Source: Chloroflexota bacterium (GTDB lineage: Bacteria > Chloroflexota > UBA11872). Taken from it: a stretch of 64,000 nt of DNA. The notes below the pieces were generated by a model. That model made no database searches, was not told the origin of the DNA, and worked only from the letters and a program-made list of their open reading frames with translations. Numbering within the stretch: the first letter of the stretch is position 1; each line of letters opens with the position of its first letter. The DNA lies in the NCBI GenBank assembly GCA_026707585.1, contig JAPOWQ010000041.1, forward strand, positions 1 through 64,000, written 5' to 3'. The position numbers and the translations under genes were made by a program. Shown here one piece after another: positions 1 through 64,000 of the stretch.

Positions 1-3000
1 GCGCCGTCCCGTTCGAGGTCGCGTAGGCGACGGTCAGGTCCGCCGTCGGCAGCACGCCGCTCGGCGTGAGGGAGACCATGTAGTTGGTCGTCGCGTCGCC
101 CTCGTCCACCGTCGTCGGGCCGGAGAGGCTGATGGTGATCGCGTCGCTCTCAGCGATCGTCGCCTGGGCACTGTCCTCCTCGCTCTTTAAGAACACTTGC
201 GTGGAGGGCAGCGTCGTGGTGATGGCGCCCAGGGTCACTGTGAAGCTCTCCGCGCCCTCCGACAGCGCGTCGTCCTCCACCCCGATCGTGATCGTCTGCG
301 TCGCGCCGGCCGCACTGTTGGCCGCGAACGTCACCGTCCCCGACGTGGCGGACAGGTCCGTCCCTTCAGCCGCGTCCGTCCCCAGCGGCGCCGACCACGC
401 CACCTGCACTTGCGCCGCCACCGCGTCCGACAACGTCACCGTGAATTCCGCGTTCCCGCCCTCGCTCACGCTCGCCGCCGGACCGCTGATGCTTAGGTCC
501 GTGCTGTCCTCGTCGTTGGGATCCTCGCTGGAGGTCCCGTTGTGGTCCTTGAGGGTGATCGTGGCCGAACTGACGGTCAGACCCTCGACGGTGGTGGTCC
601 CGGGGATGACGATGGTCTCGTGCCCCTCGACCACTTTGTCGTCCGTGGGGGTGATGGTGATCGAGCCGCTGCCGCTCGCCGCGTTCGCCGGGATCGTGAT
701 GCTCGCCAGCGCCCCCGCCGTGTAGTCCGTCCCCTTCGTCGCCGACCCGCTCAGCGTCCCGATCGTCACCACCGTCGCCTCGGTTCGCGTGCCGCCGTTC
801 AGCGTGGCCTTGACCGTGACCGTCGTGGCCGCCTCGTCCTCCTCGAGGGTGTCCGGATCCACGCTCAGGGCGATGCCCGTGAGGGCGTCGTCATCCGTGA
901 TGGTGGTAGTGACGCTCTTGGCCGTCCCCAGGCTCGGCGCGGGGCCGCCGCCGCCCGTGGGGCTGTCGAGGGAGACGGTGAAGGTCTCATCCGGCTCCTC
1001 CAGCGTGTCCTCGGTGGTTTGGACGGTGAAGGTCTGCGAGCCGGCGGCCGTCTGGGTGAAGGTGAGCGTGCCCGAAGGCGAGTCGTAGTCTTCACCCGCC
1101 TCGGCGGTGCCGTCCTGACCGGAGTAATCCACCGTCAGGTCCGCCGTCGGGGTCACGCCCGCCGGACTCAGCGACACCGTATAGACGGTGGTGGCGTCGC
1201 CCTCGTCCACCGTCGAGGGACCGCTCAGCGTCACCGTGATCGGGTCGCTCTGGGCAATGATCACGTCCGCGATCAACGAGCCTGCTTTGGGCCACACAAA
1301 GTCGCTGACCGTCGAGGTGACCGTCCCCAACTCCACGGTGAAGTTCTCCGCCGTCTCCGACAGGGCGTCATCCGTCATTCCGACGGTGAAGGTCTGGGTG
1401 GCGCCGGCCGCCGATCCCGACGGGAACGTGACGGAGCCGGTGGAAGCCGAGTAATCCGCCGCGACGGCGGTGTTCGGTCTTGCCGACCAAGCCACGCTGA
1501 CGTTTTCGGCGATGGCCGCCGAAAGGGTGACTGTGAACTCGGCGTTGGAGCCCTCCGCCACCTCTGCGCTCGGCCCGCTGATGCTCAGGTCCGCGGAGCT
1601 GCTGTTAATGATCGTGACGGTCGCCGGAAATACGTTGATGCCCTCGACCGCCGCGTTCACCAACACGGTTTCGTCGCCCTCCACCACGGCGTCACTGGTT
1701 GGCGTGAAGGTGAAGGTGGTGATGCCATACAGCTGATTTGCAGGGATGGTCAGCGTCCCGGTGGCCGCCGAGTAGTCACCGTCGGCCAGCGTGGCCGTGC
1801 CGTCGGCCAGCGACAGGTTGATCACGAGGTCGGCGGACGCCGCACCCATCCCGATCAACGAGGCCGTCACGCTCAGCACGGTAGCCCCGGCGTCCTCCCG
1901 CACCCGGCTGGGGCTCACGGTTAGTCTGATGCCTCGGCGCCCGGAGTCGTCATCCAGAATCGTGAGATCCGCCGGATGGACCGTGAGCGGAGCCGCCGTT
2001 CCGGTGACGTTCAAGGTCTCATCGGGCTCGGACTTGTCGTCGCCCTTGACGGTCACGTTGAGATTCCCGGACCCGCTCGATTCGCCCGCAGGAATGGTCA
2101 CCGTCGCCGTGGCTGCGGAATAGTCCTCGCTCTTTGCGGTGCCGTCCGCCAGGGATATGGCCACAGTCACCGGACCCGGCAGCGTCCGGTCGCCGTCCAG
2201 GGTGGCCGTGACCGTGACATCGGTGGCGGCATCGGAGTCGCCCTCACGCAGGACCGACGGACTGACGCTCAGCGTGATGCTCGACGGCGGATCGTCGTTG
2301 TCGGTGAGGGTGATGGCGGGCTCGTCCGAGGTACTCAGGCCTCCGCCGGCTGCGCTGGTGAAGACGATGGTCTCGTCATCCTCCACCACGCTGTCATCCA
2401 CCGGCGTCACCGTCAGCGTCCCGCTGGCGCTGGCGCCATTGGCGGGGATGGTCAAGAGCAAGTAGTGCCCGCTGATGGTGTAGTCCTCCGTCGCCTGCGT
2501 GGTGCCCCTCGCGGAATTCGGGTAAACGACAATGTCGACGTCATTGCTCGCAAACCGCTTGTTGCCGTCGATCGTGGCGGTGAAGCTGATCTGCGTGGCC
2601 CCGTCGCCTTCGCCCACGGTGGTGGGAGTCGCCGTCAAGGTGTAGGAGTCGGGGTATTCGGGCGCGTCGGTGAAATTGTCGGTGATGGTCGTGGTCTTGG
2701 TCCCATCCCGGATCACCGGAGTCTCCCCACCGCCGCCCTGAGCGTTGGAGAGGGAGACAGTGAAGTCTTCGGCGGGCTCGAACTTGCTGTCAGCCGTGGT
2801 GCTGACCGTCACCGTCTTGGTGTCGTCGGTGGGCAGGAAGGTGACGGTGGAGTCCACCGCCGTGTAGTCCTGTCCGGCGGCAGCCAGGTCGCCGTCGGCG
2901 CCGGTCTTGAACCGCACTGTGACGTTGGTGGTGCGGCTGCCTTCCAGCTTGAGGGTGTATGTGGCGTCCGATCCTTCGGTCACCGACTCCGGGGCCGTCT

Positions 3001-6000
3001 GGAAGGAGATCACCGGCGCCTCGTTGTCGGTGATGGTGATGTCCGCCGCCGTCACCGGTCGGGCGCCCGACTGACCGGAGACCGCGATGGCCTCGTCGCC
3101 CTCCAACTCCGCGTCGTCAACGGGGGTGATCGTCAACGTGCCGTCGGCGGTGGTTTCGCCTTTCGGGATGGTGATGCTGGCCAGCGCCGAGGCTGTGTAG
3201 TCCGCCGGATCCGTCGCGGTCCCGCCCAACGTGAGGTTGACGGTAGTGGACGTGTCGCGGGCGTCGCTCATGGTCGCCGTCACCGTGACTTCGGTGGCGG
3301 CGGCGCCTTCAGATATGGAGGCGGGGTCCACGCCGAGGGTGATGCTCTCAGGGTTGCCGATGGTGACCACGGCATCGCTGACAGCCGCGCCGGGAGCGGT
3401 CCCCGACAGAATGACGGACTCGTTGCCTTCGTCCTCATTGTCGGTGTTGACGGTGAAGGTCAGGGTGAACGTTGTGCTGGTTTCGCCCGGCGCGATACGC
3501 GGGGCAGTGCTGAATGTCCAGATCGTGTAGTCGATCCCGTCCGTGGCGGTGCCGCCACCCACTGACAACTCAATCGTGTGGTCGCCCTCCGTTCCGTCCC
3601 GAGTCGCCGTGAGGGTGACCTGCTCGGCGAGTTGCCCTTCCTGGATGTACTCGGGGTTCACGCTCAGCGTGATATAGGCGGGTTCGTCGCTGGCGGCGAT
3701 GGTGGCGGTGGCGCTGGACGCCGCCGAGTCGAGGGACACCGAATCCGACAGGTCACCGCCCACCGCGCCAAGGGTGACGGTGAATGTCTCGGCGTCCTCC
3801 GCATCGGTGTCGTCGGTGATGGGGATGCTGATGGTCTGGGTGGAGCCGGCGGCGGAGCCAGCCGCGAAGGTCACGGTGCCGGAGGTAGCGCCCAGATCGG
3901 CCGCCGTGGCCGTGTCGGTGCTCAGGGGTGCCGACCATGCCACCGTGGTCTCTTTCGCCACTGCTGCCGACAGCGTCACCGTGAAGTCGGCGTTCGCTCC
4001 CTCGGCCACCTCGTCGGACGGGCCGGTGATGCCCACCGTTGCGGTGTCGTTGTCGGTGAGGTTTATGGAGGCCGGACGAATCAGCAGGCCGGTGGCGGTG
4101 CCATTCAAGTCGACGGTGGCGCTGCCGTTGACGACGATGGTCTCGTCGCCCTCCACCACCGCGTCCTCCACGGGCGTGATGCTCAAGGAGGCGGAGCCGG
4201 TGGCGGTGGACGCCGGAATGGTCACATTGGCGATGGCGGCGGTGTAGTCATCCGTGCCGGTCGCCGTCCCGCCGAGGGAGACCGTCACCGTGGTTGGGTC
4301 GTCGAAGGTGGTGCAGCAGTCCAGGTCCACCTCGACGGTGAAGCTGGTGGCGGCGTCACCCTCGCCAACGCCGCTGTCGGGCGTCACCGTGAGGGTCGCG
4401 CCGTAGAGGGGTCCGGCGGCGTCCACGATGCCCGTGGTCGCCATGCTGGCGCCGAGGGTGGGCGCGAGGCCGCCGCCGCCCCAGGGGCTGGACAGCAGCA
4501 AGCGGAAGTACTCGACGACCTCCTTGGTGCTGTCGGTCAGGATGGGCACCCGCACCCGCTTGCTGGTCTCGCCGGGCACGAAGGTCAGCGTGCCGGACTG
4601 GGGCGTGAAGTCGTCGCCGGAGGTGGCCAGGGCCAGCGGGGCGAGCGCGCTGTAGGTCTGGTAGTTCACCGTCAGATTGGCGGTGGGCGCCCGGCTCAGC
4701 GACACCATGAAGTCGGCGTTCCCGCCCTCGACGACCGTCTCCGGGCCTTCGACCGAGACCATCATGGCCCGGTCTCTGATGGTGGTGGTGGCCGTGGCGG
4801 TGCCCAGTAGGGCCGGGGTGATGTTGGTGCCGCCCGCGAAATACATCTCCGGGTCGGAGAGCGTCAGGCTGAACGTCTCGTCGGTCTCGTCCAGATTGTC
4901 CGCCGTGATGGGCACCAAGATCTCCCAATCCGAATTCCGCCGCCGGATTTCCTCCATGGTGGGAGTAGTGGAAGCGCCGGGAACGGGCATCTCCAGCCTG
5001 CCGGAAACGGCGATGTAGTCCGTTCCCGCCTCGGCGGTGCCGTCGGATGTGGTGTAGCTCACCCTGGCCCCGAAGGAGGAGTGGAGATCGACGTTCCGCG
5101 TCACGATGAATCGAGCCATGGTCCCTTCGTCCACGAACTCGGGACCGCTGATGGAGAAGGTCAGGGGGGTCGATTTGATGGTGGTGGTGACCGACGAGTC
5201 CCCCAGCACCACGGGCGTCGCGCCCCCGCCCCGGAGATTGGATAGGGAAAGCGTGAACGTCTCATCCGCGTCCCCCTTGGAGTCGTTGACGAGATAGACG
5301 AACACGGTGTAGAAGGTCACACCGAAATCGTTGACGTTGTACTGGGTCTCCCGGCTCGGGCCTATGGTCAGGGTCTGGGACACCCGCGAGTAGTCGCCCG
5401 TCTGGCCGCCGATGCAGTCGTTGAGGCGGCCGTCGCAACCCGTAGCGGTCCCGTCGGAGGTGGAGACGTCCACCCGAACGTCGGCGTCGACCGGCCCGGA
5501 GAGAATGACGTGGTAGACGGCAAAGTCACCGTCCCGCAGGTGGGCGAAGGCCCGCGGGCCCATCAGGGTCACCGTCACGAACTTGCCGGCGGCGATGGTG
5601 ACGTCGTCGCCGGACATGGCCGAATCCACCGATACCCGGGAGCCAAGGTCACTGATGACGCTCCCGAGCGTCACGGTGAAGGCCTCCTGTCGCTCCTCAA
5701 TCCCATCGTCGGCGATAGCCAAGGAGATCGTCTCGACGGCGCCGGCGGCCGATCCCGCCGGGAAGACGACGCTGCCGGAGTCCGGGGCGTAATCGTCGGC
5801 GGAGGCGGGGGCCACGGCCGTGGAGCCGGCCGACCAGGTCACCACGACCTGGGAGGCCACCGCGTGGGACAGGGTGACGGTGAAGTCGGCGGTGTCGCCC
5901 TCGGCGACCACGAATTTGCCGGCCTCGGTGGCCAGACCGGTCGGGCGGGTGATGCCTACCGTCGCGGTGTCGTCGTCGGTGATAGTGATGGTGGCCGGCG

Positions 6001-9000
6001 TCACGTCCAGCCCGGCGGCCGCGCCTTGCAGCAGGATGGTCTCGTCACCCTCCACCACCTGGTCGTCCGCCGGCGTCACCGTGAAGCTGGCCGTCCCGCT
6101 GGACTGGCCTGACGTAATGGTGATGTCCCCCAGCGTGGTCGCGGTGTAGTCACCCGAGCTTCCCGCCGTGGCGGAGCCGCCCAGGGTGAACGCGACAGTG
6201 ACGTTGTGGGCCAGCGTGCCCCCCTCCAAAGTGGCAGTCACGTTAACGGTCCCAGCCGAGTCAGCCTCCCCGAGAGAGGTCTTGTCCACGCTGAGGACCA
6301 CGGACGAAGGGTCGCCGTCGTCGTCCACGATGGTGGTATTGACGAACTGCGTGGTGCTCAGGAGAGGGGTGGGACCGCCGCCGCCCTGCGGATTGGACAT
6401 CCTGAATTCGTAGTAGCGGTTGGCCTCGTCGTCCTCGTCCTCGGAGGTGACCACGGTGACCGTGGCGGATGTCTGCCCCGCGGGAATCGTCACGGTTCCC
6501 TTGGCGTTCGTGTAGTCGGTGCCCGCCGTTGCGGTCTTGTCCGAGGTGGCGTAGTCCACCGTGATGGGCTGGGTTGATGCCGCGCTGTCGAGCGAGATGG
6601 TGTAGGTGGCCGAGTCGCCCTCCGTGACCCGGGCATCGCCGGTCACGCTCACCGTCACCGGGTCGCTCTCGGCGATATCGGCACTGGCCGTTCCCCGGCC
6701 CTCGGCGATGGATATCTGCGAGGCGGCCCTGCCCGTCACGCCACCCAGGATCAGGGAGAACGACTCCGACGTCTCGGGCGCCAGATCGTCGATAACCGGG
6801 ACGTTGATCGGCATGGTGGCGTTTTCCGACGATCCGGCGGGGAAGGTGACCGTGCCTCCCAAAGCAACGACGTCCGCGCTCAATGAGGCCGTGCCGCCGG
6901 GCGACGTCCCCCAGATCACGGACAGGGGCGCCGCGATCCCCCGGCTGAGCGTCACGGTGAATACGGCGTCCTGGCCCTCGTCCACCGTGCCGGGCGGCCC
7001 GCTGATGGAGACGACGCCCCGGTCGTTGTCCGTCAGGGTGAGGTAGGCAACCTCCACCCACTCCTCGTCGGGCCGTATCGAAACACCGTCGGTCCAAACC
7101 GGGAAGAACCTGATCTTCTCGTCGCCTTCCACCAGGGAGTCCTGGATGCCGGTGAACAGGAACGTGACAGAGCCGGCCTTCTGTCCGGCCGGAATGGTCA
7201 GCTGCTGCGCGTTGGTGTTGACCGTATAGTCGCTCCCCTCACGCGCGTCGTGATCGATGTCAGCCCTGATCTCTGGAATAACGGTGTCGGAGCTCCTGGC
7301 CGGGCCGATCAGCGTTGCGGTGACCGTCACCCGGCCCCCGCCGTCCGCGGTGGGCGTCGCCGACTCGGTGATGGAGCCCGGCGACACGCTAAGCCGTATG
7401 TCGGGCCCCTGTTCCAGGGTCACGGTGTAGGTGGGCGACTCGGCGCCGGCCAGGTCCAGCACCTTGAAGGTGAAGGACGACCCGATCTCGAAGCGCCAGC
7501 CGTCGGGTTGCGGCACGTATTTCAGCTTGCCGAGATCGTCGACGGCGACCAGCTGACCCGCGGTGGCCGCGACGCCGTCAAACCGCAGCACTCCCTGCCT
7601 CCGGTCATAGCGATCTCGGTCGACGACCGGCAGCGTGACGATCTTCACCTTGCTGAGCTCGTCTCCCTCGTCCGGATCGCTGAAGCCAAAGTCGCTCTCG
7701 CTGAAGGTCAACTCACTGTGCCGGTGGATTCTCTTGGTGAAGCTCGCCGAGGTGGGAGCGGTGTTGGCCAGCGTCGTCACCGTTTGGGCGGTTGGCGGCC
7801 CCGTCTCCCCATCCATATTGATGGCCACGAGCCTGACGGTGTAGGCGGTGCTGGGAGCCAGGCCGGTCAGCGTGACGGTAGTCCCGGAATCGATGGCTGC
7901 AAACCCAAAGACATTTGGTTCGGAATTCTTCGCGTAGCTCAACAAGTAGCGCTTGATAGGCGAGGTGCTGGCGGTATCGGGGGGAGTTACGGTCACCAGC
8001 ATCGTGGTGGGCCCGACCTCCGAGAGGGAGAAGGTCACCGCTGGCGGCTTCCCTTCGTTCACATTGGTCACCTCGATGTCGACGGTTATGGATATGTCGA
8101 CGGAGGTGTCGGCGCCTCCCTGGAGGTCGCTACCGTCGCTCACGTCTACCTGCACCTGGTAGGCGTTCTTGGTCGCCTCGTAATCGAGATTGGTCCCGGC
8201 AGCTACGGAAATCTGGCCGCTCCCGGAGTCGATGGCGAAGGAGGAGGCGTCGGCCCCGCTCAGGCTGTAGGTCAGGGTGTCGTCCGTGTCCGAGTCGGAG
8301 GCCGTCACCGCGGCCCCAATCGCGGTCCCACTGGGGGAGTTCTCCGGCACCTCCCGGCTCAGCGGGCCGGCATCCGCGAAATAGGGGGGGAGATTGGCGG
8401 CGACGACAAGGGTGAGGGTGTAGGCATTCGCGGATACCCGACCCGACTGGTCGACGACCTTGAACTCCGCGGCGCCCGACTCGCCGAAGTCGTCATCCGG
8501 AATGAAGACCAGATTGCCCAGGTCACTGGCCGCGATGAGCTGATCCGAGTCGATGATCGAGCCCAGGGTGCCGTCCGACTGCTTCAGCTTGAAGACGCCG
8601 CCATCCATTGGAAGCATTCTGACGACTCCCAGGCCCACAGGCACTGGATGCTCGCTGGTGAACTTGACGTGGGCCAGGGTTTCTTCGGTCTTTTCGGAGG
8701 AGAACTGAAAGTCGTGTTGGCGAAAGGCGGCGTTCTCACCCTCCTTGAAGTACTTGGTGAAATCGGCGGACGACGGCCGGTAGTCCGTGGTGGCGGCGGT
8801 GAAGGTCGCCGCGGGGCTCTTCCCCTCGGCGTTGCTGGCCGTGAGGGTCAGCTCATAGCTGGCCCCGGGCTCCAGGGAACTGACGCTGATGGAGTAGGTC
8901 GTGCCGTCCGAAGTCTTTTGGGTTGTCGCGGTGCCATCGGGGGCCTCGGACTTGAGCTCGAATTCGGTGATGGCAGGGCGCCCGCTGTTGACCGGGGCTT

Positions 9001-12000
9001 CCCACGTGACGGTGAAACCGGTGTCGGAAATGTCTGTGACCTTCGGGTTCACCGGAGCAAGCGGAGGCTCGTTCACGTCCGTCACGTCGATGGTGAGGTT
9101 GACCGCGGCGGCCGCTCCGTTGACCGTCCAGTTCACCTTGCCGGTGTAGGAGGACTTGGCCTCGTGGTCCAGCGTGGCGCCTTCCGCCACGCTGATCTGG
9201 CCGGTGGCGGAGTCGATCTCGAACGCGCCCGAGGTCGCCGCCTCGCCGGTCAGGGTGTAGGTCAGCGTCTCCGTGCCGTAGGGAGTTCCCGTCACGGGGT
9301 CGCCCACGTCCGTGTCGGCGGCGGAGTTCTCGGCGACGCTCCGCGTTACGTTCGCAAAGCCACCAACCGAGATGACCTGGAAGACGTATCCGCCGTACCC
9401 GTCATGTGCGCCGTAGGTGACATTGGCAGCGCCTGTAATTGGGTTGAGGAGATGGATCCTCAGATTCTTGATTGGATTTCCGTCTTCTTCGCCATCTTCT
9501 ATGGTGGCGGTGACGATGCCGGCAGGCGTGGACGACGCCTTATACGTCAGCGTGTCGCCGTTGGGATCGGTGAACTCGTCGTCGATTCTTTGAACGGAGT
9601 CGCTGCCGCCCAACTCCAGGATATAGGTGGGATTGAGGCTGCCCGCCGCTAGCCGCGGCGGCGTGTTGGTGGTGCGATTGAAGAACGTCCATTCGGGGTA
9701 GCGCTCACCCGAATACTTCACTCGCATATCGACTTTGTAATTCGCGCCGGCTACCAGGCCGGTCAGTGACGTGCGGCGTGAGTCCTCGGACATGTAGGCA
9801 TAGGTAAACAGGCCGGTACCGAATTTCGTGTAGCGCAGCTCGTATTGTTCAATGGTCAGGTCGGTCTCCCCGGAACTGTTCTGGGACATGTCCGGGGGGT
9901 TCCAGGCCACGTTGAGGCCCGGGGCCGCCGGCTCGCTGTACGGCTTTCGCTCGACCGAGAGATTGCGGATATTCGGCCGCCGGTGGTCGATGTCTTCACT
10001 CTGGCCCGTCACACCCCCACTCCGACTCCTCACAGATCTTCCGTCCTCCGAGGGGGCTGCCTGCACGGTGAAGACGAAGCTGAGAGCGTCCTTGACGCCG
10101 GCCTCGTCCGTGGCCGTATAGGTCAAGGCGTACCGGCCAGACGTCACGATCCCAGACAGGGTGCGAGTGTCCGGGTCGAACGACAGTCCTCGGGGCAGAC
10201 CGGTGAGGCTGTAGGTGAACTCGCCGTCGCCGCCCTCGGCCGCGGGCAGCGTCACACCGTCGATTCGCCCGGGCCTCTCAAGGACCATGCGGCTGATCAC
10301 AAAGGGGAAGAAGCGTGTGCCGGTCGCCGGTGTCGCGATGGGCTCCAGAACGTCGGTGACATCGATGGTCACGTCTACGGTGGCGTCCACGGCGGTGTCG
10401 GCGCCGCCCTGAGCGTCCTTGCCGTCGCTGACGTTGACCGTTACGGAGTAGCTAGTCTCCGTTTCATAGTCGAGGTTTGCACCCTGGCCAACTTTGATTT
10501 GGCCGTCGCCGTCCACGGTGAATGAACCGGCGTCGGCGCCCGTCAGGGTGTAGGTGAGGGTGTCGCCGTCCGGGTCGGTGGCGGATACCGCAGCGCCCAC
10601 TGGAGTGTCCGCGGACCTGTTCTCGGCGACGGACCGGGTTAGTGGCCCGGCCCCATCGTCAAAGGTCGGAGGGGAATTGGCGGCAGCGTCGGTCAGGGTG
10701 ACAGCGACAGTGGCGGCGCTTTGATCCCCGACGGCGCCGCTGACCAGGATCGTCTCGTCGCCCTCGACCGCCTCGTCTGCCACCGGAGTAATGACGAAAG
10801 TTGCCGAACCGCTGGCGGCGTCGGCCGGGATCGTGATGCTCGTCAGCGCCGTCGCCGTGTAGTCCGTCCCCGATGTCGCCGTTCCGCTTAAGGCCCCGAT
10901 CGCCACCACCGTCGCTGTCGGCAGCGTCCTGCCGTCGCTCAGCGTCGCCGTTACCGTCACGGTGGTCGGAGCGTCGTCCTCGACCAGGCTCGACGGACTC
11001 GCGCTCAGCTCGATCCCTGTAGCCGCGTCGTCGTCGTCGGTGATCGTCGTGCTCACCGACGACTCGCCCAGGGAAGGCGCCGCCCCCCCGCCGCCGGCGG
11101 GACTCGAGAGCGTCACGCTGAACGTCTCACCCGTGCCCTCGTCCACGTCGTCCGCCGCCGTCTGCACCGCGAAGGTCTTGTCTGCGTGGTCGGCCTGGGT
11201 GAAGGTCAGGGTTCCCGACACCGACGTGTAATCGCTGCCGGCGGTGGCCGTGCCGCCGGCGGTGGCATAGCTCACGGTCAGGTCTTCGGTCGGGACCACT
11301 CCGGCGGGAGAAAGGGAGACGGTGTAACTGGCGGTTGCGTCGCCCTCGTCCACCGAGGTCGGTCCGGCGATTTTCGCCGTGATTGGGTCGCTCGCCCCAA
11401 TCGTCGCCGTGGCGCTGGACGCACCGCTCTTTAATGAGGGTTGCGGCGCAAGCGTCGACGCGATCGTCCCCAACGTCACCGTGAACGTCTCGGCGGTCTC
11501 GGAGAGCTGGTCGTCCGTCGCCGTGATCGTGATGTCCTGCGTCGCCCCCGCCGCCGAGTTCGCCGCAAACGTCACAGTCCCCGTTGTCGCGCCCAGGTCG
11601 GATTCCTCAGCCGCGTCCGTACCGAGCGGCGCGCTCCACGCCACCGTCACGTCTTCCGTCACCGCCTGCGACAGCGTCACCGTGAACACGGCGACCCCGC
11701 CCTCCGCCACCTCGGCCGCCGGACCCGCAATGCTCAGCTCCGGGGTGGGTGCGGGCGTGGGTTCCGTGGCCGGTTCGACCTCGAACCGCAAGGCGAGGTG
11801 TGGCCCGCAACCCACGCCGTTGCACGCCTCGACCCGCACCACCCATTCGCCAAAGTCATCGACGGTGATGTTCGCGTCGGAGGCCTGCACCTCCACACCC
11901 GTGTTCAGCACGTTGCCCTCGCCGGCCGCCCGCCAGCGGACCAGGTACTGGCTGGCTCCGTCGACGTCGTCCCAGTCCACGGACACGTCCAGCGAGCCGG

Positions 12001-12916
12001 TTGTGGTGTCAACCTGCAGTCCCGTGGGTTCTGCCGGCTCGGTCGGCTCCGGCGTGGGCGTGGGCTCGGGTGTGGGCTCGGGCGTGGGCTCGGGCGTGGG
12101 CTCGGGCGTGGGTTCAGGCGTCGGCTCCGGCGTGGGCTCCGCCGTCGCTTCGACCTCGAAGCGATCTGTGGCGGGTGACCCGCAACCCACGCTGTTGCAT
12201 GCCTCAACCCGCACGACCCATTCGCCAAAGTCGTCCACGGCGATGATCGTGTCGGAGGACTGCGCCTCCACACCCTCGTTCAGCACGTTGCCCTCGCCGG
12301 CCGCCCGCCAGCGGACCAGGTAGTGGCTCGCTTCGGCGACGTCGTCCCAGTCCACCGACACATTCAAGGAACCGGTTGTGGTGTCCGTCAGCAATCCGGT
12401 CGGCTTCGCCGGTGCTACCGGCTCCGGCGTAGGCTCGGGCGCCGACTTCGGTGTGGTCTCAGGCGCCGACTTCGGCGCGGGCTCGGGCGTCGGCTCCGGC
12501 GTGGGTTCGGGTGTCGGCTCCGGCGCTGGTTCGACCGCAAACCGCAGCGCAAGGTGTGGCCCGCACCCCGTGCCGTTGCACGCCTCAACTCGCACCACCC
12601 ACTCGCCAGAGTCGGCGACCGTGATGGTCGTGTCGGAAGCCTCCGCCAGCACACCCGGGCTCAGCGTGTTCCCCGGGCCGGCCATGCGCCAGCGCACGAG
12701 GTAGTGACTCGCTCCGGCGACGTCATCCCAGTCCACCGATACGTTTAGCGAACCGGCTGAAGTTTCAACCTGCAATCCGCTGGGCTTCGGTGGACTCACC
12801 GCGCCGTCGGCAGCGGCCACCGGTCTCCCCCCAGCCAGGGTCGCCGGCAGGATGGCGAAGAGAACGAGAATCAGCGCCCGCAGGGGGGAAAGAGGTAGGC
12901 GCCTGGAAGCCTTCAT
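1..12916 (-). CDS. Giant secreted Calx-beta/FnIII/cadherin-repeat surface protein (3' end outside window)
   Basis: One frame is open from ATG at 12916 to the left edge, at least 4,305 codons, so the C-terminus is not visible. GGAGG lies 10 nt before the ATG. Residues 1-36 form a signal peptide (MKASRR, then a Leu/Ile/Val core, then ALAG-like). Three near-identical FnIII-like units follow (about residues 46-125, 169-254, 296-377; shared NVSVDWDDV, HYLVRWR, GEWVVRVEACN), separated by Thr-Pro-Glu-Pro linkers. About three Calx-beta repeats come next (11745-10690). A mixed block of cadherin-like repeats (around 10360-10660, 9070-9350, 8070-8380) and FnIII domains follows, then about 18-20 Calx-beta repeats spaced roughly 350-370 nt down to position 1. 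Typical Calx-beta signatures are VxEGD, TATxGxDY, IPAGxxSG and EGDETI. Such proteins are extracellular, Ca2+-binding adhesins or surface-layer components. The substrate and anchoring mode cannot be seen. Confidence 0.88.
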   Translation of the reverse strand, partial: MKASRRLPLSPLRALILVLFAILPATLAGGRPVAAADGAVSPPKPSGLQVETSAGSLNVSVDWDDVAGASHYLVRWRMAGPGNTLSPGVLAEASDTTITVADSGEWVVRVEACNGTGCGPHLALRFAVEPAPEPTPEPTPEPTPEPAPKSAPETTPKSAPEPTPEPVAPAKPTGLLTDTTTGSLNVSVDWDDVAEASHYLVRWRAAGEGNVLNEGVEAQSSDTIIAVDDFGEWVVRVEACNSVGCGSPATDRFEVEATAEPTPEPTPEPTPEPTPEPTPEPTPEPTPTPEPTEPAEPTGLQVDTTTGSLDVSVDWDDVDGASQYLVRWRAAGEGNVLNTGVEVQASDANITVDDFGEWVVRVEACNGVGCGPHLALRFEVEPATEPTPAPTPELSIAGPAAEVAEGGVAVFTVTLSQAVTEDVTVAWSAPLGTDAAEESDLGATTGTVTFAANSAAGATQDITITATDDQLSETAETFTVTLGTIASTLAPQPSLKSGASSATATIGASDPITAKIAGPTSVDEGDATASYTVSLSPAGVVPTEDLTVSYATAGGTATAGSDYTSVSGTLTFTQADHADKTFAVQTAADDVDEGTGETFSVTLSSPAGGGGAAPSLGESSVSTTITDDDDAATGIELSASPSSLVEDDAPTTVTVTATLSDGRTLPTATVVAIGALSGTATSGTDYTATALTSITIPADAASGSATFVITPVADEAVEGDETILVSGAVGDQSAATVAVTLTDAAANSPPTFDDGAGPLTRSVAENRSADTPVGAAVSATDPDGDTLTYTLTGADAGSFTVDGDGQIKVGQGANLDYETETSYSVTVNVSDGKDAQGGADTAVDATVDVTIDVTDVLEPIATPATGTRFFPFVISRMVLERPGRIDGVTLPAAEGGDGEFTYSLTGLPRGLSFDPDTRTLSGIVTSGRYALTYTATDEAGVKDALSFVFTVQAAPSEDGRSVRSRSGGVTGQSEDIDHRRPNIRNLSVERKPYSEPAAPGLNVAWNPPDMSQNSSGETDLTIEQYELRYTKFGTGLFTYAYMSEDSRRTSLTGLVAGANYKVDMRVKYSGERYPEWTFFNRTTNTPPRLAAGSLNPTYILELGGSDSVQRIDDEFTDPNGDTLTYKASSTPAGIVTATIEDGEEDGNPIKNLRIHLLNPITGAANVTYGAHDGYGGYVFQVISVGGFANVTRSVAENSAADTDVGDPVTGTPYGTETLTYTLTGEAATSGAFEIDSATGQISVAEGATLDHEAKSSYTGKVNWTVNGAAAAVNLTIDVTDVNEPPLAPVNPKVTDISDTGFTVTWEAPVNSGRPAITEFELKSEAPDGTATTQKTSDGTTYSISVSSLEPGASYELTLTASNAEGKSPAATFTAATTDYRPSSADFTKYFKEGENAAFRQHDFQFSSEKTEETLAHVKFTSEHPVPVGLGVVRMLPMDGGVFKLKQSDGTLGSIIDSDQLIAASDLGNLVFIPDDDFGESGAAEFKVVDQSGRVSANAYTLTLVVAANLPPYFADAGPLSREVPENSPSGTAIGAAVTASDSDTDDTLTYSLSGADASSFAIDSGSGQISVAAGTNLDYEATKNAYQVQVDVSDGSDLQGGADTSVDISITVDIEVTNVNEGKPPAVTFSLSEVGPTTMLVTVTPPDTASTSPIKRYLLSYAKNSEPNVFGFAAIDSGTTVTLTGLAPSTAYTVRLVAINMDGETGPPTAQTVTTLANTAPTSASFTKRIHRHSELTFSESDFGFSDPDEGDELSKVKIVTLPVVDRDRYDRRQGVLRFDGVAATAGQLVAVDDLGKLKYVPQPDGWRFEIGSSFTFKVLDLAGAESPTYTVTLEQGPDIRLSVSPGSITESATPTADGGGRVTVTATLIGPARSSDTVIPEIRADIDHDAREGSDYTVNTNAQQLTIPAGQKAGSVTFLFTGIQDSLVEGDEKIRFFPVWTDGVSIRPDEEWVEVAYLTLTDNDRGVVSISGPPGTVDEGQDAVFTVTLSRGIAAPLSVIWGTSPGGTASLSADVVALGGTVTFPAGSSENATMPINVPVIDDLAPETSESFSLILGGVTGRAASQISIAEGRGTASADIAESDPVTVSVTGDARVTEGDSATYTISLDSAASTQPITVDYATSDKTATAGTDYTNAKGTVTIPAGQTSATVTVVTSEDEDDEANRYYEFRMSNPQGGGGPTPLLSTTQFVNTTIVDDDGDPSSVVLSVDKTSLGEADSAGTVNVTATLEGGTLAHNVTVAFTLGGSATAGSSGDYTATTLGDITITSGQSSGTASFTVTPADDQVVEGDETILLQGAAAGLDVTPATITITDDDTATVGITRPTGLATEAGKFVVAEGDTADFTVTLSHAVASQVVVTWSAGSTAVAPASADDYAPDSGSVVFPAGSAAGAVETISLAIADDGIEERQEAFTVTLGSVISDLGSRVSVDSAMSGDDVTIAAGKFVTVTLMGPRAFAHLRDGDFAVYHVILSGPVDADVRVDVSTSDGTATGCDGRLNDCIGGQTGDYSRVSQTLTIGPSRETQYNVNDFGVTFYTVFVYLVNDSKGDADETFTLSLSNLRGGGATPVVLGDSSVTTTIKSTPLTFSISGPEFVDEGTMARFIVTRNVDLHSSFGARVSYTTSDGTAEAGTDYIAVSGRLEMPVPGASTTPTMEEIRRRNSDWEILVPITADNLDETDETFSLTLSDPEMYFAGGTNITPALLGTATATTTIRDRAMMVSVEGPETVVEGGNADFMVSLSRAPTANLTVNYQTYSALAPLALATSGDDFTPQSGTLTFVPGETSKRVRVPILTDSTKEVVEYFRLLLSSPWGGGGLAPTLGASMATTGIVDAAGPLYGATLTVTPDSGVGEGDAATSFTVEVDLDCCTTFDDPTTVTVSLGGTATGTDDYTAAIANVTIPASTATGSASLSITPVEDAVVEGDETIVVNGSATVDLNGTATGLLIRPASINLTDNDTATVGITGPSDEVAEGANADFTVTLSAAVAKETTVAWSAPLSTDTATAADLGATSGTVTFAAGSAAGSTQTISIPITDDTDAEDAETFTVTLGAVGGDLSDSVSLDSAASSATATIAASDEPAYITLSVNPEYIQEGQLAEQVTLTATRDGTEGDHTIELSVGGGTATDGIDYTIWTFSTAPRIAPGETSTTFTLTFTVNTDNEDEGNESVILSGTAPGAAVSDAVVTIGNPESITLGVDPASISEGAAATEVTVTATMSDARDTSTTVNLTLGGTATDPADYTASALASITIPKGETTADGTLTITPVDDAELEGDEAIAVSGQSGARPVTAADITITDNEAPVISFQTAPESVTEGSDATYTLKLEGSRTTNVTVRFKTGADGDLAAAGQDYTAVDSTVTFLPTDDTKTVTVSTTADSKFEPAEDFTVSLSNAQGGGGETPVIRDGTKTTTITDNFTDAPEYPDSYTLTATPTTVGEGDGATQISFTATIDGNKRFASNDVDIVVYPNSARGTTQATEDYTISGHYLLLTIPANGASASGTLTVTPVDDSVVEDDETIVFTSAAGGGLSTSDEPAITLTDNDDPPSSITLSVSPSVLREGDSDAATDVTVTATLDGDRTLPGPVTVAISLADGTAKSEDYSAATATVTIPAGESSGSGNLNVTVKGDDKSEPDETLNVTGTAAPLTVHPADLTILDDDSGRRGIRLTVSPSRVREDAGATVLSVTASLIGMGAASADLVINLSLADGTATLADGDYSAATGTLTIPANQLYGITTFTFTPTSDAVVEGDETVLVNAAVEGINVFPATVTIINSSSADLSISGPSAEVAEGSNAEFTVTLSAAIAENVSVAWSARPNTAVAADYSASTGSVTFPSGSAAGATQTFTVGMTDDALSETAENFTVELGTVTSTVSDFVWPKAGSLIADVIIAQSDPITVTLSGPSTVDEGDATTVYTVSLSPAGVTPTADLTVDYSGQDGTAEAGEDYDSPSGTLTFTQTAAGSQTFTVQTTEDTLEEPDETFTVSLDSPTGGGGPAPSLGTAKSVTTTITDDDALTGIALSVDPDTLEEDEAATTVTVKATLNGGTRTEATVVTIGTLSGSATKGTDYTAGALASITIPANAASGSGSITITPTDDKVVEGHETIVIPGTTTVEGLTVSSATITLKDHNGTSSEDPNDEDSTDLSISGPAASVSEGGNAEFTVTLSDAVAAQVQVAWSAPLGTDAAEGTDLSATSGTVTFAANSAAGATQTITIGVEDDALSEGAESFTVTLGAITTTLPSTQVFLKSEEDSAQATIAESDAITISLSGPTTVDEGDATTNYMVSLTPSGVLPTADLTVAYATSNGTA

Positions 12917-13077
12917 CGCGCCCGCGCCTCCGCTACGGCGGACTGGCGACTCAGGGAATGGGCGGCTACCAGGGCAGTCTCGGGCCCCGGCGATGTGTCC
13001 GGGGCCTGGCGCTGTTTGATGCACGCCGCGGGAAGCAGCACAGCGCCCGTGAAGATCCACCTCTTCGTGGGCTGCAT
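12913..13077 (-). CDS. Possible small leader ORF, 54 aa, coupled to the giant gene
   Basis: This frame runs from ATG at 13077 to a TGA whose last bases overlap the giant gene's ATG (ATGA), an arrangement that allows translational coupling. The product begins MQPTKRWIFTGAVLLPAACI: a short basic N-terminus, a hydrophobic core and a Cys in an imperfect lipobox-like setting (LPAAC). There is no clear ribosome-binding site and no recognised family. It could be a tiny lipoprotein, a regulatory leader peptide, or chance. Confidence 0.25.
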   Translation of the reverse strand: MQPTKRWIFTGAVLLPAACIKQRQAPDTSPGPETALVAAHSLSRQSAVAEARAR

Positions 13078-13084
13078 TCGGACG

Positions 13085-13190
13085 TCACTGGCGCGGGCGG
13101 GTGACCATCGAGACCCGGCCCGATAGGCGGTTTTCGGCAAGGCGGCGATGCCTCGTTTGCCCCCCGTCGCCGTGACTTGGCCTCCGTAGT
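13085..13190 (-). promoter_or_regulatory. Structured leader upstream of the giant gene (riboswitch candidate, class unknown)
   Basis: Within the long leader, the minus strand carries GGCAAACGAGGC, a nested hairpin closed by GGCAA/TTGCC, then GAAAACCGCC and a CTATCG/CGATGG stem enclosing GGCCGGGTCT. The GGGCAAAC and GGGTCT pieces recall parts of c-di-GMP-I (GEMM) aptamers, which often control adhesins. The canonical GACGCAAAGCC core is absent, so no class is assigned. Confidence 0.22.
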
Positions 13191-13251
13191 AGCAGCCAAC
13201 AGTTGCTGCACGCAACCGTTGGTGATCAAAATCGATGTTCTAAGACAACGC

Positions 13252-13280
13252 TTTATAACAGCAACGATCTTGTTGCACAA
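13252..13280 (-). promoter_or_regulatory. Sigma-70-type promoter for the giant surface protein
   Basis: On the minus strand TTGTGC (13280-13275) and TATAAA (13257-13252) are separated by exactly 17 nt, in a locally AT-rich stretch unlike the surrounding DNA. Transcription would begin near 13245, leaving a leader of about 330 nt before the ATG at 12916. This is a motif match only. Confidence 0.5.
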
Positions 13281-13433
13281 CTACTGCGTGCCCACAAGAT
13301 TCACGTCACAATCGTTGCGCGGTGGCACGCGCACCGCACGGGCGCCGGTGCCGCCGTGCCGGGACTGGCTGGCAATGCCTTGTAGCCTTGAAGTCGCCGG
13401 GTCCCATGGGTCCCCGGAAAGCTCGGTCCCGGG

Positions 13434-13733
13434 CGAGTTCCTTTGGTCAGGGTCGTCCGGCCGGACCCCCCTGACTCGAACTCGGCTTGGGCCCTACCGG
13501 GCCAGCAGGACCGGCTCGGATACAAGGTGCGTCTGGATATAGACGCCGGGTCCTGGCTCGTCCCCCGTGCCGAGCTGACGCCTGCGACCGTCAACGAGAC
13601 TTAGGTGAGGAAGGGGCTGATCGCGGGGACCGTCAATCTCATCAGCTCCTATGGGGCCCTGAGCGATGCCGGCGAAACCATCTGGCTTGAGCGGCGCGAA
13701 AGCGGTCAGGCGCGACTGGGGGGAAGCCTCTGA
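13434..13733 (+). pseudogene. Decayed coding fragment with internal stop, family unknown
   Basis: One plus-strand frame reads as protein-like sequence (RLGYKVRLDIDAGSWLVPRA) up to TAG at 13602, then continues in the same frame (GTVNLISSYGALSDAGE, then IWLERRESG) to TGA at 13731. The composition and the continuity across the stop look like the remains of a real gene rather than random GC-rich sequence. No start codon or ribosome-binding site is evident and I do not recognise the family. Confidence 0.3.
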
Positions 13734-13805
13734 AAGAGCCGCGACGCTAAATCTGAGGATTCGTCGCTGTTCTACTCGGACCGCGTCGCGTCACTGCTCC
13801 TTCCG

Positions 13806-13964
13806 CTAAGCGGCACCAATGACCCTGGCGGTTTCGAGCAGGCGAGCGAAACCTTCAGCGCGCCGCGTCGCCTCGGCCAGCGTGTCGAACTGCGGAACTT
13901 CAAGGACGAAAGCCACTGGCCCGGCAGTTGGTCGAAACCGAATCTGCGCGGTGTGGTCGACCAA
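13806..13964 (-). pseudogene. Short gene remnant or small ORF, 52 aa
   Basis: On the minus strand a frame opening at TTG 13964 ends at TAG 13806 and contains PVAFVLEVPQFDTLAEATRR followed by AEGFARLLETARVIGAA. This is amphipathic, protein-like sequence vaguely recalling small HicB-type or regulatory proteins. Upstream in the same frame is a stop, and no strong ribosome-binding site is seen. It may be the 3' end of a decayed gene. Assignment to any family would be a guess. Confidence 0.25.
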
Positions 13965-14239
13965 GCCATCGCCTGGTTCACGAGCATCGGAAGTCGTGGA
14001 TGGTCGTCATTGCCGACTGGTCGCCGGTCGCCGGCCTGACGCCGCAGTTCGCCGCGCGGAAGGTCGTGCGGACGGCGCCCTGCGGGTGGCAACCACACCC
14101 GCAGGACATGGGGGATCGTCACCGGATTGCGGCGACTGCAACCGAAGCCCGCGTTCCACTCCGAGAGTCGCTGCGACACCTGATAGGCGCAGAATCCAGG
14201 CTGTGCCCGGATCATCCCAAGTCTGGCGCCACCATGTCT

Positions 14240-15784
14240 CCATCCTTGACGACGTCGATCGCCAGCGCGTCAGCAGAGCACGGACGAGAGCCTTCGCCGC
14301 TGGCGGCTTGCAAGGATTTCAGAGGCTCAAGTTCGCCAGGTTGATCCTCGAGAGCCCGGGCGCCAGGCTTCGCTGCTTCGGGCCGGATTCGGCCCCGTCG
14401 GCGACCAAACTCTGCACGTGGTTCATGCGAAGAGTAGGCTTGTCCCAACGCTCCTTACCCGACGCACTCGAACCACTCGCATGCACGCGCAGGGGCTCTG
14501 GTGAGACTACTGGCCGCCTGCCGAGACTGCCGGCCGAGCAGCCCGACGCGGCGACTGAGCCTTTCGGCTCTGCCGTCCCTCAAAGCCGAGCGTCGCCGCC
14601 TCATTGGACCGGCCTCAGTGAAATGCACGAGAAGTCCTGGCGCTGCGCGCCCACTCGCCGCATCGCCCGAGCTTTCGGCGTTCGCTCGGAGCTTCACTCA
14701 AGGGGCGTCCCGGCTCGCCTGGTTTCGAGGCGCAGGTGCTAGCGCGCAAGCGTTAGTTCCCGCGGCCTGGCGACTCGTCGATGCAACGCAGAAGCGGGAC
14801 GACGGCGCCGAAACCGTCAGCGTCTGCGCAAGCTACGTTTTCCACTGCTCAGGTTGTGGCATGGACTTCGTTGACTTCGATTCACGGACGAGGATGTCGC
14901 CGACTGTGCTGATGCGTGGCGATCGGCCAACAATCTCGAGCGCCTCAGTCGTTTACGTTCACCATAGTTTGGCGTCGCACTGGTGCCTGGCATATCGAAT
15001 CTGTGGAGCTACGCGAGTCGCAGGCAACGACGCTGGCGCTTGCCGACGTTAGTCGCCTGGTCTGACTGGGGCCCCGACGCGATGGCCACGCTCCCAGGGC
15101 CGAGGAATCTCTCTCAGTCAGGGAACGGCATATCTCACTCGCTGTCCAGCTCACGTCCGTGGCCAGGTTCTACCAAGGTCGGCCAGTATGTTCATAACCT
15201 TGTCAGCCGTCCCGACTTGACCGTCGAAGTACTCTCTAGTTAGCCGTGTCGATCCGTGATGCGTGCAATGCGAGTCGAAGGACACGCACCGTACGAGTGC
15301 GAGAGAAAGGGGGGCTATCGTAGTCATCTATCCGCCACATGCGCGTAAGGAACTAGAGGCAACGGACCGCCACCGAGGGGCATCCGTGGCGGTCTGGGGA
15401 TGTCTTCAAGAACTGGGAGAGGCGTCAGTCGGAATCATCCGGCAGCAAGTTGTTCGAACAGTTATTCGCTTTCTTGAATCCTGCCTTCCGCAACATCGTG
15501 GCCAGCTGAACCAGCCACGATTCCTCTCGCAAGAGGCCTACCGCCGTGTCCGGCCCTCCCTGCAGCCGCGCCATGCGGACGGACCTGCCTCGTAGGCCCC
15601 ACTCGGTACATCGCCCCCCTCGTCTGCCGGCGTGTTGCAAGACCGCCGGATACTCAGTCCCGGATCGAGGCGGCGGTAAGTCCTTGGGAAGAGGGGATGC
15701 CATGACACCAAGCACAAAGCGAACACCGGCGCGCCTTCAGTGGCATGATGACAGCTTCCGACCTTCATAGGACAGCCAATCGCG
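14240..15784. other. Gene-poor stretch
   Basis: I find no convincing gene here. Frames on both strands are short, lack ribosome-binding sites and have non-protein-like composition. A 9-bp inverted repeat (GACCGCCAC ... GTGGCGGTC, about 15368-15397) is the only clear structure; it has no T-tract. Together with the broken fragments at 13434-13964, the region looks like decayed accessory DNA. Confidence 0.5.
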
Positions 15785-16459
15785 GTGTGTGCGCGCTACA
15801 ACCTGCACTCGAATCAGCAGGCCCTGGCGGAGTTCTTTGAGACGACCCCGACGGAGACTCTCGCGACGCTCCCGCTGCCCAACTTTAACGTCGCGCCCAC
15901 ACAGGAGGCGCCGGTGGTGGTCAATGGCCCGCGACGCTTCGAGGTCATGCGCTGGGGTCTTGTCCCGTTCTGGGCCAAGGACCCCCGGATCGGCCGCCGT
16001 ACCATCAATGCGCGAGCTGAGACGCTGGCCGACAGGCCTGCGTTCCGCGCCGCCTTTCGCGCGCGCCGCTGCCTCGTCCCGGCAGACGGGTTTTACGAGT
16101 GGACCGGACCCCGCGGAAATCGCCGCCCGCTCAACGTCCATCGCGCCGACGGGAATCCGCTGGCGCTGGCGGGCCTGTGGGAAGCACACGCCGAATTCGG
16201 ACCCACGTTCACCATCATCACCACGGCGCCCAGCGCCTACATGGCGGCTTTCCATCACCGCATGCCGGCCATCCTGGAGCCGCGCGACTGGGACGCCTGG
16301 CTGGCTGCCGACGACGAAGACCCGGCCTGGCGCACCGGCCTGCTCCGACCCGCCGCGGAGCATGTGCTAACGAGGTACCGAGTCAGCCCCGCCGTCAACT
16401 CCGTCGCCAACAACGGACCGGAACTTATCCACCCAGCGAACGCCGGGCGCTTGCTCTAG
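15785..16459 (+). CDS. SRAP (SOS response-associated peptidase) family protein, YedK/HMCES-like
   Basis: This 224-aa protein starts at GTG 15785, which puts the essential Cys at position 2 after Met removal (M-C-A-R-Y). SRAP proteins crosslink through Cys2 to abasic sites in single-stranded DNA, protecting them until repair. The family's other active-site residues are visible: Asn75 in the NARAET motif, Glu105 in GFYEW and the His pair in AFHHRMP (about 157-158). The conserved MRWGLVPFWA segment is also present. The length matches the family. It stands alone between the gene-poor region and a convergent dehydrogenase gene. Confidence 0.9.
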   Translation: MCARYNLHSNQQALAEFFETTPTETLATLPLPNFNVAPTQEAPVVVNGPRRFEVMRWGLVPFWAKDPRIGRRTINARAETLADRPAFRAAFRARRCLVPADGFYEWTGPRGNRRPLNVHRADGNPLALAGLWEAHAEFGPTFTIITTAPSAYMAAFHHRMPAILEPRDWDAWLAADDEDPAWRTGLLRPAAEHVLTRYRVSPAVNSVANNGPELIHPANAGRLL

Positions 16460-16548
16460 TCCCCAGCGGCCCCAGGAGGAACCGTCAAGGCTGGCTCCTC
16501 AATCCAGAATCACAGCCAGAGATCACTCCCTCGCCCTCGCGGTCGCAC

Positions 16549-17439
16549 TCAGTTCCGGCCGGGAAAGGTCAGCTCGGCGACGCCGGACTTGTCCAATTCG
16601 CCCTTGCCGACTTCGATCATGCGGTCGTACTGCGCCTTGGTGGCGCGGGCCAGCGGCAGATTGAGCCCGGCGTCGTCGGCCAGCGAGAGCGCGATGCCGG
16701 AGTCCTTGGAGGCGTGGGCGGAGGAGAAGTAGCACTCGTGGTCGCGGATCACCATGTCCTCACCGTCGGTCTCGAGCACGCGCGAGTTAGCCCCGGTCTG
16801 TGAGAACACCGTCTGCAGCATTTCCAGGTCAAGACCCAGCGCGGCGCCAAGCCCCAGGCCCTCGGCAAGTCCCGCCGTGTTGATGTTCATGACCATGTTG
16901 ACGAGGGCCTTGACCTGGGCAGCAGAGCCGGCGGGCCCGATGTACATGCGCGAGATGCTGAGACTCTCCAGGATCGGCTCGACGGCCTGGTAGACGTCCT
17001 CGCGGCCGCCGCACATCAGGTACAGGGTGCCGTCGCGCGCCTGGGTGATGCTGCTGGCCATGCAGCCTTCCAGGCTGCTGGCGCCGGCGGCTTCGGCCAG
17101 GCCCTCAACGTCCACGTGTACTTGGGGCGTGATGGTGGCGCAGTTGATGAACGTGGTGCCGGCCGCGTCAATAAGCAGGCTGTCGCCGCTCTCGCTGAAT
17201 ACGTCGCGCATGGACGAGTCATCCGTCACGACCGTAATCACGACGTCCGAGGCCGCGGTGACCGCTGCCAGCGAATCCGGGGCCTGGCAGTCAAGCTCGC
17301 CGGCCAGCGCTTCAGCGATGTCGCGCTGCACGTCGTACACCGCGGAGACCGTGAAACCCTCGTCGTTCAGGTGGCGGGCCATGTTGGCGCCCATGCGTCC
17401 GACGCCGACGAACCCGATCCGCTGTGTCATAGCCGCCAT
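16549..17439 (-). CDS. NAD(P)-dependent beta-hydroxyacid dehydrogenase (3-hydroxyisobutyrate dehydrogenase family)
   Basis: The 296-aa protein has an N-terminal Rossmann domain opening with GFVGVGRMGANMARHL, the GxGxxG-type motif of the 6-phosphogluconate/3-hydroxyisobutyrate dehydrogenase family. A C-terminal helical domain carries the catalytic-Lys region (AAQVKALVNMVMN), and the substrate-binding loop appears as EGCMASSITQARDGTL (normally DAPVSGG). It would oxidise or reduce a small beta-hydroxyacid with NAD(P); the substrate is not predictable. The altered loop, lacking the usual SGG, suggests an atypical substrate. It lies downstream of the DUF5069 gene on the same strand, separated by a strong hairpin. 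Confidence 0.85.
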   Translation of the reverse strand: MAAMTQRIGFVGVGRMGANMARHLNDEGFTVSAVYDVQRDIAEALAGELDCQAPDSLAAVTAASDVVITVVTDDSSMRDVFSESGDSLLIDAAGTTFINCATITPQVHVDVEGLAEAAGASSLEGCMASSITQARDGTLYLMCGGREDVYQAVEPILESLSISRMYIGPAGSAAQVKALVNMVMNINTAGLAEGLGLGAALGLDLEMLQTVFSQTGANSRVLETDGEDMVIRDHECYFSSAHASKDSGIALSLADDAGLNLPLARATKAQYDRMIEVGKGELDKSGVAELTFPGRN

Positions 17440-17462
17440 CAGTCGTACCCCCTTAAGCGGTG

Positions 17463-17500
17463 CGGGGCGCGGAGGGCCCTGCCTGGCCGTCCGCGCCCCG
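17463..17500 (-). terminator. Strong GC hairpin between two minus-strand genes
   Basis: CGGGGCGCGGA pairs perfectly with TCCGCGCCCCG, extended by GGCC/GGCC after one mismatch. It sits between the DUF5069 gene and the dehydrogenase. With no T-tract it is more likely an attenuator or mRNA-processing structure than a complete intrinsic terminator. Confidence 0.4.
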
Positions 17501-17521
17501 TAATTCCGTTGTGTCCGAGCG

Positions 17522-17962
17522 TTAGCCGGTCACTTCCCCGTGAATCTCGTTCCAGTCCTCAAGCGCGTTGAGCGTCACTGCGTCCGTGATGGCGCCGTCC
17601 GCGTTCGTCCCGGCGGCCGACGAGATGGCCGAAACGATGTCGTCACCGTGGTCATAGCCGGCAATGGCTGCGTTGGAGGCGTCGATCACCGACTGATCGA
17701 TGCTGCCGCCATTCTGGTCGACCACCCACTGCTCGAACTGCGGATAGGTCGGCTTTTCGTCCGTCAGGTACGCCACGGCCGCGTCGCGGTCGACACCCAG
17801 GCCGTCCAGGACCATCTGGTCAAACCCGGCGCCACAGGCGTCATACTCCTCATTCAGCGCGCCGGCGGCCGACAGGGTCACCTTGAGCCAGAGCCTGGGC
17901 AGGTGCATGGCCCCCAACGGACCGGCTTCACTGGAACCAATGAGCGGAATCATCTTGGCCAT
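17522..17962 (-). CDS. DUF5069 family protein
   Basis: I chose ATG 17962 (MAKMIPLIGSS) because GAAGGA lies about 8 nt upstream; an in-frame ATG at 18004 lacks this. The 146-aa protein shows the DUF5069 pattern: LPRLWLKVTLSAAG, a Cys in DACGAGFDQMVLDGLG, and PTYPQFEQWV. The family is small, soluble and of unknown function. The C-terminal half (about residues 95-146) is an Ala/Asp-rich helical extension. It is first of two same-strand genes, about 80 nt ahead of the dehydrogenase. Confidence 0.75.
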   Translation of the reverse strand: MAKMIPLIGSSEAGPLGAMHLPRLWLKVTLSAAGALNEEYDACGAGFDQMVLDGLGVDRDAAVAYLTDEKPTYPQFEQWVVDQNGGSIDQSVIDASNAAIAGYDHGDDIVSAISSAAGTNADGAITDAVTLNALEDWNEIHGEVTG

Positions 17963-18057
17963 CTGCTCGTCCTTCCGACACGGACAATCCTTGAGCCTGT
18001 TCATGCTATCAGAGCACTGTTTCGGGCACTAACGGACCGGCGCGGCTAGACTCGGGT

Positions 18058-18315
18058 ATGCCGCAGTCGGTATCGCCTTCAGTTCCGTCTGGCCGCCAAG
18101 CTTGGCGGCCGCTGTGGGGCCGCCGGATGGACCCGCTCCTGGAAGAAGTCCTGGCGGCCACGCTGGCGATGACCGTGCTGGCTGTAGTGGTGGCGATGCT
18201 GTACTGGGTCATCACCGGCCTCTCGCCATGGCCCGGGCTGGTGCTGGGCGAGATTGCCGGATTCGGCTTCGGGATTGCGCTGCTGTCGCTGTCCTCGCCG
18301 CGACGGAGGCGCTAA
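18058..18315 (+). CDS. Small two-helix membrane protein
   Basis: The 85-aa frame encodes two hydrophobic helices: AATLAMTVLAVVVAMLYWVI and GLVLGEIAGFGFGIALLSL, followed by a basic tail (PRRRR) that would stay cytoplasmic. The start is uncertain. ATG 18058 has no clear ribosome-binding site, and ATG 18127 (MDPLLEEV) would begin just before the first helix. No family is recognised. It converges on the ABC permease gene, ending 17 nt from it. Confidence 0.5.
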   Translation: MPQSVSPSVPSGRQAWRPLWGRRMDPLLEEVLAATLAMTVLAVVVAMLYWVITGLSPWPGLVLGEIAGFGFGIALLSLSSPRRRR

Positions 18316-18331
18316 CGACCGCGTCGCGAAC

Positions 18332-19633
18332 CTACTCGTACCGCAGCGCTTCGATCGGCGCGAGACGCGAGGCGCGCGAGGCCGGGTAGATGCCGAACAC
18401 CAGGCCGATCACCACGGACACGACGAGTGCCAGGATGATGGGCTCCAGGGTGATGGTGGTGGTCAATCCGCCGGCGAATGGGTTTCCGCGCGGTCCGCCG
18501 CCACCCGTCGGCTGCTCGGCGCCAGCGCCGAGGTCATTGAGCCCGAGGGATATCGCGACGCCCAGCAATACGCCGGCCAGCCCGCCGCCCATGCTGACGG
18601 CCACGGCCTCGATCATGAACTGCGACATAATGTCGCGCCGCTTGGCGCCGATGGCCTTGCGGATGCCGATCTCGCGAGTCCGTTCGGTGACCGACACCAG
18701 CATGATGTTCATGATGCCGATGCCGCCGACCAACAGCGAGATGCCGGCCACCGCGCCCAGGAACAGCGACATGGTGGCCGTAATCTCCGAGATGGTCTCG
18801 ATCTGATCGGCCTGGCTCCCGACCGTGAAGTCTTGCTCCTCCGAGTCATGGCGGCTGAGTAGAAGGTTCTCGATGGCCTGTGTTACCCCGGCCACGGTGG
18901 CGTCGCTCTCGTCCACCAGTTGCACCACGATCGACGAGACCACGTCGTCACCCGCTGAGGTCTTGGACGGGTTCACGCGGCTCGTCAGGGTGGGTAGGGG
19001 AATAAAGGCCGAATCGTCATTGCTTTGAAACGTACTCCCGCCGTCTGAAGCCAGAACGCCGACAATTGTGAATGGCTGGGTATTGAGCCGTACCGTCTCG
19101 CCCACAGCGTCGCCGTTGGGAAAGAGGTCGGTTGCCAGGGTGTCTCCGATGACCACCACGCGCGAGGCCCGTTCTACATCGTCGGCCGAGAAGAAGGAGC
19201 CTGTGCCGATCTCAGCATTTCGCACGGCCGGGTAAACCTCCGAGACACCGTTGACCGAGGCTTGAACCGCGCCTTCTGCGGACACGAACGACCCATTGAA
19301 CGACCTGGAGGCATAGAGCGCCGTGATGCCGCGGATGTTGGCTTCCTCAATGGCGTCGGCGTCCTGCGCCGTGAGCGTTCGGACGCCACCGCTGCCGCCG
19401 CGAGTACGAAACCCGCCAAATCGGTTGCTCGTGGCGCCAGGACTCACGGACAGCAAGTTCGTGCCGGCCTCACGAATGCGCTCTTCAATTGAGGTCTGTA
19501 CGCCGGCGCCGATCGACATGAGGGTGATCACGGCGGCCACGCCGATCACCATGCCGAGCAGGGTGAGTGCCGTACGCAGTTTGTTGGCCGCCAGTGCTCG
19601 GAAAGCAACGCGAAATCCGTCGGCTGCGGTCAT
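18332..19633 (-). CDS. MacB/FtsX-type ABC transporter permease
   Basis: The 433-aa protein begins with a cytoplasmic helix and TM1 ([20 protein letters not shown]). A large extracytoplasmic MacB_PCD domain follows (about residues 45-280; [26 protein letters not shown]). It ends with three TM helices ([20 protein letters not shown]; a helix near [38 protein letters not shown]) and closes [12 protein letters not shown], as in MacB-type permeases. These are mechanotransmission exporters rather than channel-forming ABC transporters. The start overlaps the end of the ATPase gene by 4 nt, so the two are translationally coupled. It is the last gene of a three-gene operon. Confidence 0.92.
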
Positions 19634-20334
19634 TCCATCACCTCGTCCTTCTCGAGTAGACCGTCGCGGAGCCTGATCACTCGACGCGCCCGCAAGGCGA
19701 CTTCCATTTCGTGGGTCACCAGAATAGTCGTGATGCCGTGCTCTTGGTTTAGCTGCTCAATCGCATCCATTATTTCGACGGCGGACGCCGTATCGAGATT
19801 GCCGGTTGGTTCGTCAGCCAGGAGGAGTTGCGGCCGGGTGACCAGGGCACGAGCGATGGCCACGCGCTGCTGCTGGCCGCCGGAGAGTTCGACCGGCGAG
19901 TGGTCGACCCGGTCGGCTAGACCAACGGTGGCCAAGGCCTCGAGCGCACGATCCCGACGCTTGCGCGCACCGGCATACATCAGCGGCAGTTCAACCTGCT
20001 CGCGCGCCGTCATGCGCGGGAGCAGATTGAATGACTGGAAGACGAAGCCGATCTTGCGCAGGCGGATGTCGGCCAGCGCGTCCTCGCTGAGGCCTTCCAC
20101 GTCCTCGCCGTCCAGCCGATAGCTGCCCTCGGTTGGACTATCCAGGCAGCCCAGCAGGTTCATGGCCGTGGATTTGCCCGAGCCCGAAGGTCCCATGATG
20201 GCCACCATCTCGCCAGGTTCAATCTTGAACGTGACACCGCGCAGAGCCTCAACCTTGACATCGCCCATCTGGTAGGTCTTGGTGAGACCTACGACGTCAA
20301 TCGTCGGCGGCGGACGGTCGGAGGCCCCTGACAT
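19630..20334 (-). CDS. MacB/LolD-type ABC transporter ATP-binding protein
   Basis: This is a 234-aa single nucleotide-binding domain. Visible motifs are Walker [10 protein letters not shown]-loop [10 protein letters not shown], signature [15 protein letters not shown], Walker [13 protein letters not shown] and the H-loop THEME. The sequence is typical of the LolD/MacB subfamily that powers FtsX-like permeases. It starts 2 nt after the adaptor gene's stop and overlaps the permease start, so the three proteins form one tripartite export system. The substrate is unknown; antimicrobial peptides, lipids or secreted proteins are usual for this type. Confidence 0.95.
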
Positions 20335-20336
20335 GG

Positions 20337-23072
20337 CTAGGCGCCTCCGCCCCCACCTCCGCCGGCGGCACCCCCACCGGCCCGCTGGCCCCGTTGGCCG
20401 CCCTGACCGCCTTGGCCACGCTGACCCTGGAACTGACCGGGCTGGATGCCAGGTGGCGGCGTGCGGCCTTGAAAGCCCGCAGGCGGCCCGCCCTGGGTTC
20501 CCTGTAGGTTTGGCGCGGCCTGGCCGGCAGCTGGCTGAGCGCCGCCCCCGGCCGGTTGTGCACTGCCAGACGCCGGTTGCGCGCCGCCGGGCGCTGGTTG
20601 TACGCCCGCACCGGCGCCAGCCTGACCGCCGACTGGGCCGCCCTGGCCGGCTCCACCGGGCTGTGCGCCCTGGCTCTCCGCGCCTCCAGCGGCCTCGCGA
20701 GCGGCCTGGGCGGCGGCTCGAGCTTCCGCAAGAGCCTGCGCGACATTTGGCATGACGAGTTCGCCAGCCTTCAGGCCGGAGACAATCTCGATCAGCAGTC
20801 GGCCGCTAAGGCCCGTCTGGACCACGCGGCGGCTCGAAGTGCCGTCAGCAGCCGCCACGAATACCAGGCCGCCTCGCGGCGTCGTCTGCACGGCGGCCTT
20901 GGGGACGACGATCACGTTGCGCGCTTCAGCGACCAGGATCTCGACGTCCGCCGTCAGGCCGGCTCGCAGCTGCTCATCCGGCGCGTCCAACGAAATGTCG
21001 ACGGGGAACGTCACCAGACCTTGATCGACTTCACCCTGTACAGCTATCCAGGCCACCTTGCCCGTGTATTCGCGGTCATCCAGGGCTGCGAAGGTCAGAT
21101 CGACAGGCTGACCGACCCCCAGCATCCCAATGTCGTTCTCATCGATGTTGATGCGAACCCGCAGGCTGTCGGACACACCGACCGTGAGGAACGCGGCGGA
21201 GACCCGCTCGCCAACGTCGGCGTCCACCGTGAGAACGACTCCGGTCGTAGGCGAGATGAGCGTTGCGTCGGCCAGAGCCGTGCGTGCCGTTTCGAGTGCG
21301 CGGGTTGCATCCGACAATGCCAGCTCCAGGCGCTCGACCCCAAGCGGATCGGGCTCGGGCTCGGCGTCCTCTCGCAGGTCGGCCAGATCGATCTCGGCGC
21401 GGGCGATTGCCAGTTCGGCCTGGCGCAGCTGCGATGCGTCAGCCCCGGCCAGCAAGTCGGCCAGCTTGGCCTCGGCGTCAGCCAGGCCTGCGAGGGCCGA
21501 GGCGACATTCTGTTCTGCGACGAGAACGTCTTCTTCAGCCAGGCGCACGTCCTCTTCTGCCAGCTGCACGTCTTCTTCTGCCTTGCGCACATCGGCAGGG
21601 TCGGCGTCCGCCGTGAGGTCGGCCAGCCTGGCGCGCGCCACGGCCAGGGCGCTCTCGGCCGAAGCGACATTGGCGCGTCGCGTGGCCAGATCGGTCGCGC
21701 TCGCGCCGGCCAGCAGGTCCTCCAACTCGGCCGCGGCGGTCGCCTCGTTGCGCTGGGCGGTCGTAATCGCCTCGTTGAGCTCCACAAGGTCCGGACCTGT
21801 CGCCAAGTCGTCGCGGGCGGCCTGTGCGACGGCCAGGTTGGCTTCGGCGGCGGTCAGGTTGGCCTGAGCCTCGGCAAGCTCTTCCGGGGTGGCGGGCTGC
21901 AACGCCTTCTGATAATCAAGCTGGGCCTGGTGATAGACCACACCGGCGCGTTCCTTGGCCTCGGCGCTGGCATTGCTGCCGGTGCGAACGGTGTCGTCAT
22001 GCGTCAGCCGCGCCTGTTCGAGCGCGATCTCGGCATCGCGGATGTCGTCAGGGGTCGGCTTCGCCTGCAAATCCGTCAGGTTCACCCTAGCGGTTATGAC
22101 GGCCGCTTGGGCGCTGGCCAGCCTTGCCTCGGCGTCCGTAAGCGCGGATGGGTGATCGGACACCGCGGAGTCCAGGTTGCGCCGGGCGGCCGCGACAGCC
22201 TCCTGCGCAGCCACCAGGCTGTCGCGCGCTCTCTGGACTTCGAGCCCGGTCGCTCCGGCCAACAGATCGGTCAGGGCGCCCTGCGCGCTGATCAGCGACG
22301 CTTCGGCTGACGTCACGCTGCTCTCAGCCTCGGCGACTTCTGTTGCCGTCGCGTCGGCCAGCAAATCAGCCAGGCTGTCGCGGGCCGTGTGCACCTGCGC
22401 CTGAGCGGAGGTCACCCGCGCCTGGGCGGAGGTAACGTTCGCCCGCGCCGAGGCCACCTGCGCGCTGGACGAGGCCACCGATGCTTCGGCCGACGCAATG
22501 CTGGCCGCATCGGGCGGGATCTGCAGGTCTTCAAGCGCGGCGCGGGCCTCGGCCAGGTCCAGTTCGGCCCGGCGTATTGCGTACACGTTCGGATCGGGTT
22601 CCAGGTCCTCGAGGAACTCAGCCAGGTCCAGTTCGGTCCGGCGTAGGGCCGAAACGGCATCGTCGATGTCGCGCGTCAGGTCGTCCGCTTCCTGCAAGGC
22701 CAAAACGTCACCGGCGGACACCACGACACCGGGGCCCACCTTGAGTTCGGTGAGCACCCCGGCGTTTTCGAATCCGACCTGAACCAGTGTTCCGAAGTCC
22801 AGCGTGCCGGTCGCCGGCACAGTGACCAGCAGATCCTGTCGTACGGCTTCCACCGGCTGCGGCGGCGCCACCACCACTTCCTCTTCTTGCACGCGCGGGA
22901 GCACGACGTAGAAGACGAACGCGGCGATAGCCGCAAGCAGCACGAGCCATAGCCAAAAACGGCGCACCAGTCCGACCAATGCCCGTACTGGCCACACGAC
23001 CACGCGACCGATCCGGCGCAGCCGAGCAGCTCTTGGTGGCGATTGATCATGCTCCGGCGGGTTTTGCATCAT
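20337..23072 (-). CDS. HlyD/MacA-type efflux adaptor with very long multi-hairpin coiled coil
   Basis: At 911 aa this is more than twice the usual MacA length (about 370). It has an N-terminal membrane anchor ([19 protein letters not shown], about residues 39-57), a split lipoyl/barrel-sandwich domain and a beta-barrel region ([19 protein letters not shown]). Between the lipoyl halves lies an Ala/Leu/Glu-rich helical region of about 470 residues in repeated units of roughly 60-70, several ending LxDLLAGA. The C-terminal ~130 residues are low-complexity Gly/Gln/Pro/Ala. It is first gene of the operon, followed by ATPase and permease, and lies about 50 nt downstream of a TGCA operator array. 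An adaptor normally bridges the permease to an outer partner; here it may extend through a thick wall or surface layer. Confidence 0.9.
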
Positions 23073-23123
23073 GGACTCACTCGATAGATTTCCCGTCTTC
23101 GGCGGAGCTTAGTACGAAGCCTA

Positions 23124-23160
23124 TGCAAGCGATATGCACGCGGCGTGCATCTCCAGTGCA
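23124..23160. promoter_or_regulatory. TGCA array A (four repeats, 11-bp period) upstream of the efflux operon
   Basis: TGCA occurs at 23124, 23135, 23146 and 23157, exactly one helical turn apart, each preceded by A or G. This is the geometry of direct-repeat operators bound by OmpR/PhoB-type regulators. The array ends about 50 nt upstream of the adaptor start (23072). The same array is found beside the kinase/regulator genes and before the secreted protein at 25604. Confidence 0.6.
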
Positions 23161-23189
23161 ACCGGAGGTTCCTTCACTCCAGGGGGCAA

Positions 23190-24560
23190 TCATGGTGGTG
23201 TGGGCTCGATTGGAAGCCGCAGACTCACGGTGGCGCCCGGCCCGTCGACGTTGTTGCGGGCGAAAGCCTCGCCCCCATGGGCTCGTGCGATGCCGCGGAC
23301 GATGGCCAGGCCCAGCCCGGTCCCGCCCTGGGCTCGGCTACGCGAACTGTCCGCCCTATAGAACCGGTCGAAGACGCGCGGCAGTTCATCGGGACCAAAG
23401 CCAGGACCGGAGTCGATGACCTCCAGCGAGACCCAGTCGCGTCCCTGCGCGTCCGTCGTCCGTCTGGCCCGGACGGCGATGGCGCCACTGCTGGGTGTGT
23501 GGGTCAGCGCGTTGCGCACGAGGTTGTCGAGGGCCTGATCAATCCGGGTTCGGTCGACCCGAACTAGCGCATCATCGGCAGCGTTCTCGATACGCAGCGT
23601 AAGGTCGCGCTCAGCGGCCAACGGCGAGTGGCGTTGGTGAGCCGCCTGCAGCAAGGCTCCAACGCCCATGTCTGTTCGTTCAAGTCGCAACTGGCCAACC
23701 TCAGCCAGCGAGAGGTCTCGAATGTCATTGATCAGTTGCGTGAGCATGTCCACCCGTCGCATAACGGTTTCGACGTGCGCCGCGCTGGGCTTGTAGACGC
23801 CGTCGCCCAGCGCCTGCACGGTGCTGCGGATGACGGCCAGGGGAGTCCGCAACTCGTGCGCAATGTCCGCGAAGAGTTGGCGACGGGACTCCTCGTTGCG
23901 TTCCAGCGTCTCGGTCATCTGATCGAACGAACGCGCCAGGGTGCCAATGTCATCGTTTCGCTGAATACCGGTACGCCGCGAGAAGTCACCTTCGGCGATG
24001 GCCTGGGCGGATTCGCGCAGCGTGTGAACCGGCCGCGTGACTTGGCGCGCGAGATAGACGGCCATCGCCGCCGCCACGGCCCCTCCGGCCAGCAGGGCCA
24101 GGGTCAACGCAATGCCGATTTCTCGCATAAATACATCCTCGGCGAATCGGAGCTGCGCCAACGCCTCGCGCGGCAGGCCTCGGCTCCCAATATCTGCAAA
24201 GTAGGCCGTGGCCACCGTCCGGCCGTCCACATTGATGGGGATGGCTCGCCAGCGGCTGAGGTCCGGCGGCCGACCGGACACCTCCGGCCCCACGTTGCCC
24301 CCAACGAACGCGCCGTCTGGATCCAACACCACATAGGGCAATCCCCGTCCAGGGCCTGAACGCCGTAATCCAAACGCACCGGTGGCGGCGTACGTGAGAC
24401 TGAGCTGTTCGGCAACGGCCGTCTGCTGCCGCTCGCGCACATTGGCGGCGTAGCGCTGGAAGCTGCTGGCGATGGATCGATTGATCAGCAGCGCGGTGAC
24501 GCCGACGGCCACCAACGAGACGGCCACGAACGCCAACGTGAGACGCACACGCAGGCTCAC
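23190..24560 (-). CDS. Membrane sensor histidine kinase (BaeS/CpxA-like architecture)
   Basis: The 456-aa kinase has TM1 (LTLAFVAVSLVAVGVTALLI, residues 7-26) and an extracytoplasmic sensor of about 120 residues. TM2 follows (IALTLALLAGGAVAAAMAVY), then HAMP (RQVTRPVHTLRESAQ). The HisKA H-box is FADIAHELRTPLAVI. The ATPase domain shows N-box NLVRNALTHTP, G1 IDSGPGFG, F-box FDRFYRAD and G2 GGTGLGLAIV. It should autophosphorylate on the His and pass phosphate to the regulator encoded divergently at 24770. The divergent gene order is less usual than an operon, and the shared region carries a TGCA array suggesting autoregulation. Confidence 0.93.
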   Translation of the reverse strand: MSLRVRLTLAFVAVSLVAVGVTALLINRSIASSFQRYAANVRERQQTAVAEQLSLTYAATGAFGLRRSGPGRGLPYVVLDPDGAFVGGNVGPEVSGRPPDLSRWRAIPINVDGRTVATAYFADIGSRGLPREALAQLRFAEDVFMREIGIALTLALLAGGAVAAAMAVYLARQVTRPVHTLRESAQAIAEGDFSRRTGIQRNDDIGTLARSFDQMTETLERNEESRRQLFADIAHELRTPLAVIRSTVQALGDGVYKPSAAHVETVMRRVDMLTQLINDIRDLSLAEVGQLRLERTDMGVGALLQAAHQRHSPLAAERDLTLRIENAADDALVRVDRTRIDQALDNLVRNALTHTPSSGAIAVRARRTTDAQGRDWVSLEVIDSGPGFGPDELPRVFDRFYRADSSRSRAQGGTGLGLAIVRGIARAHGGEAFARNNVDGPGATVSLRLPIEPTPP

Positions 24561-24622
24561 GGCTCAACCGCCTTCCAGCCTTCTGCCGGCATTCATCCAA
24601 CCGTGAGGGTATCGACCGTGCG

Positions 24623-24648
24623 TGCACGCCATGTGCAGGCGGTGTGCA
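24623..24648. promoter_or_regulatory. TGCA array B (three repeats, 11-bp period) between kinase and regulator genes
   Basis: TGCA occurs at 24623, 24634 and 24645 in near-identical 11-mers (GTGCACGCCAT, GTGCAGGCGGT, GTGCACGCGGT). It lies 63 nt from the kinase start and 122 nt from the regulator start. From this position it could control both divergent genes. Confidence 0.6.
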
Positions 24649-24769
24649 CGCGGTCTGGCGCCGGCGAGCCTGGCGGCCTGGCGACTACCGCCCCGGCGCG
24701 GCGCCGACGCCACCCCGTGTAAGAATCAAACGCGCGGAAACCTGCGACGAAACGCGGACCGAACCCGAC

Positions 24770-25468
24770 ATGCCGAGTTCTGGACTGATTCTGGTCGTCG
24801 ACGACGAACCGGACATTCGGCGGGTCGTCCGTGCCTACCTGGAGCGCGACGGCCTAAACGTCATCACGGCCGGCGATGGCGCCGAGGCCCTGCGCCTGGC
24901 CCGCCAGCGCCGGCCGAACGCCGTGGTGCTGGATCTGATGTTGCCCGATGTGCAGGGTCTTGATGTCTGTCGCCAGTTGCGAGCTGAATCGAACATTCCC
25001 GTACTGATGCTGACCGCCCGTGACGACATTACCGACAAGGTCGTGGGTCTGCAGATAGGCGCCGACGACTATGTCACCAAGCCGTTCGATATCCGCGAAG
25101 TCGTGGCCCGCGTCCACGCGCTCCTTCGGCGCGCGACCACTACGGATGACGTCGAAGGTCCGCTACGGGTTGGCGGCCTGACGCTCGACCCTGGCACCCG
25201 CCAGGTGCGGCGTGACGGCGAGGCAATCCAGCTGACAAAGGTGCAGTTCGATTTGCTGGCGTCGCTGATGCGCCATCCCGGCCGCGTGTTAACCCGCGAA
25301 GCTCTGGTCGAGCGCATCGTCGACGACGACCGTCCCACCCTGCCGCGATCCATCGATAGCCACATTCGCAACCTGCGTAAGCGGATCGAACCGGTGCCCT
25401 CGCGCCCGCGGTATGTGCTGACTGTGCCAGGGGTCGGATATCGGTTCGCCCAACCGAGCGGCGGATAG
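24770..25468 (+). CDS. OmpR/PhoB-family response regulator
   Basis: I chose ATG 24770 (MPSSGLILVVDDEPD) because the receiver domain begins there; upstream in-frame codons encode unlikely sequence. The 232-aa protein has the acidic pocket VVDDEP, the phosphoacceptor Asp in VVLDLMLPDV, the switch Thr in LTAR and the conserved Lys in VTKPFD. A C-terminal winged helix follows (LTKVQFDLLASLMRHPGRVL; ending VPGVGYRFAQP). Proteins of this family bind as head-to-tail dimers to direct repeats with an 11-bp period, which matches the TGCA arrays at 23124, 24623 and 25492. Its partner is the divergent kinase. Confidence 0.95.
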   Translation: MPSSGLILVVDDEPDIRRVVRAYLERDGLNVITAGDGAEALRLARQRRPNAVVLDLMLPDVQGLDVCRQLRAESNIPVLMLTARDDITDKVVGLQIGADDYVTKPFDIREVVARVHALLRRATTTDDVEGPLRVGGLTLDPGTRQVRRDGEAIQLTKVQFDLLASLMRHPGRVLTREALVERIVDDDRPTLPRSIDSHIRNLRKRIEPVPSRPRYVLTVPGVGYRFAQPSGG

Positions 25469-25491
25469 CAACCCGCACAACTCCAACAGGA

Positions 25492-25528
25492 TGCACGGAA
25501 CTCGCATCCACCGTGCATCGTGCGTCCA
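25492..25528. promoter_or_regulatory. TGCA array C (11-bp period, degenerate) upstream of the secreted repeat protein
   Basis: TGCA at 25492, CGCA at 25503, TGCA at 25514 and TCCA at 25525 keep the exact 11-bp phase of the other two arrays. It lies after the regulator gene's stop and about 76 nt before the GTG at 25604, so it most likely controls that gene. Confidence 0.5.
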
Positions 25529-25603
25529 TCAGCCGCCCCAACACTGCTTTTCGTAAACGTTGTGCTGGCCTCGAAGTGGCCGGCGCTTGCGAAAGGAGGC
25601 GTC

Positions 25604-26419
25604 GTGAGACCCCGAATTCGAACCCTGGTCGCCGCACTCGCCGCGGTGGTCCTCTTGACGGTCGTGACCGTCAGCGCGGTCCTCGCGCATGGCGGCCTTG
25701 GACGCGGCGGCGGCGATTCCAGCGTTGCGACCGCCATCGAAGAGCAGACCGGACTCAGCCGGGAAGACCTGCGAACCCGCATGCGGGGTGGCGAGTCCCT
25801 GGCGGGCATCATTGCGGCCGAGGGCGGAGACTTGGAAGCCGTGGTCACCGCGGCCCTTGAGGGACTCGACGAGAAGGTCGAGGTGCTGGTTGAGGCCGGC
25901 CGGCTTGAGCCCGACCAGGTGGACAACTACAAAGCCGCCGCCGAGCAGCGCGTGCGTGACTGGCTAGCCGGCACGTACGAAGGCAAGCGGGGCAAGGGCC
26001 GCGGCGGCCTGGGCGGCAAGGGCGTCGGCCTGATCGCCATCGTGTCCGAGCAGACGGGTATGTCGACTGACGACATCCGCACCAAGCTGACCGAGGAGCA
26101 GAGCCTGGCCGACGTGATCGAGGAAGCCGGCGGCGACCTGACCGCCGTGACCGACGCGGCCATGGCTGCCTTCGAAGAGCGGCTGACCGCAGCCATCGAC
26201 AGCGGACGTGTCAGCGCCGACAAGGCGGACGAGCTGCGCCAGGGCATGCGCGAGCGCATCGACGCCGCCCTGCAGGCTGACGGCGGTCCCGGCTGCCAGG
26301 GGCACGGCAAGTCCGGTTCCCGCGGCTGGGGTCGCGGGCACGGCCGCGACGGTGCCGGCGGCAAGACTGGGTTCGGCAAGGTCACGCTACCGCTTGGAGA
26401 GACCCCCTCAACGGCCTAG
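25604..26419 (+). CDS. Secreted protein with two copies of an ~80-residue helical repeat
   Basis: GTG 25604 follows AAAGGAGG by about 4 nt and begins directly at a signal peptide (MRPRIRTLVAALAAVVLLTV), so I prefer it to ATG 25520 upstream. The 271-aa product has two homologous helical units (about residues 42-120 and 141-220). They share an E-Q-T-G-[LM]-S-x-[DE]-D-[LI]-R-T core, then SLA-x-[IV]-I, GGDL and a [VR]-x-[VA]-D-[KQ] C-terminal part. A Gly/Lys/Arg-rich spacer (GKRGKGRGGLGGKG) and a Gly/Arg/His-rich tail flank the second unit. Similar tandem helical proteins occur in Chloroflexota without known function. Its operator array implies co-regulation with the efflux pump, perhaps as an extracytoplasmic stress or metal-binding protein. 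Confidence 0.8.
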   Translation: MRPRIRTLVAALAAVVLLTVVTVSAVLAHGGLGRGGGDSSVATAIEEQTGLSREDLRTRMRGGESLAGIIAAEGGDLEAVVTAALEGLDEKVEVLVEAGRLEPDQVDNYKAAAEQRVRDWLAGTYEGKRGKGRGGLGGKGVGLIAIVSEQTGMSTDDIRTKLTEEQSLADVIEEAGGDLTAVTDAAMAAFEERLTAAIDSGRVSADKADELRQGMRERIDAALQADGGPGCQGHGKSGSRGWGRGHGRDGAGGKTGFGKVTLPLGETPSTA

Positions 26420-26460
26420 TCGCGTAACCCCTCCCCCCGCGACTGCGCCAATCACGCCCG

Positions 26461-26507
26461 CCCCGGGGCCTGTGTCCAAGTGGCACAGGTCCCGGGGCTC
26501 TTTCGTT
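26461..26507 (+). terminator. Intrinsic terminator downstream of the secreted protein gene
   Basis: CCCCGGGGCCTGTG pairs with CACAGGTCCCGGGG (one bulge) around a TCCAAGTGG loop, followed by CTCTTTCGTT. The stem is long and the T-run weak. It lies about 40 nt after the stop codon. Confidence 0.6.
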
Positions 26508-26637
26508 CTGTGAGTCGAGGTCGAATCTCTGTCCCGAAGCGGGGAGGATGAGAGACGCCTCGGAGTACACCGCAACTGCGCCGAAGGAACGCGTGACGCT
26601 GATGCCGAAATGGCGGAATCCAAGCCGCGCACCTCAC

Positions 26638-27216
26638 TCAGGCATCACCGACCATCTCGTTAAGCCGGCAGACGGTGCGCCAGTTTCGGATGGTGCACAC
26701 TGTGTGCAACGTGCGGTCAAAGTAGGCGTTGTCGAGCTTTGACCGTGCGACGCCCGCCGGAAAGTGCAGGTAGACCTCGCGGCCCTGAACCTCGAAGACA
26801 TCCGGGGGTGAGCGGTCGGGATCGAGCCGAGCGACGTGCGCCGGGTCAGGCGTGTCGGCCAGGAAGCCGACGTGGAGCTTAGTCGGGTCCGGGCCGGCGG
26901 CCAGGAACCGATTGTCGCGGACAATCCGGCTGAATTCCGACGCCGTCCGTAGGATGACCGGGATCTGAAAGCCGCGGCTGGCCGCGATTTCGGCGCTAAC
27001 CAACGCCGGTAGCCTGTCCGCCAGTTCCTGCGACGCCCGGAACACGACGTTGCCGCTCTGGATGTACGTGCGTACGCCCTTGCAGCCCACCGACATGAAC
27101 ATCGCCGCCAACTCGCGCATTGGCAGCTTGTTTCTGCCACCCACGTTGATTCCGCGCAGCAACGCGACGTACGGGCGGTCGGCAGCAATAGCGTCGGCCT
27201 GGTCCCGATCCTGCAC
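26638..27216 (-). CDS. DUF1697 family protein
   Basis: GTG 27216 has GGAG 7 nt upstream and is preferred; TTG starts at 27222 or 27234 are alternatives. The 192-aa product carries the family hallmark near its N-terminus, YVALLRGINVGGRNKLPMRE, followed by CKGVRTYIQSGNVVF and, near the C-terminus, VARSKLDNAYFDR. DUF1697 proteins are small, soluble and uncharacterised, and widespread in bacteria. It converges with the terminator region of the secreted protein gene; the upstream gene is divergent. Confidence 0.88.
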   Translation of the reverse strand: MQDRDQADAIAADRPYVALLRGINVGGRNKLPMRELAAMFMSVGCKGVRTYIQSGNVVFRASQELADRLPALVSAEIAASRGFQIPVILRTASEFSRIVRDNRFLAAGPDPTKLHVGFLADTPDPAHVARLDPDRSPPDVFEVQGREVYLHFPAGVARSKLDNAYFDRTLHTVCTIRNWRTVCRLNEMVGDA

Positions 27217-27459
27217 CTGCAATCTCCACCGCAAGCTCCACCGTGACTCTAGGTCACACGCGCATCGCAGCGCGACGCCAGTAGTCGAATAAGCAAAGTC
27301 GCGCGGCGAGTTTCCGCTCTGCGGCTTTGTCTATGCTCGCGGTCCGGCAGCGGCGCCGGGCGTGTCCGGCTGCGAGCAGCTCGCAGCCACAGTGCACGGT
27401 CTGGAATTCTTCCTTCGACGTCACGTCATTCAGCCGATGGAAAGCCGGGGAGATCCGAT

Positions 27460-28419
27460 ATGGAAATGCGGAGTCTTGGGGCGACGGGTGAGCGTGTCAG
27501 CGCTCTGTGCATGGGCTGCTGGGAGATCGGCGGGCAGGCCTGGGGCGACTTTCCAGCCTGGGATGCCGTTCGCCTGGTGCAGCGGGCCTTTGACGCCGGG
27601 ATCACCACCTTCGACACCGCCGAGGTCTATGGCAACGGCCGGAGCGAGGTGCTCTTGGGCGAGGCGCTCTATGGCCGCCGCGACGACGCGTTCATCATCA
27701 GCAAGGTCGGTTACCTTCCCGGGACCGATGGCGCGCAGTCCATCCAGGGCGCCAAGCAGCCGCGCGACTACTCACCCAAGCGCATACGCGACGCCTGCGA
27801 TCTGGCCCTGCGCCGCCTGCGCACCGAATACATCGACGCCTATCTCCTGCACGACCCGCCGCTGCACATCGTCAAGCACGAAGCGCCGTTCGCCACGCTT
27901 GAGGAACTACAGGCCGCCGGCAAGATCCGCTGGTGGGGCATCTCGGCGCGGACCGGCCAGCCGGAGACCGCCGTGGAAGCCATCCGTCGCTGGGGGGCGC
28001 CGGTGGTGGAAACGCCCTACAACGCTGTTGACGATGGCGCCGGAGATGAACTCCTGCCGCTGGCGGCTGAACACGGAACGGGGGTCTTCGCGCGCTCGCC
28101 GTTTGCCAACGGGCTGATTCTCCTAAGCGAGGAAGAGCTTGCGGCGCTCCCCGCCAGCGACTGGCGGCAGTCGGAGATGTTCCGCGAGCGCCTGGCCGAC
28201 GCCGCCGGTCCGCGCGAGCGCATCCAGCACATCGCCGACCTGCGTGACGAACTGCCGTATGAGACAGCGATGCGTTTCGTGCTAGGCCATGAGGCCGCGT
28301 CGACTTGCATCGTCGGGCTGTCCAACGCCGAGGACATCGCCGCCAACACGCCCGTCGGCGACCCGCCCTACCTGAGCGCCGGGGAGATCGCCGTCATCCG
28401 CGGGCAGACGTCCGGGTAG
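27460..28419 (+). CDS. Aldo/keto reductase
   Basis: The 319-aa (beta/alpha)8 oxidoreductase has the full catalytic tetrad: Asp and Tyr in FDTAEVYGNGRSE, Lys in IISKVGY and His in YLLHDP. NADP-binding residues follow the late SNAEDI segment. It should interconvert an aldehyde or ketone and the alcohol using NADPH. It is transcribed toward the sugar-acid dehydratase gene, so a role in sugar catabolism is plausible but unproven. ATG 27460 is preceded by GGGGAGA. Confidence 0.92.
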   Translation: MEMRSLGATGERVSALCMGCWEIGGQAWGDFPAWDAVRLVQRAFDAGITTFDTAEVYGNGRSEVLLGEALYGRRDDAFIISKVGYLPGTDGAQSIQGAKQPRDYSPKRIRDACDLALRRLRTEYIDAYLLHDPPLHIVKHEAPFATLEELQAAGKIRWWGISARTGQPETAVEAIRRWGAPVVETPYNAVDDGAGDELLPLAAEHGTGVFARSPFANGLILLSEEELAALPASDWRQSEMFRERLADAAGPRERIQHIADLRDELPYETAMRFVLGHEAASTCIVGLSNAEDIAANTPVGDPPYLSAGEIAVIRGQTSG

Positions 28420-28444
28420 ATCCGCGCTTGAGCCAGAGGACGGC

Positions 28445-29650
28445 TCATCGGGCCTCTCGCCAGCTCAGTTCACGCTGGGCGGTCACCTTGGATTCGTCGA
28501 TCTCCACGCCAACTCCGGGTGCGTCGGGCGGACTGATCATGCCGTTGACCGGCATGACGGGTTTCTTGAAGAAAAACTGCCGTAGCTCGTTCCACTTCAC
28601 CAGGTACTCGACGTAGGGACAAAGCGGCGGCGGCCAGGCCGCGCTGAGATGGGCATTGACCGGAACCGAGGCGCCGTGCGGAATCAGCGACACGTCATAG
28701 ACGGAGCAGATCGTGGCGATCTTCAGCATTTCGCTAACGCCGCCGGCCCACATCGTGTCGGCCTGAAAAATGTCCACCGCGCCGGCCTTCATGTAGTCGC
28801 GCGCACCCCAGCGTGTGTATTCGTGCTCGCCACCGGAAATAGGAACCGGTGAGGAGGCCCGGATTCGGGCGTAGTTGGCAATGTCGTCGGACTTGACCGG
28901 TTCTTCGATCCAGTACGGCCGGTACTCGGCCATGCGTCGCGCCATGTCCAGCGTGTAGCGCACGTTCCAGCTGCTCCACGCGTCGATCATCACGTCCACG
29001 TCGTCGCCCACGGCTTCACGCAGAACGCGCATCAGCTCCACGTTGCGCCGCGCACCCGCCTCGCCGTCGTCGGGGGCGTACCGCACGAACCACTTGGTGG
29101 CCTGGTAGCCCTCGGCCACGAACTGTCTGGCGCGTTCGGCCGCCCGCTCGGGCTCGATTGAGAAGCCCAGTGCGCTGGCGTAGGCCGGAATCTCGCGCCG
29201 CACCGGCCCGCCCAGGAGTCGGTACAGCGGCTGGCCAAGCCACTTCCCCTTCAGGTCCCAGAGCGCCGTGTCGACGGCGCTCAGCGCGAACATGGGCGAG
29301 CCCCTGCGACCGTGAATCATGTACCGGTACAGCTGATCCCAGATCCGCTCGCTAGCCAGCGGATCCGAGCCCAGGATGAAGGGCGTGATCTGCGTGTCGA
29401 TGACAAAGGCGTCCGGCACGTCGATAGGCCCGGCCATGCCGCTGACGCCTTCATCGGTCTCAATGTTCATGAAGACCCACGACAGGTCATGGGCGCCGTC
29501 AGCGTCTCGCGCCTTGGGGATGTGCTGGTCGGGATCCCGCTTGTGTTCGGGATAGACATCCAGCGGCCGCACCAGGCGCTCCTCCCAGAAGTCGCCCTCG
29601 GACTCGAATTTGCCGTGCAGTTCGGTGAGGCGGATGTTGGTGATTCGGAT
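28445..29650 (-). CDS. Enolase-superfamily sugar-acid dehydratase (L-rhamnonate dehydratase-like)
   Basis: The core shows enolase-superfamily features: a Lys in TKWFVRYAPDDGEAG and metal ligands in DVMIDAWSSWN, YWIEEPV and SGGEHEYTRWGARD. The late IPHGASVPVNAH segment matches the rhamnonate-dehydratase subgroup, whose members remove water from a sugar acid to give a 2-keto-3-deoxy acid. The first GTG is at 29572, but clear N-terminal domain sequence (RITNIRLTELHGKFESEGDF) continues upstream with no ATG, GTG or TTG. ATC at 29650 sits 7 nt after GGAGG, exactly where a start is expected, so I extend the gene to it (401 aa). It is divergent from a sulfatase gene and convergent with the aldo/keto reductase. 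Confidence 0.85.
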   Translation of the reverse strand: MRITNIRLTELHGKFESEGDFWEERLVRPLDVYPEHKRDPDQHIPKARDADGAHDLSWVFMNIETDEGVSGMAGPIDVPDAFVIDTQITPFILGSDPLASERIWDQLYRYMIHGRRGSPMFALSAVDTALWDLKGKWLGQPLYRLLGGPVRREIPAYASALGFSIEPERAAERARQFVAEGYQATKWFVRYAPDDGEAGARRNVELMRVLREAVGDDVDVMIDAWSSWNVRYTLDMARRMAEYRPYWIEEPVKSDDIANYARIRASSPVPISGGEHEYTRWGARDYMKAGAVDIFQADTMWAGGVSEMLKIATICSVYDVSLIPHGASVPVNAHLSAAWPPPLCPYVEYLVKWNELRQFFFKKPVMPVNGMISPPDAPGVGVEIDESKVTAQRELSWREAR

Positions 29651-29759
29651 TGGATTGCCTCCGTTCCAGAAAGCGCTAACAGTCCGTCGCTCGCAGCCTA
29701 ATCCAGCACGATCGGTTCGCTACACTCCCGCGCGTTACGCCCGCTTGGAGGGCGCACGG

Positions 29760-31160
29760 ATGGCCAGTCGCCCAAACATCCTTTGGATCGTCATGGACTC
29801 GCAGCGACCCCACAACATTGGGGCCTACGGCGACCCGCGCGGGGTAACCCCCGTCCTGGACCAACTGGCTGCCGAGGGCGCCGTCTTCGAACGCAACATC
29901 ACCTCCGCGCCGTGGTGCCTGCCGTCGCACGCCTCGATGATGACCGGCCACTACGCCAGCACCCACGGGGCCGACGGTAGGCACGAACGGCTGAGCGAGG
30001 AGTACCCGACGATCGGCGAGGAGTTGACCGAACTCGGCTACGCCACCGTCGGCATCTCCAACAACGCCTACATGAGCGCTTCGTCCGCGCTGCACCGCGG
30101 CTTCATGGACTGGAGCTACGTGCTGCCGCCGCTCGGTAAGCCGGACGACGACAAGGGCGGCGCGCAGGTGGTGCGGCAGATGCTCAACTGGCTGCAGGGG
30201 CATGAGCAGGACGAGCGCCCGTTCTTCATGTACGTCAACATCAACGACACCCACACGGCGTACATCGCGCCCGAACCATGGCACTCACGCTGGGCGCCGG
30301 ACGTCAGTCGCGACGAGGCCCGCGAACTCAACCGGGCACAAGGCGGATTCGCGGATCCGTCGCGCATGGGCGGGATGCCGGACGACGTTCGCGACAAGCT
30401 GTATGCCCTGATGGACGGAGAAGCCGCCTACGTGGACGACTTGATTGGTCGGGTGGTCAGCTACCTGAAGGACGCCGGAACGCTGGACGACACGATGGTG
30501 GTGGTGACGTCGGATCACGGCGACGTGATCGAGGAGCATCCGCCGTACTGGAATCATCAATTGACGGTATTCGAGGCCGTGGCGCATGTGCCGCTGATCG
30601 TGCGCTATCCGGCGGCGTTCGAGGCGGGCACGCGGGTGTCGGCGCTTACCCAGACCCACGACGTAGTTGCGACCATTTATGACTTGATCGGCGCGCAGCC
30701 GCAGCTCGAGTGGCTGGGCGAGAGCAGCCACAGCCTGTTGCGAGCACGCGACGGGGACGCCCGCAGCTATGCGCTGTGCGAGTTCGCGTTTCCCGTGAAC
30801 ATGCTGGAGCGCGTCACGCGCCAGGGCCGGGCCTTCGAGTTACGCCGCTTCTTCCGGGCGCTGCGGGCCTACTACCGGGACGAGTGGAAGTACATCTGGG
30901 CCAGCGACGGCCGGGACATGCTTTACAACCTGGCGGACGACCCAACCGAGCAGGTGAACCTGTTTGAGAGCGAGAACGACCGGGCGCGGGAGTACTACCT
31001 GGAGTTGGAAGCCGTGCTGGCCCGGATCCCGGTGAACGACTACGGCGACTGGATGGTGACGGAGTACATGAAGGGCACGCCGAAAGAGAGCTGGGAGAAG
31101 ATCCGGCGCTGGGGCTACCTGCGACCGGGCCAGGCCGATAAGCCGGCGTTCCGAAACTAG
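29760..31160 (+). CDS. Type I sulfatase (alkaline-phosphatase superfamily)
   Basis: ATG 29760 has GGAGG 8 nt upstream. The 466-aa protein begins NILWIVMDSQRP with the first metal-binding Asp. It carries the sulfatase signature APWCLPSHASMMTG, in which Cys53 would be converted to formylglycine; the usual Arg of CxPSR is His, a common variant. Further metal-ligand motifs are VVTSDHGD and the C-terminal EWKYIWASDGRDMLYNLADD with DPTEQVNL. No signal peptide is visible, so it appears cytoplasmic. It is divergent from the sugar-acid dehydratase, which suggests use of sulfated sugars. An anaerobic or FGE-type maturase is not in the window. Confidence 0.92.
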   Translation: MASRPNILWIVMDSQRPHNIGAYGDPRGVTPVLDQLAAEGAVFERNITSAPWCLPSHASMMTGHYASTHGADGRHERLSEEYPTIGEELTELGYATVGISNNAYMSASSALHRGFMDWSYVLPPLGKPDDDKGGAQVVRQMLNWLQGHEQDERPFFMYVNINDTHTAYIAPEPWHSRWAPDVSRDEARELNRAQGGFADPSRMGGMPDDVRDKLYALMDGEAAYVDDLIGRVVSYLKDAGTLDDTMVVVTSDHGDVIEEHPPYWNHQLTVFEAVAHVPLIVRYPAAFEAGTRVSALTQTHDVVATIYDLIGAQPQLEWLGESSHSLLRARDGDARSYALCEFAFPVNMLERVTRQGRAFELRRFFRALRAYYRDEWKYIWASDGRDMLYNLADDPTEQVNLFESENDRAREYYLELEAVLARIPVNDYGDWMVTEYMKGTPKESWEKIRRWGYLRPGQADKPAFRN

Positions 31161-31182
31161 GTCAACGGCGGCGGTTCGGCGG

Positions 31183-32061
31183 TCAGGGCGCCCGACCCTC
31201 CATGATCCCGGCGCGGCGAGTGTCGAGAGGCATTCGCAGACCGTCGCGGGCCGCGTGGCGGCGTAGCAGACCGTCGCGGTCGTAGTCGAAGCGTTCGATT
31301 TTGGGCTGGAGCCGACCGTCCGCTTCAGCAACGGTAAGGAATGAGGGACGGTTGTCGTTGACCGAGAGGTCCGGGTCGTCCACGCGCCGGTCGATCTCCC
31401 GTCCGCTTGGGTCGCGGTAGCGGAATAGCGGCGCCGCGACCGTACCGGGATTGGCCAACGCACCGGCGTCGCTTTGGCTGATGAATGGGTAGTGGGTGTG
31501 CCCGATCACGGTCAGATCCACGGAGGGATCGGCGAAGATCTCGGACAGCTCGGCGGGCCGAAGTCGCCAGTTGGTGGGCTCCGGCGTGCGCAGATTGAAG
31601 TGGCCGTGCATGAGCCGCAGGGAGTGGCCCCGCCAGTGCACATCCAGGATGTCGGGCAGCGACGACACAAACTCGAGTTGGTCGGGTGCCATCTTCCGGT
31701 AAGCCCCGAGTTCGGTGTCGTCGCGCGCGCGTTCGCCTGGCGGCGGCTCGGCTCTGAGGTACTCGAAGATCGCGCTGTCGTGGTTGCCGCGGGTAGTGCG
31801 ACCCATGGCGCGGCGCATCGTCCACTCCACGGCGTAGCGGCCGTCGATCCCGCCTTCAAAGATGTCGCCGTTGACGAAGGCCAGGTAGGGCTCCGACAAC
31901 CGGGCCAGCCACTGGTCGACGGCTTCCAGCGGCTCCCGGTAGGCGTGCAGGTCGCTGACAATGACGAGGCGCTCCGCGGCACCGCTGACTTCGACCCGGG
32001 CAGTCACATAGGGACGCGGCGCTCGACGATCGTCGACTTGCGCCGCATCTGCATCGCTCAT
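31183..32061 (-). CDS. Calcineurin-like metallophosphoesterase
   Basis: The 292-aa protein has all five metallophosphatase blocks: IVSDLHA, FVNGDIFEGG, RGNHDSA, LMHGHFN and VIGHTHYPF. This fold binds two metal ions and hydrolyses phosphate esters; the long C-terminal part (about residues 215-292) is not conserved family sequence. ATG 32061 follows CAGGGGGAT. It converges with the sulfatase gene and nothing nearby indicates the substrate. Confidence 0.9.
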   Translation of the reverse strand: MSDADAAQVDDRRAPRPYVTARVEVSGAAERLVIVSDLHAYREPLEAVDQWLARLSEPYLAFVNGDIFEGGIDGRYAVEWTMRRAMGRTTRGNHDSAIFEYLRAEPPPGERARDDTELGAYRKMAPDQLEFVSSLPDILDVHWRGHSLRLMHGHFNLRTPEPTNWRLRPAELSEIFADPSVDLTVIGHTHYPFISQSDAGALANPGTVAAPLFRYRDPSGREIDRRVDDPDLSVNDNRPSFLTVAEADGRLQPKIERFDYDRDGLLRRHAARDGLRMPLDTRRAGIMEGRAP

Positions 32062-32173
32062 TCCCGATCCCCCTGACGAAGTCTCGCCGGCACCTCTGAC
32101 CTAGACTAGCCCGAGGCCGCGATTGAATTGCGGGGACGCTTGGCAAGCTGCCGGCCGCAGGCACGGAGTGAAC

Positions 32174-32368
32174 ATGGAAGGTTTTACTGGCCTGATCATC
32201 GTCCTCATTGTCATCGCTTCATACTTCCTTCCAACATTGATCGCCGTACTCCGAGAACATCACAACAGGCTTCCGATCTTTCTGCTTAACTTCTTCCTGG
32301 GGTGGACGTTCATCGGCTGGGTCGCTGCGCTGGTCTGGTCGTTCACGAGCCCGCCGCCGCAAGACTAG
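32174..32368 (+). CDS. Small membrane protein of the superinfection-immunity type
   Basis: This 64-aa protein has two hydrophobic helices (LIIVLIVIASYFLPTLIAVL and FLLNFFLGWTFIGWVAALVW) joined by REHHNRLPI. The pattern YFLPTLIA followed by N-x-L-x-G-W-T-x-I-G-W matches the Imm_superinfect family, named after phage T4 Imm but widespread in non-phage contexts, where the role is unclear. GGAG lies 6 nt before the ATG. It stands alone, about 100 nt before the aminotransferase. Confidence 0.8.
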   Translation: MEGFTGLIIVLIVIASYFLPTLIAVLREHHNRLPIFLLNFFLGWTFIGWVAALVWSFTSPPPQD

Positions 32369-32469
32369 GCGCCACGTTCGGAGAATTGGGCAGCTCGCAG
32401 GCAACCGACGCGAGTTTTCCAGTAGGCTGAGCGTCCGAGAAGGTCCCCCCTATTCCTGGAGCCGACGCC

Positions 32470-33825
32470 ATGACCATGACGATGAGCGCCCGACCAACGG
32501 CCGCCGAAATTGCCGAGCTCAACCGGGAATACACGTTCTTCGACTGGGCGGCGCAGGGCGCGGTGCGTCCGGTGGCGGTGGAGCGGGCCGAGGGGTCATA
32601 CCTGTACGACCACGACGGACGGCGCTTCCTGGACCTGAACGCCCAGTTGATGAACGTCAACATCGGGCACCAGCACCCGGCGGTGGTGGAGGCCATCAAG
32701 GCGCAGGCCGACAAGCTGTGCTACGTCAACCCGCGCTTCGCCTCCGAGCCGCGCGGTGAGTTGGGGCGCGAACTGGCAGAGATCACGCCAGGGTCCTTGT
32801 GCAAGACCTTCTTCACCCTGGGCGGAGCCGAGGCGACGGATCACGCGGTGAAGATCGCCCGGCTGGCCACCGGCCGGCAGAAAATCGTGGCGCGGCGCCG
32901 CTCCTACCACGGGTCCACGTACGGCGCGCTTTCGCTCACCGGCGAGGCGCGGCGCTGGGCCACCGAGCCGGGCATTCCGGGCATTGTGAGGGCCGCCGAT
33001 CCCTACCAATACCGCTGTCGGTTCTGTTCGGCGCAGGCGCAGTGCGACCTGCGGTGCGCCGACGACATCGACGAGGTAATCCGAGTGGAGGGCCCGGACA
33101 ACGTGGCGGCGGTGATCGTGGAGCCGATTGCCGGCGCCAACGGGGTGGTGGTGCCGCCGGACGGCTATCTGCCGCGGGTCCGCGAGATTTGCGACGAGTA
33201 CGGCGTGCTGCTGATCGCCGACGAGGTGATGACCGGCTTCGGTCGCACCGGCCGCTGGTTTGCCGTGGAGCACTGGGACGTGGAGCCCGACATCATGACT
33301 ATTTCGAAGGGTCTGACGTCGGGATCGGTCCCGCTGGGCGCGGTGGTCGTTACGGACGAGATCGCCCACCACTTCGAGGACAATCCGCTGTGGGCCGGAC
33401 TGACCTACGGCGCGCACACGCTGGCATGCGCGGCCGCACTGGCGACGATCCAGGCCTACCGCGACGAAGGCATCCCGGAGCGGGTGGCGGAGTTGGGTGA
33501 GACGCTGAAGGACGACTACGCGGCGATGGCGGCGCGGCACCCGAGCATCGGCGAGGCGCGAAGCATTGGCCTGTTCTCGGCGCTGGAGCTGGTGCGCAAC
33601 CGCGAAACTCGCGAGCCGCTGGTGCCGCAGATCGACCCGGCGTTCGAGAACTTCGGCGTCATGAAGGAAATGTTCGCGTACATGCTGGAGCGGGGCGTGG
33701 TGACGATGACCCGCTGGAACTGGGTGATGGTGAACCCGCCGCTGACGATCACGCTGGAGGAATTGCGCGAAGGCCTGGCCGTGGTGGACGAGGCGCTGGA
33801 GCTGGCCGACCGGGCCATGGTCTGA
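32470..33825 (+). CDS. Class III (PLP-dependent) aminotransferase
   Basis: The 451-aa protein has class III features: FFTLGGAEATDHAVKIAR for PLP phosphate binding, YHGSTYGALSLTG, LLIADEVMTGFGRTG with the PLP-contacting Asp, and the Schiff-base Lys in MTISKGLTSG. It would transfer an amino group from an omega-amino donor to pyruvate or 2-oxoglutarate; the donor cannot be told. A Cys-rich insert (CRFCSAQAQCDLRC) with four Cys may bind a metal; similar inserts occur in some taurine/aspartate-type homologues. ATG 32470 follows GGAG; ATGs at 32476 and 32482 are alternatives. Confidence 0.9.
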   Translation: MTMTMSARPTAAEIAELNREYTFFDWAAQGAVRPVAVERAEGSYLYDHDGRRFLDLNAQLMNVNIGHQHPAVVEAIKAQADKLCYVNPRFASEPRGELGRELAEITPGSLCKTFFTLGGAEATDHAVKIARLATGRQKIVARRRSYHGSTYGALSLTGEARRWATEPGIPGIVRAADPYQYRCRFCSAQAQCDLRCADDIDEVIRVEGPDNVAAVIVEPIAGANGVVVPPDGYLPRVREICDEYGVLLIADEVMTGFGRTGRWFAVEHWDVEPDIMTISKGLTSGSVPLGAVVVTDEIAHHFEDNPLWAGLTYGAHTLACAAALATIQAYRDEGIPERVAELGETLKDDYAAMAARHPSIGEARSIGLFSALELVRNRETREPLVPQIDPAFENFGVMKEMFAYMLERGVVTMTRWNWVMVNPPLTITLEELREGLAVVDEALELADRAMV

Positions 33826-33878
33826 GGGGCCGCCGAACGAGCGTCGAATTGGCGCGAAAACGGCGCCCTCGCGCGAAT

Positions 33879-33902
33879 AAGAGTTTTTTCTAAAAAACTC
33901 TT
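33879..33902. terminator. AT-rich perfect palindrome, possible bidirectional terminator
   Basis: AAGAGTTTTTT and AAAAAACTCTT form 11-bp arms around CT. It lies 54 nt after the aminotransferase stop and is the most AT-rich short stretch in its surroundings. The stem itself supplies T-runs on both strands, so it could end transcription in either direction, though it lacks a GC stem. Confidence 0.35.
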
Positions 33903-34282
33903 GAGGCGCGGCGGGGCGTCGAAAGGCCCGTGAAAGGCGCAGGGCGACCCTGCCCGACTTCGGCTCGGGGTCGAGTCCCGGGACGGTTGTGCGACAGATC
34001 GACGAGGCGAACGAGGAGCGGCGCTTCCTGGCGAGGGAACGGAGGCGCGGCTGAGCGGTCGCGGAGACGGGCATGCAGAAATCGGTTGCGTAGACATCAG
34101 GTCTAGTGTACACTGATCGCATACAGAGGGCAAGCACCGCCCGCTTCGTGAACCGGCGAGGGATCACGACGGCGCGGCCGGGGCTAGCCCGTACCAACAT
34201 GCCCACGCTCCGGTCGCCGTCCCACTGTGAGGCGGGCTGGCGACGAGCCGGGCTATTTCAGCTGTGAGGGAAGGCGGCGCGG
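33903..34282. other. Intergenic region with a short palindrome
   Basis: No gene is supported. A perfect 10-bp palindrome AGTGTACACT lies at 34105-34114 in a locally less GC-rich stretch, as in operators of dimeric repressors, but no adjacent start uses it. A plus-strand frame ending at TGA 34051-34053 (VRQIDEANEERRFLARERRR) could be the tail of a lost small gene, but is too short to claim. Confidence 0.4.
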
Positions 34283-35152
34283 TTAGCCGACGAGGGCCTT
34301 CTCCGGCTTGATCTGCTCGTGTTCCTCCAGCCAGACCTTCAGCGGCACATCCGCGTCGGACGGTGAGGAGCGGCCGTGCTCGTTGGTGGAGTGGCCCATC
34401 ATCTGCTTGAGGATGGGGTGCGACTCGTCGTACCAGTCCTGCGGGAACTCCATGTCGTCGCGCGTGCGGATCCAGCGATAGCCGTAGCCGTAGAACAGGA
34501 CGCGCCGGGTCACGTCCGAGAAGTTTGGCGTGGCGGCGTGCCAGATGCGGCGGTCGAAGATGACGGCGGTGCCGGCCTTAATCTTGACCGGGATGGCGCC
34601 TTCCGGTTGGACCTCGCCCTCGCCGGGCTCGGGGAGGGTGTTGGACAGCTGACTGCCTGGAACAACCCAGAAGTTGCCCATGCCTTCGTTGCTGACGTCG
34701 GTCAGGAAGTAGCCAACCTTCAACGAGATCCGCGGACGCGGGTTGGTTTCCATGTCCCGGTTCATCTGGCCGGAATCCTGGTGCCAGCCCCAGGCCTGGG
34801 CGTCGGGCTCGTAGGTGCCGGGCTCTCTGCCGGTGACGGCCAGGTGGGTGTGATACAGGTAGATGTTCCAGCCCAAGATGCCCCAGACCTTGGGCAGCAA
34901 ACGCTCGTAGGCGACCATGTCGAAGAACGAGCGGTCGAGATGAATGAACCCCAGCTTGTTGATGCGCTGGGTGATGGTCTTGTCGGTGCGGCCCTCTTCG
35001 AGGACACCGCTGTCCATGAGGTCGTCGATGGTCTCGACTAACGATTCCCGCAGATCTTCGGGAACGGCGTCCTCGACGACCAGGAAGCCGTCGCGCTCGA
35101 ACGATTCGCGCTCGTCGTCGGTCAGGGCGTATTGCAGGCAACTGGGATCCAT
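34283..35152 (-). CDS. Phytanoyl-CoA dioxygenase (PhyH) family Fe(II)/2-oxoglutarate oxygenase
   Basis: ATG 35152 (MDPSCLQYALTDDE) is chosen because homologous sequence begins there; the frame upstream encodes unrelated residues. The 289-aa protein has the 2-His-1-carboxylate iron triad: His124 and Asp126 in WGWHQDSGQ and distal His205 in RRIWHAATPN, with Arg residues after it suitable for 2-oxoglutarate. It should hydroxylate an organic substrate using O2 and 2-oxoglutarate; the substrate is unknown. Families of such genes are expanded in marine Chloroflexota and sponge symbionts. It stands alone on the minus strand. Confidence 0.9.
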   Translation of the reverse strand: MDPSCLQYALTDDERESFERDGFLVVEDAVPEDLRESLVETIDDLMDSGVLEEGRTDKTITQRINKLGFIHLDRSFFDMVAYERLLPKVWGILGWNIYLYHTHLAVTGREPGTYEPDAQAWGWHQDSGQMNRDMETNPRPRISLKVGYFLTDVSNEGMGNFWVVPGSQLSNTLPEPGEGEVQPEGAIPVKIKAGTAVIFDRRIWHAATPNFSDVTRRVLFYGYGYRWIRTRDDMEFPQDWYDESHPILKQMMGHSTNEHGRSSPSDADVPLKVWLEEHEQIKPEKALVG

Positions 35153-35242
35153 AACCGGCCTCGATCCGTCCGGGTGCGGCGGTTCAGTATAGAAATAGCG
35201 GGGGCGGACGGTCACGTGGGACCCTTGCGTAAACCGAGGCTG

Positions 35243-35315
35243 GTTGCCCGGAAGACCCCTCACCGATTTCGGCCGAAGACGGCCGAATCTGCCTCTCCCC
35301 CAGGAGAGGGTGAAG
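35243..35315. repeat. Dispersed intergenic repeat, copy 1
   Basis: TTGCCCGGAAGACCCCTCACC followed by the hairpin CTCTCCCCCAGGAGAG also occurs, with small changes, at 61376-61435. The shared core TGCCCGGAAGACC plus a CTCTCCC/GGGAGAG dyad suggests a REP-like element. Confidence 0.45.
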
Positions 35316-35442
35316 AACGCCGCGCCTCTTGGAGGGTGGAGTCCGTCCGCAGGTGCTGGGGCGTGGATCGAGACCGAAAGCCGCCGCACCCTCGGGGACG
35401 CCGTAGGTCATGCACAGGTCTCTGGCGGGGCTGGCGGGGCGC

Positions 35443-35925
35443 TTAGCCAGCACCGCCCGCGTCGCCCGGCTGGGCGATGGTGACGGCCCAATCACCGTCG
35501 GCGCGTTCGACGTTGACGACATAGCCGCCAGCCCTGGTGATCTGGGCAGCGGCGGCGCCATGGCGGTCGAGCGGCGGGATGATGGTGATGGAGACGATTG
35601 GGTCGGCCTGGGGATCGTCCAGGAACTGCAGGGAGACGGTGAAGGGTTCGACCGCGCCGTCGTAGATCGCGTTGACGACTACCAGGCCTTCTCGAAGGCC
35701 GAAGGCGTTGCTCTGGCCGGGTTGAAGGCCATCAAAGCTGATCGGCGAGTCGATCGGCGTGACGTTTGGCGTCGGTTGCGAGGAACCGTTGGTCGCTTCG
35801 GCGGCGATGAGCGCGCCAAGGACGGACGAGCGCTGCGCCGGAACGACACCGGCGACCATGAGCAGCACGATGACAATCGCAGCCAGAAGCGCGAGTGCGA
35901 CAAGATACGACTGTGCTCGAACCAT
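35443..35925 (-). CDS. Membrane-anchored extracytoplasmic protein, function unknown
   Basis: ATG 35925 (MVRAQSYLVALALLAAIVIV) starts a 160-aa protein with one N-terminal membrane helix (residues 7-28). A Thr/Pro-rich stretch (QPTPNVTPIDSP) and a beta-rich domain follow, containing LREGLVVVNAIYDG, FTVSLQFLD and YVVNVERADGDWAVTI. The outer domain resembles small carbohydrate-binding or lipoprotein-like beta-sandwiches but matches no family I can name. It is divergent from the NADH dehydrogenase operon, 155 nt away, so the two may share control. Confidence 0.65.
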   Translation of the reverse strand: MVRAQSYLVALALLAAIVIVLLMVAGVVPAQRSSVLGALIAAEATNGSSQPTPNVTPIDSPISFDGLQPGQSNAFGLREGLVVVNAIYDGAVEPFTVSLQFLDDPQADPIVSITIIPPLDRHGAAAAQITRAGGYVVNVERADGDWAVTIAQPGDAGGAG

Positions 35926-36080
35926 GCAGGGAGCGTGCGACGCCCGGCCGATTAGCGTCAACGAATGCGCGGCCGTGCAGTCGTCGAGCAGGCCGCAGCC
36001 TGGCTCCACGGCATCTCGGGATTCGTCAGTAGCCACGCGTCGCTGCCACAATCGTCGGACACTCGCAACGGGAGGCGCGT

Positions 36081-37871
36081 ATGCGATTCGTAGCTCGCAT
36101 TGCCCGTCGCGAAGTCCTGTTCGGCGCTCTGGCGGGGCTGATTGCCGGAACCGTCTTTGCCCTGGCGATGCAGGCCGAGCAAATGCGCGTGGAAGTGACC
36201 GGGCTGGCCGGCACGTCGACAAGCGGCGCCGGGCTGGTCGTGCACCTCGTGCTAGCCACCCTGATCGGCGCCGGGGTGGGTCTGCAGTACCGGCACGAGC
36301 CGGGCAGCTACGCGGCGCAGATCACCCTTGGCGTCACGTTTGGCTTGCTGGGCTGGATCCTGGGACCGCTGACGATCCGTCCGCTGGCGGAAGGCGTTAT
36401 CCCGGACTGGTCGATTGCGGTGGCGTCGGCCGGCTTCCCGAGCCTGATGGGGCACATGCTGTACGGGGCGCTGACCGTTGGCGGCTTGTATTGGGCCGTG
36501 CACCAGTGGGGCGGCGGCGCCCTGCTGGTCCGCCGGGGCGAGCGCGCGGAGGATCGCGTGCATCGCATCGTGGTGCTGGGCGGCGGCTTCGGCGGGATGA
36601 GCGCGGCGCAGACGCTGGAGCGCATGACCAGGCGCCGGCGCGACCTGGACGTAACGCTCGTAAGTCAGAGCAACTTCCTGCTGTTCACGCCAATGCTGGC
36701 GGAGGTGGCTTCCGGCGCGCTGGAAGCGCAGCACATCGCGGCGCCGATTCGGGCGGCCTGCCCGTTCACCAACTTCATCCACGGCGACGTGGAACGAATC
36801 GACACCGAACAGCGCCAGGTGACGGTGCGCAGCCGCCGATCCACGACGCCGCAGGCGGTGCCGTACGACCACCTGGTGCTGGCGATGGGGTCGGTCCCGA
36901 ACTTCTACGGTCTGCCGGGCCTGGCGGAGCACGCGATCACGCTCAAGACGCTGGAAGACGCCGTGGGACTTCGCCACCGGGTGCTCTCGCAGCTGGAACG
37001 CGCCGACCATGAGACCGACCCCGTGGTGCGGCAGCGACTGCTGACGTTCGTCGTCGCCGGCGGTGGATTCGCCGGCGCGGAGACCATCGCCGAGCTGTTC
37101 GACCTGGTATCGAGCGTCCGGCGCTACTTCCAGAACCTTGGCCCGGCTGACGCGCGGTTCGTGCTGGTGCACTCGCGCGACCGCATCCTGCCGGAGCTGA
37201 GCGCCGAGCTTGGCGGCTATGCCCTGGAGAAGCTGAGCGCCCGCGGGATCGAGTTCCGGCTGGGTTGCCGGGTCGCCGCGGCGGCGGAGGGATCCGTCAC
37301 CCTGAACGACGGCACGACGATCCCGTGCGAGACCTTTGTCTGGACGGCGGGCAATCAGCCCAATCCGATCCTGCGCACCCTGGGCTGCGAAAGGAACCGG
37401 GCCGGACAGGTGGTAGCGGATGCGACGCTGCACGTGCCCGACACGCCAGGGGTGTGGGCAGTGGGCGACGCGGCGCAGATTCCGGACCTGACCAATGAGG
37501 GCCAACCCTGCCCGCCGACGGCCCAGCACGCGCTGCGCGAGGGCACGCGGGTCGCGCAGAACATCGTGGCGACCATCGACGGCCGCCAGCTGAAGCCATT
37601 TCGCTACCGAGCGAGTGGGTCGCTGGTGGGGCTGGGGCATCGAACCGCGGCCGCGGAGCTCTGGGGACACAAGTTCTCCGGGCTGCTGGCCTGGTTCATG
37701 TGGCGCACGATCTATCTCAGCAAGCTGCCGGGGCTGGAACGCAAGGCGCGCGTGGCGCTGGACTGGGCGCTGGACCTGGTGTTTCCGAGGGACATCGTGA
37801 TGACGACAGCAGCGGACGGGCGTTACGGGGCCGCCGTCCAGCCGACCGCGGAGCGGGAGCGCTCGACGTGA
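36081..37871 (+). CDS. Type II NADH dehydrogenase fused to an N-terminal four-helix membrane module
   Basis: Residues 1-148 form a membrane module with helices near 13-30, 51-69, 80-100 and 120-140 and motifs LGWILGPLTIRPL and FPSLMGHMLYG. Residues 161-540 are an NDH-2-type flavoprotein: FAD motif VVLGGGFGGMSAAQ, second dinucleotide motif FVVAGGGFAGAETIAEL for NADH, and WAVGDAAQIPD. A C-terminal amphipathic region (FMWRTIYLSKLPGLERKA) is typical of membrane attachment. NDH-2 oxidises NADH and reduces quinone without pumping protons. Ordinary NDH-2 proteins lack this N-terminal module. The stop overlaps the next gene's start (TGATG). Confidence 0.88.
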   Translation: MRFVARIARREVLFGALAGLIAGTVFALAMQAEQMRVEVTGLAGTSTSGAGLVVHLVLATLIGAGVGLQYRHEPGSYAAQITLGVTFGLLGWILGPLTIRPLAEGVIPDWSIAVASAGFPSLMGHMLYGALTVGGLYWAVHQWGGGALLVRRGERAEDRVHRIVVLGGGFGGMSAAQTLERMTRRRRDLDVTLVSQSNFLLFTPMLAEVASGALEAQHIAAPIRAACPFTNFIHGDVERIDTEQRQVTVRSRRSTTPQAVPYDHLVLAMGSVPNFYGLPGLAEHAITLKTLEDAVGLRHRVLSQLERADHETDPVVRQRLLTFVVAGGGFAGAETIAELFDLVSSVRRYFQNLGPADARFVLVHSRDRILPELSAELGGYALEKLSARGIEFRLGCRVAAAAEGSVTLNDGTTIPCETFVWTAGNQPNPILRTLGCERNRAGQVVADATLHVPDTPGVWAVGDAAQIPDLTNEGQPCPPTAQHALREGTRVAQNIVATIDGRQLKPFRYRASGSLVGLGHRTAAAELWGHKFSGLLAWFMWRTIYLSKLPGLERKARVALDWALDLVFPRDIVMTTAADGRYGAAVQPTAERERST

Positions 37872-39421
37872 TGCGGCGCAACGACCTGGCGGCCTGGCTG
37901 CTGGCGGGCGCCCTGGCCGGCCAGGCCGGCGGGACTGTCTACGGCCTCGTGATGCGGCACCTCGGCGTGATCGAGTCCATCGCCGCGCTGGTGCGGCTGC
38001 CGCCATCGGCGGTCGGCGGCTGGATCGTGCACATGGTCGTGGCGGGCATCATCGGCGCGGGGTTCGCGGCCCTGATTCGACGGCAGGAGCACAGCGCGGG
38101 CGACCTGCTGTTCTGGGGACTGATCTACGGCGCGGTCTGGTGGATCATCGGTCCGCTGACGCTGGCGCCGCTGCTGATTCGCCGCGAGGCGCTGGCCTGG
38201 GACCTGACCTCCGCGCAAGAGACATTTCCGATGCTGCTGGGGCACCTGCAGTACGGCGTCACCACCAGCCTGGCACTGCTGATCTGGCGGCGTTCATCCT
38301 TCGAACGACCATCGACCGGGGCCGTGGTGCGGGGCGTTCTGGCCGGTGTGGTCGGGGCCGCGATGACCGGCAAGGCGCTGGTGGACCAAGGGCTGCTCGG
38401 CCAGTTTGTGGGCATCGACAGCCACGATCCGTCGGGCCCGCTTTGGCTTGGGGTGCTGCTGGTTGGCGCCGGGACCGGGCTGGCGTTCGCGGCAACCGTG
38501 CCGACAGTTCGCGACAGCGCGGGCGCGGCGCTGGTGCGCGGGTTCGTGTTCGGGTTCCTGGCCTGGATTCTGATTCCCATGACGATCGTCGGCCTGGCGA
38601 CCCGGGGCATGCTGCCCTGGGGCATGGGATTCGCGCACGACGCCTTCCCCGGCCTGCTGGCGTACCTGCTCTTTGGCGGAATCCTGGGATTGGCCTATCA
38701 ATGGCTGAGCGTGACCTGGCGGGTTCTGTTCGCCGAAGCGACCTCACACGATGACGAGGGCTATGGCACGGAGGGGCTGCGGGCGCTGGGGCGCGGATCA
38801 GCCGCGGGGCTGCTGGGCGGGCTGTTCTACACCGTGATGCTGGCGCGGCTTGGGTCGTTCGAGGGCATTGCCCAGTTGATGCGGGCCGACAACGCGGCGG
38901 TGGGCGTGCTGGTGCATGTCGTGGTTTCCGTCATCTGGGGCGCGGTATACGGCCTGCTGTTTCGCCGGCAGACCTACGGCATCGGGTCAGCGGTGGGCTG
39001 GGGCGTCGCATTCGGTTTCTTTTTGTGGGTTGTTGGGCCAAACACGCTGTTCGCGGTGCTGACCGGTCACACACCGGACTGGTCGGCGGACGGCGCGGCG
39101 CCTCGGACGGCCTCGCTGGTTGGTCACCTCGTTTACGGCGCCGTGCTCGGCGTGGGATTCCACTATCTCGAAGCTCGGCATAACCCGTGGTGGCAGCCGC
39201 GACGCACGCGACTCGAAGCGCGAGCGCGACGGCGACGCCGCCAGCTTCAGACCTCGGCGCCGGCGATCTGGGCGCTGGTGATGCTGATCGCGCTGAGCCT
39301 GCCGATCATCTTCGGCGGGTCCGACGAAATGGGGCGGAACGCTATGAAGTCGGACGCGCAGGCCTCATTGACGTCAGAGCCTTCCGGTCCGCCGATGGAC
39401 GACATGCAGCCGATGCGCTGA
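37871..39421 (+). CDS. Polytopic membrane protein of three repeats of the NDH-2-linked module
   Basis: ATG 37871 overlaps the NDH-2 stop, so the genes are translationally coupled. The 516-aa protein contains three copies (about residues 8-142, 150-285, 305-435) of a four-helix module like that at the N-terminus of the NDH-2. Shared features are AGxxGGxxY near the first helix, VHMVV, W-x-x-GP-x-T at the third helix, and FPxLLxxLxYG at the fourth. A final helix (IWALVMLIALSLPIIFGG) and a Met-rich tail (MKSDAQ ... MDDMQPMR) follow. The module recalls small YagU/DUF1440-like proteins, though this is tentative. It probably forms a membrane platform or quinone-handling partner for the NDH-2. Confidence 0.75.
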   Translation: MRRNDLAAWLLAGALAGQAGGTVYGLVMRHLGVIESIAALVRLPPSAVGGWIVHMVVAGIIGAGFAALIRRQEHSAGDLLFWGLIYGAVWWIIGPLTLAPLLIRREALAWDLTSAQETFPMLLGHLQYGVTTSLALLIWRRSSFERPSTGAVVRGVLAGVVGAAMTGKALVDQGLLGQFVGIDSHDPSGPLWLGVLLVGAGTGLAFAATVPTVRDSAGAALVRGFVFGFLAWILIPMTIVGLATRGMLPWGMGFAHDAFPGLLAYLLFGGILGLAYQWLSVTWRVLFAEATSHDDEGYGTEGLRALGRGSAAGLLGGLFYTVMLARLGSFEGIAQLMRADNAAVGVLVHVVVSVIWGAVYGLLFRRQTYGIGSAVGWGVAFGFFLWVVGPNTLFAVLTGHTPDWSADGAAPRTASLVGHLVYGAVLGVGFHYLEARHNPWWQPRRTRLEARARRRRRQLQTSAPAIWALVMLIALSLPIIFGGSDEMGRNAMKSDAQASLTSEPSGPPMDDMQPMR

Positions 39422-39486
39422 TACGGCTGGAGGCGGCCGTCAGATTCACTGCTCCTCGACTCAGTGCCTGCCGCTGCTACCAGGCC

Positions 39487-40107
39487 CTACCTTCGGCCGG
39501 CTCGCGTGTAGTCCGTTTCGTCGCGGACTTCCAGGTTGTCGTCGTGGTCCAGCGAGTGGCACCAGGTTCTCCTGGGCGACGCCACGTCTATCCGTCGATT
39601 GCTCGTTCGGCTTCTCCGCGTCTCCAACTCAAGTCGGGGACCCGGGTTGGTGCGCCGGGCGACCCACTCGAGCGCCGGTCGCAGGTCCGTGTCGGTCGAG
39701 ATAACAATCGCAATGTCGAAATAGCGACTGATCGAGTGGGTCACAAGGTCGATTGCCCGTTGGACGTCGATGCCTTTTTCCTGCGGTTTTGAGGCCGGGA
39801 AGTCGGGTGGGAATCGCAGCGGCCGCCACACAACGCGGACGCCGGCCAACTCCCAGTGAGCGCACTGGCTCATGTGCGCCCCGTATTTCTTCGGATGCCG
39901 CGTGGCGTCAGGTCTGCCCGCCTAGACGCGTACCTGCTTGAGTTCTCGTTGAAATTCGGCCGGTGTGCGTTGGATGAGCAACCTGCCCAAAGCAAGCAGA
40001 TCGAGCTGGCCACAAGTAAAGGGCGCGCCGCCGGGATGGAAAGCATCGCGCGCGCGCATGCACGTGTTTTCGGCGTCAATGTAGACGACGACCTGATCAG
40101 GCAGCGG
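39487..40107 (-). pseudogene. Broken NYN-domain (LabA/DUF88-like) ribonuclease gene
   Basis: The minus strand encodes an NYN/PIN-like domain. The N-terminal part, VVVYIDAENTCMRARDAFHP, has the first catalytic Asp and ends at ELKQVRV followed by TAG at about 39941. The same frame resumes AGRPDATRHPKKYGAHM and continues through GIDVQRAIDLVTHSISRYFD and IAIVISTDTDLRPALEWV, which hold the remaining acidic residues, to DYTRAGRR. The amber codon sits where a Tyr or similar residue would be expected. No ATG, GTG or TTG precedes the N-terminal part. Both defects point to a recently inactivated gene. It is followed upstream by hairpin elements. Confidence 0.75.
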
Positions 40108-40141
40108 AGTCAGCGAAACAAACGTCCGAGGTTAGCGAGAC

Positions 40142-40200
40142 AAAAATAACCCCGCCAGTTCACCGCGCGAAGGCGATGGACGGCGGGGAGCATTGAGTGG
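40142..40200 (-). repeat. Hairpin element, copy 1
   Basis: AATAACCCCGCCAGTTC ... GGCGGGGAGCATTGAG. Outer stem CCCCGCC/GGCGGGG, inner stem TTCACCGC/GCGATGGA (one mismatch, one wobble). Read on the minus strand it ends GGCGGGGTTATTTTTG, terminator-like. A second copy with a different but still paired inner stem lies at 40336. Confidence 0.55.
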
Positions 40201-40335
40201 AGTATCAGCCCCGCGGGGACATCTGTCAAGCTTTGTCAGCGGGCGGTCATGGGTCACTCTGAGTTACGAGCACCAGCGACCATCACCACAACCCTCTCCC
40301 AGCGTGTCCGGGTCCACGCTTCAAGCAGCGCGGGA

Positions 40336-40395
40336 CAAAGCAATAACCCCGCCAGTTCGCTGCCTTGAGGCAGCGAAGGGCGGGGAACATTGAGG
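40336..40395 (-). repeat. Hairpin element, copy 2
   Basis: CAATAACCCCGCCAGTTC ... GGCGGGGAACATTGAGGAG. It has the same outer stem as copy 1, while the inner stem is TTCGCTGCC/GGCAGCGAA with a TTGA loop. The flanks (ACAAA before AATAACCCC; CATTGAG after) are also shared. Confidence 0.55.
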
Positions 40396-40491
40396 AGATC
40401 GTCGGCCAGTGGCTTCCGTGAGTCAAGGACATAACAAGTCGTCCGCCCAGCCCCACCGCGGCACAAGGCACGGACAATACGAATTGCGTAA

Positions 40492-40528
40492 GGGGCGCCA
40501 CGGAGGCTCAAGCCCCCGTAGCGCCCCC
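40492..40528 (-). terminator. GC-rich hairpin after the FAH gene
   Basis: GGGGCGC ... GCGCCCC with an inner GGCT/AGCC pairing. It lies about 50 nt beyond the stop of the FAH-family gene and could end its transcript, but has no T-tract. Confidence 0.35.
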
Positions 40529-40578
40529 TTCAATGCACTTGTGCGTCGAAGAATCCCGACGCAGCTATCCGGACTTCG

Positions 40579-41352
40579 TTACTCCGGGTAACCGACCGGG
40601 TTGCTGAGGATGCCGTTGCCTTCCAGCTCGACTTCCGTCACGTCGCCGCTCTTCATGGCCTTGGTTGTGCCGGACGTTCCCGTGAAGATCGCGTCGCCCG
40701 CCTCGAGCGTCATGTACGTCGAGACGAAGCTGACGATCTGTTCCACGTTGTAAATCAGCTCGCTGGTGTTGGTGTGCTGGACGACCTCGCCGTTGACGCG
40801 CGTGGTCATTTCCAGGTTGCCGTGGTCCAGGCCGGTGGTGACCCAGGGACCAAAGGGCGAGAACGTGTCGGCGCCCTTGCCGCGCCACCACTGGCTGTCC
40901 GGCTCGCCGTTGGTCTGACCGTTCTGCCAGATGCGCTCGCTGATGTCGTTGGCGGCGCAGACGCCAAGGATGTAATCCCCGACTTCATCCTCGCTAACGC
41001 GCGAGCAGCGCTTGCCGATGATGACCGCCATCTCGCCTTCGTAGTGAAGGTCCTTGCAGCCCTCCAGCCAGGCGATGGTTCCGCCGGGATCGAGCACGGA
41101 CGACGGCGGCGCCAGGAAGGGCTGCGGTCGCGAAAAGGGCGGCGAGTCGCCCATGTGGCTCAGGTAGTTGCCCGCCAGATTGACGATCTTGGTTGGCGAG
41201 GTGGGCGTGAGCAACTGCACGTCGGCCAGGGCCACCGTGTTGCCGATGCGCTCCAGGTCGCCGAAGAGGTCGCCCGAGATTTCGGCGATGGTGTCGCCTT
41301 CAACGATTCCGTGGTGGACTTCGCCGTCCACGCTGTAACGCGCAAGGTGCAT
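40579..41352 (-). CDS. Fumarylacetoacetate hydrolase (FAH) family protein
   Basis: The 257-aa protein has the FAH core: IVNLAGNYLSHMG, the metal ligands in LHYEGEMAVIIGKRC, then GVCAANDISERIWQ, GKGADTFSPFGPWV and a closing EAGDAIFTGTSGT with VELEGNGIL. Members cleave or decarboxylate 2-oxo acids; bacterial ones of this length include 2-keto-3-deoxy-sugar-acid and oxaloacetate/acylpyruvate enzymes. With a sugar-acid dehydratase elsewhere in the window, cleavage of a 2-keto-3-deoxy acid is plausible. GGAGG precedes the ATG by 7 nt. It lies upstream of the pseudogene region on the same strand. Confidence 0.9.
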   Translation of the reverse strand: MHLARYSVDGEVHHGIVEGDTIAEISGDLFGDLERIGNTVALADVQLLTPTSPTKIVNLAGNYLSHMGDSPPFSRPQPFLAPPSSVLDPGGTIAWLEGCKDLHYEGEMAVIIGKRCSRVSEDEVGDYILGVCAANDISERIWQNGQTNGEPDSQWWRGKGADTFSPFGPWVTTGLDHGNLEMTTRVNGEVVQHTNTSELIYNVEQIVSFVSTYMTLEAGDAIFTGTSGTTKAMKSGDVTEVELEGNGILSNPVGYPE

Positions 41353-41465
41353 GCTGTGCCTCCGAGTGCCTGACCGACAGTGACCGCGAAAGGATACCGC
41401 GCAAACCAGGGACGCTCCGAGCCGGGTGGCCTAGACCCCTGAGAATGCGGCGCTGAAGCTCCTGA

Positions 41466-42422
41466 TCAGACCGGCCAGGCGCCGATTTTGCGCAGGGTGG
41501 CGTAGATCTCGAGTTGCTGGCGCTCCAGGGTTTCCCACTGCGCGGCGAAGTCCACGTCCGACCAGTCGAAGAAACCGCGACCGGTTTTGAGACCGAAGTG
41601 TCCGTCCTCGACCAGCCGGCGCAGGACCTGGTGCCCGCTGTCGGCGTTGCACAGGTCGGGCCAGACGCTCTCGGTACCGTTGAGGGCGATTTCCAGGCCG
41701 GCCAGATCCCGGTCGCGCATGACGCCCATGAGCGGCATGCGCGGCGAGAAGGAGAAGGCCGTGAGCTCATCGATGTCCTCGGCCGAAATGACGCCCCGGT
41801 CGACCAGGTCCAGCGCTTCGCGAAATAAGGCCTGGCGCAGCCGGTTGGCGACCTGGCCGGGCAGGTCCACGCTTATGCGCACGGGTCGGAGTCCCGCGCC
41901 ACGCAGCAGCCCGAGCACGGCTTCCACGGTGGCTTCGCTGGTGTGCTCACCCTTGGTGACTTCGACCATCGGGCACAGGTAGGCCGGGCGGAAGAAGTGG
42001 GTGGTGGTGAAGCGGTCGGGGCGGCCGGTGGCGTCAGCCATCAGGTGGATCGGGATACTCGAGGTGTTGGAGGCAAGCAACGTGTCGGGTTCCAGGTGAG
42101 GCACCAGGTCCGCGTAGACCGCGCGCTTGACGCCCACGGACTCGGTGACGGCTTCGATGATGAGAGCGGAGTGGCCGACGTCGGCCAGGTCGGTGGTGAA
42201 GTTCAGGCGCGCCGGGACCGCGTCGGCCTGTTCGGACGTGACCAGGCCGTACTCGATCATCAGCTCAAGGTTGCGGGCGACCTTGCTACGGGCGGCGTCG
42301 AAGGCTGCCGGGTTGGCGTCGAGGACGGTTACCTGGTGCCCGGCCAGGGCGAATACCTGGGCAATGCCGTGGCCCATGAGGCCGGCGCCGAGGACTCCGA
42401 TTGGAGCGCGCTGGTCAGCGAT
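41466..42422 (-). CDS. 3-hydroxyacyl-CoA dehydrogenase family protein
   Basis: The NAD-binding Rossmann motif spans IGVLGAGLMGHGIAQVFALA, but the first ATG (42377) is inside it, at MGHGIA, and would delete the essential first glycines. The frame is open upstream to TGA with no ATG, GTG or TTG. ATC at 42422 gives IADQRAPIGVLGAG (M at position 1) and has AGGGA 9 nt before it, so I start there (318 aa). Other features are NTSSIPIHLMA, the catalytic His in THFFRPAYLCPMVEV and the C-terminal domain with GLKTGRGFFDW. It should oxidise 3-hydroxyacyl-CoA or a related hydroxyacid such as gulonate. Confidence 0.85.
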   Translation of the reverse strand: MADQRAPIGVLGAGLMGHGIAQVFALAGHQVTVLDANPAAFDAARSKVARNLELMIEYGLVTSEQADAVPARLNFTTDLADVGHSALIIEAVTESVGVKRAVYADLVPHLEPDTLLASNTSSIPIHLMADATGRPDRFTTTHFFRPAYLCPMVEVTKGEHTSEATVEAVLGLLRGAGLRPVRISVDLPGQVANRLRQALFREALDLVDRGVISAEDIDELTAFSFSPRMPLMGVMRDRDLAGLEIALNGTESVWPDLCNADSGHQVLRRLVEDGHFGLKTGRGFFDWSDVDFAAQWETLERQQLEIYATLRKIGAWPV

Positions 42423-42600
42423 TTGAGGGATTCCCTGGAAGCTGCGTATTCACGCCATGCTAGGCGCGGAGTTGGCGGGCGACAATCCCCGCGCGGCCGG
42501 GGACCGGCTGCGGAGGCTGACGCCGTGCGGTGATCGGGTCGGGCGCCCGAGACCTCGACGTGTGCGGGACAATCCGTCGCCACGATCCGGGAACAAGACC

Positions 42601-42975
42601 ATGTGGCTCGACGCGATCACAGCGAAGCTCGATCAAGGAATCGCGGAGCTTCGCGCCGGAACCCTCCAAGAGTCCACGCTCGCGACCATTCGGGACCAGC
42701 TGACCGCCGCTGGCAATGCCCGGCAGGACTTGCTGTACCTGCAAGCCGCCGGCACGGCCCTGGACACCCAGGTGATCGGCATGCGGATGGTCATTGACGG
42801 CGAACTCTCGGACGGCGCGGACGATCCCGACGACTGGCCCTACCAGAGCGTGCTGGACGCCATCCGGGACGGCTGGCGCATCATCGAGTTTCCCAACCTG
42901 GCGCTGTTGCTCGACGAGTCGCGCACCTATGCCTACGGGGCCGAGTTCGTGCTTGAGAAGATTCGGAGCGCCTGA
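42601..42975 (+). CDS. Small conserved-looking protein coupled to a PhyH dioxygenase
   Basis: The 124-aa protein (MWLDAITAKLDQGIAELRAG) is helical at its N-terminus and Asp/Tyr-rich later, with DDPDDWPYQSVLDAIRDGW followed by IIEFPNLALLLDESR. I do not recognise a family. Its TGA shares a base with the ATG of the next gene (TGATG), so it is translationally coupled to the PhyH dioxygenase and likely acts with it. The ribosome-binding site is weak. Confidence 0.65.
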   Translation: MWLDAITAKLDQGIAELRAGTLQESTLATIRDQLTAAGNARQDLLYLQAAGTALDTQVIGMRMVIDGELSDGADDPDDWPYQSVLDAIRDGWRIIEFPNLALLLDESRTYAYGAEFVLEKIRSA

Positions 42976-43811
42976 TGGATACCTCGCGCATCGCGCCAAC
43001 GCTGACCGACACCGAGGTCCTGGAGTTTTGTAAACACGGCTATCTGCTCCTTGACGGCGTGGTGCCGGAGGAGATCAACCGCAAGACCGTCGCCTTCGTC
43101 GACACCAACACTTCCCTGGAGCCAACCGACATTCTGGCCGAGGACTGGTTTGTCGAGCACGTCATCCTCAACCCCGCGGCCGCCGGCGCCGTCCGCTCGC
43201 TGCTGGGCGTGGGGTTCGAGACGCCCGTCCTGATGAGCAATCACCGCGTGCACATGCCGGCGCCGGCGCAAGGCTGGCATCGTGACGGCGGGTCACGCTA
43301 CGGACCCGCGCTGCACTACTTGCAAGTCTTCTACTACCCCGAGGCATGCACGGCCGAGATGGGGCCTACCGAGGTGCTGCCCGGTTCGCACTTCCTGTTC
43401 CAGCACTCCAGCATGATGGGGCATTACGGGAATCTCCGACACGGCGTGAAGACCGTCGCGTCCGCCGGCTCGATCTTTCTCACCGTCTATTCCATCTGGC
43501 ATCGGCGCTCCGTGTCGACGGCGCGGGGAGTCCGCAATCTCCTCAAGTACAACTACTGGCGCACGTCACCGCCGGCCCGCGACTGGGTGATCGAGCCGGA
43601 CTTCGACTTTGCCCAGGCCGACTACGCGTTCGTCCTGCGGGGATTGCGACAGCAGTTTCGGGACGCCGTGGATGCGTCCGAGATGTTTTTCTGGCTGTGC
43701 GGAAAGTCTCGCGAGTACCAGACCATGGGCGGTCAGGGATGGCCCATGCCCGGCCACCGCAACGCCTCGCCCAGAGGCTTCCCCGGGGAGCCCACCGCAG
43801 CCAGGTATTGA
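42975..43811 (+). CDS. Second PhyH-family Fe(II)/2-oxoglutarate dioxygenase
   Basis: The 278-aa protein keeps the iron triad: His102 and Asp104 in GWHRDGGSRYG and His176 in SIWHRRSVS, within the double-stranded beta-helix fold (HYLQVFYYPE; GPTEVLPGSH). It is only distantly similar to the PhyH protein at 34283. It likely hydroxylates a small organic compound; the substrate is unknown. It overlaps the small gene at 42601 by one base and converges with the isomerase-like gene. Confidence 0.9.
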   Translation: MDTSRIAPTLTDTEVLEFCKHGYLLLDGVVPEEINRKTVAFVDTNTSLEPTDILAEDWFVEHVILNPAAAGAVRSLLGVGFETPVLMSNHRVHMPAPAQGWHRDGGSRYGPALHYLQVFYYPEACTAEMGPTEVLPGSHFLFQHSSMMGHYGNLRHGVKTVASAGSIFLTVYSIWHRRSVSTARGVRNLLKYNYWRTSPPARDWVIEPDFDFAQADYAFVLRGLRQQFRDAVDASEMFFWLCGKSREYQTMGGQGWPMPGHRNASPRGFPGEPTAARY

Positions 43812-43830
43812 GAGGCGCCGGCGGAAGGCC

Positions 43831-44664
43831 TCAGGTGGACGCCGCGGGCAGATAGCCGCGGAGGAAGCGGACGCCGAGGGGGATGACCTCGATGGGATCG
43901 TCGCGGCCTTCGTACACGAGGCTGACCCAGCCGTTGTAGCGGACGCCGCGGATGGTCTGGAAGATCGTGTCGTAGTCCAACGACTCTTCACGTCCCGTGG
44001 CGATGCGGTAGAGCTTGGCGCGGACGGCGGTGGCCAGGGGCGCGGTGAGGGCAATGCTGTTCAGGTAGTCGTGGCGCCCGCGCTGCTCGTCGTCGGCGAA
44101 GCCCGAGGCGCCAGGGGACCCGGCGTACTGGCCGGTATCGAGCACGTGGCCCAGGTTGGGGTGGTCGACCTGGCGAATCAGGCGCAGGACGTCTTCGCCG
44201 TCGGGCGCGATCTGGTTGTGGTTGTGGTTCTGGAGCGAGACAACGACGCCGACCTCGGCGCCGAACTCGGCGCACTCGCGGAGGGCGTCGGCACACCGGT
44301 CCCACGAGGCGGCGCGGTCGTCCTCGGAAAACGGCTTCCCGCTGAAGACGCGGACCTGGGGCGCGCCGAGGAGGGCGGCGCGTTCGATCCAGGTCCTTGT
44401 GCGCTGGACGTCGGCGGCAAGGTCCTCGGCGGGGCGGGCGAAGTTGTTTGAGATGGCGATGCAGGGGATGTCCAGGCCGCGGTCGAGGCAGGCGCGCTTG
44501 ACGGCCAGTAGCGAAGCACGGTCTTCCGCCGGGAACGCGGAGTCGTGGAGGTCCACGCCGTCCACGCTCAGTTCGCGACAGGTGTCCAGGAAGCGCATCA
44601 GGTCCATGCGGCCGTCGTCGAAGGCCTGACGATAGGAGAGGGTGAGGATGCTGAGCCTCAGCAT
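43831..44664 (-). CDS. Sugar phosphate isomerase/epimerase family (xylose isomerase-like TIM barrel)
   Basis: The 277-aa protein has the AP-endonuclease-2/xylose-isomerase barrel pattern: ELSVDGVDLHDSAFP, VVVSLQNHNHNQIAP with metal-binding residues, GHVLDTGQYAG and a terminal VSLVYEGRDDPIE with a metal-ligand Glu. Such enzymes epimerise or isomerise keto-sugars or inosose-like compounds. The substrate is not predictable. GGAG lies 8 nt before ATG 44664. Confidence 0.88.
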   Translation of the reverse strand: MLRLSILTLSYRQAFDDGRMDLMRFLDTCRELSVDGVDLHDSAFPAEDRASLLAVKRACLDRGLDIPCIAISNNFARPAEDLAADVQRTRTWIERAALLGAPQVRVFSGKPFSEDDRAASWDRCADALRECAEFGAEVGVVVSLQNHNHNQIAPDGEDVLRLIRQVDHPNLGHVLDTGQYAGSPGASGFADDEQRGRHDYLNSIALTAPLATAVRAKLYRIATGREESLDYDTIFQTIRGVRYNGWVSLVYEGRDDPIEVIPLGVRFLRGYLPAAST

Positions 44665-44786
44665 GGCGCGTCTCCGGTAGTGGGTCGGCAGCCCAAGCCT
44701 AGGGCGGCGGGGCGAGCGGGTCGAACGGTGAAGCCCCTTGCGGTTCCCGCTCGCCTGAGGGCGAACCCACGACGGTGCTCCTTGGC

Positions 44787-45797
44787 TTAGCTCTTGGTCA
44801 GGCTGAGCACGCGCTGGATCTGGGAACCGAGTCCATCAGCGACAGCGGCAAAGCCGGCGTCGTTGGGGTGGACGTGGTCGGCCAGCAGATCGCCCTGGCC
44901 GGGACCGATGAGACCGTGGCCCTCAAGCAGGATCAGGTTGGCGTCGCCGAAGCTCTGGCGGCGGTAGACAACTTCGCGGATGACGCGGCGGTACTCCTCC
45001 AGCTTGGCGCCGCCGCGGGTGGTCTGCTCGAACTCGCAGGTGTGGAAGAGGGGCGTGACCATGAGGACGGGCACCTCCGGCTGGTGCCAGCGGAGGACGG
45101 CGAGAAAGGTGTCGTAGGTGCGTTCGAAGGCGCGCGGCTCCTCGTGGCTGGAGCCGAAGGTGTTGACGCCGTAGGCGAGCACGATGACGTCGGCACGAAG
45201 GGAAGCGGCGATTTCGGCCATGGCCGGCTCGCCACGGGCCGAGCCGCCGACGCCCAGGTTGATGAAGTCGACACCCAGGCGGCGGGCGATGCGCGCGGGA
45301 TACGTCGTGCCCGCGCGAGCGGTCGTGCTGCCATGGGTGATGGAGTCGCCGTAGAACAGCAGCCGCGGACCATCCAGCGGGGGAGGCGGCCGTACATGAG
45401 CGTCGTCTGCCACGCCGACGCCCGCGAACCTGACTTCGCCGTAGGGCGGCATGTAGAGCTCGACGCAGTGGTCGCGGGCGGGTCCGTCGTAGACCACGCC
45501 CTCGGCGGCGCCCAGGCCCTGGCCGCGGAGCTGGCCGTAGAACTCGCCGTTCTGGTAGAGGTCGATTTCGGCGTTGGCCCGATTGGTCTGCTGGGACAGC
45601 CATTCCGCGCGAACGGCAATGGTGGGACTGTCGGTACGAAAGGCCACGCGCACGCCGGAGGCGGAGCGGAGACGCATCCAGGTGTCGGCCGGCAGGCGTT
45701 CCCGCCACTCGACCGGCACTCGGTGAAGCACGGCCCGGCGTTCGCCGACGAGGCCGCGATATTCGAGTTCGGGAGCGAGCGCGTCCAACCACCGCAT
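44787..45797 (-). CDS. SGNH/GDSL-type esterase with N-terminal beta-sandwich domain
   Basis: I prefer ATG 45797 to TTG 45803. The protein is about 336 aa. The N-terminal ~140 residues form a carbohydrate-esterase accessory domain (VAFRTDSPTIAVRAEW, FYGQLRG, YDGPARDHCVELYMPPYGEV). The catalytic domain shows block I LLFYGDSITHGS with the nucleophile Ser, block II Gly in GVGGSARGE, block III AYGVNTFG with Asn, and block V DHVHPNDAG with Asp and His. It should deacylate a sugar or related ester. It is cytoplasmic by sequence and divergent from polX. Confidence 0.9.
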   Translation of the reverse strand: MRWLDALAPELEYRGLVGERRAVLHRVPVEWRERLPADTWMRLRSASGVRVAFRTDSPTIAVRAEWLSQQTNRANAEIDLYQNGEFYGQLRGQGLGAAEGVVYDGPARDHCVELYMPPYGEVRFAGVGVADDAHVRPPPPLDGPRLLFYGDSITHGSTTARAGTTYPARIARRLGVDFINLGVGGSARGEPAMAEIAASLRADVIVLAYGVNTFGSSHEEPRAFERTYDTFLAVLRWHQPEVPVLMVTPLFHTCEFEQTTRGGAKLEEYRRVIREVVYRRQSFGDANLILLEGHGLIGPGQGDLLADHVHPNDAGFAAVADGLGSQIQRVLSLTKS

Positions 45798-45881
45798 GGG
45801 CAAATGCTACGCCGCCTGCGCCTGACGCGGGCAATCGGTCACAATGCAGACCGCCCGCACCACCCGGAAAGGCCTCGCACC

Positions 45882-47624
45882 ATGCTGAACAAGGCGGCCG
45901 CCGATCTGCTGGAGGGCTTTGCCGATGCGCTGGAGATTCGTGGGGCCAATACGTTCCGCGTCCGGGCGTTTCGGAACGCGGCGCGGCGGGTGGATTCGCT
46001 GACCACGGACGTGGCGGAGTTGGTGGAGAGCGGCGAGATTTCCAAGGTGCGGGGGATCGGCAAGGGCATCGCGGGAGTGCTGGGCGAGTTTGTGGCGAAG
46101 GGCCGCGTGGACGAGTACGAGGAGATGCGGGCGGAGATTCCGGACAGCGTCTTTGAGATGCTGCTGATTCCGGGTCTGGGTCCAAAGACCGCCGCTACGC
46201 TTTACAACAAGCACGGAATCGACAGCGTGGACGCGCTGGAGGTTGCCGCGCGCGAAGGGCAGCTGGCGGGAATCCGGACGATTGGGGCCAAGCGCCAGGC
46301 GCGGCTGCTGCGGGAGTTGGGACGATTCCGAGAGCGCATTGCGCGGCGGCGGCTGGGGGACGTGCTGCCAATTGCCGAGCGGCTGATTGCGCACGTCGAG
46401 GCCGCGCCGGGGGTTCAGACCGTGCAGTACGCGGGCAGCTTGCGGCGAGGCCGGGAGACGATCGGCGACCTGGACATCCTGGCGGCCGCGGAGGACCCGG
46501 GGCCGGTGATGGAGCACTTCATTGGCGCCGAGGATGTCGAAGAGGTGGTCGGTACCGGTGGGACCAAGACTGCCGTTTTGGTGGGCGGCGGGTTCCAGGT
46601 GGACCTGCTGGTGGTGGCGCCGGACGAGTTCGGGGCGGCGCTGGCGTATTTCACGGGATCGAAGGAACACAACATCGAAATTCGGGCGCGGGCGTTGCAG
46701 CGCGGGCTGTCGCTGAACGAGCGCGGGTTCCTCGACTCCGAGACCGGGCAGCGACGACCGGCGGCGACCGAGGCGGACGTCTACGCGGCGGTGGACCTGC
46801 CGTGGATCGATCCGGCGCTGCGCGAGAATCGGGGCGAGATCGAAGCGGCCGAGGCGGCGACGCTGCCGAAGCTAATTGAGCTTGGCGACATCAAGGGTGA
46901 GTTGCACGGGCACTCGCTGTGGAGCGACGGGGCGGCGTCGATCGGCCAAATGGTGGAGGCTGCCAGGCGGCGGGGATTGGCGTACTTCGCGGTGACCGAC
47001 CACTCGGGCAGCCTGCTGGTGGCCAACGGGCTGAGCCCGGAGCGGCTGGCGGAGCAGACCGAGGAGATTGCACGGGAGCGGGAGGCGTCGTCGGACGTGC
47101 GCCTGCTGCATGGGAGCGAGGTGGAGATCCTGGCCGACGGCGGCCTGGACTTCAGCGACGAAATCCTGGCGTTGCTGGACGTGGTGGTGGCCTCGATTCA
47201 CAGCAACTTCAACCAGCCGCCGGCGCAGATGACGGAGCGGCTGATCGCGGCCATCGAGAATCCGCATGTGGATATCATTGGGCACCCCACCGGGCGCATG
47301 CTGGGGCTACGGGACGGATACACGTTTGACGTGGAGGCCGTGATTCAGGCCGCCGCCGCGACCGGTACGGCGCTGGAGATCAACGCCGCGCCCGAACGGC
47401 TGGATCTGGACGATACCGGCGCCCGTCGCGCCGCCGAACTGGGGGCTCCAATCTCCATCAACAGCGACGCCCACCATCCCGACAGCCTGGGCTACATGCG
47501 GTACGGCGTGCTGACGGCTCGAAGGGCCTGGTTGCGGGCGGAGGACGTGATCAACACGCTTTCACTGGACGAGCTGCTGGCCTGGCTGGCGCAGCCGAAG
47601 CCACGCCGCTGGAAGCCCGGATAG
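45882..47624 (+). CDS. polX: Bacterial family X DNA polymerase with PHP exonuclease domain
   Basis: The 580-aa protein starts at ATG 45882, with GGAAAGG upstream. Residues 1-140 contain the 8-kDa-like domain with helix-hairpin-helix motifs (VRGIGKGIAGVLGEF; IPGLGPKTAATLY). The palm has GSLRRGRETIGDLDIL with the catalytic Asp pair and FQVDLLVV with the third. From about residue 335 the PHP domain follows: GELHGHSLWSDG, FAVTDHSGS, GSEVEILADG, SIHSNF, IGHPTGRML and NSDAHHPDS. Family X PolX enzymes fill short gaps in base excision repair and the PHP part is a 3'-5' exonuclease. All metal-ligand motifs are intact. Confidence 0.95.
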   Translation: MLNKAAADLLEGFADALEIRGANTFRVRAFRNAARRVDSLTTDVAELVESGEISKVRGIGKGIAGVLGEFVAKGRVDEYEEMRAEIPDSVFEMLLIPGLGPKTAATLYNKHGIDSVDALEVAAREGQLAGIRTIGAKRQARLLRELGRFRERIARRRLGDVLPIAERLIAHVEAAPGVQTVQYAGSLRRGRETIGDLDILAAAEDPGPVMEHFIGAEDVEEVVGTGGTKTAVLVGGGFQVDLLVVAPDEFGAALAYFTGSKEHNIEIRARALQRGLSLNERGFLDSETGQRRPAATEADVYAAVDLPWIDPALRENRGEIEAAEAATLPKLIELGDIKGELHGHSLWSDGAASIGQMVEAARRRGLAYFAVTDHSGSLLVANGLSPERLAEQTEEIAREREASSDVRLLHGSEVEILADGGLDFSDEILALLDVVVASIHSNFNQPPAQMTERLIAAIENPHVDIIGHPTGRMLGLRDGYTFDVEAVIQAAAATGTALEINAAPERLDLDDTGARRAAELGAPISINSDAHHPDSLGYMRYGVLTARRAWLRAEDVINTLSLDELLAWLAQPKPRRWKPG

Positions 47625-47647
47625 ACCATCACGTAGGGAGTGGTCCC

Positions 47648-48421
47648 ATGGATCTCGGATTGAACGGCAAGGCCGCGTTGGTGACTGGTGGCAGCCGGGG
47701 GATCGGGCGGTCGATTGCGGTGGCGTTGGCGGCTGAGGGCTGCAATGTGGCGATTACGGCGCGCGGGCGAGAACGGCTGGAGCAAACGGTTGGCGAGATT
47801 GAGGCGGCGGGGGTGCGGGCAGCCGGGATTGAGCTGGACATGGCCGAGGCGGCGGCGTCCGCGCAGGCGGTCGAGCAGACCGTTGACGCGCTTGGACGGC
47901 TGGACGTGCTGGTGAACAACGTGGGCGGATCGACCGGCGGCGGGACGTTCGGGGAAGCGACGGATGACGATTGGGCGGCGACGCTGGACGTGAACCTGTG
48001 GCCGGCCATCCGGGCCAGCCGCGCGGCGCTGCCGCACATGCGGGCGCAAGGGGCGGGGCGGATCATCCACATCACGTCGATCTACGGACGCGAGCAGGGC
48101 GGTCCGCCGACCTATAACGCAGCCAAGTCGGCCATGAATAGCCTGTCCAAAACCATGGCGCGCGAGCTGGCGCCGGAGGGAATCACGGTGAATGCGGTGG
48201 CGCCCGGGTCGATCATCTTTCCCGGCGGCGGCTGGGAACAGCGTGTGCAAGCTGATCCGGAAGGCATGGCGGAGTTTCTGCGACAGGACTTTCCCATCGG
48301 ACGCTTTGGATATCCCGAAGAGGTTGCCGCCGTGGTGGCGTTCCTGGCCTCGGATCAGGCCAGCCTGGTTACCGGTGCCTGTATAAACGTCGACGGCGGC
48401 CAGACGCGGGCGAATGTCTGA
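47648..48421 (+). CDS. Short-chain dehydrogenase/reductase (SDR)
   Basis: The 257-aa classical SDR has NAD(P) motif VTGGSRGIGRSIAVAL, NNVGG, the catalytic Ser in HITSIYG, Tyr-x-x-x-Lys in TYNAAKSAMN and the C-terminal GACINVDGGQ. It resembles 3-oxoacyl-ACP reductase or sugar/alcohol dehydrogenases; the substrate is uncertain. GGGAG precedes ATG 47648 by 7 nt. It follows polX by 23 nt on the same strand and may be cotranscribed. Confidence 0.93.
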   Translation: MDLGLNGKAALVTGGSRGIGRSIAVALAAEGCNVAITARGRERLEQTVGEIEAAGVRAAGIELDMAEAAASAQAVEQTVDALGRLDVLVNNVGGSTGGGTFGEATDDDWAATLDVNLWPAIRASRAALPHMRAQGAGRIIHITSIYGREQGGPPTYNAAKSAMNSLSKTMARELAPEGITVNAVAPGSIIFPGGGWEQRVQADPEGMAEFLRQDFPIGRFGYPEEVAAVVAFLASDQASLVTGACINVDGGQTRANV

Positions 48422-48678
48422 GGTCGGCCGGGATACCTCTCCTGGCCGGGTGGCTAAGCGGCGGCGGAACCTCACCCCAGATCAAGGCCCCCGCATCCAG
48501 CACCGAGCGGTCTTCGGCACGCTCCCGTCCTTGCTTGTTTCCAGAGCTCTGCGCGTGCGGAGGAGAGCGGGCCATGATGTGGCGGCAGCGGCTGGCCCGG
48601 GATGCGCTCGGCCGGCGGTGCTAGCCTTGATGGCGGCGCGGCGCCGAGGGCGCCGGGCGCCGCAGCCCTTGTGACTCC

Positions 48679-49773
48679 ATGACTTCCATTCCCCAACCGC
48701 CCGCGGATCGGGCCGCCGAAGTGACGCAGGCGCTGGCACGCGTGGTGGAGCCGGACCTGCAACGCGGTCTGGTGGCGGCGCGTCTGGTTCGCGATGTGCG
48801 GGTAGATGGCAACGAGGTATCACTCACCGTGGTGTTGACCTCGCCGGCGTCGCCGCACCGCGAGGCCATCGAGCGCGAGGTGCACAAAGCGATTGCCGGA
48901 CTTGGCTGGCCGAGCTCGGTCGAGATTACCTGGACGGCCGAGGTTTCGACCAATACTGGTTTTGGCCAGGAAGGCGACGTTCTGGCCGGGGTAAAGAACA
49001 CGCTGGCGGTGGCGAGCGGCAAGGGGGGGGTGGGCAAGTCGACGGTGGCGGTGAACCTGACGGTGGCGCTGCGAGAGCTTGGCGCCAAGGTGGGATTGCT
49101 GGACGGCGATATCTACGGTCCGAACGTGCCCGGGATGCTGGGGATCGATGGGCGGCCGATCCTGGAAAACGACAAGATCAAGCCGCTGTCAGCTTTTGGC
49201 GTGCCGGTGATGTCGATGGGGTTTCTGACGGATCCGGGCCAGGCGGTGATCTGGCGCGGCCCGATGGTGGCGCAGGCGCTGCGGCAACTGCTGCACGACG
49301 TGGCCTGGGGCGATCTGGACTACCTGATCGTGGACCTGCCGCCTGGGACGGGCGACGCGCCGTTGTCGCTATCGCAACTGCTGCCGCTCTCGGGCGCGGT
49401 CATCGTAAGCACGCCGCAGGAGGTGGCGCTGCAGGACGTCCGCCGTGGGATCGCCATGTTCGAGAAGCTACGCGTGCCGGTGCTCGGAGTGATCGAGAAC
49501 ATGTCGTACTTCGTGAGCCCGGATACGGGAGCACGATTTGAGATCTTCGATCACGGCGGGGCGCGGCGGGCGGCCGAGGAGTTGGGGGTGCCGTTCCTGG
49601 GCGAGATTCCACTGGATCCGGAAGTGAGGATTGCCTCGGACAACGGGCGGCCGGTGGCGTCGCGGGGGATGGACGACCCCGTGGCGGGGCCGTATTTCGA
49701 GGCGGCGCGGGGCGTCGCGTCGGAGATTACGAAGCTGAACGCGGCGCGGCCGGATCCGCTGCCGGTTCTCTAG
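48679..49773 (+). CDS. mrp: Mrp/NBP35-type iron-sulfur cluster carrier ATPase
   Basis: The 364-aa protein has an N-terminal MIP18/DUF59 domain (about residues 8-85) and a deviant Walker A ATPase: VASGKGGVGKSTVAVNL, LLDGDIYGPNVPGMLG and LIVDLPPGTGDAPLS. The family loads or transfers Fe-S clusters. The C-terminal CxxC that usually holds the bridging cluster is replaced: ENMSYFVSPDTGARFEIF has Ser and Thr where the two Cys are expected. Other Mrp lineages also lack it, so cluster binding may differ here. No strong ribosome-binding site is seen. Confidence 0.93.
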   Translation: MTSIPQPPADRAAEVTQALARVVEPDLQRGLVAARLVRDVRVDGNEVSLTVVLTSPASPHREAIEREVHKAIAGLGWPSSVEITWTAEVSTNTGFGQEGDVLAGVKNTLAVASGKGGVGKSTVAVNLTVALRELGAKVGLLDGDIYGPNVPGMLGIDGRPILENDKIKPLSAFGVPVMSMGFLTDPGQAVIWRGPMVAQALRQLLHDVAWGDLDYLIVDLPPGTGDAPLSLSQLLPLSGAVIVSTPQEVALQDVRRGIAMFEKLRVPVLGVIENMSYFVSPDTGARFEIFDHGGARRAAEELGVPFLGEIPLDPEVRIASDNGRPVASRGMDDPVAGPYFEAARGVASEITKLNAARPDPLPVL

Positions 49774-49852
49774 CGCCACGGGCAGTTGCCCGTTCTACTG
49801 AGGGGCAGAGCTGGCGTTTCGCTGGTTGCCCGGCGTGTGCCGTTGCGCGCCG

Positions 49853-50380
<528 letters not shown>

Positions 50381-50481
50381 GGACAGGCTCGGCTGAGGTG
50401 AGGCCGGGTCATGGTAGGACGCGGGCCTGGGACGGCGGATAGAATCTCAACGAGACAGATCGGGATGCGAAGGACTTCCGT

Positions 50482-50724
50482 ATGCCGGCGTATACGTATG
50501 AGTGCGAGACCTGCCAGGACGTGTTCGACGTGCGGCGGTCGATGACGGACGAGAGCCCGGTGGTTTGTACGACGTGCGCCGGTAGCCGGGTGCGGCAGGT
50601 GTATTACGCGCCGGCGATGGTGGGTCGAAGCTCGTCAGGTTCGGCGAGCAGGGAGCAGGCGGCGAACGACGCGTACATGAACGGCGGCGGCGGGGGCTGT
50701 GGGAGCTCCTGCGGGTGTCACTAG
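50482..50724 (+). CDS. FmdB-type zinc-ribbon protein
   Basis: The 80-aa protein starts MPAYTYECETCQDVFDV and has the FmdB ribbon CxxC ... CTTC (Cys8, Cys11, Cys29, Cys32). A Ser/Gly-rich linker and a Cys/Gly tail (GGGGGCGSSCGCH) follow. The family consists of putative regulatory or metal-handling proteins of unsure function. AAGGA lies 8 nt before the ATG. Confidence 0.9.
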   Translation: MPAYTYECETCQDVFDVRRSMTDESPVVCTTCAGSRVRQVYYAPAMVGRSSSGSASREQAANDAYMNGGGGGCGSSCGCH

Positions 50725-50801
50725 CGGACACACCTAGCTAGGTCGTAACGCCGGAAATTAACCGCGCGCCGCGTGACGTGGTGTCCCGGGCTTCGAGTCG
50801 G

Positions 50802-51158
50802 TTAGGCGGCGGATTCGCTCTCGCGGCCGGCTTGTGCTTTGCCCATTCCGGCAAAGAGAACCTCCACGGCGCCCGTGAGCCGCGCCTGACCCTCAAGAAT
50901 CCCCGCCACGCGGGATTCGAGGGCCTTCGTATCGTCGCGGACGGCGTCGATCTCCGCCTTCAGTTCACTGCGAGTCGAGGCGATCTCCGCTTTCAATTCG
51001 CTGTGCGAAGCGGCGATCTCCGATCTCAATTCAGTGCGCAGGGCCGTCATGTCGGACCGTAAACCGCGGTAGAGCGCGACGTTGACGCTTACGACCCCGC
51101 CCAGGCCGATCAGCATCGCCGCGCCCACGCTTAGTATTCCGATCAGTTCCGGGCTCAT
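50802..51158 (-). CDS. Small membrane coiled-coil protein, tandem copy 1 (118 aa)
   Basis: One N-terminal helix (PELIGILSVGAAMLIGLGGV) is followed by a helical domain. That domain holds three 11-residue repeats of the form ELKxEIAxxRS (about residues 44-76), a hendecad coiled coil. It ends with DTKALESRVAGILEGQARLT, GAVEVLFAGMGKAQ and a charged tail. It is the longest and last of three tandem paralogues. About 75 nt before its start match the 3' end of dinG. The function is unknown; small proteins of this kind are common in marine Chloroflexota. Confidence 0.8.
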   Translation of the reverse strand: MSPELIGILSVGAAMLIGLGGVVSVNVALYRGLRSDMTALRTELRSEIAASHSELKAEIASTRSELKAEIDAVRDDTKALESRVAGILEGQARLTGAVEVLFAGMGKAQAGRESESAA

Positions 51159-51233
51159 CCCGTCAACCTGTCGTGCGTTGGGCGGATACGAGCAGTGTAG
51201 CGGTCGACGTGCGCCGCCTCGTGGAGATTCCTG
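51159..51233 (-). repeat. Duplicate of the dinG 3' end, upstream of copy 1
   Basis: This stretch matches 52058-52133 closely, including the segment encoding HVDRYTARIRPTHDRLTG, the last residues of DinG. A shorter match (about 45 nt) lies upstream of copy 2 at 51615-51658. The duplicated unit therefore spanned the dinG tail plus the small gene. Confidence 0.8.
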
Positions 51234-51323
51234 GATATGTCATGTCGGAACACAACACGCAAACTTGAGCCGCCGGAAACGCATCTCACGCTGTGGGACG
51301 CGGTTTCCCGGCTATCAGGTGGG

Positions 51324-51614
51324 TCAGGTGCTGGGTTCGCGTTCGCGGCCGGGTTGTGCGCTACCCAGGCCGGCAAAGAGACCCTCAACCGCGCCGGTGA
51401 GCCGCGCCTGGCCCTGTTCAACTCCGGCTACTCGAGATTCCAGGGCCTTTACGTCCAAGCGAACCACAGCAATTTCAGACTTGAGCTCACTTCGGAGGGC
51501 AGCCATGTCGGACTGTAGACCACGGTAGAGCGCGACGTTGACGCTGACGACCCCGCCCAGGCCGATCAGCATCGCCGCGCCTACGCTCAAGATTCCGATC
51601 AGTTCCGGGCTCAT
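51324..51614 (-). CDS. Small membrane coiled-coil protein, tandem copy 2 (96 aa)
   Basis: The first 37 residues are nearly identical to the other copies (MSPELIGILSVGAAML ...), and the C-terminal RVAGVEQGQARLTGAVEGLF is conserved. The coiled coil has a single ELKSEIAVVR unit, two fewer than copy 1. The conserved ends and variable middle suggest the helix length is the part that diverges. It lies between copies 1 and 3 on the same strand. Confidence 0.8.
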   Translation of the reverse strand: MSPELIGILSVGAAMLIGLGGVVSVNVALYRGLQSDMAALRSELKSEIAVVRLDVKALESRVAGVEQGQARLTGAVEGLFAGLGSAQPGREREPST

Positions 51615-51733
51615 CCCGTCAACCTGTCGTGCGTTGGGCGGATACGAGCAGTCTAGAGGTCGTCCCGCACTGGGCCGTGGGGATTCCGGGACTGAGAGAG
51701 GCGCTGGACGTCGAGTCGCGACTTTCAGTTGAT

Positions 51734-52057
51734 TTACGCGGCGGATTCGCTCTCGCGGTCGGGTTGTGCGCTGCCCAGCCCGGCGAACAGACCCTCGACC
51801 ACGCCCGTGAGCCGTGCCTGGCCGTGTTCGACGGCGGCAACGCGAGTTTCGAGGGCCTTGACGTCTTCTCGAACGTCAGAAATACCCGTCTTCGTATCTT
51901 GCTGAACCACGGCGATCTCGGCTTTGAGCTCACCTCGGAGGGCAGCCATGTCGGACCGTAGACCACGGTAGAGCGCGACGTTGACGCTGACGACTCCGCC
52001 CAAGCCGATCAGCATCGCCGCGCCTACGCTCAAGATTCCGATCAGTTCCGGGCTCAT
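51734..52057 (-). CDS. Small membrane coiled-coil protein, tandem copy 3 (107 aa), adjoining dinG
   Basis: This has the same membrane helix as copies 1 and 2, then ELKAEIAVVQQDTKTGISDV and REDVKALETRVAAVEHGQ. Its ATG overlaps the dinG stop by 4 nt (ATGA), so it is translationally coupled to dinG and is probably the parent copy. In Gram-positive phages, holin-associated XhlA-like proteins have a similar helix plus coiled coil, but there is no phage context here. Confidence 0.8.
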   Translation of the reverse strand: MSPELIGILSVGAAMLIGLGGVVSVNVALYRGLRSDMAALRGELKAEIAVVQQDTKTGISDVREDVKALETRVAAVEHGQARLTGVVEGLFAGLGSAQPDRESESAA

Positions 52058-54012
52058 CCCGTCAACCTGTCGTGCGTTGGGCGGATACGAGCAGTGTAGC
52101 GGTCGACGTGTGCCGCGCCGTGGGGGTTCCTGGACTGGAAGAAGTGCTGGACGTGGTCGAGGCGGTGGGTGACGGGGGCCGGGGGTAGGGAGCGGAGGAT
52201 GGTGGAGCCGTAGCGGCGGCGGCGCAGGCGGCTATCTAGGACGGCCACCACGCCTCGGTCGCTGGTTGAGCGGATGAGGCGGCCGAACCCCTGCTTGAGC
52301 AGCAGGGCGGCGCGGGGCAGGGCGAGCTCGCCGAACCAGTTGGCGCCCTGGCTGCGCAGGTGCTCGGTGCGCGCCGCGACGACGGGATCGTCGGGCACGG
52401 CAAACGGCAGGCGGGCGATCACCACCAGGCGCAGGGCGTCGCCGCGGACATCCACGCCTTCCCAGAAGGAACGCAGGCCGAAGAGGACGCCGTTGTTGGC
52501 TTTCCGAAAGCGTTGGAGAAGGTCGGCGGGCGCGGCGTCGCCCTGGCGGAAGCGGGGATAGGGGAAGGCGTTGCGGGTGCGGCGCCAGGCGTCGTTCATG
52601 GCGCGGCGGCTGGTGAAGAGAAGAAAGGCACCGCCGCCGGAGGCTCTGACGAGTTGGACGAGGCGGTGGGCGAGACCCGCGAGGTAGGGCTCGTCGTCAG
52701 CGCCGGCGATTGGTGGCGGCTGGAGGTCGGCCGGGGCATAGATCAGGGCCTGTCGGCGGTAGTCAAAGGCGGGCTCGGTGATGAGCTCGGCGGCGCCGCC
52801 AAAACCCAGGCGGGAGATGAGGTAGGCAAAGGATCGGTCGACAGTGAGGGTGGCGGACGAGGCGATCACGGATGGACGGTGACGGGTGGCGCCGTGGATG
52901 AGTCGGTCGACTTCGAGCGGCGCGGCGTGGGCGGTGAGCGAGCCGTCGCGGGCGCGCTCGGCGAAATGGACCCAGGCGGGGTCGTCCAGGCGGAAGACGC
53001 GATCGGCGTCGGCGGCCAGTTCGTGGATGCGGCGGGAGACCCAGGCGCGGGTGTCCTGATCCTCGATCGCTTCGCAGGCTTCGAGCAGGGAGTGCGCCGA
53101 TTCGGCCAGGGTGAGGCCTGGGCCGATTTCGTCGGTGATGGTGGTGCGGTTGAGGCCGACGGTGCGGTTGAGGGCGGCGAAGGCGCGGGCACTGGCAGCG
53201 ACGACGGCGGTCATGGCGCGGGTGTGGTCGGGACCGAGGGAATCGCGCACGCGGGGGGCGTTCATGATGCGGGCGGCGCGGCCGTCGTCGAGGTGGGCGG
53301 AGAAGGCGGAGGTGGCGGCTTCGTCAAGGGTGTGGGCCTCGTCGAGGATGAGGACGCCGTCAGGCGGAAGGGGCATGCCGGCGGCTTCGCCCCCGGCGCC
53401 GCGGAGCTTGGCGTCGGCGAAGACGAGGTGGTGGTTGGTGACGACGACGTCGGCCTGACCGGCACGGGCGCGGGCTTTCTCGGCCCAGCAGTCGCCGTGG
53501 AAGGGGCAGAGGTTGCCCTCGCAGGTGTCGACACCACGGGTGAGGTTGGACAGCACGTCAGGGGTTGCGTCGGCCCCGAGTTCGGCCATGTCGCCGGTTG
53601 CGGTGGTAGAGGCCCAGGCGCGAACGTTAGCGATGCGTTCGCCGAGGAGGAGGTCTGGAGATTGGGCCTGTTCTTCGAGGGAGAGCAGGCAGAGGTAGTT
53701 GGCGCGGCCCTTGAGGAGAGCGGTGGCCGGGGCGACGCCAGCGACGCGGGCCGCGAGCGGGAGGTCGTGGGTCCAGAGCTGGTCCTGGAGGGCCTTGGTT
53801 GACGTGCTGACGATGGCGCGGTGCCTACCGCGCAGGACCGGTACGAGGTAGGCGAGGGTCTTGCCGGTGCCAGTGTCGGCTTCGACGACGCCACGCCCGC
53901 CCTCATCCACGACACCATCGACGAACTCGGCCATTTGGACCTGGCAGGCGCGGGGCTCGTAGCCGGAGAGATGTTTGGCGAGCGGACCGCGTGGTCCGAA
54001 AAGCGCCCGCAG
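52054..54012 (-). CDS. dinG: DinG/XPD-type ATP-dependent DNA helicase
   Basis: Motifs include Walker A VEADTGTGKT, DEAH box LILDEAHTLDE and four Cys of an XPD-like Fe-S domain (NYLC; TCEGNLCPFHGDC). Motif V/VI segments are FWEGVDVRGDALRLVV and QGFGRLIRSTSDRGVVAVLDSR. It unwinds DNA 5'-3' and acts in repair and R-loop removal. The first ATG (53934) follows conserved sequence (FGPRGPLAKHLSGYEPRACQ), so the protein starts upstream. No ATG, GTG or TTG exists there; CTG 54012 or ATA 54054 (overlapping the previous stop) are candidates, and I use CTG. The extreme C-terminus (HVDRYTARIRPTHDRLTG) is part of the duplicated unit. Confidence 0.88.
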   Translation of the reverse strand: MRALFGPRGPLAKHLSGYEPRACQVQMAEFVDGVVDEGGRGVVEADTGTGKTLAYLVPVLRGRHRAIVSTSTKALQDQLWTHDLPLAARVAGVAPATALLKGRANYLCLLSLEEQAQSPDLLLGERIANVRAWASTTATGDMAELGADATPDVLSNLTRGVDTCEGNLCPFHGDCWAEKARARAGQADVVVTNHHLVFADAKLRGAGGEAAGMPLPPDGVLILDEAHTLDEAATSAFSAHLDDGRAARIMNAPRVRDSLGPDHTRAMTAVVAASARAFAALNRTVGLNRTTITDEIGPGLTLAESAHSLLEACEAIEDQDTRAWVSRRIHELAADADRVFRLDDPAWVHFAERARDGSLTAHAAPLEVDRLIHGATRHRPSVIASSATLTVDRSFAYLISRLGFGGAAELITEPAFDYRRQALIYAPADLQPPPIAGADDEPYLAGLAHRLVQLVRASGGGAFLLFTSRRAMNDAWRRTRNAFPYPRFRQGDAAPADLLQRFRKANNGVLFGLRSFWEGVDVRGDALRLVVIARLPFAVPDDPVVAARTEHLRSQGANWFGELALPRAALLLKQGFGRLIRSTSDRGVVAVLDSRLRRRRYGSTILRSLPPAPVTHRLDHVQHFFQSRNPHGAAHVDRYTARIRPTHDRLTG

Positions 54013-54050
54013 GTTGGCCGGCGCGTCGGGCGCCGGTGCGGGGCCGGGAG

Positions 54051-54752
54051 CTATGGCAGGAGCCGTCGGGTTGGCAGGGGGCCGAGGCGCGAATCGGCGC
54101 GGAAGGCTTCGGCGAAGGCGACGCCGGCCTGGAGGCCACGGTAGGCCGCGACGGTCTCGGCTGCTTCGCCAAGCTCAAAACCGTGGGACTCGCGAAAGGA
54201 GGCGGCCAGCGAGACGTGGGCGTCGAGGGCGTGGTGCTTGGCTTCGAGCGTGTTGGTTATGTCAACCAACTCGGTGGGAATGAAACCAGCGGTCCAGGTG
54301 CGCTCGTAAGCGAGGAGAACGGGCGGCTGGGGCAGGGGATCGCCTTCGCAAAGGACGTTGGGCGCGGCGGACATTTCGGCGGCGGCGCGGGCAATGTCCC
54401 AGGCGCCGCTCGCGTCGAGGATGTTGCCGAGGGGGGCAGGGGCCAGCAGGAGGTCGGGCTTGCGGGCGCGGAGGGTCTCCACGAGCTTGACGCGGGTGAC
54501 GGCGTCGGCCTGGACTGCGAAGTCGGAGTGGTCCATCCAGATCAGATCGACGCCCAGGCGCTCCGCAGCGGTCTCCGCTTCGGCGCGGCGGCGGGACGCT
54601 AGCTCTCGGGGCGGAACGTCTTCCAGGGCGGAGTTTCCGTTAGCGACGGTGACGATGGTCACCTCATCGCCGCGCTTGCGATACCGCGCCATGGTGCCGC
54701 CGGCGGCGAACTCGGCGTCGCCGGGACGGGCGGCTATGGCGATGACGCGCAT
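54051..54752 (-). CDS. LmbE/PIG-L-like protein with degenerate zinc site
   Basis: The 233-aa sequence keeps the fold pattern of LmbE/PIG-L N-deacetylases (MRVIAIAARPGDAEFAAGGT, EVTIVTVANG, AETAAERLGVDLIWMDHSDF, RKPDLLLAPAPLG). The hallmark AHPDDE is ARPGDA: the zinc His and the catalytic Asp are lost. The later HPDH that supplies another zinc ligand is absent (GNILDASGAW). It is therefore probably not a zinc deacetylase. It ends where the dinG coding region begins, and is divergent from obg. Confidence 0.75.
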   Translation of the reverse strand: MRVIAIAARPGDAEFAAGGTMARYRKRGDEVTIVTVANGNSALEDVPPRELASRRRAEAETAAERLGVDLIWMDHSDFAVQADAVTRVKLVETLRARKPDLLLAPAPLGNILDASGAWDIARAAAEMSAAPNVLCEGDPLPQPPVLLAYERTWTAGFIPTELVDITNTLEAKHHALDAHVSLAASFRESHGFELGEAAETVAAYRGLQAGVAFAEAFRADSRLGPLPTRRLLP

Positions 54753-54859
54753 ACGGACGTCAGCTCCTGGGATGGACCGTTCGGGCGTCGAGTGTAGCGA
54801 GGGCGGTCTAGCCCCCGAGGCTGCGCCACAATGTTGATGGATGACGCAGGGATTGTGTG

Positions 54860-56167
54860 ATGTCGCCAGACCGCACCACTGAGCGCGGCTTTTTCGATGA
54901 GGCGAGCATTTACGTCCGCGCCGGATCGGGCGGGGACGGGGTGTCGCACTTTCGGCGGGAGAAGTACGTGCCGCGGGGCGGGCCGGACGGTGGGGACGGC
55001 GGCCGCGGCGGCGACGTGGTGCTGCGGGCCCGGTCCAACCTGCACGCGCTGACGGCGTTCCGATACAAGCGGCGGTTTATTGCGGCGAACGGCGGGAGGG
55101 GCGAGGGCAAGAAGCGGCACGGGGCCAACGGCGAGGGCGTAACCGTGGACGTGCCCTGCGGCACCGTGGCGTATGACGACCGGACCGGGGCCGTGCTGGC
55201 GGACCTGGTGGAGGAAGGCCAGACCGTGGTGGTTGCCGAAGGCGGCCGCGGCGGGCTGGGCAACGTGCACTTCAAGTCGGCGCGCTTCCAGACGCCGGAA
55301 CTCGCCACGCGCGGCGGCGGCGGGCAAGAGCGGCAGGTGCGCCTGGAGCTGGAGTTGCTGGCGGACATCGGGCTGGTGGGGGCGCCCAACGCGGGGAAGT
55401 CGTCGTTGCTGGCGCGTCTGAGCGCGGCCAGGCCCAAGGTTGCGCCGTATCCATTCACGACGCTCGAGCCGGTGCTGGGGGTGGTGCAAGCGGGCGACTC
55501 GGGCGTGGTGTTTGCCGATTTGCCGGGGCTGATCGAAGGGGCCAGCGGCGGGGCGGGACTGGGCATGGCGTTTCTGCGTCACGTGCGGCGGGCGCGGGTG
55601 CTGGTGCACGTGGTGGACGGGTCGGGGCTGGAAGGTGATCCGTTCGAGGCGTTCCAGGCGATCGACGCGGAGTTGGGAGCGTTTAGCGAGGACCTGCTGG
55701 AGCGTCCGCGGATCGTTGCCTTCAACAAGATGGACCTGCTGGAAGCGCGCGAACTGTGGCCCGACTTCGAGGCGCTGGTGCTGGCGGAGGGCTACGAGGC
55801 GGTGGCGGTCTCGGCAGCGAGCGGGACGGGGTTGCGCGAACTGGTGGGACGGACCGTGGGAGTGCTGGCGGAAGCGCCGCCGGCGCCGCGGCCAGAGCCC
55901 GAGGAGACGGCGGTCCTGCGGCCGTCGCCGGTGGACGAGCCGGCGCAGCTGTTTCGACGATCGGACGGCGCATACGTGGTGCGGGACGCGCGGCTGGAAG
56001 GCCTGGCGCGCAAGCTGAACTTCGATACGCCTGACGCGGCGGACTACTTCCAGCGGCAGCTTGATCGCCGCGGGGTTACGGAACGGCTGGAGCGGGCGGG
56101 AACGACGGCCGGCGATACGGTGGTGGTGGGTGAGTTGGAGTTCGAGTGGATGGCGCCGGGGCTGTGA
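54860..56167 (+). CDS. obg: Obg/CgtA GTPase
   Basis: The 435-aa protein starts at ATG 54860, 7 nt after AGGGA. The Gly-rich Obg fold is clear (YVRAGSGGDGVSHFRREKYV, GGDGGRGGDVVL, GGRGGLGNVHF). The G domain has G1 GAPNAGKSSLL, G3 DLPGLIEGAS and G4 FNKMD. A C-terminal OCT domain begins near YVVRDARLEGLARKL. Obg is an essential GTPase in late 50S ribosome assembly and stress control. A Pro/Glu-rich linker (APPAPRPEPEE) joins the G and OCT domains. Confidence 0.97.
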   Translation: MSPDRTTERGFFDEASIYVRAGSGGDGVSHFRREKYVPRGGPDGGDGGRGGDVVLRARSNLHALTAFRYKRRFIAANGGRGEGKKRHGANGEGVTVDVPCGTVAYDDRTGAVLADLVEEGQTVVVAEGGRGGLGNVHFKSARFQTPELATRGGGGQERQVRLELELLADIGLVGAPNAGKSSLLARLSAARPKVAPYPFTTLEPVLGVVQAGDSGVVFADLPGLIEGASGGAGLGMAFLRHVRRARVLVHVVDGSGLEGDPFEAFQAIDAELGAFSEDLLERPRIVAFNKMDLLEARELWPDFEALVLAEGYEAVAVSAASGTGLRELVGRTVGVLAEAPPAPRPEPEETAVLRPSPVDEPAQLFRRSDGAYVVRDARLEGLARKLNFDTPDAADYFQRQLDRRGVTERLERAGTTAGDTVVVGELEFEWMAPGL

Positions 56168-56337
56168 TAGGTTTTTCCCGAGCGACCATGCGACATCCAA
56201 GCTGCGAGACGCCTCGCGCCACACGCACCGCCACTATCTAGCCCCTGCCGCGCGCCGGCGGGGGCCGTGCCCGCGCCAATGTCGCGGGATTCCTCGAATG
56301 ACTACCTCGTTTCCTCGTTCCGCGTGGAGCGTCTTCC

Positions 56338-58131
56338 ATGAATGTTGATCAAACGTACGACCGCCTGTACCGGGTGCGGCACTCGGCCGCGCACGTGCTG
56401 GCCACGGCGATGCTGGACCTGTTTCCGGATGCCCAGATGGGCATCGGTCCGCCGACCGACGACGGCTTCTACTACGACTTCGAGCTGCCGCGGGCGCTGA
56501 CGCCGGACGACCTGACGGCGCTGCAGAAGCTGATGCTGAAGCACAAGAAGGCGAATTATCCGTTCGAGTACTCGGAGCACGACCGCGACGCGGCGCTGGC
56601 CTACTTCGAGGAAACCAACCAGCCGTTCAAGGTCGAGCTGATCAACGACCTGCCGGACGACGAGACGATCAGCTACTACACGTCCGGGCCATTCGTGGAC
56701 CTGTGCCGGGGTCCGCACGTGGACAGCACGGGCGAGATCGGGGCGTTCAAGCTGCTGTCGATCGCCGGCGCGTACTGGCGCGGCGACGAGAACCGGGCGC
56801 AGCTGCAGCGGGTGTACGGCACGGCGTTCGAAACGAAGGCGGAGCTGGACGCGCACCTGGCGCGGTTGGAGGAGGCAAAACGCCGCGACCACCGGACGCT
56901 GGCCCGCGACCTGGACCTGTTTTCGATCAATCCGGCCATCGGCGCCGGGCTGGTGCTGTGGCATGCCAAGGGCTCACTGGTGCGGGAGTTGCTGGAGACG
57001 TTTTGGCGGGAGGAGCACCGGCGACGCGGGTACGACATGGTCTATTCGCCGCACATCGGGCGGCGCGAGCTCTGGGAAACCAGCGGGCACACGCAGTGGT
57101 TCTCCGAGGGGCTGTTCCCGGAGATGGAGCTGGAGCACCAGACCTTCATCAACAAGCCGATGAACTGCCCCTTCCACGTCAAGATTTTCGACTCGCAGAC
57201 GCGCAGCTACCGGGATCTGCCGCTGCGGTACGGGGAGCTGGGCACGGTCTACCGCTTCGAGCGCTCGGGCACGCTGCACGGGGCGCTGCGGGTGCGCGGG
57301 CTGACGCAGGACGACGCCCACATCTTCTGCCGGCGCGACCAGTTCACGGACGAGGTGGCCGGGGCGCTGGACCTGGCCAAGTTCATCTACCAGACGTTTG
57401 GCTTCAGCGAGTACATCGTGGAACTGAGCGTGCGCGACGCCTCGGGGTCCGAGAAGTACGCCGGTGACGACGACTTGTGGGAATTGGCCGAGCAAGGGCT
57501 GGTGGAGGCACTGGAGCGGCACGAGATGGCCTACACGCGGGTTGAGGGCGAGGCGGCCTTTTACGGGCCCAAGATCGACATCCAGGTGGCCGACGCCATC
57601 GGCCGCCGCTGGCAGCTGACGACGGTGCAGGTGGACTTCAACCTGCCGGAACGCTTCGACATCACCTACGAGGACGCCGACGGCACGCGGCAGCGGCCGG
57701 TGATGGTGCATCGGGCGATATTCGGAGCGATGGAGCGGTTCGTGGCGGTGCTGATCGAGCACTTCGCGGGCGCGTTCCCGGTGTGGCTGTCGCCGGTGCA
57801 GGTGGCCGTGATCCCGATTGCGGACCGGCACGCCGAATACTGCGAGGGCGTGGCCGAGCGGCTGCGAGAGGCCGGGCTGCGGGTGCAGGTGGACGCGCGG
57901 GCCGAGCGCATGAACCGCAAGATTCGCGACGCGCAACTCCAAAAGACGCCCTACATGCTCATCGCCGGAGACCGCGACATCAAGGCCGGCAAGGTCTCGG
58001 TGCGGCTGCGGACCGAGGAGGACCTGGGGGCGATGACGGTTGACGAGCTGCTGGAGGCTGTGCTGCCCGTGGTCGAGTCGCGCGCTCCGCACGGCCTGGG
58101 GTTGGGCAACGCGAGCGCCGATGGTGGCTGA
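56338..58131 (+). CDS. thrS: Threonine-tRNA ligase lacking the TGS domain
   Basis: The 597-aa enzyme begins directly at the editing domain: HSAAHVL (HxxxH) and VDLCRGPHV (CxxxH) are intact. The class II catalytic core has motif 2 TVYRFERSGTLHG, the zinc-binding Cys in NKPMNCPFH and motif 3 near HRAIFGAMERFV. The anticodon-binding domain ends the protein (VAVIPIADRH; DARAERMNRKIRDA). The ~60-residue N-terminal TGS domain of E. coli ThrS is missing, as in some other lineages. GGAG lies 8 nt before the ATG. No T-box is visible in the 170-nt leader. Confidence 0.96.
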   Translation: MNVDQTYDRLYRVRHSAAHVLATAMLDLFPDAQMGIGPPTDDGFYYDFELPRALTPDDLTALQKLMLKHKKANYPFEYSEHDRDAALAYFEETNQPFKVELINDLPDDETISYYTSGPFVDLCRGPHVDSTGEIGAFKLLSIAGAYWRGDENRAQLQRVYGTAFETKAELDAHLARLEEAKRRDHRTLARDLDLFSINPAIGAGLVLWHAKGSLVRELLETFWREEHRRRGYDMVYSPHIGRRELWETSGHTQWFSEGLFPEMELEHQTFINKPMNCPFHVKIFDSQTRSYRDLPLRYGELGTVYRFERSGTLHGALRVRGLTQDDAHIFCRRDQFTDEVAGALDLAKFIYQTFGFSEYIVELSVRDASGSEKYAGDDDLWELAEQGLVEALERHEMAYTRVEGEAAFYGPKIDIQVADAIGRRWQLTTVQVDFNLPERFDITYEDADGTRQRPVMVHRAIFGAMERFVAVLIEHFAGAFPVWLSPVQVAVIPIADRHAEYCEGVAERLREAGLRVQVDARAERMNRKIRDAQLQKTPYMLIAGDRDIKAGKVSVRLRTEEDLGAMTVDELLEAVLPVVESRAPHGLGLGNASADGG

Positions 58132-58204
58132 GTCATCAACGGAGCACTAACCGCGGCGCCGCTAGGATTGCGGTGAGCCCTACGTGACCCGGAGGACGCC
58201 CCGG

Positions 58205-58978
58205 ATGCCGCCCGTCCGCTACGACTTCAGCGATTCGTCGGTCCTCATTACCGGCGGCACGCAGGGTATTGGGTTGGCGGTGGCGGAGGCATTTGCGCGG
58301 GCCGGGGCGAACGTCGCCATTTGCGCCCGGACCGAATCGGACGTGGCGGAGGCGGTGGCGGCGCTGGACGAACTGGGTTCGGGGGCGGTTTACGGCACCA
58401 CGGCGGACCTGGCCGAGCCGGACGACGTGGGGCGGCTGTTCGAGGACGTGGTTGCGAATCTCGGCGCTCCCGACATCCTGGTGAACAACGCGGCGGCGCA
58501 AGGCAACTTCCCGTTTCCCGAGATGGACCTTCAGCGCTGGCGCTGGATGTCGCAGGTCAACCTGGAGGCGCCCTTCGAGCTCTCGCGCCGCTTCGTGCTG
58601 GCGCGGCCCGAACCCGGCGGCGCCATCATCAACGTCGTCACCAACCAGGTCATCCGCCACGCTCGAGGGCGCGTGGGTTACGGGTCCAGCAAGGTCGGCC
58701 TGGTGGGGCTGACCCGCACAATGGCGCTGGAACTGGCGCACCGGGGCATCCGCGTGAATGCCATCGCGCCGGGATTCGTGGACGTACCGCGCATTTATCG
58801 CGAATTCGACGACGTCGACGACCGCCTGGCGGCCATGCCGTCAGGCCGCTTCGTCACGCCGGACGAAGTCGCGCAGGCGGTCCTGTTCCTGTCGTCCGAC
58901 GCAGCCTCGGCGATCAGCGGAGTCGTGCTGCCGGTGGACGGCGGACACGCGCTCGACGGCACCTGGGTGCGCGATTAA
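58205..58978 (+). CDS. Short-chain dehydrogenase/reductase (SDR)
   Basis: ATG 58205 is preceded by GGAGG at 10 nt; a GTG at 58184 is less likely. The protein is 257 aa. It has ITGGTQGIGLAVAEAF, NNAAAQGNFPF, Tyr-x-x-x-Lys in GYGSSKVGLVG and SGVVLPVDGGH. The usual catalytic Ser position reads NVVTNQVIRHA, where Thr or Asn stands in for Ser, which may lower or alter activity. The substrate is unknown. It lies between thrS and surE, all on the plus strand. Confidence 0.9.
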   Translation: MPPVRYDFSDSSVLITGGTQGIGLAVAEAFARAGANVAICARTESDVAEAVAALDELGSGAVYGTTADLAEPDDVGRLFEDVVANLGAPDILVNNAAAQGNFPFPEMDLQRWRWMSQVNLEAPFELSRRFVLARPEPGGAIINVVTNQVIRHARGRVGYGSSKVGLVGLTRTMALELAHRGIRVNAIAPGFVDVPRIYREFDDVDDRLAAMPSGRFVTPDEVAQAVLFLSSDAASAISGVVLPVDGGHALDGTWVRD

Positions 58979-59015
58979 CGGCGCGCTGCGCCTCTGCAAC
59001 GGGCGGGGTGCTTGA

Positions 59016-59807
59016 GTGAATCTAGTCGTAGCTAACGACGACGGGATCGACGTACCGGGCATCTGGGCGCTGGCGCGTGAGCTGTCGAAGCTTGGACAAG
59101 TGGCGGTGTACGCGCCGACGCGAAACTTCAGCGGAGCGGGGATGTCCGTCCTGCTGGAGCGAGTGACCCGGCTGAGCCGCGCCGCGCCCCCGCCGGGCGT
59201 CGACCCGGACATTCCGGCGTTCACGCTGGAAGCGCCGCCGGCCTCGCTGGCTGCCGTCGGCGCCGTGCACGCCTTTGGCGGGAAGGTCGACGCGCTGGTG
59301 TCGGGCATTAACCTCGGATGGAATCCCGGCGAAGAGCCGTACAAGGTGTCAGGCACCGCCGGTGCGGCCCAGGTGGCGGTCGAGCGCGGTTTGCTTGGCG
59401 TGGCGGTTTCGGCGGAGTACTTCGCCGCCGCCAGGCAATTCGGGGAAATTGCGGTGGCGACCCGGCGGCTGCTGGGGGCCATTCGCGCCGGGTTCGATCC
59501 GCTGCCCAACGTGCTGGTGAACGTGAACGTGCCGGAGGACTTTGGCAAGGACACGCCGGTGCGGCTGACCACCCCGAGCCTGAATACGATGTTCAGCGAA
59601 TTCAGGCTGGAGGAGTGCGTGGCCGATGAGCATGGCGTGGACCTGCGCTTTGAGTTCGGCCACTACTTCGACCGTGAGCCGACACCGGGCGACGAAGTAC
59701 ACGCGCTGGCGGAGGGCGTGGTGTCGATAGCGGTAACGGGACCTCGTCCCAGCGAAGTGTTGATGGAGGAACCGTGGCCGGACGTCGTCCGAGAATTCAG
59801 GGCCTGA
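59016..59807 (+). CDS. surE: 5'/3'-nucleotidase SurE
   Basis: GTG 59016 gives MNLVVANDDGIDVPGIWALA with the acidic metal-binding pair Asp-Asp. NFSGAGMSVLLER and VSGINLGWNPGEEPYKVSGT (the metal-binding Asn and the Ser/Thr loop) are typical of SurE. The 263-aa length fits. SurE dephosphorylates nucleoside monophosphates and is linked to stationary-phase survival and nucleotide quality control. It starts 37 nt after the SDR gene and is probably in the same operon. Confidence 0.94.
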   Translation: MNLVVANDDGIDVPGIWALARELSKLGQVAVYAPTRNFSGAGMSVLLERVTRLSRAAPPPGVDPDIPAFTLEAPPASLAAVGAVHAFGGKVDALVSGINLGWNPGEEPYKVSGTAGAAQVAVERGLLGVAVSAEYFAAARQFGEIAVATRRLLGAIRAGFDPLPNVLVNVNVPEDFGKDTPVRLTTPSLNTMFSEFRLEECVADEHGVDLRFEFGHYFDREPTPGDEVHALAEGVVSIAVTGPRPSEVLMEEPWPDVVREFRA

Positions 59808-59835
59808 GCGGCCGCCGAGGGGAGTGACGGAGCCA

Positions 59836-61347
59836 ATGAGCGTTCAATCCGACCTGGGCGACCTGAAGGCCCGACTGCGCGAGGCGCGTGATATTTCGTC
59901 GTCGGCGGCGGTCCTCTATTGGGACCAGTCCACCTACATGCCCACGGGCGGCGCGGCGGGGCGCGGGCGGCAACTGGCGGTGCTGAGCCGGCTGGCGCAT
60001 GAGAGTGCGACGGATCCGGAAATCGGGCGGTTGCTGGACCGGCTCACGCCGTACACGGAGTCCCTGCCGTCGGAGCACGACGACGCCGCGCTGATTCGAG
60101 TGGCACGCCACGACTACGAGCGCGTGACGCGCGTGCCCGCCGAGTACAGCGAGCGCGCGGCCAAACACGCGTCCGCCACCTACGCGGCCTGGGTGGAGGC
60201 GCGGCCGAAGAACGACTTCGCGACGATGCGTCCGATGCTGGAGACGACGCTGGACCTCAGCCGCGAATACGCCGGCTTCTTCCCGGGCTACGAGCACATT
60301 GCCGATCCGCTGATCGACGACGCGGACGAGGGCATGACCGTGGCTCGCATCCGGCCCGTGTTCGACGAACTGCGGGCGGGGCTGACGCCGCTGGTGGCGC
60401 GGATTGCGGCCGCCGACCAGGTAGACGATGGGCCGGTGCGCAAGCACTTTCCGCAGGCGCAGCAGTCGAGGTTCGCGGAGAAGGTGATCCGGTCAATTGG
60501 GTTCGACTACGAGCGTGGGCGGCTGGACCCGACGGCGCATCCGTTCATGACGCGCTTCGGTCATGGGGATACGCGGATCACCACGCGCACGAACGAAGAC
60601 TTCCTGGCCGAACAGCTCTTCAGCACCATCCACGAAGCCGGACACGCGCTGTACGAGCAGGGCACGCGGGCCGAGGACGATGGGTTGCCACTGGGCGGCG
60701 GGACGTCGGCGGGGGTGCACGAGAGCCAGTCGCGGCTCTGGGAGAACATCGTGGGCCGCAGCCTGGGGTTCTGGTCGCACTGGTATCCGACTCTTCAGGC
60801 GGAGTTTCCAGAGCAACTGCGGAACGTGAACCTGCGCGACTTCTACGCGGCCGTCAACCGGGTGGAGCCGTCGCTGATCCGGACCGACGCGGACGAGGTG
60901 ACCTACAACCTGCACGTGATGATCCGGTTCGACCTGGAGCTGCAACTGCTGGAGGGCGACCTGGCGGTGGCCGACCTGCCCGAGGCCTGGCACGCGCGCT
61001 ACCAGGCGGACCTGGGCGTGCGAGCGCCGGACGACCGAGACGGTGTGCTGCAGGACGTGCACTGGTACGCCGGAAGCATCGGCGGAGCCTTCCAGTGCTA
61101 CACCCTGGGGAACATCATCGGGGCGCAGCTGTACGAGGCGGCGCTGCGTGAACGGTCGGAAATCCCAGAGCAGATCGCGAGCGGGGACACGTCATCACTG
61201 CTGGAGTGGATGACGACCAACGTGTACCGGGTGGGGCGGCGGCTGACGCCGGATCAGCTGATCGAGCGAGTCTGCGGCGGGCCGCTGGACGCGCAGCCGT
61301 TGCTGCGTCGGCTGACGGCGAAGTTCGAGGACCTGTACGCGCTCTGA
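59836..61347 (+). CDS. Carboxypeptidase Taq (M32) family metallopeptidase
   Basis: The 503-aa protein has the M32 zinc motif TIHEAGHALYEQG (HExxH), the downstream Glu in VHESQSRLWENIVGRS, and the family sequences DEVTYNLHVMIRFDLE and GSIGGAFQCYTLGNI. It removes C-terminal residues from peptides, with broad specificity, in the cytoplasm. ATG 59836 is preferred over GTG 59824. It follows surE by 28 nt and is followed by a repeat and a terminator-like hairpin. Confidence 0.96.
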   Translation: MSVQSDLGDLKARLREARDISSSAAVLYWDQSTYMPTGGAAGRGRQLAVLSRLAHESATDPEIGRLLDRLTPYTESLPSEHDDAALIRVARHDYERVTRVPAEYSERAAKHASATYAAWVEARPKNDFATMRPMLETTLDLSREYAGFFPGYEHIADPLIDDADEGMTVARIRPVFDELRAGLTPLVARIAAADQVDDGPVRKHFPQAQQSRFAEKVIRSIGFDYERGRLDPTAHPFMTRFGHGDTRITTRTNEDFLAEQLFSTIHEAGHALYEQGTRAEDDGLPLGGGTSAGVHESQSRLWENIVGRSLGFWSHWYPTLQAEFPEQLRNVNLRDFYAAVNRVEPSLIRTDADEVTYNLHVMIRFDLELQLLEGDLAVADLPEAWHARYQADLGVRAPDDRDGVLQDVHWYAGSIGGAFQCYTLGNIIGAQLYEAALRERSEIPEQIASGDTSSLLEWMTTNVYRVGRRLTPDQLIERVCGGPLDAQPLLRRLTAKFEDLYAL

Positions 61348-61375
61348 GGAGTCTTTTGCAAAACCCTGGGGGCGG

Positions 61376-61435
61376 GTGCCCGGAAGACCCTCACCCCAAC
61401 CCTCTCCCAGAGGGAGAGGGAGAAAGAGCGGCCCC
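61376..61435. repeat. Dispersed intergenic repeat, copy 2
   Basis: GTGCCCGGAAGACCCTCACC followed by the dyad CCCTCTCCC AGA GGGAGAGGG, matching 35243-35315. The element lies between two convergently unrelated genes, as REP-like sequences usually do. Confidence 0.45.
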
Positions 61436-61459
61436 GCTTTCAAAGCCGAGGCGGGGTTT
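61431..61459 (+). terminator. Probable terminator after the M32 peptidase gene
   Basis: CCCCGC ... GCGGGG stem with a TTTCAAAGCCGAG loop, followed by TTTC. It is about 85 nt after the stop codon. Confidence 0.45.
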
Positions 61460-61497
61460 CGCAAGGGTCTCTCTGAGGCGGGAAGACGCGCCGGCTC

Positions 61498-62619
61498 ATG
61501 CGTGAGGTCGGTGTGAACGAGGACGCACCGCGCGCTCCCCGGGCTGACGAATTCAATGAACTCGTGGCCCAGGTCAATCGGGTCATGCGCGAGGAGGTGG
61601 GCGCCGCTCCTACGTACGGCGAGGAGTGGCCGCGGATTTACTGCTTGGAGAACCTGGAGAACATCCGGGTGATTCGCGCGGACGGGCGGATCGTGTCGTC
61701 GGCGGCCATCTATCCGCATGAGGTCCGGTTTGGCGATGCGCGGCTGCGGGTAGGTGGGATTACCGGGGTTGCGACGGATTCGGCCTACCGGCGACGCGGA
61801 TATGGGACGCGGGTTATGGAGGCCTGTATCGAGCGCATGGGGGAGCTGGGGTGTCAGCTGAGCCTGTTGGGGTCCGGCGTGCCGAGCTGGTACCGGAAGC
61901 TGGGCTGGGAGTACGCGGGGGTGGAGCGGAGGTACCAGTTCAGCCGGGGAAACCGGCGCCTGCTGCCGACGGATAGGGACCTGGTGATGCGAGCGGTAGA
62001 GGATGGCGATTTCGAGACGCTGGCGGCGATCCACACGGCGCGGTCGCTGGGCGGCGTGCGGTCGGCGGACTTGCTGCGGTCGATGTGGTCACCGAAGCCG
62101 CGAGCGGCGGTATGGGTTGCGCTTCGTGACGGGGAAGTCGGGGCCTACCTGCGGGTGCGCGGAACGTCGGTGACGGAGTACGGGGGACCCGCCAAGCTTG
62201 TGCTGCCGATGCTGGCGCGTCTGCTGGAGTCTTGGGACGACCCCGCGGTTCCTACCTCCACGCGCTCGATCGAGGAGCGGCAGGTCAACACCAAGCCAAC
62301 GGTGCACGCCAGCCTGGACGCGCCGTGGCGACCCGACGACGTGACCGAGGCCCTGGACGCGATGGGGATCCTGCGGTCAGCGGGTTACGTGCGGATGATT
62401 CGGATCGAGGATCCGCAGGGGCTGCTGCGGGCGTACGGGCGCACGGACCTGAACGCGCGGGCCGATGGCGACCGGATCGTGGTGGAGACGGGAGACCGGA
62501 CGCTGCGGCTGAGTCGCACCGATGCGGTGAAGCTGTTCTTTGGCCCGGAGCGGCCGGTCCAGCCGGACGTGGCGGGGTTGCCGTTCGTGTTTCACGTGTG
62601 GTTGGCGGACCGGGTGTAG
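61498..62619 (+). CDS. GNAT acetyltransferase with C-terminal SCP2-like domain (Eis-like)
   Basis: The 373-aa protein has an N-terminal GNAT fold with the acetyl-CoA loop ITGVATDSAYRRRGYGTRVM (V-x-x-x-x-R-R-R-G-Y-G). A second, degenerate GNAT half (about residues 155-270) follows, and a C-terminal sterol-carrier-like domain (ARADGDRIVVETGDRTLRLS, KLFFGPERP). This is the Eis-type architecture, in which members acetylate aminoglycosides, polyamines or proteins; the substrate here is unknown. GTG 61513 is an alternative start. Confidence 0.88.
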   Translation: MREVGVNEDAPRAPRADEFNELVAQVNRVMREEVGAAPTYGEEWPRIYCLENLENIRVIRADGRIVSSAAIYPHEVRFGDARLRVGGITGVATDSAYRRRGYGTRVMEACIERMGELGCQLSLLGSGVPSWYRKLGWEYAGVERRYQFSRGNRRLLPTDRDLVMRAVEDGDFETLAAIHTARSLGGVRSADLLRSMWSPKPRAAVWVALRDGEVGAYLRVRGTSVTEYGGPAKLVLPMLARLLESWDDPAVPTSTRSIEERQVNTKPTVHASLDAPWRPDDVTEALDAMGILRSAGYVRMIRIEDPQGLLRAYGRTDLNARADGDRIVVETGDRTLRLSRTDAVKLFFGPERPVQPDVAGLPFVFHVWLADRV

Positions 62620-62736
62620 GCACCGGAGGGACCGCGAACTCGTCTGCTAGGTTGCTGACTGAGGGAGCGCGGCCCTCGCCCCGGGGCGGACGGGTAAACG
62701 TTGAATGAACCCACCGCCGACGAGGAGGGCGAGGTC

Positions 62737-63021
62737 ATGGCCAGCATCGAATCGATACATCCCGGAACGCATCTGGCGGAGATGCTTGAGGAGCTTGAGG
62801 TCTCGCAGTACCGCCTGGCGCGGACGGTGGGCGTGCCGCCGCGGAGGATCAACGAGATCGTTCACGGACGGCGGTCGGTTACGGCGGATACGGCGCTGCG
62901 GCTGGGTAAGGCGTTGGGGATGACGCCGGAGTTCTGGCTGAATCTGCAGCGGATGTACGACCTGGAGGTTGCGCGGGCCACGACGGACCTGAGTTCGATC
63001 GAGCCGCTGGTGGCGACGTAG
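62737..63021 (+). CDS. HigA-family XRE-type regulator without adjacent HigB toxin
   Basis: ATG 62737 is preceded by GGAGGG at about 7 nt and gives 94 aa starting MASIESIHPGTHLAEMLEEL. The HigA pattern is clear: HPGTHLAEMLEEL, YRLARTVGVPPRRINEIVHG with the HTH recognition helix, and LGKALGMTPEFWLNLQRMYD. HigA antitoxins repress their operon and neutralise the HigB ribonuclease. No HigB/RelE-like frame lies on either side, so this is a solitary copy, maybe an autonomous regulator. Confidence 0.9.
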   Translation: MASIESIHPGTHLAEMLEELEVSQYRLARTVGVPPRRINEIVHGRRSVTADTALRLGKALGMTPEFWLNLQRMYDLEVARATTDLSSIEPLVAT

Positions 63022-63055
63022 TCGCGACCTCGTCAAACACGCCGCGGCGATGCCT

Positions 63056-63886
63056 CTAGCCGTCGGACTTGCGGGCGACGAGGAGGAAGGAACCGAGGAG
63101 GCGGCGGATGGTGGGGAGGTCGTCGCCAAAGCGCCAGGTGGCGGTGCTGGGGAACTCCTGGAGGCTCTCGATGCGAAGGCCGGCGCCAGCGACGCTGGTC
63201 ACGATGTCGCCGAGAGTCCGGCTGAACTCCCACCTGGGTTCCGGGGCGTCTTCGGCGCCGGCGAAATGCCGCCAGCCGGAGGTGCGGCGGGGCTGGCGGT
63301 CGAAGTAGTCGCCGACGATGGCGATGGAGCCGTCGTGAACCTCGAGGTTGCCGAGCTGTGGGTGCTCCTCATTGAGAATCAGGCGGCCGGAGGGTTTAAG
63401 CAGCTCATGGATCGACGCGGCCCAGCTTTCGAGATCGGGTAGCCATACGAGCGCGCCGCCGCCGGTATAGACGATGTCGAAGGTCCCGGGGGATAGTCGC
63501 TCCGGGCGAGTGCTGACGTCGGCGGCCAGGAAGTCGGCCCGGATTCCGGCCGCCTGGGCCTTGCGCCTGGCCAGGCCGATCTGCCTGGGGCTGATGTCGA
63601 CGCCCGTGACGTGAGCGCCCGCGTTGGCCCAGGAGAGCGTTTCTTCGCCGCTGCCGCACTGGAGGTGGCAGAGGCGCAGGCCGCGAACGTCGCCGGCCGC
63701 CTCCAACTCATGCTCCCGCAGCAGCGATCCGCCCCTCGCAAAGAAGTCGGCCGCCGGCCAGATGTCGTGTCGCCGTTCGGCTATGGCGTCCCAGGCGTCG
63801 CGGTTGGCGGCCGAGTACTTGTTCACGAGATTCTCGAGTCGCGGTGGATGGGCGGCGACGCTCCATTGTGACCGTTTGTGCACCAC
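63056..63886 (-). CDS. Class I SAM-dependent methyltransferase
   Basis: The sequence has a Rossmann methyltransferase core: motif I LRLCHLQCGSGEETLSWANA (Gly-x-Gly), acidic motif VTGVDISPRQIGLARRKA, ADFLAADVS and motif IV FDIVYTGGGALVWL. It would transfer a methyl group from SAM to an unknown small molecule. The start is uncertain: GTG 63886 gives 276 aa, while GTG 63826 (VNKYSAANRDAWD) begins at the conserved part. Neither has a strong ribosome-binding site. It converges with the higA-like gene. Confidence 0.88.
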   Translation of the reverse strand: MVHKRSQWSVAAHPPRLENLVNKYSAANRDAWDAIAERRHDIWPAADFFARGGSLLREHELEAAGDVRGLRLCHLQCGSGEETLSWANAGAHVTGVDISPRQIGLARRKAQAAGIRADFLAADVSTRPERLSPGTFDIVYTGGGALVWLPDLESWAASIHELLKPSGRLILNEEHPQLGNLEVHDGSIAIVGDYFDRQPRRTSGWRHFAGAEDAPEPRWEFSRTLGDIVTSVAGAGLRIESLQEFPSTATWRFGDDLPTIRRLLGSFLLVARKSDG

Positions 63887-64000
63887 GGCTGGACGGCTTG
63901 ACGCCAGCGATTCAGGCTAGGGTGAAACCTTTGCATAACGTTCCGCGTCCTCCAAGCTGTGGCCGCTCTCTCCCTCCTCTCCCCATGGGAGTGTCCAGAC

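Follow-up and report, generated by a model that had tools for sequence, protein, structure and literature searches.

TGCA arrays with an 11-bp period look like operators of a small envelope-related two-component regulon in an apparently unstudied bacterial family

The pho box is built on an 11-bp register, replaces the -35 element and lies about 10 nt upstream of the -10 element. Its regulator, PhoB, binds direct repeats in tandem, head to tail (PMC4415409, PMC8041468). The sites of CtrA in Caulobacter, written TTAA-N7-TTAA, are usually found at the -35 position (PMC11264516), and in E. coli an efflux operon, the secreted protein Spy and BaeR's own operon are under the direct control of BaeR (PMC7657598). 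In Streptomyces the sodF Nur site is written TTGCAN7TGCAA (PMC3219662); this nickel-regulator motif was the one text match to TGCA-N7-TGCA, no description of which as a response-regulator site was found in literature searches.

Here a locus from a Chloroflexota genome is compared with these systems. Within the window (that is, the whole stretch of DNA that was analysed, 64,000 nucleotides long), three arrays of TGCA and TGCA-like boxes stand before an exporter operon, a kinase gene and the gene for a secreted repeat protein; very probably these arrays serve the response regulator encoded at 24770, termed here RR1, as operators. The reading of them as a novel operator with its regulon, of a type already known, is well supported. 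The genes of the locus are as follows:

18332-19633, minus strand: MacB/FtsX-type permease (domain and profile matches)
19630-20334, minus strand: MacB/LolD-type ATPase (domain and profile matches)
20337-23072, minus strand: exporter adaptor, a HlyD/RND-type membrane-fusion protein of 911 aa (TIGR01730 above its cut-off)
23190-24560, minus strand: sensor histidine kinase with HAMP, HisKA and HATPase_c domains (best NCBIfam score BaeS-like, below the cut-off)
24770-25468, plus strand: RR1, an OmpR/PhoB-type response regulator and the proposed binder of the arrays (Pfam Response_reg and Trans_reg_C)
25604-26419, plus strand: secreted protein with two copies of an all-helical unit of about 85 aa (single-sequence AlphaFold2, pLDDT about 85 inside the units)

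The adaptor, the MacB-type ATPase and the MacB/FtsX-type permease are encoded in one operon and together have the make-up of a MacAB exporter; the MacB equivalog cut-off (966 bits) is unreached because the ATPase and permease are separate proteins, unlike the fused MacB of E. coli. For an adaptor it is of unusual length at 911 aa, and this length differs among relatives; the protein has an expanded helical region rich in alanine and a tail rich in Gly and Gln. Each unit of the secreted protein is predicted to consist of five helices, and neither Foldseek nor a sequence search found a structural relative in the PDB.

RR1 matches the receiver domain PF00072 (110.5 bits) and the Trans_reg_C domain PF00486 (83.6 bits), both above cut-off, which confirms its assignment to the OmpR/PhoB type by an earlier, sequence-only reading of this DNA. 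Its closest solved relatives are MtrA, RegX3 and BaeR. Outside its own family, the nearest named relatives come from MAGs of Dehalococcoidia and Chloroflexi and share about 50% identity with it, which makes a place in the Chloroflexota likely. Scores against the PhoB (209.6 bits against a cut-off of 296.2), CtrA (151 against 350) and BaeR (200 against 380) models all fall short, so that RR1 belongs to the OmpR/PhoB family but stands outside every named orthologue group tested. Like the pho system, the locus combines an OmpR/PhoB-type regulator with direct repeats, but the boxes read TGCA rather than TGTCA, usually number four rather than two, and precede exporter and secreted-protein genes rather than phosphate genes. 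Like CtrA sites, they are four-letter self-complementary half-sites 7 nt apart, with TGCA in place of TTAA and with four boxes in one register. The kinds of target are those of BaeSR, and BaeS models score best for the kinase, though below their cut-offs (244 bits against 500 and 232 against 603); unlike in BaeSR, the exporter is a MacAB-type ABC system rather than the RND system MdtABC, the operator sequence differs, and no relation of the secreted protein to Spy was detected.

The control elements proposed for the locus are the following:

23106-23111, minus strand: TAAGCT, a -10-like hexamer for the exporter operon, 12 nt past the nearest box and within a near-invariant block (23104-23115)
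23124-23160, minus strand: array A, four TGCA boxes at 11-bp spacing, putative operator of the exporter operon (reads leftward)
24595-24600, minus strand: TTGGAT, a -10-like hexamer for the kinase gene, exactly 11 nt past box 4
24612-24648, minus strand: array B, TGCA/TGCA/TGCA/TCGA, putative operator of the kinase promoter
24716-24727, plus strand: invariant CGTGTAAGAATC, likely the extended -10 of the RR1 gene, away from the array
25492-25528, plus strand: array C, TGCA/CGCA/TGCA/TCCA, putative operator of the secreted repeat protein gene
25540-25545, plus strand: -10-like AACACT of the secreted-protein gene, exactly 11 nt past box 4 of array C
25547-25596, plus strand: long hairpin in the leader of the secreted-protein gene, with its end at the Shine-Dalgarno sequence (sequence conserved; folding z = -1.55)

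TGCA occurs at 23124, 23135, 23146 and 23157 in array A and at 24623, 24634 and 24645 in array B, and array C has TGCA at 25492, CGCA at 25503, TGCA at 25514 and TCCA at 25525. All of the positions given by the sequence-only reading are correct; its three TGCA boxes of array B stand as well, but their count does not, a fourth in-register box, TCGA at 24612-24615, having been overlooked. When spacings from 5 to 60 nt were tested across the 64-kb window, equally spaced TGCA triples were found at 11 nt only, as three overlapping triples. By pattern search, exact TGCA-N7-TGCA-N7-TGCA occurs at just two places in the 3.92-Mb genome, arrays A and B; from the TGCA frequency, chance would give 0.0008 such triples in 64 kb and 0.047 in the genome. 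If one mismatch is allowed, array C is found as well, together with four further places (a reversed control pattern gave two), one of which, C9:64809, is a true fourth site before a GNAT acetyltransferase gene. The match at C31:21130 was rejected: it lies inside a reading frame (...DDLMHDLCIRDALIVD...) and is conserved as coding sequence; the remaining two look like background. Such arrays are thus uncommon elsewhere in this genome, rather than equally frequent at random intergenic sites.

Both the locus, in syntenic form, and the arrays are present in 11 of the 13 members of the genus, and all six genes--exporter, kinase, RR1 and secreted protein--keep the same order wherever the contig reaches (in G009 the permease is on a separate contig). 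RR1 itself is 90-94% identical across 10 genus relatives. Over the three intergenic regions of the 11 genomes, invariant columns number 40 of 44 in the boxes and 12 of 56 in the spacers (Fisher p = 9e-13); for array A alone the figures are 15/16 and 3/21. The alignment contains no indels inside the arrays, and the degenerate boxes of array C read C[GC]CA and T[CT]CA throughout the 11 genomes. The arrays are accordingly conserved before orthologues of these genes, as the earlier proposal of a regulon demanded. That the repeats might nevertheless arise by chance, or reflect a compositional or structural property of the DNA such as bending or nucleoid protein sites, is hardly credible: TGCA steps are indeed flexible and an 11-nt period is helical, but only 0.05 exact triples are expected genome-wide and all of those found lie at this locus, conservation is specific to the boxes, and the distance to the -10 is fixed.

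The two other genus members, G002 and G003, yielded no RR1 match at E <= 1e-60. Both retain the exporter operon, with a permease 67-68% identical and the adaptor and ATPase genes adjacent; an array before these exporter genes was looked for and is absent. Because G003 is only 76% complete, the absence of the regulator is less certain there than in G002 (a single contig, 94% complete).

Read in the direction of the gene, the promoters share one architecture: box-N7-box-N7-box-N7-box 4, followed by 11 nt and then by TAnnnT or a close variant, with box 4 usually degenerate (TCGA, TTGA, TCCA or TCAA). At 11 nt a TAnnnT-like hexamer stands in the GNAT and RR2 promoters (RR2 being a paralogous regulator described below) and in the secreted-protein, GNAT and YceI promoters of the sister genus; poorer fits are AACACT (secreted protein), TTGGAT (kinase) and GAGACT (lipoprotein), and the exporter's TAAGCT lies at 12 nt. 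The kinase hexamer is found in 10 of the 11 genomes, G008 reading CTAAAT at the same distance. Overall, 7 of 9 promoter classes have [N]AnnnT at an offset of exactly 11 nt, an agreement that none of 5000 controls with class-wise shifts equalled, although the classes include orthologous pairs, which makes them not fully independent, and the hexamer had been noticed ahead of the offset test. A search of 19 family genomes with the full architecture, a pattern built from known members, gave 22 matches, all in known promoter classes, and none with the control.

As direct repeats at helical-turn spacing, upstream of the system's own and its target genes, the arrays agree with what characterises OmpR/PhoB-family operators. 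Box sequence alone is silent on head-to-tail orientation because TGCA is its own reverse complement; it is the PhoB/CtrA-type activator geometry that leads to the proposal that RR1 binds the four boxes head to tail and recruits polymerase. According to this proposal, the adjacent kinase would phosphorylate RR1, and phosphorylated RR1 would bind with one protomer per 11-bp box, a four-box array probably holding two RR1 dimers. The last, usually degenerate box would end 11 nt before the -10 hexamer, and from this distance bound RR1 is proposed to cover the -35 zone and to recruit RNA polymerase there. RR1 would thereby switch on the MacAB-type exporter operon, its own kinase, the secreted helical-repeat protein and, elsewhere in the genome, the GNAT acetyltransferase. 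What the sequences show is the arrays themselves, their rarity and conservation, their constant register and distance to a -10-like hexamer, and their occurrence together with the regulator; that RR1 binds them, that it does so when phosphorylated, that it activates instead of repressing and that it answers envelope stress is what we infer.

RR1 probably acts at the arrays as an activator. Against the operator reading as a whole, the exporter spacing is 12 nt, not 11, and TTGGAT of the kinase gene is poor as a -10. The reverse arrangement, in which RR1 binds mainly as a repressor and blocks polymerase at the -35 zone until relieved under stress, is unlikely: the arrays do cover that zone, and PhoB and CtrA activate or repress depending on site position, but the fixed 11-nt distance to the -10 and the absence of a good -35 hexamer better suit activator-dependent promoters. 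More tentatively, the activator promoters might form a family-specific class--four 11-bp TGCA boxes with a weak fourth, a -10 at 11 nt and two regulator dimers wholly replacing the -35--with two paralogous regulators sharing one operator code across unlinked envelope genes; this is a serious possibility, if short of probable.

The sequence-only reading had the regulator couple an exporter, its own synthesis and a secreted protein. Control of its own synthesis finds support on the kinase side, where array B stands at the promoter, but not for the RR1 gene, which is not immediately downstream of any array and has a separate promoter-like element (24716-24727), CGTGTAAGAATC, invariant in 11 genomes while its surroundings diverge. 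The regulon also reaches beyond the locus, to the array before the GNAT gene. At the secreted-protein gene, the base of the leader hairpin overlaps the GGAGG region, which suggests translational control; relatives show one-sided pair changes only, with no compensatory changes seen. An Rfam search yielded no match above cut-off.

The array before the GNAT gene (G000:C9:64809) is recognisable in all 11 genus genomes that have the locus. Two genomes, G001 and G005, contain in addition a paralogous regulator-kinase pair, unlinked to the RR1 locus, whose regulator (RR2) is 57% identical to RR1 and has an array directly before its gene. In the sister genus there is a single regulator of this type, 56-58% identical to RR1 and 82-83% to RR2, and an array there sits before the secreted-protein gene that precedes the regulator; further arrays in that genus precede genes for a GNAT protein, a YceI-domain protein and a lipoprotein whose helical repeats are similar. 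The segment RSIDSHIRNLR, where the recognition helix lies in the OmpR/PhoB family, is shared unchanged by RR2 and the sister-genus regulators, and RR1 has it too, save for I-to-V changes in some genomes. It is doubtful that the GNAT and sister-genus sites belong to RR2 only, the RR1 regulon then being the three locus promoters. It is true that a similar spacer (AGRAT) separates box 1 from box 2 in the GNAT and RR2 arrays and that several genomes have less perfect GNAT boxes; but the GNAT array is kept in RR1 genomes with no RR2 at E <= 1e-60, such as G004 and G010, and the recognition segments agree as just described.

Upstream of the more distant regulators examined, in the genome's own contigs and in the phylum, no three boxes with at most one mismatch were found. 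Some of the TGCA triples met in other families of the phylum are tandem repeats or palindromes (G082, G045), and the 3-kb surroundings examined outside the genus contained no homologue of RR1, the kinase, the secreted protein or the adaptor, for which reason such triples are not counted as members. The proposed binding of RR1 to the arrays is well supported by the co-occurrence of regulator and arrays and by the paralogue. Very unlikely is the reading that the arrays serve another regulator co-evolving with the locus, such as a repressor of the Fur/Nur type. Two TGCA words do occur in a known Nur-type motif, and palindromic TGCA is ambiguous, but here three to four boxes stand in one register rather than as one inverted pair, the flanks are not the TTGCA...TGCAA of a Nur/Fur-type operator, and the arrays track RR1/RR2-type regulators, being absent without them and present at an unlinked paralogous system.

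Reading the arrays as operators of RR1 gives an operator, a promoter geometry and a target list for a two-component system of this family. With secreted helical-repeat proteins, a YceI-domain protein and a MacAB exporter among them, the targets point to a response to envelope stress. Since RR1, RR2 and the sister-genus regulator have one recognition segment and one operator, they form a natural test set for the relation of recognition residues to half-site sequence, for the sharing of sites by paralogous systems and for the rewiring of regulons when genes move.

Two minor observations concern individual upstream regions. At L203 (G015:C75), upstream of a regulator gene, a poly-G/poly-C stretch and a run of N are probably an assembly fault. 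The sister-genus adaptor gene is preceded by TCCA/TGCA/TCAA in 11-bp register, which is conserved and resembles a weaker array (L288, about 3990-4083, with equivalents in L289-L291, L294 and L295); it was left out of the member count and suggests that the exporter of the sister genus may also be under array control.
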